NCBI GenBank assembly: GCA_027604185.1
Contig: JADGKB010000199.1
Span: 1-15,086 of the forward strand
Length of the DNA stretch: 15,086 bases
Direction of reading: 5' to 3'
DNA from: Boothiomyces macroporosus
Lineage: Eukaryota; Chytridiomycota; Chytridiomycetes; Rhizophydiales; Terramycetaceae
Part shown: positions 1 through 15,086 of the stretch, piece by piece
Layout of the letters: every line of letters starts with the position of its first letter
How positions within the stretch are numbered: position 1 is the stretch's first letter
Translations under genes and position numbers: made by a program
The notes under the pieces: model-generated
What the model saw: the letters and a program-made list of their open reading frames with translations, nothing else
Databases searched by the model: none
Told to the model about the DNA's origin: nothing

Positions 1-186
1 GTAAAATCCATTCATGTCTCAATTAGTTTTTGTTTATCATTGGCTCAATTCACGATTTCGATATCCTAAGCCAGAGTTCATGAACACGAAAGGCTTTTTA
101 AGTGACCAGAAATAGAAAGTGCCCCGCACCAAAGACGAATTGGAGTTAAAAAGGGTATCCTAAAAAGAAAATTTAGAATAGATTAA

Positions 187-967
187 ATGGATTTAGACTC
201 TCAGTTTATAGCCAGCACAGTAGAATTTTGTGCGGCTGTATTGAATATAATCATTACTTTGGCTTATTATTGGAAGAAGGATTTGACGGTTATAAACTAC
301 TGGCATATACTATTTGGAATTGTGCTACTGTTCAACCAAGTAATTACAATGATAATGGAGTTTAATGGCCACACTACTGATTATTGCTTCATGTGGTATA
401 TACAAGTAAGTGCTGTTAATTTAGGGAATCACAAAAAACTTTGCTGAAGCAAATATAGACTGGATATTTACGTTAAGAGTTGTTTATCTAGAGCAGGGCA
501 GCTGGACTCGACATGTATGGGTTGGACTGTTTTTATTAATGGATGCGCTGCCCCGAATAGTCGTTCAATTCTATTACCAAACGTCAATTCAAAGTACAGG
601 AAAATGTCTTTTATCGCAACCGCAGTTACCCAGCCTATTAAAGACTGCTTTTGGCACAGTATATATTGGGGTAGTAGCCATATACTTTGCGATTCGAATA
701 GTTGGATTAATTCAGTCCTCAAACGGAGGGCTGGGTGTGCAGAGATTAGAATCCCTGACAGTAACTTCAATAGCGTTTGCATTGGCGTTGTGTTTAATTC
801 GAACATTAATTGGAATTCCATTTATCATGAATATCTGGCCCACAGTTACACCACTATTGATACCTATACAATTTACGATTTTACCTCCGATATGTTTCTT
901 GAGCATTGCCTATGGCAGCCGTTTAAAAGTAAACCTACTCCCAAAATTAAACAGCAGCAATGCATAA
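187..967 (+). CDS. Multi-pass (about 7 TM) membrane protein, 2 exons, family not recognised
   Basis: Exons 187-405 and 425-967 join in phase 0 across a 19-nt GT-AG intron to give about 253 residues, ending at tandem TAA codons. Without splicing, the first frame stops after 86 codons and the second has no upstream start. The protein is strongly hydrophobic. Candidate membrane segments start near residues 9, 37, 85, 110, 152, 190 and 220, roughly seven in all, with a WKKD loop after the first and only short loops elsewhere. I see no signature that assigns it to a GPCR, transporter or enzyme family, so the function is unknown. The start is the first ATG of the open frame, in an A-rich context. 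The splice is well supported because it joins two hydrophobic frames exactly and the intron matches the others in this window. Confidence 0.7.
406..424 (+). other. 19-nt spliceosomal intron
   Basis: GTAAGTGCTGTTAATTTAG, phase 0. It has a canonical GTAAGT donor, TTAAT at intron positions 11-15 and a TTTAG acceptor. Its removal joins the two hydrophobic frames of the membrane protein. Confidence 0.75.
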
Positions 968-1100
968 TAAATATATATTTTCACTAACCTATGATTCCAG
1001 ACTGAATGAAACCCTAACCATTTTCAATACATTCAATTAACATTGTTGAAATTGGATCTTTTAATAGTGAAATGGATGGGGTGGAAATATATCTTGACCC

Positions 1101-1955
1101 ATGCAAAGAAGCTTGCCAATAGATATTTGGGATAGAATATGGTTATTATGCGATCAAGACACATTGCAGAATACACGTAGGTTACAAAGTGAGTATGTAA
1201 AGAAAGTAACAGAATCTTTTGACATTGACACTGCAGTAAAACAAGGAAACTTGGAAAACATCAAATGGCTCAAAAATAATGGATATCAATTGGGCCAAGA
1301 TACTTTTTGTAATGCAGCTGAAAACGGAAATTTAGAGATTATAAAGTGGTTGAAAAGGAATAGATGTCCATGGGACAACTGCACATTTAGTTATGCAACA
1401 TTCAATGGAAACTTGACAAATATGAAGTGGTTATTTGAGAATGGGTGCCCGTGGGATCAGTCAACATTTAAAGAAGCAGTGAGAAATGGAAATCTGGATA
1501 ACATGAAATGGCTGAGAAAAGTGGGATGTCCCTGGGATGCAATTACATTTAGCTATGCAGCACTTGATGGAAATATGGAGAATATTCAGTGGTTAAGAGC
1601 AAATAATTGTCCCTGGGATGCAAATACATTTAACGGTGCGGCTAAAAACGGGAGTTTGGACGTAATGAAATGGCTAAAAGAGAACAACTGTCCATGGGAT
1701 ACCAACACATTTTGCTATGCAGCAAGGAACGGAAACTTGACAAATATGAAGTGGTTGTTTGAGAATGGGTGCCCGTGGGATCAGTCAACATTTAAAGAAG
1801 CAGTGAGAAATGGAAATCTGGATAATATGAAATGGCTGAGACAAGTTGGCTGTCCCTGGGATTATTTTACATTTAAAGAAGCGACAAGGAACGGTGATTT
1901 GGTAAACATAGAATGGCTCATGGAAAATGGATGTCCTCGGGATGATCAAACGTGA
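1101..1955 (+). CDS. F-box-like protein with 27-residue ankyrin-like repeats (copy 1)
   Basis: 284 residues, with a TGA just upstream in frame at 1095, so ATG 1101 is the likely start. Residues 5-35 (LPIDIWDRIWLL then LQNTRRLQSEYVKK) resemble a short F-box. From residue 49 there are eight full repeats and one cut one, of the form GNLxNMKWLxxNGCPWDxxTFxxAxxN. Each is exactly 27 residues rather than the 33 of a classical ankyrin repeat. Repeats of this W-L/C-P-W type are frequent in giant viruses and in protists that acquired them; the usual interpretation is a substrate adaptor for ubiquitin ligases, which is inference here. The protein stops in mid-repeat (GCPRDDQT), and repeat-like sequence seems to continue beyond the stop, so it may be truncated. 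A paralogue lies at 3942-5060 on the other strand. Confidence 0.8.
   Translation: MQRSLPIDIWDRIWLLCDQDTLQNTRRLQSEYVKKVTESFDIDTAVKQGNLENIKWLKNNGYQLGQDTFCNAAENGNLEIIKWLKRNRCPWDNCTFSYATFNGNLTNMKWLFENGCPWDQSTFKEAVRNGNLDNMKWLRKVGCPWDAITFSYAALDGNMENIQWLRANNCPWDANTFNGAAKNGSLDVMKWLKENNCPWDTNTFCYAARNGNLTNMKWLFENGCPWDQSTFKEAVRNGNLDNMKWLRQVGCPWDYFTFKEATRNGDLVNIEWLMENGCPRDDQT
1245..1952 (+). repeat. 81-nt coding tandem repeats (8 full plus 1 partial)
   Basis: The repeat part of the first F-box/repeat gene has a strict 81-nt (27-codon) period. A 132-nt block at 1407-1538 recurs at 1731-1862, offset by exactly four units (324 nt), with about five differences, four of them silent. Confidence 0.85.
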
Positions 1956-2372
1956 ATGTAACTAGAATTATATGGAAATCATTCAAAATCTCTGGGATCT
2001 TGGAGTGATGTACCATTGAATAGGCAGTTGTCCAAGATCACGTTGTTATATCCGAGTTTTCAGATGTATTTGCACCAAGAGCCAGCAAAATAAAATGGAT
2101 TTGGCGGATAAAGGAAAATAGACAGCAATCGTAAAAAGGGATTACCAATCATAATTCATTTGCGCCACCCTCGTGTTTCAGATTGTCCAATTATAGAAAC
2201 ATACGGTAGCAGCGGTAAATGCAATAATATAGCACAAGTGTAGTTTCAATTGGAATATTTTGTTCAACAATTATTAAAAGCCATTATTTCAGTCAAAGCC
2301 TTGTTCCATTGTGCTAGTGAAACAGGATAAGGATGTCGCCTTAAAATAGAAAAAAGTTCGCCAACTTCTACA
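1956..2372. other. Gene-free stretch with probable decayed repeat units at its left end
   Basis: No intact gene is seen. Just after the repeat gene's TGA, one frame reads MEIIQNLWDLG near 1975-2007. Another reads KIKWIWRIKEN near 2087-2119. Both resemble the repeat consensus LExIKWLKxNG and are interrupted by stops and frame changes. From about 2130 to 2372 I see nothing recognisable. Confidence 0.4.
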
Positions 2373-2481
2373 ATGGGAGGGAATGTTTCGACAGAAGATA
2401 TTCACAGACCCATAGAAAAGACAAACTGGATTCAACAAACGATAGCCAAATTACACCAGGAAGCCCGTACATTCGTTTCTA

Positions 2482-3735
2482 ATGGTAGATTTTAGGGAGG
2501 TGCAAATAATAGAAAAGTACAAGGACATTATTCAAAACCTGAGATTATCCCATCTTCACAAATTTCAAGTAATCGAAAATCAGTACCTTGGCGATTTGAA
2601 GAGGAACAACACCATTCTTGAACAAACCAAAGCCCAACTATTCAGAGAGAAAAAACAAGCAGTGATCAATCAATTGAAATACCAAGACGAACTTTGTCAA
2701 AAGAATGACAAGATTAAAGAGTTGGAAAGTCTGTTATTAAAAGAAAAAAGACAGTCTGCCCTCATCAAACCTCTTAATGAAGCCTGTGAGAGAATGTCTA
2801 GCACCATTGATGAACTACGAGACTTGTTGTGGAAAGAAAGGGCAAATAAAGACAAAGGTGTATGCAAAGCACAAGAACAAAATAGAATCCAGGCTTCTAT
2901 TGATCATTTACGGCAATGGAAAGGGCCAGCAGAAAAGAAAAGTGCAGATTCTCGATTTGTTCGTTTCAATGAATTAAATATTGCTGCTGGATGCCATTAT
3001 ATCAATACACGTAAACCAACACACACACTGACTTACAAGATATTGGAACGAAAGAATCCAATTAATCAATTGGCGGGAGGAACATTTACTTGCACAAATC
3101 ACAGTCAAAAGGTTGTTTGGAACAGTGCGCAGATTATAATTCAGTTACATTTCACAAACGACTATGAATTTTGTGTCAAGGTGCTGAATCAACAATGTGA
3201 AAAGTGTAGGTGCTATACTGCTCCAAAATTAGACCATGCAATCTACCTACGGAGAGTTGCAGGTTGCCTAGAACGGGCTTTTGAACTAGGAAAACAGACC
3301 GAAATGATTACCATGTCAAACATTCCTGTTACCGTTAATCAAGAAGATATTCCAATAGCAAAAAAACTTACTCAGGAAGCACTACTTCACCAAAGACTAA
3401 AAGATGGAGAAATTGAAAGTATAATCGGCTGCAAAGCGAAACTAGTGGCAGAAAACTGGCAGGTAACTCCAGGATATCCCCAAAATGGAGAGGGAGATTT
3501 GGTATTTCTGTGCAAGAGTGGAGTATACCATGTGGTAGAAGTTAAATGGATTAACTATTCAAATGGCATAGCAGTGGGTGGTTCAGCAAAGAAGATAAAC
3601 AAAGTCAAGATGCAAGCACAAACTTATGGAAGAGCGTGGAAGATTAGAGTCCGGAAATTCAAAGTTAGGTGTTATGCTGTAATTAATAATACCGACAACC
3701 AGTTTACCACCGTTGATTCCCATTTAATAAAGTAG
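2482..3735 (+). CDS. Coiled-coil / 3CxxC-like zinc finger / PD-(D/E)XK nuclease-like protein
   Basis: 417 residues from ATG 2482, ending TAG then TAA. Residues about 10-145 are Lys/Glu/Gln-rich with heptad-like leucines and probably form a coiled coil. Residues 199-245 (GGTFTCTNH, VVWNSAQI, VLNQQCEKC, CRCY) match the layout of 3CxxC-type zinc-binding domains (the RTP/zf-3CxxC family), with His replacing the second Cys of the first pair. The C-terminal part has GEGDL (D339), then VVEVK (E353, K355), then QAQTY (Q378, Y382). This is the D...ExK core plus the QxxxY motif of RecB/Cas4-like PD-(D/E)XK nucleases, so a nucleic-acid-cutting role is inferred, not shown. A longer N-terminus from ATG 2373 is possible through a 28-nt GT-AG intron at 2485-2512, giving 444 residues. 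The gene lies between two inverted repeat-protein genes. Confidence 0.7.
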   Translation: MVDFREVQIIEKYKDIIQNLRLSHLHKFQVIENQYLGDLKRNNTILEQTKAQLFREKKQAVINQLKYQDELCQKNDKIKELESLLLKEKRQSALIKPLNEACERMSSTIDELRDLLWKERANKDKGVCKAQEQNRIQASIDHLRQWKGPAEKKSADSRFVRFNELNIAAGCHYINTRKPTHTLTYKILERKNPINQLAGGTFTCTNHSQKVVWNSAQIIIQLHFTNDYEFCVKVLNQQCEKCRCYTAPKLDHAIYLRRVAGCLERAFELGKQTEMITMSNIPVTVNQEDIPIAKKLTQEALLHQRLKDGEIESIIGCKAKLVAENWQVTPGYPQNGEGDLVFLCKSGVYHVVEVKWINYSNGIAVGGSAKKINKVKMQAQTYGRAWKIRVRKFKVRCYAVINNTDNQFTTVDSHLIK

Positions 3736-3941
3736 TAACTAGTCTTTTTATTGGAATATAGTTTGATCACAACACGAAAGAATGAAACCTAAAGATACGA
3801 AAGAGCAAGTCGTTAATAGTGTTAAATATTTATCGTTGAATTATGATCTAGTTAATGTTTGATTGCTCAAATGGTGTTAATCTTGGGATAACTCTACTGA
3901 ATTAAGCAATGCCACGAAACACTAATCGTCAATGAATTAGT
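3736..3941. other. Intergenic, 3' ends of two convergent genes
   Basis: 206 nt between the TAG of the nuclease-like gene and the TAA of the minus-strand repeat gene. It is AT-rich, with no gene or structured element that I can support. Confidence 0.5.
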
Positions 3942-5060
3942 TTATTTGTCATCTTTTAGATTTTGTTGAAGCCATTCCAAGATATCCATTTGGGCACTAC
4001 ATTCGAAAATACTTTTATCCCACGGACAATTATTGACCTTTAGCCATTTTATATTTTCCAAATTTTCATTGTATATTGCACTATTAAATGTGGTTTGATC
4101 CCAAGGACAGCTATTTTCCAACAACCATTGCATGATTTGTAGATTTCCAATACTTGCTGCAACACTAAATAAATCATTGCCCCAGGGACACCCATTCGCC
4201 CAAAGCCATTTCATGGATTCCAAATCATTATTCCTCACCGCTTCAGAAAAAGTATATTCGTCCCAGGGACAGCCATTTTCCAACAACCATTTCATTATTT
4301 CCCAGTTTCCAGATTTGAATGCTTCACTGAATGTCCAGTCACTCCATGGACAACCATTCTCTTTTAGCCATATTAAATTCTCCAAATTTCCAAAATTTAC
4401 TGCAGTCCTAAACGTTCCTTCACCCCAAGGGCAACCATGGTCTTTTAACCACTTTATATTCTCCAAATTACCCTTGTGCGCAGCACCACTAAAGGTACCC
4501 ATATCCCAGGGACATCCATTCTGTTTCAACCATTTCATATTCTCTAAATTCCCTGTTTTTGCAGCACTTTTGAATATTCCCTCACCCCAAGGACATCCAT
4601 TCTCTTTTAACCACTTCATATTCTCCAGGTTTCCATTTCTAGCCGCGCTTTTGAACGTTCTTTCACTCCATGGACAATTGTTTGATTTTAGCCATTTCAT
4701 ATTCTCCAAGTTGCCATTATATGCAGCGTCAGTAAACGTCCATTCATCCCAAGGACAGCCATTGATCAGTAACCATTCCATATTTTCCAACCTTCCGAAT
4801 CCTGCCGCATTTCTAAAAGTGTAATCATCCCAGACGTAACTTCTCTGCTTTAACCATTTCATATTCTCTAAATTCCCTTGTTCTGCTGCTTCTGCAAAAG
4901 TAAAATATTTGGTGGATTTCTTTACATGATTGCTTTGCAATTCCCTAGTGTTTTCCAAAGTCTCTTGATCACACCGCAACCAGATTGTGTCCCAGATTTC
5001 ACTCGGTAAACCATTTGTTTTTATAGTGGATAGTGAAGGGTTAGGTTGAGAAGAATCCAT
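3942..5060 (-). CDS. F-box-like protein with 27-residue ankyrin-like repeats (copy 2)
   Basis: 372 residues, uninterrupted, ATG at 5060 and TAA at 3942-3944. Residues 17-50 (GLPSEIWDTIWLRCDQETLE and the following helix) are clearly homologous to the N-terminus of the other repeat gene and resemble an F-box. From residue 62 there are eleven full 27-residue repeats with consensus GNLENMKWLKxNGCPWDxxTFxxAAxN. A short cap (DILEWLQQNLKDDK) closes the array, so this copy looks complete. The likely role is a protein-binding adaptor, by analogy with F-box/ankyrin proteins of giant viruses and protists; the partner is unknown. The open frame on the opposite strand (4132-4824) is a mirror of the repeats. 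The gene is divergent from the glycosyltransferase gene to its right. Confidence 0.85.
   Translation of the reverse strand: MDSSQPNPSLSTIKTNGLPSEIWDTIWLRCDQETLENTRELQSNHVKKSTKYFTFAEAAEQGNLENMKWLKQRSYVWDDYTFRNAAGFGRLENMEWLLINGCPWDEWTFTDAAYNGNLENMKWLKSNNCPWSERTFKSAARNGNLENMKWLKENGCPWGEGIFKSAAKTGNLENMKWLKQNGCPWDMGTFSGAAHKGNLENIKWLKDHGCPWGEGTFRTAVNFGNLENLIWLKENGCPWSDWTFSEAFKSGNWEIMKWLLENGCPWDEYTFSEAVRNNDLESMKWLWANGCPWGNDLFSVAASIGNLQIMQWLLENSCPWDQTTFNSAIYNENLENIKWLKVNNCPWDKSIFECSAQMDILEWLQQNLKDDK
3987..4877 (-). repeat. Eleven 81-nt coding tandem repeats
   Basis: A strict 27-codon period with invariant or near-invariant Trp-Leu and Cys-Pro-Trp. Units differ from each other far more than the duplicated block in the first repeat gene, so this array looks older and stably maintained. 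Confidence 0.85.
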
Positions 5061-5130
5061 TGCATTGAAACTAAAATATTTTTGGGAAAGGATGGTGTCT
5101 GTGTCACATATATCTTGTGATTCTGACTAG

Positions 5131-6359
5131 AAGGTCATTACTAGTAGGTGGCCGTCGTCTCTTGGCACGAATGTAAAATCGTTGCGTATCGTATCGTTTC
5201 GTATTGTCAAGAAATAGTAACCAGACCGAGACTATCGATCCTTTTACAAATGTTTGGGAAAACAAAACGTGTTTGAAAATACAAAGAGATCATGCTATTT
5301 TGAGAACTTGTGCTATGATACTATCGAGCAAGAATTTCAGTTTTACCAGCCTTCTAGTGAACCAATATTCTATGATCGGGAACAAGGGCCAATTTATGAG
5401 TTTATTGAACCGTTTGTCGATCTTGGAGCACCCAATTTTACTCCAAAAGTAGTAGTTGGAGATTTGGATATGAATAATACTGCTATTTCTACAATCAGGA
5501 CTGTCTTATGGGATCACTCGGATAGCCTTACTATTGAGCACCTCATCTATGAACAGCTTGTCGGTACTTTTATCACTTTGGAAAGGTTTGGAGCAAGAGA
5601 TAATGATACCCAATTGTTGCACCTGTAGATCTGATTAACATAGGCGAAACTCTGATGACCCGGATTTCATCAAACACACTACTACTTTTGGTAGAGCCAT
5701 CACCACAAGACCACTAAAAGGAATGCATGACTACATTAAAGAAATAGGAAAGGAAAATCGGCACGTTTGTTTCAAAGAGCTGATTGTTTCCAGTCCTTCA
5801 ACAGTTTATAATGAATACAGTGATGTATACAAGGAAGGACGAGAAGTAATTTGGGAAAAGTTCAGGGAAAGATTATTTAAAACTCTTGGAATTAAACAAA
5901 TTGAGCCATTAAAAAATGTACTGTTCATACGAGACACCAACATTACTAACTATAATGAAACTATCCACTATTTACAATCAAGGTTCAACGAATTTAACTT
6001 TACTTTGGCTGATATTGGCAACCACTCTATTGAGGAGCAACTGGAGTTGGTATCAAAGTACTCTATTATAGTTGGATCACAATTGGTACCGTTTATGCAT
6101 CAAAAAAGCTGCGCAATCATTCCAGACACGATATTACGAAACTATGAAGAGTAAGAATGATTAACCTAGTGATCACGTCGGGTTAAAGTACTTTTGGAAT
6201 TACTTTACAGTTCGAAAGCTGTACTACCAAATGATTGATGACAAGTTTGACTTTGAACGAATAGAGCATCTTTTTCATACCGCTATAACCGAATTGGAGA
6301 TTAGCACGCAGGATGGAAATACCCTGAATCTTGCAGATGAAAAGCGTAACGTCCACTAG
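5131..6359 (+). CDS. GT61-like (DUF563) glycosyltransferase, spliced, 5' end unresolved
   Basis: Proposed coding exons 5131-5200, 5225-5624, 5644-6150 and 6170-6359 sum to 1167 nt (388 residues, TAG stop). All three introns are 19-24 nt and have TAAC before AG. Features typical of GT61 enzymes are a CYFENLCYD motif near the N-terminus, an IEHLIYEQLV region, LKNVLFIRDTNITNYNE (the R...N segment), SIEEQLELVSKYSIIVGSQL (the 'eQ...vG' segment), and SCAIIPDT. GT61 proteins transfer xylose, GlcNAc or similar sugars in the secretory pathway; the donor cannot be told from sequence here. No ATG lies in frame in the first exon. A start at 5092-5094 followed at once by a 36-nt intron (5095-5130) would fit but is speculative, and 5' truncation is the alternative. 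No signal anchor is visible. Confidence 0.6.
5201..5224 (+). other. 24-nt candidate intron
   Basis: GTATTG donor (also used in two other introns here) and a GTAACCAG 3' end. Removing it deletes an in-frame TAA at 5218 and extends the glycosyltransferase frame upstream to 5131. Less certain than the introns forced by homology on both sides. Confidence 0.55.
5625..5643 (+). other. 19-nt spliceosomal intron
   Basis: GTAGATCTGATTAACATAG, phase 2, with TTAAC at positions 11-15. It joins LLHL to RNSDDPDF in the glycosyltransferase; unspliced, the frame stops at TAG 5626. Confidence 0.75.
6151..6169 (+). other. 19-nt spliceosomal intron
   Basis: GTAAGAATGATTAACCTAG, phase 2, with TTAAC at positions 11-15. 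It joins LRNYE to DHVGLKYFW and adds 62 codons to the glycosyltransferase, replacing an in-frame TAA. Confidence 0.75.
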
Positions 6360-6630
6360 AACAGTTTCAGTATTGCTTCACGTGGAAATAATAAACTCTT
6401 GATCAATCGAATTACTGTTTACGCGTTTTTGCAGTTTAATATGAGTTGGAACGTTACAAGATTGATTATAGTGTAGATTTAATCCTTTTTGAATATTTTA
6501 TGGAAGAATACAAAATTATCTGTTGAATGAAAAATATATCCCAATGAATTTATCTTTCGGCCGATATTAGATATTAACGCCACATTTATGCATAAGATAT
6601 GGATGCATAATTCAAAATTCTACACCTTCA
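6360..6630. other. Intergenic, probable H+-ATPase promoter region
   Basis: 271 nt of AT-rich sequence. It holds two TGCATAA copies (about 6587-6610) shortly before the ATPase start, and nothing else I can support. A regulatory role for the copies is unproven. Confidence 0.3.
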
Positions 6631-9366
6631 ATGTCAGATAATGAAATCGACCCTGATTTAGAGTCACTATTGCATACTGATATCCATCGTGGATTATCAA
6701 ATAAAGAAGTTGGCAAAAGAACTGAGCGATTTGGACTGAACGGTAATCCAAAAGTAACCAAGAATTGCCAGAAAAAAAGACTAACCGCTGGATGAAATTC
6801 ATTAAATATTTCCTTGGGCCAATAGCATATTTACTAGAAATTGCTGCGGTACTGGCAGCGGTTTTAGAAAACTGGATAGACTTTGGGATTTTACTGTTTG
6901 TGCTATTTGGTAACGCTTTTATTGCGTTTTACCAAGAAGCAAAAGCAGACAGTGCCCTCGAATCACTCAAAAATACTTTGGCGTTGAAATCCAGAGTGAT
7001 CCGAAGCGAATTTGTTGAAATTGATTCCAAATACCTTGTGCCTGGTGATGTGATTGCTTTGCGTAGAGGCGATATTGTTCCCGCTGACTGTAGATTGACT
7101 GGATACGATGTCTCACATCAACCTACAACCAACAATTTGCATCTTGATGAATCTGCCTTAACCGGAGAATCCTTACCAGTGTCGAAAGGAAAAGATGCTA
7201 TTGTTTACTCTTCCTCTATTGTGAAATTAGGTAGCATGCTAGGTGTAGTTGTAAAAACAGGCAGGCATACTTTTATAGGAAGAGCAGCTAATCTCATTTC
7301 AATAACCAGCACTGAAGGTCAATTTCAAAGGGTGATGAGGAATATCGGCAACTTTTTGATTGGAATTTCACTGACTCTTGCCTTAATTATATTTGTTGAT
7401 TCTTTGGTAGTTCGGCATGATTCTATCTTGTTTTCTTTGAAAAGAACGGTGATAATCACGATAGCGTCAATTCCAATTGGCTTACCGGCAGTAATGTCTG
7501 TTACAATGGCTGTTGGAGCGACTGAATTGGCTAAAAAGAAAGTCATTATCAAACGGCTTACTGCAATTGAAGAATTGGCTGCTGTAGATATTTTATGCTC
7601 TGATAAGACTGGAACGCTCACTAAAAATAAGCTCTCGTTTGACGAACCATACTTGGCATTCAAAGGAAATACACCAGATAACCCAAAAGGAACTGGCGAG
7701 CAATACACGAAGCACGAATTACTATCTTTTGGATATCTGGCCTCCGAAAACGATTCTCACGATCCAATTGAGGATGCTGTTTGTAAAGCAGCAAAAAAAG
7801 AGTTGCCAGATTTGAAGGATTCAACTGATATTGCTGGATTCAAGATTATCGATTTCACCCCATTCAATTCCACATCAAAATTTACAAAATCTACGATAGA
7901 AACAGAAAATGGTGATAGATATTCTGTAATCAAAGGAGCTCCCCAAGTAGTTATCAAAAAGTGTGGAGAAAGTCCAATTTTTGAACGTGTAGTGGATCAG
8001 TTTGCAGCAAGAGGGCTAAGAGCACTTGGGGTTGCTAGATCCCAGTCATCAAATGATCAAGAACCCGATTCGAACAGAGTAAGTATTTTTAACCCAGAAT
8101 GACAAGCAAGCAGCATTTGAACTTGTAGGATTCATTTCTCTTTTAGATCCGCCAAGGCCAGATTCAGCTCAAACGATTAAAGAGTGCAATTCACTTGGTA
8201 TTCAAATTAAAATGATTACTGGGGATCAGTTGATTGTTGCAAAAGAAGTTGCGTATCGACTGGGAATGAATCGCACTATTCTAGACGCTCTGAAATTGGT
8301 TGATAGAGAACTATCAGAAGAGCAGTTGACAAGGTTGTGCGAAAAAGGGGATGGATTTGCGCATGTAATACCCGAACACAAGTACCGAGTGGTTGAATTG
8401 CTGCAGCGCAGTGGACATTTCGTCGGAATGACTGGAGATGGTGTAAACGATGCACCAGCATTGAAAAAAGCAAATGTTGGGATTGCTGTTCAAGGGTGTA
8501 CAGATGCAGCTAGAGCAGCTGCCGATATTGTCTTGTTGGCTGAGGGACTTTCGACAATTATTGATGGTGTCAAATGTTCCAGAGAAATCTTTCAAAGAAT
8601 GCATACATATGCCCTCTTTCGAATATCGGCAACTATGCAATTCATTCTATTCTTTTTCATTTCAATCATTGCTTTCAATTTTGCACTTCCGGATCGTCTG
8701 ATATTGTTGATTGCCATAATGAATGACGCTGCAGCGCTAGTTATCTCTATTGATAACGCTTATATATCCTCAACACCAGCAAAATGGAGAATCGGTCAGC
8801 TTTTGATTTTATCACTGGTCCAGGGAAGTTTGTTGATGGGCTATTCGTTTGCTCATTTGTTTCTCGCAAGGTACTTTTACCCATTTAGCTCTCCCCAAGA
8901 CTACAACTATAAAGTTGTTCAAACAATCATGTACCTAAACATCTCGTCATCCCCCAACTTTTTCATATTTTCGACAAGAATGCAAACTTGGTTGTGGAAA
9001 GGGAGACCATCGTGGATTTTTATTGTTGCAATTCTTGGAACACAATTCATAGCGGTCATTATTACTCTAGTCGGTCCAAAAGTGTTTGATGCAGTACCAA
9101 TCAGTCCAGCATGGGCTTTTGGAGTGTATTTTGATTCCATGTTGTTTGTTTTGGTGCTCGATTGTGTAAAAGTATTTGTGATAAAGTATTGGTCGTTCAA
9201 AGTGGTAGCCAGATGCTGGCCAACAAAGGCAAACAAGAAAAAGTTGAGAGAACAACAAGAAAAGGAAAAATTCAATGGGCGGCTAAAAGTGTATCACAAG
9301 AAGCTTCGAAAAGTAATGCTGGTAATTTCGGCAATTGGCGCGTTTAGGGAAAATAAATCGCACTGA
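6631..9366 (+). CDS. P-type (P3A) plasma-membrane H+-ATPase, 3 exons
   Basis: Exons 6631-6742, 6763-8078 and 8098-9366 give about 898 residues, the usual length for P3A proton pumps. ATP hydrolysis drives proton export and sets plasma-membrane potential. Visible motifs are GLNELPEKKTNRW before M1, TGES (171-174, actuator), SIPIGLPAV (274-282, M4), DKTGT (318-322, the phosphorylated Asp), KGAP (428-431), DPPRPD, MITGDQ and TGDGVNDAP (588-596). In M5-M6 there is an Arg in FRISATMQ and IAIMNDAAALVISIDN; the ND aspartate (about 686) corresponds to the proton-carrying Asp of plant pumps. Both introns are forced by homology: N|ELPEKK and SNR|NDKQAAF. The C-terminal tail is short and basic, without a recognisable autoinhibitory region. 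The gene converges on the oxidoreductase gene with only 8 nt between the coding ends. Confidence 0.93.
6743..6762 (+). other. 20-nt spliceosomal intron
   Basis: GTAATCCAAAAGTAACCAAG, phase 1, with GTAAC five nt from the end. Removal restores the family motif GLNELPEKKTN in the H+-ATPase. Confidence 0.88.
8079..8097 (+). other. 19-nt spliceosomal intron
   Basis: GTAAGTATTTTTAACCCAG, phase 0, with TTAAC at positions 11-15. Removal joins the nucleotide-binding domain to the conserved LVGFISLLDPPRPD region of the H+-ATPase. Confidence 0.9.
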
Positions 9367-9374
9367 AATCATTT

Positions 9375-11099
9375 TTAAAGTGAAAAGTTTTCGTATTTGA
9401 TATTCTGTGCTGGGATTGTTGCTGATACCCATTCTTTATATTTTCCATGTATACATTTGGACCGCAAACATACACCACTGCATTGTCTAGGTCAATTAAA
9501 GACATGTCTGTTTCTTCAATCCTTCTACTTTGGATATTGAGGTCTTGATCACTGCCTTGAAATGTCGAGTCAAACACTAGGGTCTTTACTTTGAAGTCTT
9601 TGAGCAATAGCGCTTCGTCACCTCTGCAGCTAAATACCAGCGTCACTCTTGACCGCATATTTGGATCGAGGGAGTTGTACATTGACATGAATGGAGTAAT
9701 CCCAACACCAGCAGCAAACCAAACCATTTTTTGAGGAACATCAGGGAAGCAACTGAACTCTCCTCCAAACCCTTTCAGATAAATCCCATCAAGAACTGGC
9801 TGTTTCAATGAATGCAGGAATCTGCTGATTCTTCCAGCAAGTTTCACGGTAACTGAAAATTGTTTCTTTTGTTTATCGAAATGAGAAACAGTCCATGTTC
9901 TAATTGAATCATCATTGACAAGCTTGGGATTGGCATTGTTCATGTGCTGATACTGGTGAATGAAAATGTGTGAAAAGTCAATAATACCGTACGATCCTGG
10001 AACGCACGATTGGTCATTTAGTGAGGAAGGATACGTAAATGTAAATGTTGAAATCTTGGAAGACAGCTTTTCAATTTTCACTAGAGATATTGGAGTACCG
10101 CTTTCAAAAATTTCGGTAGCTTTCATTTCGTTTCGAAGAAGTCTAATGGGAGGGTTATATGGAGAAAGCACTTCATTGCCCACCAAACAAAGATTAAGCC
10201 CGCCTTTGATCAGTATTGCTTTTTGAATTTCTATAATAGTGATAAGTGACATTCGCGGCATGATTGAATCGGCTTCTTTTCCAAAAACATTTCTCGCAGA
10301 TCCAGTTACATGGAGCATGTCTCCAGTTTCAAAATCAGGAATAACTAGTCCAGCAGCTCCATCAGACTGAATATTTCCAAGCGACTGAAAAAATCTATTT
10401 CCACTATAGTCTGGCAGGACAATCTTCCCAACATCCTTGTCTTTGTAATACCGCATAAACCCTCTGGCACCACCACGATGATTAAACCCTAGTGTTAAAC
10501 GAACCAATACCAAGATCACACTCTGAAGAATCGCCAACCATGTGCTTTGTCACCATGAACATGGTACTGCTCTTGTTTATAAGCGACTGGGCTTCCATAT
10601 TTAATCGATCCATAATAACCGGTTCCCCTGCCTTGCGTTCACAGTATTCGAGGTTTCGGACAGTAATGTACTTTGGACAATTTCCCATATTTTCATCCGC
10701 TTGCAATATAAGAGTAAGAATTCTGTCGGCAAACACTGCAGAGAGAATCTTGCCATTTACTTTGTTTCTTCTTTGATTAGTAAAGTCAACACCCACTGCT
10801 GCAAAGTACTGGCTGCCAAGAACCGCGTTCAAGAATGGATCCTTTTCGTTGATTGAGCACTGGATTTGCATGTTTACTTTTGATAGAATCTTGACGACAG
10901 GATTTACCAAAATGCTTGCCCAAAGCGTACCATCCTTATCAATTGCTCCAAAAGGAAAATAGAGCAGGTTTGCAAAGAAATCAGCGTGTTGCTTTGGAAT
11001 TTCGTCGGAAATATACCACGACGGATTTGCTTCATTCACTGATATTCCTCTTAGCTGCTGGACTGCTACTTCTCCAGAGTGCTGGTTGGTATTTTTCAT
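9375..11099 (-). CDS. PNPOx-like split barrel fused to FAD/NAD(P)H oxidoreductase (FNR type)
   Basis: Start ATG 11099 (MKNTNQHSGEVAVQ); exon 11099-10511, a 22-nt intron, then exon 10488 onward. The N-terminal third has features of the pyridoxamine-phosphate-oxidase-like FMN-binding split barrel: HSGEVAVQ, FGAIDKDGTLWASIL, FNHRGGARGF (197-206) and LPDYSGNRFFQSLGNI. The C-terminal half is a ferredoxin-reductase module with RTWTVS (393-398, FAD), AGVGITP (456-462, NAD(P)H) and VYVCGPN (536-541). No 2Fe-2S domain follows. Such fusions are known as oxidoreductases of uncertain substrate in bacteria and fungi. The 3' end is ambiguous. The open frame runs on to TAA 9344-9346 with an unfamily-like tail. 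A shift near 9410-9430 gives QNIKYENFSL and TAA at 9375-9377, the expected FNR ending. Confidence 0.82.
10489..10510 (-). other. 22-nt spliceosomal intron
   Basis: GTATTG donor, TTTAACACTAG 3' end, phase 1. Removal joins SECDL to GFNHRGGARGF, restoring the continuous split-barrel motif; unspliced, the frame stops soon after. Confidence 0.85.
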
Positions 11100-11577
11100 T
11101 GATATTGTAAACGTCAATTTGGAGCTTTAAATGAATCTATTTTTCCGTCTTTTTATCCACCATCTACGTTTTTCCGCGTAATTTTACCGCAACAGATGGA
11201 AAGGCAACTCTATTTGTGACTCTGCTACTTTGGTAAAAGATTCGAATGTGATTGTTTTTAACACTTGAGTAAGCTCAACACGAGATATCCAATAGAATAG
11301 AAATATTTGTACAGAGAGAGTAGATGAATCTTATTGGAAAATCAAAGAACAGCAAATGCTGACATTAAACATTACCTTTGCACATTAACCTACTCGGCTT
11401 TCGGAAATTTAAAAGTAGCCCGGTACTATTACTCGAATCTTTAAGGATATACCAACTTGGCTGTATGTATCTTTAGTGGGGGGTTTCAAAGAACTGGTAC
11501 AAAGTCTTAAAAAGAAGCACAGCACACCAATTGAGGCTTGTAAAAGATAAATAGCCGAAAGAATAGAACTGTAATTA
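11100..11577. other. Divergent intergenic region
   Basis: 478 nt between the starts of the minus-strand oxidoreductase and the plus-strand membrane protein, so it should hold both promoters. It is AT-rich, with one GGGGGG run near 11477. I see no open gene, tRNA or clear repeat. Confidence 0.4.
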
Positions 11578-12354
11578 ATGGAAACATATCAACTTGAACT
11601 CCAACCCTCCAATGCCGAGCAGCAGGTGCCAAAGAAAGACAATGTTACTCAGCAAACCAAAGACAAACTAGACTCCTTAATATGGGACTATATTCCAATG
11701 GAAGATGTTTTGGACTTGAAGAGGCGTGTTGGAAACATTGTAAAGGCTTCAAAGGAAAACTGTATGTATATTCTCGTTCTTTTTGCTATATACTTGTTTC
11801 TAATTGCTCTTGTTGCAGGTGTGGGTGCCCTTTTGGGAACTATTGGATCTGCCTGTGTATCCTCACTTCATCATGCAAATGTAAATGAAGCTGTCAAAGT
11901 TGGCAGTTTAGCTGGGGCAACTGCTGCAGTGGTCAGTATTCATGCTACTTTTGCAACGATTGTAGTCTGGAATCTGATATTCAGGTTATCCATGGTGATA
12001 TTCAAAGAAGGATGGTTGCAGTTAATTGTTCAAATTCTGGTTCTACTTGCAATATGGCTCAATTCAATAGTTGTTTCTAGTATAGCTGGTGCAGCAGCAA
12101 GTTGGGTTACAGGAAATAGCATGTCACATGGATTCATCGCTGGAGCAGTAGCTGGCTCTTTTGAATTTGTTGCTGATGGGTTTAAAGAAAACGCAAAACA
12201 GAACCAGCAGCCCAATCCATGGCTGTTAATCATGAATATTCGTATTCTTGGCGGATTAAGTGCTGCAGCTGCAACCACAAATGATTTAGCTGGTGGTACA
12301 TTGCTGGGACTTTGGAGTTCAGGTGTTCTAGCGGGAATTAACTTTAATAAATGA
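11578..12354 (+). CDS. Gly/Ala-rich multi-pass membrane protein, family not recognised
   Basis: 258 residues from ATG 11578 to TGA 12352-12354. A charged, glutamine-rich N-terminus of about 60 residues (ELQPSNAEQQ, DVLDLKRRV) is followed by membrane segments. These start near residues 62, 105, 122, 143, 165 and 215. Small-residue spacings that favour helix packing recur: GALLGTIGS, GSLAGATAA, GFIAGAVAGS and LAGGTLLGLWSSGVLAG. The pattern recalls glycine-zipper membrane proteins, but I recognise no family. The frame is open throughout and needs no intron. Its stop lies inside the open frame of the following chitinase-like gene, a 23-nt overlap, so either a rearrangement joined the two or they form one unusually spliced gene. 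Confidence 0.65.
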   Translation: METYQLELQPSNAEQQVPKKDNVTQQTKDKLDSLIWDYIPMEDVLDLKRRVGNIVKASKENCMYILVLFAIYLFLIALVAGVGALLGTIGSACVSSLHHANVNEAVKVGSLAGATAAVVSIHATFATIVVWNLIFRLSMVIFKEGWLQLIVQILVLLAIWLNSIVVSSIAGAAASWVTGNSMSHGFIAGAVAGSFEFVADGFKENAKQNQQPNPWLLIMNIRILGGLSAAAATTNDLAGGTLLGLWSSGVLAGINFNK

Positions 12355-14883
12355 GACAAACATTGATAATTTAACACTTATCCTGTATCTAAACAAATTG
12401 GACGGCATAGATTTCGATTGGGAATATCCAACTGCCTCAGACCGACATGGTAGTGCAGCTGACGCACAAAACTACGTTCTTCTTCTACAGGAATTGAGAC
12501 AACTAGTGGGAAGCAGATACTCAATTTCAGTTGCAGCTCCTGCATCGTATTGGTATCTCAAGGGATTTGATATTGCACAAATGGCAAATTATTTGGACTA
12601 TATCGTTTATATGACATATGATATGCACGGCAATTGGGATTATGCAAATCAATACACTGGCCCGTTCCTTAATGTACACAATAATTTCACAGAAATTGTT
12701 CAAGCTATCAGTATGATTGAAAAGGCTGGTGTTCCAAGCAACAAGATATTGATGGGCTTTGGGTATTACGGAAGATCATTTAAACTTCAATCCTCGTCAT
12801 GTACTTCTGCAGGTATTGTTCAAATTAATGACTAGGGATATGTTTCTTTGATGACCCAGGATCGATGGTTGTTATCGGTAGCGAACTTCAATTTCCAAAT
12901 ACTGCGTTGGCGGGTATGTGCACGAAAACTGGGGGATATCTGGCCGATTTTGAAATCAAGGACATAATTAATCGCCAAGGAGTAACACCTCGACTTGATG
13001 GTCCGTCGCTTTCCAAGATTTTAGTGTACAATAACGGAAGAGATTGGATTGGGTACGATGACGCTCAAACGATTGGTACAAAGGTAATTTTTCTTTAAGA
13101 AAAGACAAATGTTGCTTCAGGAATGTGTTTGGGGGGTACAGCCATCTGGTCAATCGACCAAAGTTGGGATTTTAATATTGTTTCCGTTCCAGTTTGTGGT
13201 AAACATTCAAAAATCAATTTGAACAACCAATGTGAATGTGATGCAGATTTTGCACTTTTAAATGGAAATTGTTATTATACAAAATGCCAGCCTAATTCAA
13301 ATTGGGACAGCAATCAAGATGCCTGTGTTTGCAACCCGGGATTCCAAGGACCAAATTGCACTGCAATTCCACCCCCAACATGTCCACCTCATGCATCAGT
13401 GAATATCTTTAATGTGTGCGTTTGTGATCAAGATTTTGAACTTCAAAATGGTGTATGTGTGTACACGAAATGTCAACCAAATTCCCATTGGGTTAATGAA
13501 AACTGTGTCTGTATGGATGGTTTCGAAGGATCAGATTGTCATCCAGTATGTCAAAAGGGATATGCATGGAATGGAAATACATGCTCTCTAATCATGGTGC
13601 TGGATCCTGTTTGTATTCCAGGTCAAAGCTGCGTTATGATTCCTCCTGGTCCACTACCTATCACATTTACATTTCCATTTAGCGTTCCTGGTCTTCCAAT
13701 CCCATTGGTTATTTCGTCAATTCCTTTCAACATCAATTTACCTGGTCTGCCTCCAATTAGTGTAACTGGGGAATCTGAAAACGACAAGGACAATGAGAAA
13801 CCTAGCAAATGGGACAAACCAGTGTTTGTAAAATGCTTGAATGATGATCCAGACGTTGGATTTGGGATGCAAATATCTGCTAATTTACTTTATCCTCCAA
13901 AAGACAAATCTAGATGGGATCCAACATGTAAATTACTGGGATTGACTATTGCTCAAACAGAAGTTTATGCAAATACTTGTTCTGATACTACTACCACGGT
14001 AGTGGGGACTTTTAAATTAGACTTTTTGGATACTTTGGATTTTCCAGAGGCAATGGCATGCTACATGGCAGAAGAGGATCTGCATGATGTTGCACCAGCT
14101 TGTCCGTCACCATCCTCAAATATAGGAAAAGTATATCAATTTTGATTATAGACTAAAATACAAGTTTCAGAAAGGAAGCGATGCAAAATCCCACAAGAAA
14201 CTCAAAATCAAATCACTCCATTCTTTTGGACATATGAAAATGTTAGAAAAGAACTGAGGGCAATGCTTACTTACACATCTGTACCATCCCCAGAAAGGTA
14301 TGCAGACGTACTTCATCGCAACTATACATTTGACGCGGATGCTTATAATATGCAGTATCCGTCAACTCCGTATAAAGAAACAGGAAAGGAAGATGCAAAA
14401 CCTGCACAAATCCCATTTATATTGAGAAACTTTGCATTCAGAGCACTCAATATAGAAAAAGATGGAATTGGGACGACAACCATCAAACCAAAAAAACCAA
14501 AAAAATCATATGTAGAGTTAGAACATGTTGCAAAAACAAACGGTTTTACACAATTTATTTCAGTCACATCAGATATGGATTTTGCAAGAAGAGCCGCAAT
14601 GCGAAAAGTATTGGAAAGAAAACGTAAGGGTATCATAACAATTCCTTTTGTAATGCTGTCTTTGGATGGCTTGTCTTATACAAATTTGAACGACTTTAAA
14701 AATATTTCTCAATGCAAATTGGATTATAGGACAGTTTTGCAGACTAGACAAAATGTAAACCCAGAAGAAAAGGACCAAATGGAAGTACAAAAGGTTTGGG
14801 ATACATTCCATGGATGGGCAACAAAGTCATCGGAAGCGCTGGTGAGAAATAATATTCCAGCAGTAAAAATTGTATTAAACTAG
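12332..14883 (+). CDS. GH18 chitinase (N-terminally incomplete) with EGF-like repeats and long C-terminal extension
   Basis: Open segments 12332-12812, 12836-13083, 13105-14130 and 14152-14883 splice to 2487 nt in one frame, ending in TAG. The catalytic motif LDGIDFDWEYP (DxxDxDxE complete) is at about 12398-12430. It is followed by YIVYMTYDMHGNWD, GFGYYGRSF, DWIGYDDAQTI and GGTAIWSIDQ, so barrel strands 4 to 8 are present and chitin or related glycan hydrolysis is expected of the family. Strands 1-3, including the SxGG motif, are missing and there is no ATG before the catalytic motif. The gene is therefore 5'-truncated, rearranged or has an exon I cannot see. After GH18 come two 62-residue Cys-rich EGF-like units (13195-13560), a Pro-rich linker (PGLPIPLV, PGLPPISVTG) and about 400 residues I do not recognise. 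Secretion is likely from the domains, but no signal peptide is visible. Confidence 0.72.
12813..12835 (+). other. 23-nt spliceosomal intron
   Basis: GTATTG donor, TTAATGACTAG 3' end, phase 1. It joins SSCTSAG to ICFFDDPG in the chitinase, preserving the Cys pattern of this loop; unspliced, a TAG stops the frame. Confidence 0.75.
13084..13104 (+). other. 21-nt spliceosomal intron
   Basis: GTAATT donor, T-rich centre, AAAAG 3' end, phase 0. It removes an in-frame TAA and joins DAQTIGTK to TNVASGMCLGGTAIWSID, as expected for GH18. It lacks a TTAAY motif. Confidence 0.8.
13195..13566 (+). repeat. Two tandem EGF-like units, 186-nt period
   Basis: Unit 1 (13195-13380) and unit 2 (13381 to about 13560) share C..H......N.C.CD.DF.L.NG.C.YTKCQPNS.W....CVC..GF.G..C. 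The offset is exactly 62 codons. A further short Cys pair follows (CQKGYAWNGNTC). Confidence 0.8.
14131..14151 (+). other. 21-nt spliceosomal intron
   Basis: GTATAT donor, GATTATAG 3' end, phase 0. It removes an in-frame TGA (14143) and joins SPSSNIGK to TKIQVSERK, linking the chitinase to the following 243-codon open frame. It lacks TTAAY, and no known domain spans the junction, so it is less certain than the others. Confidence 0.6.
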
Positions 14884-15086
14884 GCGAATATCGTTTTAAT
14901 GGTGAATGTAACGCAACGTAACTTTAATGAATTCAAGTTCACAGTTATAGTAAATAAGGACCACCCTTGGAATGAGAACTGTAATGGTGTTTATTTCTGC
15001 AGAGCACCCACAGTTTGAATGTAATAAAATGCTGTATTCTATTCCAACTAAAAATTTTAGAGGAAAATAACAGATAATCCAACCCT
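14884..15086. other. 3' flank of the chitinase-like gene
   Basis: 203 nt without a gene. An AATAAAA at about 15022 could serve as a polyadenylation signal; this is only a motif match. Confidence 0.3.

Follow-up and report, generated by a model that had tools for sequence, protein, structure and literature searches.

Putative U2-type introns of about 20 nucleotides in the nuclear genome of the chytrid fungus Boothiomyces macroporosus

The window analysed here is a stretch of 15,086 nucleotides from the chytrid fungus Boothiomyces macroporosus (contig JADGKB010000199.1, positions 1–15,086), for which a sequence-only reading had proposed ten introns of 19–24 nt in five genes. Nine of these are present with the proposed lengths, and each of the nine sequences occurs once within the window; the tenth, of 24 nt, was not confirmed, as the glycosyltransferase gene has a sole GT..AG segment of that length near its start (5201–5224), and none of the models picked it. 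In a held-out test, with the window excluded and 20 other regions used to train the gene model, all nine introns were recovered, their individual gains ranging from 4.6 to 17.4 nats. The best path of a flat model, which allows introns of 15–30 nt and has no knowledge of splice sites or lengths, retained just four of the nine (those starting at 5625, 6743, 8079, and 14131); because this path omits the introns at 406, 6151, 10489, 12813, and 13084, these five rest on the genome-wide model.

The gene at 187–967 (plus strand) is a small two-exon gene of no assigned family, in which ORFs 187–447 and 425–967 are joined via the 19-nt intron GTAAGTGCTGTTAATTTAG at 406–424 (gain 6.3 nats); a Pfam search of ORF 425–967 returned no match, and by eye the gene has a membrane-type look. 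A glycosyltransferase-61-like gene on the same strand carries two 19-nt introns, at 5625–5643 (7.3 nats) and 6151–6169 (7.9 nats), and on the minus strand a 22-nt intron at 10489–10510 (4.6 nats) connects ORFs 10482–11126 and 9344–10549 of an NAD-binding oxidoreductase gene. Absent from the sequence-only reading is a possible 22-nt intron in a Zn_ribbon_3CxxC gene (2467–2488, plus strand), which is weak at 1.8 nats. The three remaining introns outside the H+-ATPase gene lie on the plus strand in a GH18 chitinase gene: one of 23 nt at 12813–12835 (5.1 nats) and two of 21 nt at 13084–13104 (4.7 nats) and 14131–14151 (17.4 nats). The profile match of this chitinase starts at position 94 of 317, and the gene lacks its N-terminal part; at least one gene in the window is therefore damaged or incomplete. 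This lends something to an alternative in which indels from sequencing or assembly, or else frameshifts in pseudogenes, resemble introns by chance.

The P-type H+-ATPase gene (6631–9366, plus strand; Pfam PF00122) has chytrid proteins as its top named matches, and in a phylogenetic tree the window sequence groups with Terramyces and Boothiomyces (support 100/98), on a long branch of 1.15. Homology across the joints, which the sequence-only reading had claimed for this gene among others, was tested on its two introns. At the 20-nt intron (6743–6762; gain 9.8 nats), splice-blind alignment against two chytrid proteins left a 20-nt gap, offset by one base from the GT..AG borders and co-optimal with them; at the 19-nt intron (8079–8097; 7.5 nats) the gap was 52 nt, which we read as the 19 nt plus an unconserved loop of 33 nt. 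Further downstream, gaps of 12, 32, and 112 nt appeared with query P0005 and none with query P0004, and these were left uncounted. Seven other P-type ATPase loci, aligned splice-blind to H+-ATPase proteins on the plus strand only, belong to other subfamilies and gave uninformative alignments. A 99%-identical fragment from a separate assembly (P0001) runs through the intron at 8079 to the next stop, as DNA or unspliced RNA would; that a separately assembled sequence reads the same peptide through this segment argues against sequencing or assembly indels.

The wider sample consisted of 20 stretches plus the window, amounting to 215 kb or 1.4% of the genome. A codon model given only the instruction “GT...AG, 10–120 nt”, with a flat length prior, placed 103 of 169 GT-AG introns at 18–25 nt, compared with 10–27 for six control dinucleotide pairs run alongside. 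Restricted to introns with a frame shift or an in-frame stop, the calls of the flat model numbered 141, with 125 at 19–23 nt, and those of the trained model 336 in the 215 kb; introns with neither were removed from such counts (26 of 362). The trained model overcalls: a 21-nt GT..AG stretch in RuvBL2 (VINSRSQ) is conserved coding sequence that it called an intron, and introns of 3n length are consequently the least safe of the counts. Thirty other border pairs gave 4–20 calls each at 18–24 nt, against 95–126 for GT-AG; AT-AG gave the most (20), while TA-AG gave 18, AA-AG 17, GT-TT 16, and GT-TG 11, and none of the 30 formed a clear second class.

Introns of roughly 15–25 nt are the dominant class in the sampled 1.4% of the genome, and it appears from the sequence that thousands of introns of about 20 nt, among the shortest known, are distributed throughout it. 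One may postulate that these short introns are real but lie beside normal, longer introns that our models missed; indeed, the trained gene models, including the held-out one, were limited to introns of at most 30 nt, and when the limit was raised to 400 nt, 74 of 422 predicted introns fell outside 16–25 nt. These 74 were scattered without a peak, however, while the other 348 lay within 16–25 nt, and under the flat prior to 120 nt the GT-AG model returned 56 introns at 26–120 nt, below the 96–115 of the six control pairs.

Protein-to-DNA alignments with an aligner ignorant of splice signals bear on the same question. Internal gaps were 21, 20, 21, 23, and 20 nt in RuvBL2 and 21, 22, 20, 24, 21, 21, and 21 nt in acyl-CoA dehydrogenase, all of which resolve to GT..AG; one RuvBL2 intron, of 22 nt, has a TG end. 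The dehydrogenase protein deposited for Boothiomyces macroporosus itself implies five introns of 20–22 nt. Long gaps were found near the protein ends (67 and 68 nt for Terramyces RuvBL2, 132 nt for Kappamyces RuvBL2, and 92–137 nt in several dehydrogenase alignments), and these favor the presence of longer introns if taken at face value, although we take them to reflect errors in the deposited proteins. Where several species agree, in the central portions of both proteins, the only gaps are of 20–24 nt, with the exception of a 92-nt gap in the species' own deposited model. A sizeable class of overlooked longer introns accordingly seems improbable to us. In two genes, deposited proteins of Terramyces and Kappamyces contain translated or frame-shifting segments of about 21–28 nt at the same positions, which suggests that the short-intron trait is probably older than Boothiomyces macroporosus.

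The introns share a motif, YTAAY, within a narrow range of positions (T 97%, A 74%, A 99%, and C or T 91% across 127 introns). The motif A sits 14–16 nt from the donor in 108 of the 127 introns and precedes the last base by 5–6 nt in 99; TAAY occurs in 87, compared with 29.9 on average when the interiors are shuffled, and is lacking in the other 40. Within the window, the sequence-only reading had found TAAT or TAAC in eight introns, and we find it near the end of seven of the nine confirmed introns, but not in those at 13084 and 14131. Its placement of TTAAY at exactly positions 11–15 was correct for all four 19-nt introns, as read from the sequence. The description of the motif as fixed needs to be softened: it stays within a few bases of both ends, yet is fixed to neither and shifts slightly with intron length. 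Hundreds of cases that share GT, AG, a length peak, and a branch geometry are not what indels would produce, and together with the same-position segments in relatives' deposited proteins they leave chance indels or pseudogene frameshifts as an exceedingly improbable account.

Components of the major spliceosome were identified in the genome, including the U2, U6, SF1, and U2AF65 that the sequence-only reading had suggested searching for. U2 snRNA is present in two copies with GUGUAGUA, the branch-recognition sequence to which YTAAY is complementary; U6 snRNA carries ACAGAGA, and U1 snRNA, with AUACUUACCUG, scored 68.8 bits, just below the cut-off of 69.5. A genome search for U5 snRNA detected none, which is surely a miss if splicing occurs, and a search for U12 snRNA gave no match, as in the control genomes. 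Spliced U2AF65-like and SF1-like proteins match their solved counterparts (E about 1e-61 and 3e-80, respectively), and the genes for both themselves contain introns of 19–24 nt; exon by exon in raw DNA, the U2AF65 matches fall below the family cut-off. Slu7 (E 2.6e-44) and Prp18 (E 2.3e-50) are both present, so that a Stentor-like lack of these factors does not apply. RED was considered as an enabling factor and set aside, since the RED_N and RED_C profiles found no match; the control genomes gave no match either, and the absence of RED is therefore not proved.

Genomic DNA and proteins alone would look the same if the segments were kept in mRNA and bypassed in translation, or were excised from RNA or DNA without a spliceosome, in the manner of XBP1-type processing or of the sequences that ciliates eliminate, and some bypassed or excised elements are similar in size. 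Spliceosomal removal, however, predicts what is found, namely GT..AG ends, a YTAAY motif matching U2, and genes for U1, U2, U6, SF1, U2AF65, Slu7, and Prp18, and the borders are GT...AG rather than the TA of ciliate-type internal eliminated sequences. We consider bypassing or non-spliceosomal excision very unlikely.

The explanation we favor, and hold to be very probable on the basis of sequence, is that these are ordinary U2-type GT-AG introns that have shrunk to about 20 nt throughout the chytrid nuclear genome. We infer that the segments are removed from RNA as follows. U1 would pair with the first intron bases (GTAATT-like), YTAAY would pair with U2 at its standard branch-recognition sequence, the second A of the motif being the putative branch nucleotide, and the AG acceptor would lie 5–6 nt past the branch. 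With the branch 14–16 nt from the donor, the predicted lariat loop is about 14–16 nt, and the short distance from branch to AG leaves no space for a polypyrimidine tract between them. Given their usual footprints, SF1 and U2AF65 could hardly bind such an intron alongside U1; recognition would therefore probably be sequential, or U2AF may act mainly via protein contacts. The sequence-only interpretation is upheld in taking these for spliceosomal introns of ultra-short length that carry a branch-like motif in a genome using the standard code, while its expectation of an unusual mechanism holds only in part: the substrate is unusual, but the snRNAs and factors accessible to testing appear canonical.

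The source being a chytrid fungus, the lineages which that reading offered as examples (nucleomorph, heterotrich ciliates, and Paramecium) do not apply; sanchytrids, also considered as a source, were set aside, as protein matches indicate Rhizophydiales. Chlorarachniophyte nucleomorph introns, which are 18–21 nt long and number more than 800 across about 300 genes (PMC10245619), have nearly the same length range and narrowness, but belong to a relic nucleus inside an alga, whereas here the main genome of a fungus holds many more (336 called in 215 kb). The heterotrich ciliate Stentor coeruleus has introns of 15–16 nt with the branch A at position 10–11, in only 18% of genes, and Slu7, Prp18, and Cdc40 are listed as not found (PMC9505925); it shares with the chytrid the standard code, major-spliceosome U-snRNAs, SF1 and U2AF2, a branch A that lies 5 nt before the last base, and AT-rich introns, whereas Slu7 and Prp18 are present in the chytrid. 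Mikrocytid introns (16–17 nt, 224 in 179 genes; PMC10245619) likewise form a very short and narrow class, but the organism is an intron-poor parasite whose spliceosome is reduced; the chytrid is intron-rich, and RED is the sole tested protein factor not detected. Paramecium and Nyctotherus have introns of around 25 nt (PMC5014332), with more than 90,000 short introns in Paramecium (PMC10245619), and resemble the chytrid in an intron-rich genome with exclusively short introns, though these are ciliates whose introns are somewhat longer. Human spliceosomes need Smu1/RED for short introns in which donor and branch are close (PMC6692369), and SPF45 for short introns with a truncated pyrimidine tract, as in a 56-nt model intron (PMC8363638); the short donor–branch distance or truncated tract is shared, but the human introns are longer, and RED was not detected in the chytrid (controls also without a match).

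Open-licence literature in PubMed Central, a scope outside which most subscription papers fall, yielded no fungus, chytrid or otherwise, with introns reported to be this short. The words chytrid and Batrachochytrium are absent from the main text of a 590-species survey (PMC11649378), and no Batrachochytrium intron lengths were found in the available part of PMC5364385. We regard the chances as evenly balanced that virtually all nuclear introns, numbering in the order of 20,000, collapsed to 19–23 nt prior to the divergence of Boothiomyces from Terramyces, and perhaps to that of Kappamyces as well, with a spliceosome that is unreduced yet lacks RED. If so, no earlier intron-rich fungal system of this kind would be on record, and many of these introns would be misrepresented in public gene models for the group.

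Boothiomyces macroporosus is a free-living fungus. The short-intron cases listed in PMC10245619 come from ciliates, from the relic nucleus of an alga, and from reduced parasites. The lower limit of intron size is a question of spliceosome geometry, in that donor, branch, and acceptor are each held by separate parts, and thousands of such introns in a chytrid that has the core factors tested would decouple intron size from spliceosome reduction. Such a system would also stand near the fungal model spliceosomes and, as the splicing parts checked look ordinary, would offer a test case for minimal intron size; it further predicts that the gene catalogues of relatives require re-annotation.

The sequence-only reading had proposed that five genes of the window contain ten GT..AG introns, 19-24 nt long, with a fixed branch-like motif; nine of these proved exact in place and length, whereas the 24-nt one found no support, as its sole possible site (5201-5224, close to where the glycosyltransferase gene begins) was picked by no model. 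Trained on 20 regions outside the window, a gene model recovered all nine introns, with a gain of 4.6-17.4 nats for each over the best parse that lacks it. The best path of a flat model, which parses codons with no knowledge of splice sites or lengths, kept four of the nine, and the other five therefore rest on genome-wide properties. In the H+-ATPase gene, a splice-blind protein-to-DNA alignment placed a 20-nt gap at intron 1, and intron 2 fell inside a 52-nt gap, which takes in an unconserved loop as well.

Other genes of the window showed features of their own. The GH18 profile match of the chitinase (11578-12835) starts at position 94, and its open frame shares bases with the terminal part of an upstream ORF; the gene may be truncated, fused, or lacking exons. 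Two ankyrin-repeat genes at 1101-1955 (+) and 3942-5060 (-) have very regular NGCPWD-type repeats and zero called introns, and the Zn_ribbon_3CxxC protein at 2446-3735 has a C-terminal part that, by eye, looks like a restriction-endonuclease-type nuclease domain.

The window makes up one entire contig of an assembly of 15,203,306 b and 216 contigs. Beyond it, we sampled the assembly as one 10-kb stretch from each of the 20 largest contigs, which together with the window gave 215 kb, and learned codon usage from 45 ORFs therein that are 300 codons or longer. With GT...AG borders, 10-120 nt allowed and a flat length distribution, the best parse held 169 introns, 103 of them at 18-25 nt with a mode of 20; under identical scoring, six control dinucleotide pairs gave 126-144 introns each, with only 10-27 in that range. 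This contrast was kept under two other penalties (125 vs 15-35 and 66 vs 4-18). At 26-120 nt the order flipped (56 for GT-AG vs 96-115 for controls), and there is thus no sign of a longer intron class. When the flat model was run at 15-30 nt, 141 introns shifted the frame or held an in-frame stop, and 125 of these were 19-23 nt long (16, 50, 31, 24 and 4 at 19, 20, 21, 22 and 23 nt, respectively). The trained model called 362 introns in 115 genes when up to 30 nt were allowed (336 frame-shifting or stop-containing); with up to 400 nt allowed, 348 of 422 were 16-25 nt long and the remainder had no peak. Rough scaling by length from the 336 in 215 kb (1.4% of the genome) suggests a total of more than 20,000 introns. 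These parses show the predicted ultra-short introns to be a genome-wide property.

Homology was also assessed with a custom protein-to-DNA aligner that permits intron borders at any letters and any length from 10 nt. Against Terramyces and Globomyces RuvBL2, the RuvBL2 gene (L017) showed five internal gaps of 21, 20, 21, 23 and 20 nt, all five with GT..AG reachable within four bases; near the N-terminus these two queries disagreed, Terramyces giving gaps of 68 and 67 nt and Globomyces gaps of 18 and 22 nt, and the last gap was 132 nt with the Kappamyces query. The acyl-CoA dehydrogenase gene (L011), queried with Globomyces, Boothiomyces JEL0838 and Batrachochytrium salamandrivorans, showed seven gaps of 21, 22, 20, 24, 21, 21 and 21 nt, each of which becomes GT..AG with a shift of at most three bases, and further, poorly matched gaps at the N-terminus. 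A U2AF65-like gene has introns of 19, 20, 19 and 19 nt and an SF1-like gene introns of 24, 22 and 21 nt; six of the seven joints lie within the regions where the spliced proteins match the solved U2AF65 and SF1.

Two RuvBL2 segments stood apart. Intron 2 (minus strand, within 5401-7400 of L017), a homology-defined 22-nt segment (GTAAGATTTATTTTAATCTCTG), starts with GT but has TG in place of AG at its end; its branch geometry is the usual one. A 21-nt GT..AG stretch called as an intron proved false, since it translates to VINSRSQ, which is conserved in relatives; although conserved, this coding sequence (GTAATTAATTCCCGCAGTCAG) is indistinguishable in appearance from a 21-nt intron.

Intron anatomy was read from the flat-model set, using its 127 members that are 18-24 nt long. 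A motif search found Y-T-A-A-Y (T 97%, A 74%, A 99%, C or T 91%). Its second A stands 5-6 nt ahead of the last base in 99 introns and occupies position 14-16, counted from the donor, in 108; length differences are taken up on both sides of the motif. TAAY was present in 87 introns, vs a mean of 29.9 with shuffled interiors, and absent from 40. Donors are GTAATT-like (+3 A 88%, +4 A 60%, +5 T 46% with G only 19%, +6 T 57%), and intron AT content is 71%.

As for the machinery, U1 starts with AUACUUACCUG, two U2 genes both carry GUGUAGUA, and U6 carries ACAGAGA; the U2 genes (L029 and L030) are diverged from each other and identical in the branch-recognition region. SF1, U2AF65, Slu7 and Prp18 were all found in the genome, in contrast to Stentor, for which a published table marks Slu7, Prp18 and Cdc40 as undetected (PMC9505925). 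A genome search detected no U5 snRNA, which, if splicing occurs, is surely a limit of the search. Human spliceosomes are described as requiring Smu1 and RED when the donor-branch distance is small (PMC6692369); RED was not detected in a genome search run without a positive control. On short human introns whose pyrimidine tracts are truncated, SPF45 is described as taking the place of U2AF (PMC8363638); it is a candidate factor here.

Boothiomyces macroporosus belongs to the Rhizophydiales (Terramycetaceae), and the closest well-placed named relatives of its H+-ATPase, RuvBL2 and dehydrogenase are Terramyces, Boothiomyces, Globomyces and Kappamyces; in the RuvBL2 tree, the L017 gene is sister to Terramyces (support 98/94). 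In one list these chytrids are outranked, at 71-75% identity, by two odd entries that bear the labels Quercus and Ixodes. The RuvB-like 2 record labelled Quercus suber (P0121), at the top of the list, has a duplicated C-terminal half, which may explain its rank.

Traces of these introns are visible in deposited proteins. A dehydrogenase of B. macroporosus, HK103_003824, fits the L011 DNA with zero indel codons and implies five introns of 20-22 nt; this model also treats two introns, of 20 and 24 nt, plus the intervening 16-residue exon as one 92-nt intron, and translates one 21-nt intron. Terramyces RuvBL2 has seven additional residues at L017 intron 1, fitting a translated 21-nt GT..AG segment, and lacks 15 residues at intron 2 that are conserved in the other aligned proteins covering the site; Terramyces dehydrogenase has seven additional residues at L011 intron 1, fitting a translated segment of 21-24 nt. 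Kappamyces RuvBL2 has a foreign tail starting exactly at the last L017 intron, and 25 of 25 tail residues are compatible with the conserved continuation if 28 bases are retained and the reading then goes on in a different frame; this was so for two of the three continuations examined, vs at most five compatible residues for 200 shuffled tails. These readings of four proteins, rather than of DNA, suggest that short introns at common positions, of lengths that differ, are older than the species.

Searches of an open-access library showed no report of introns this short in the chytrid lineage. Some of the introns are already implicit in the protein models of the depositors, and the data are therefore public, even though the phenomenon has seemingly gone unremarked. 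On the sequence evidence, we interpret these introns as U2-type introns of an ordinary kind but extreme size.
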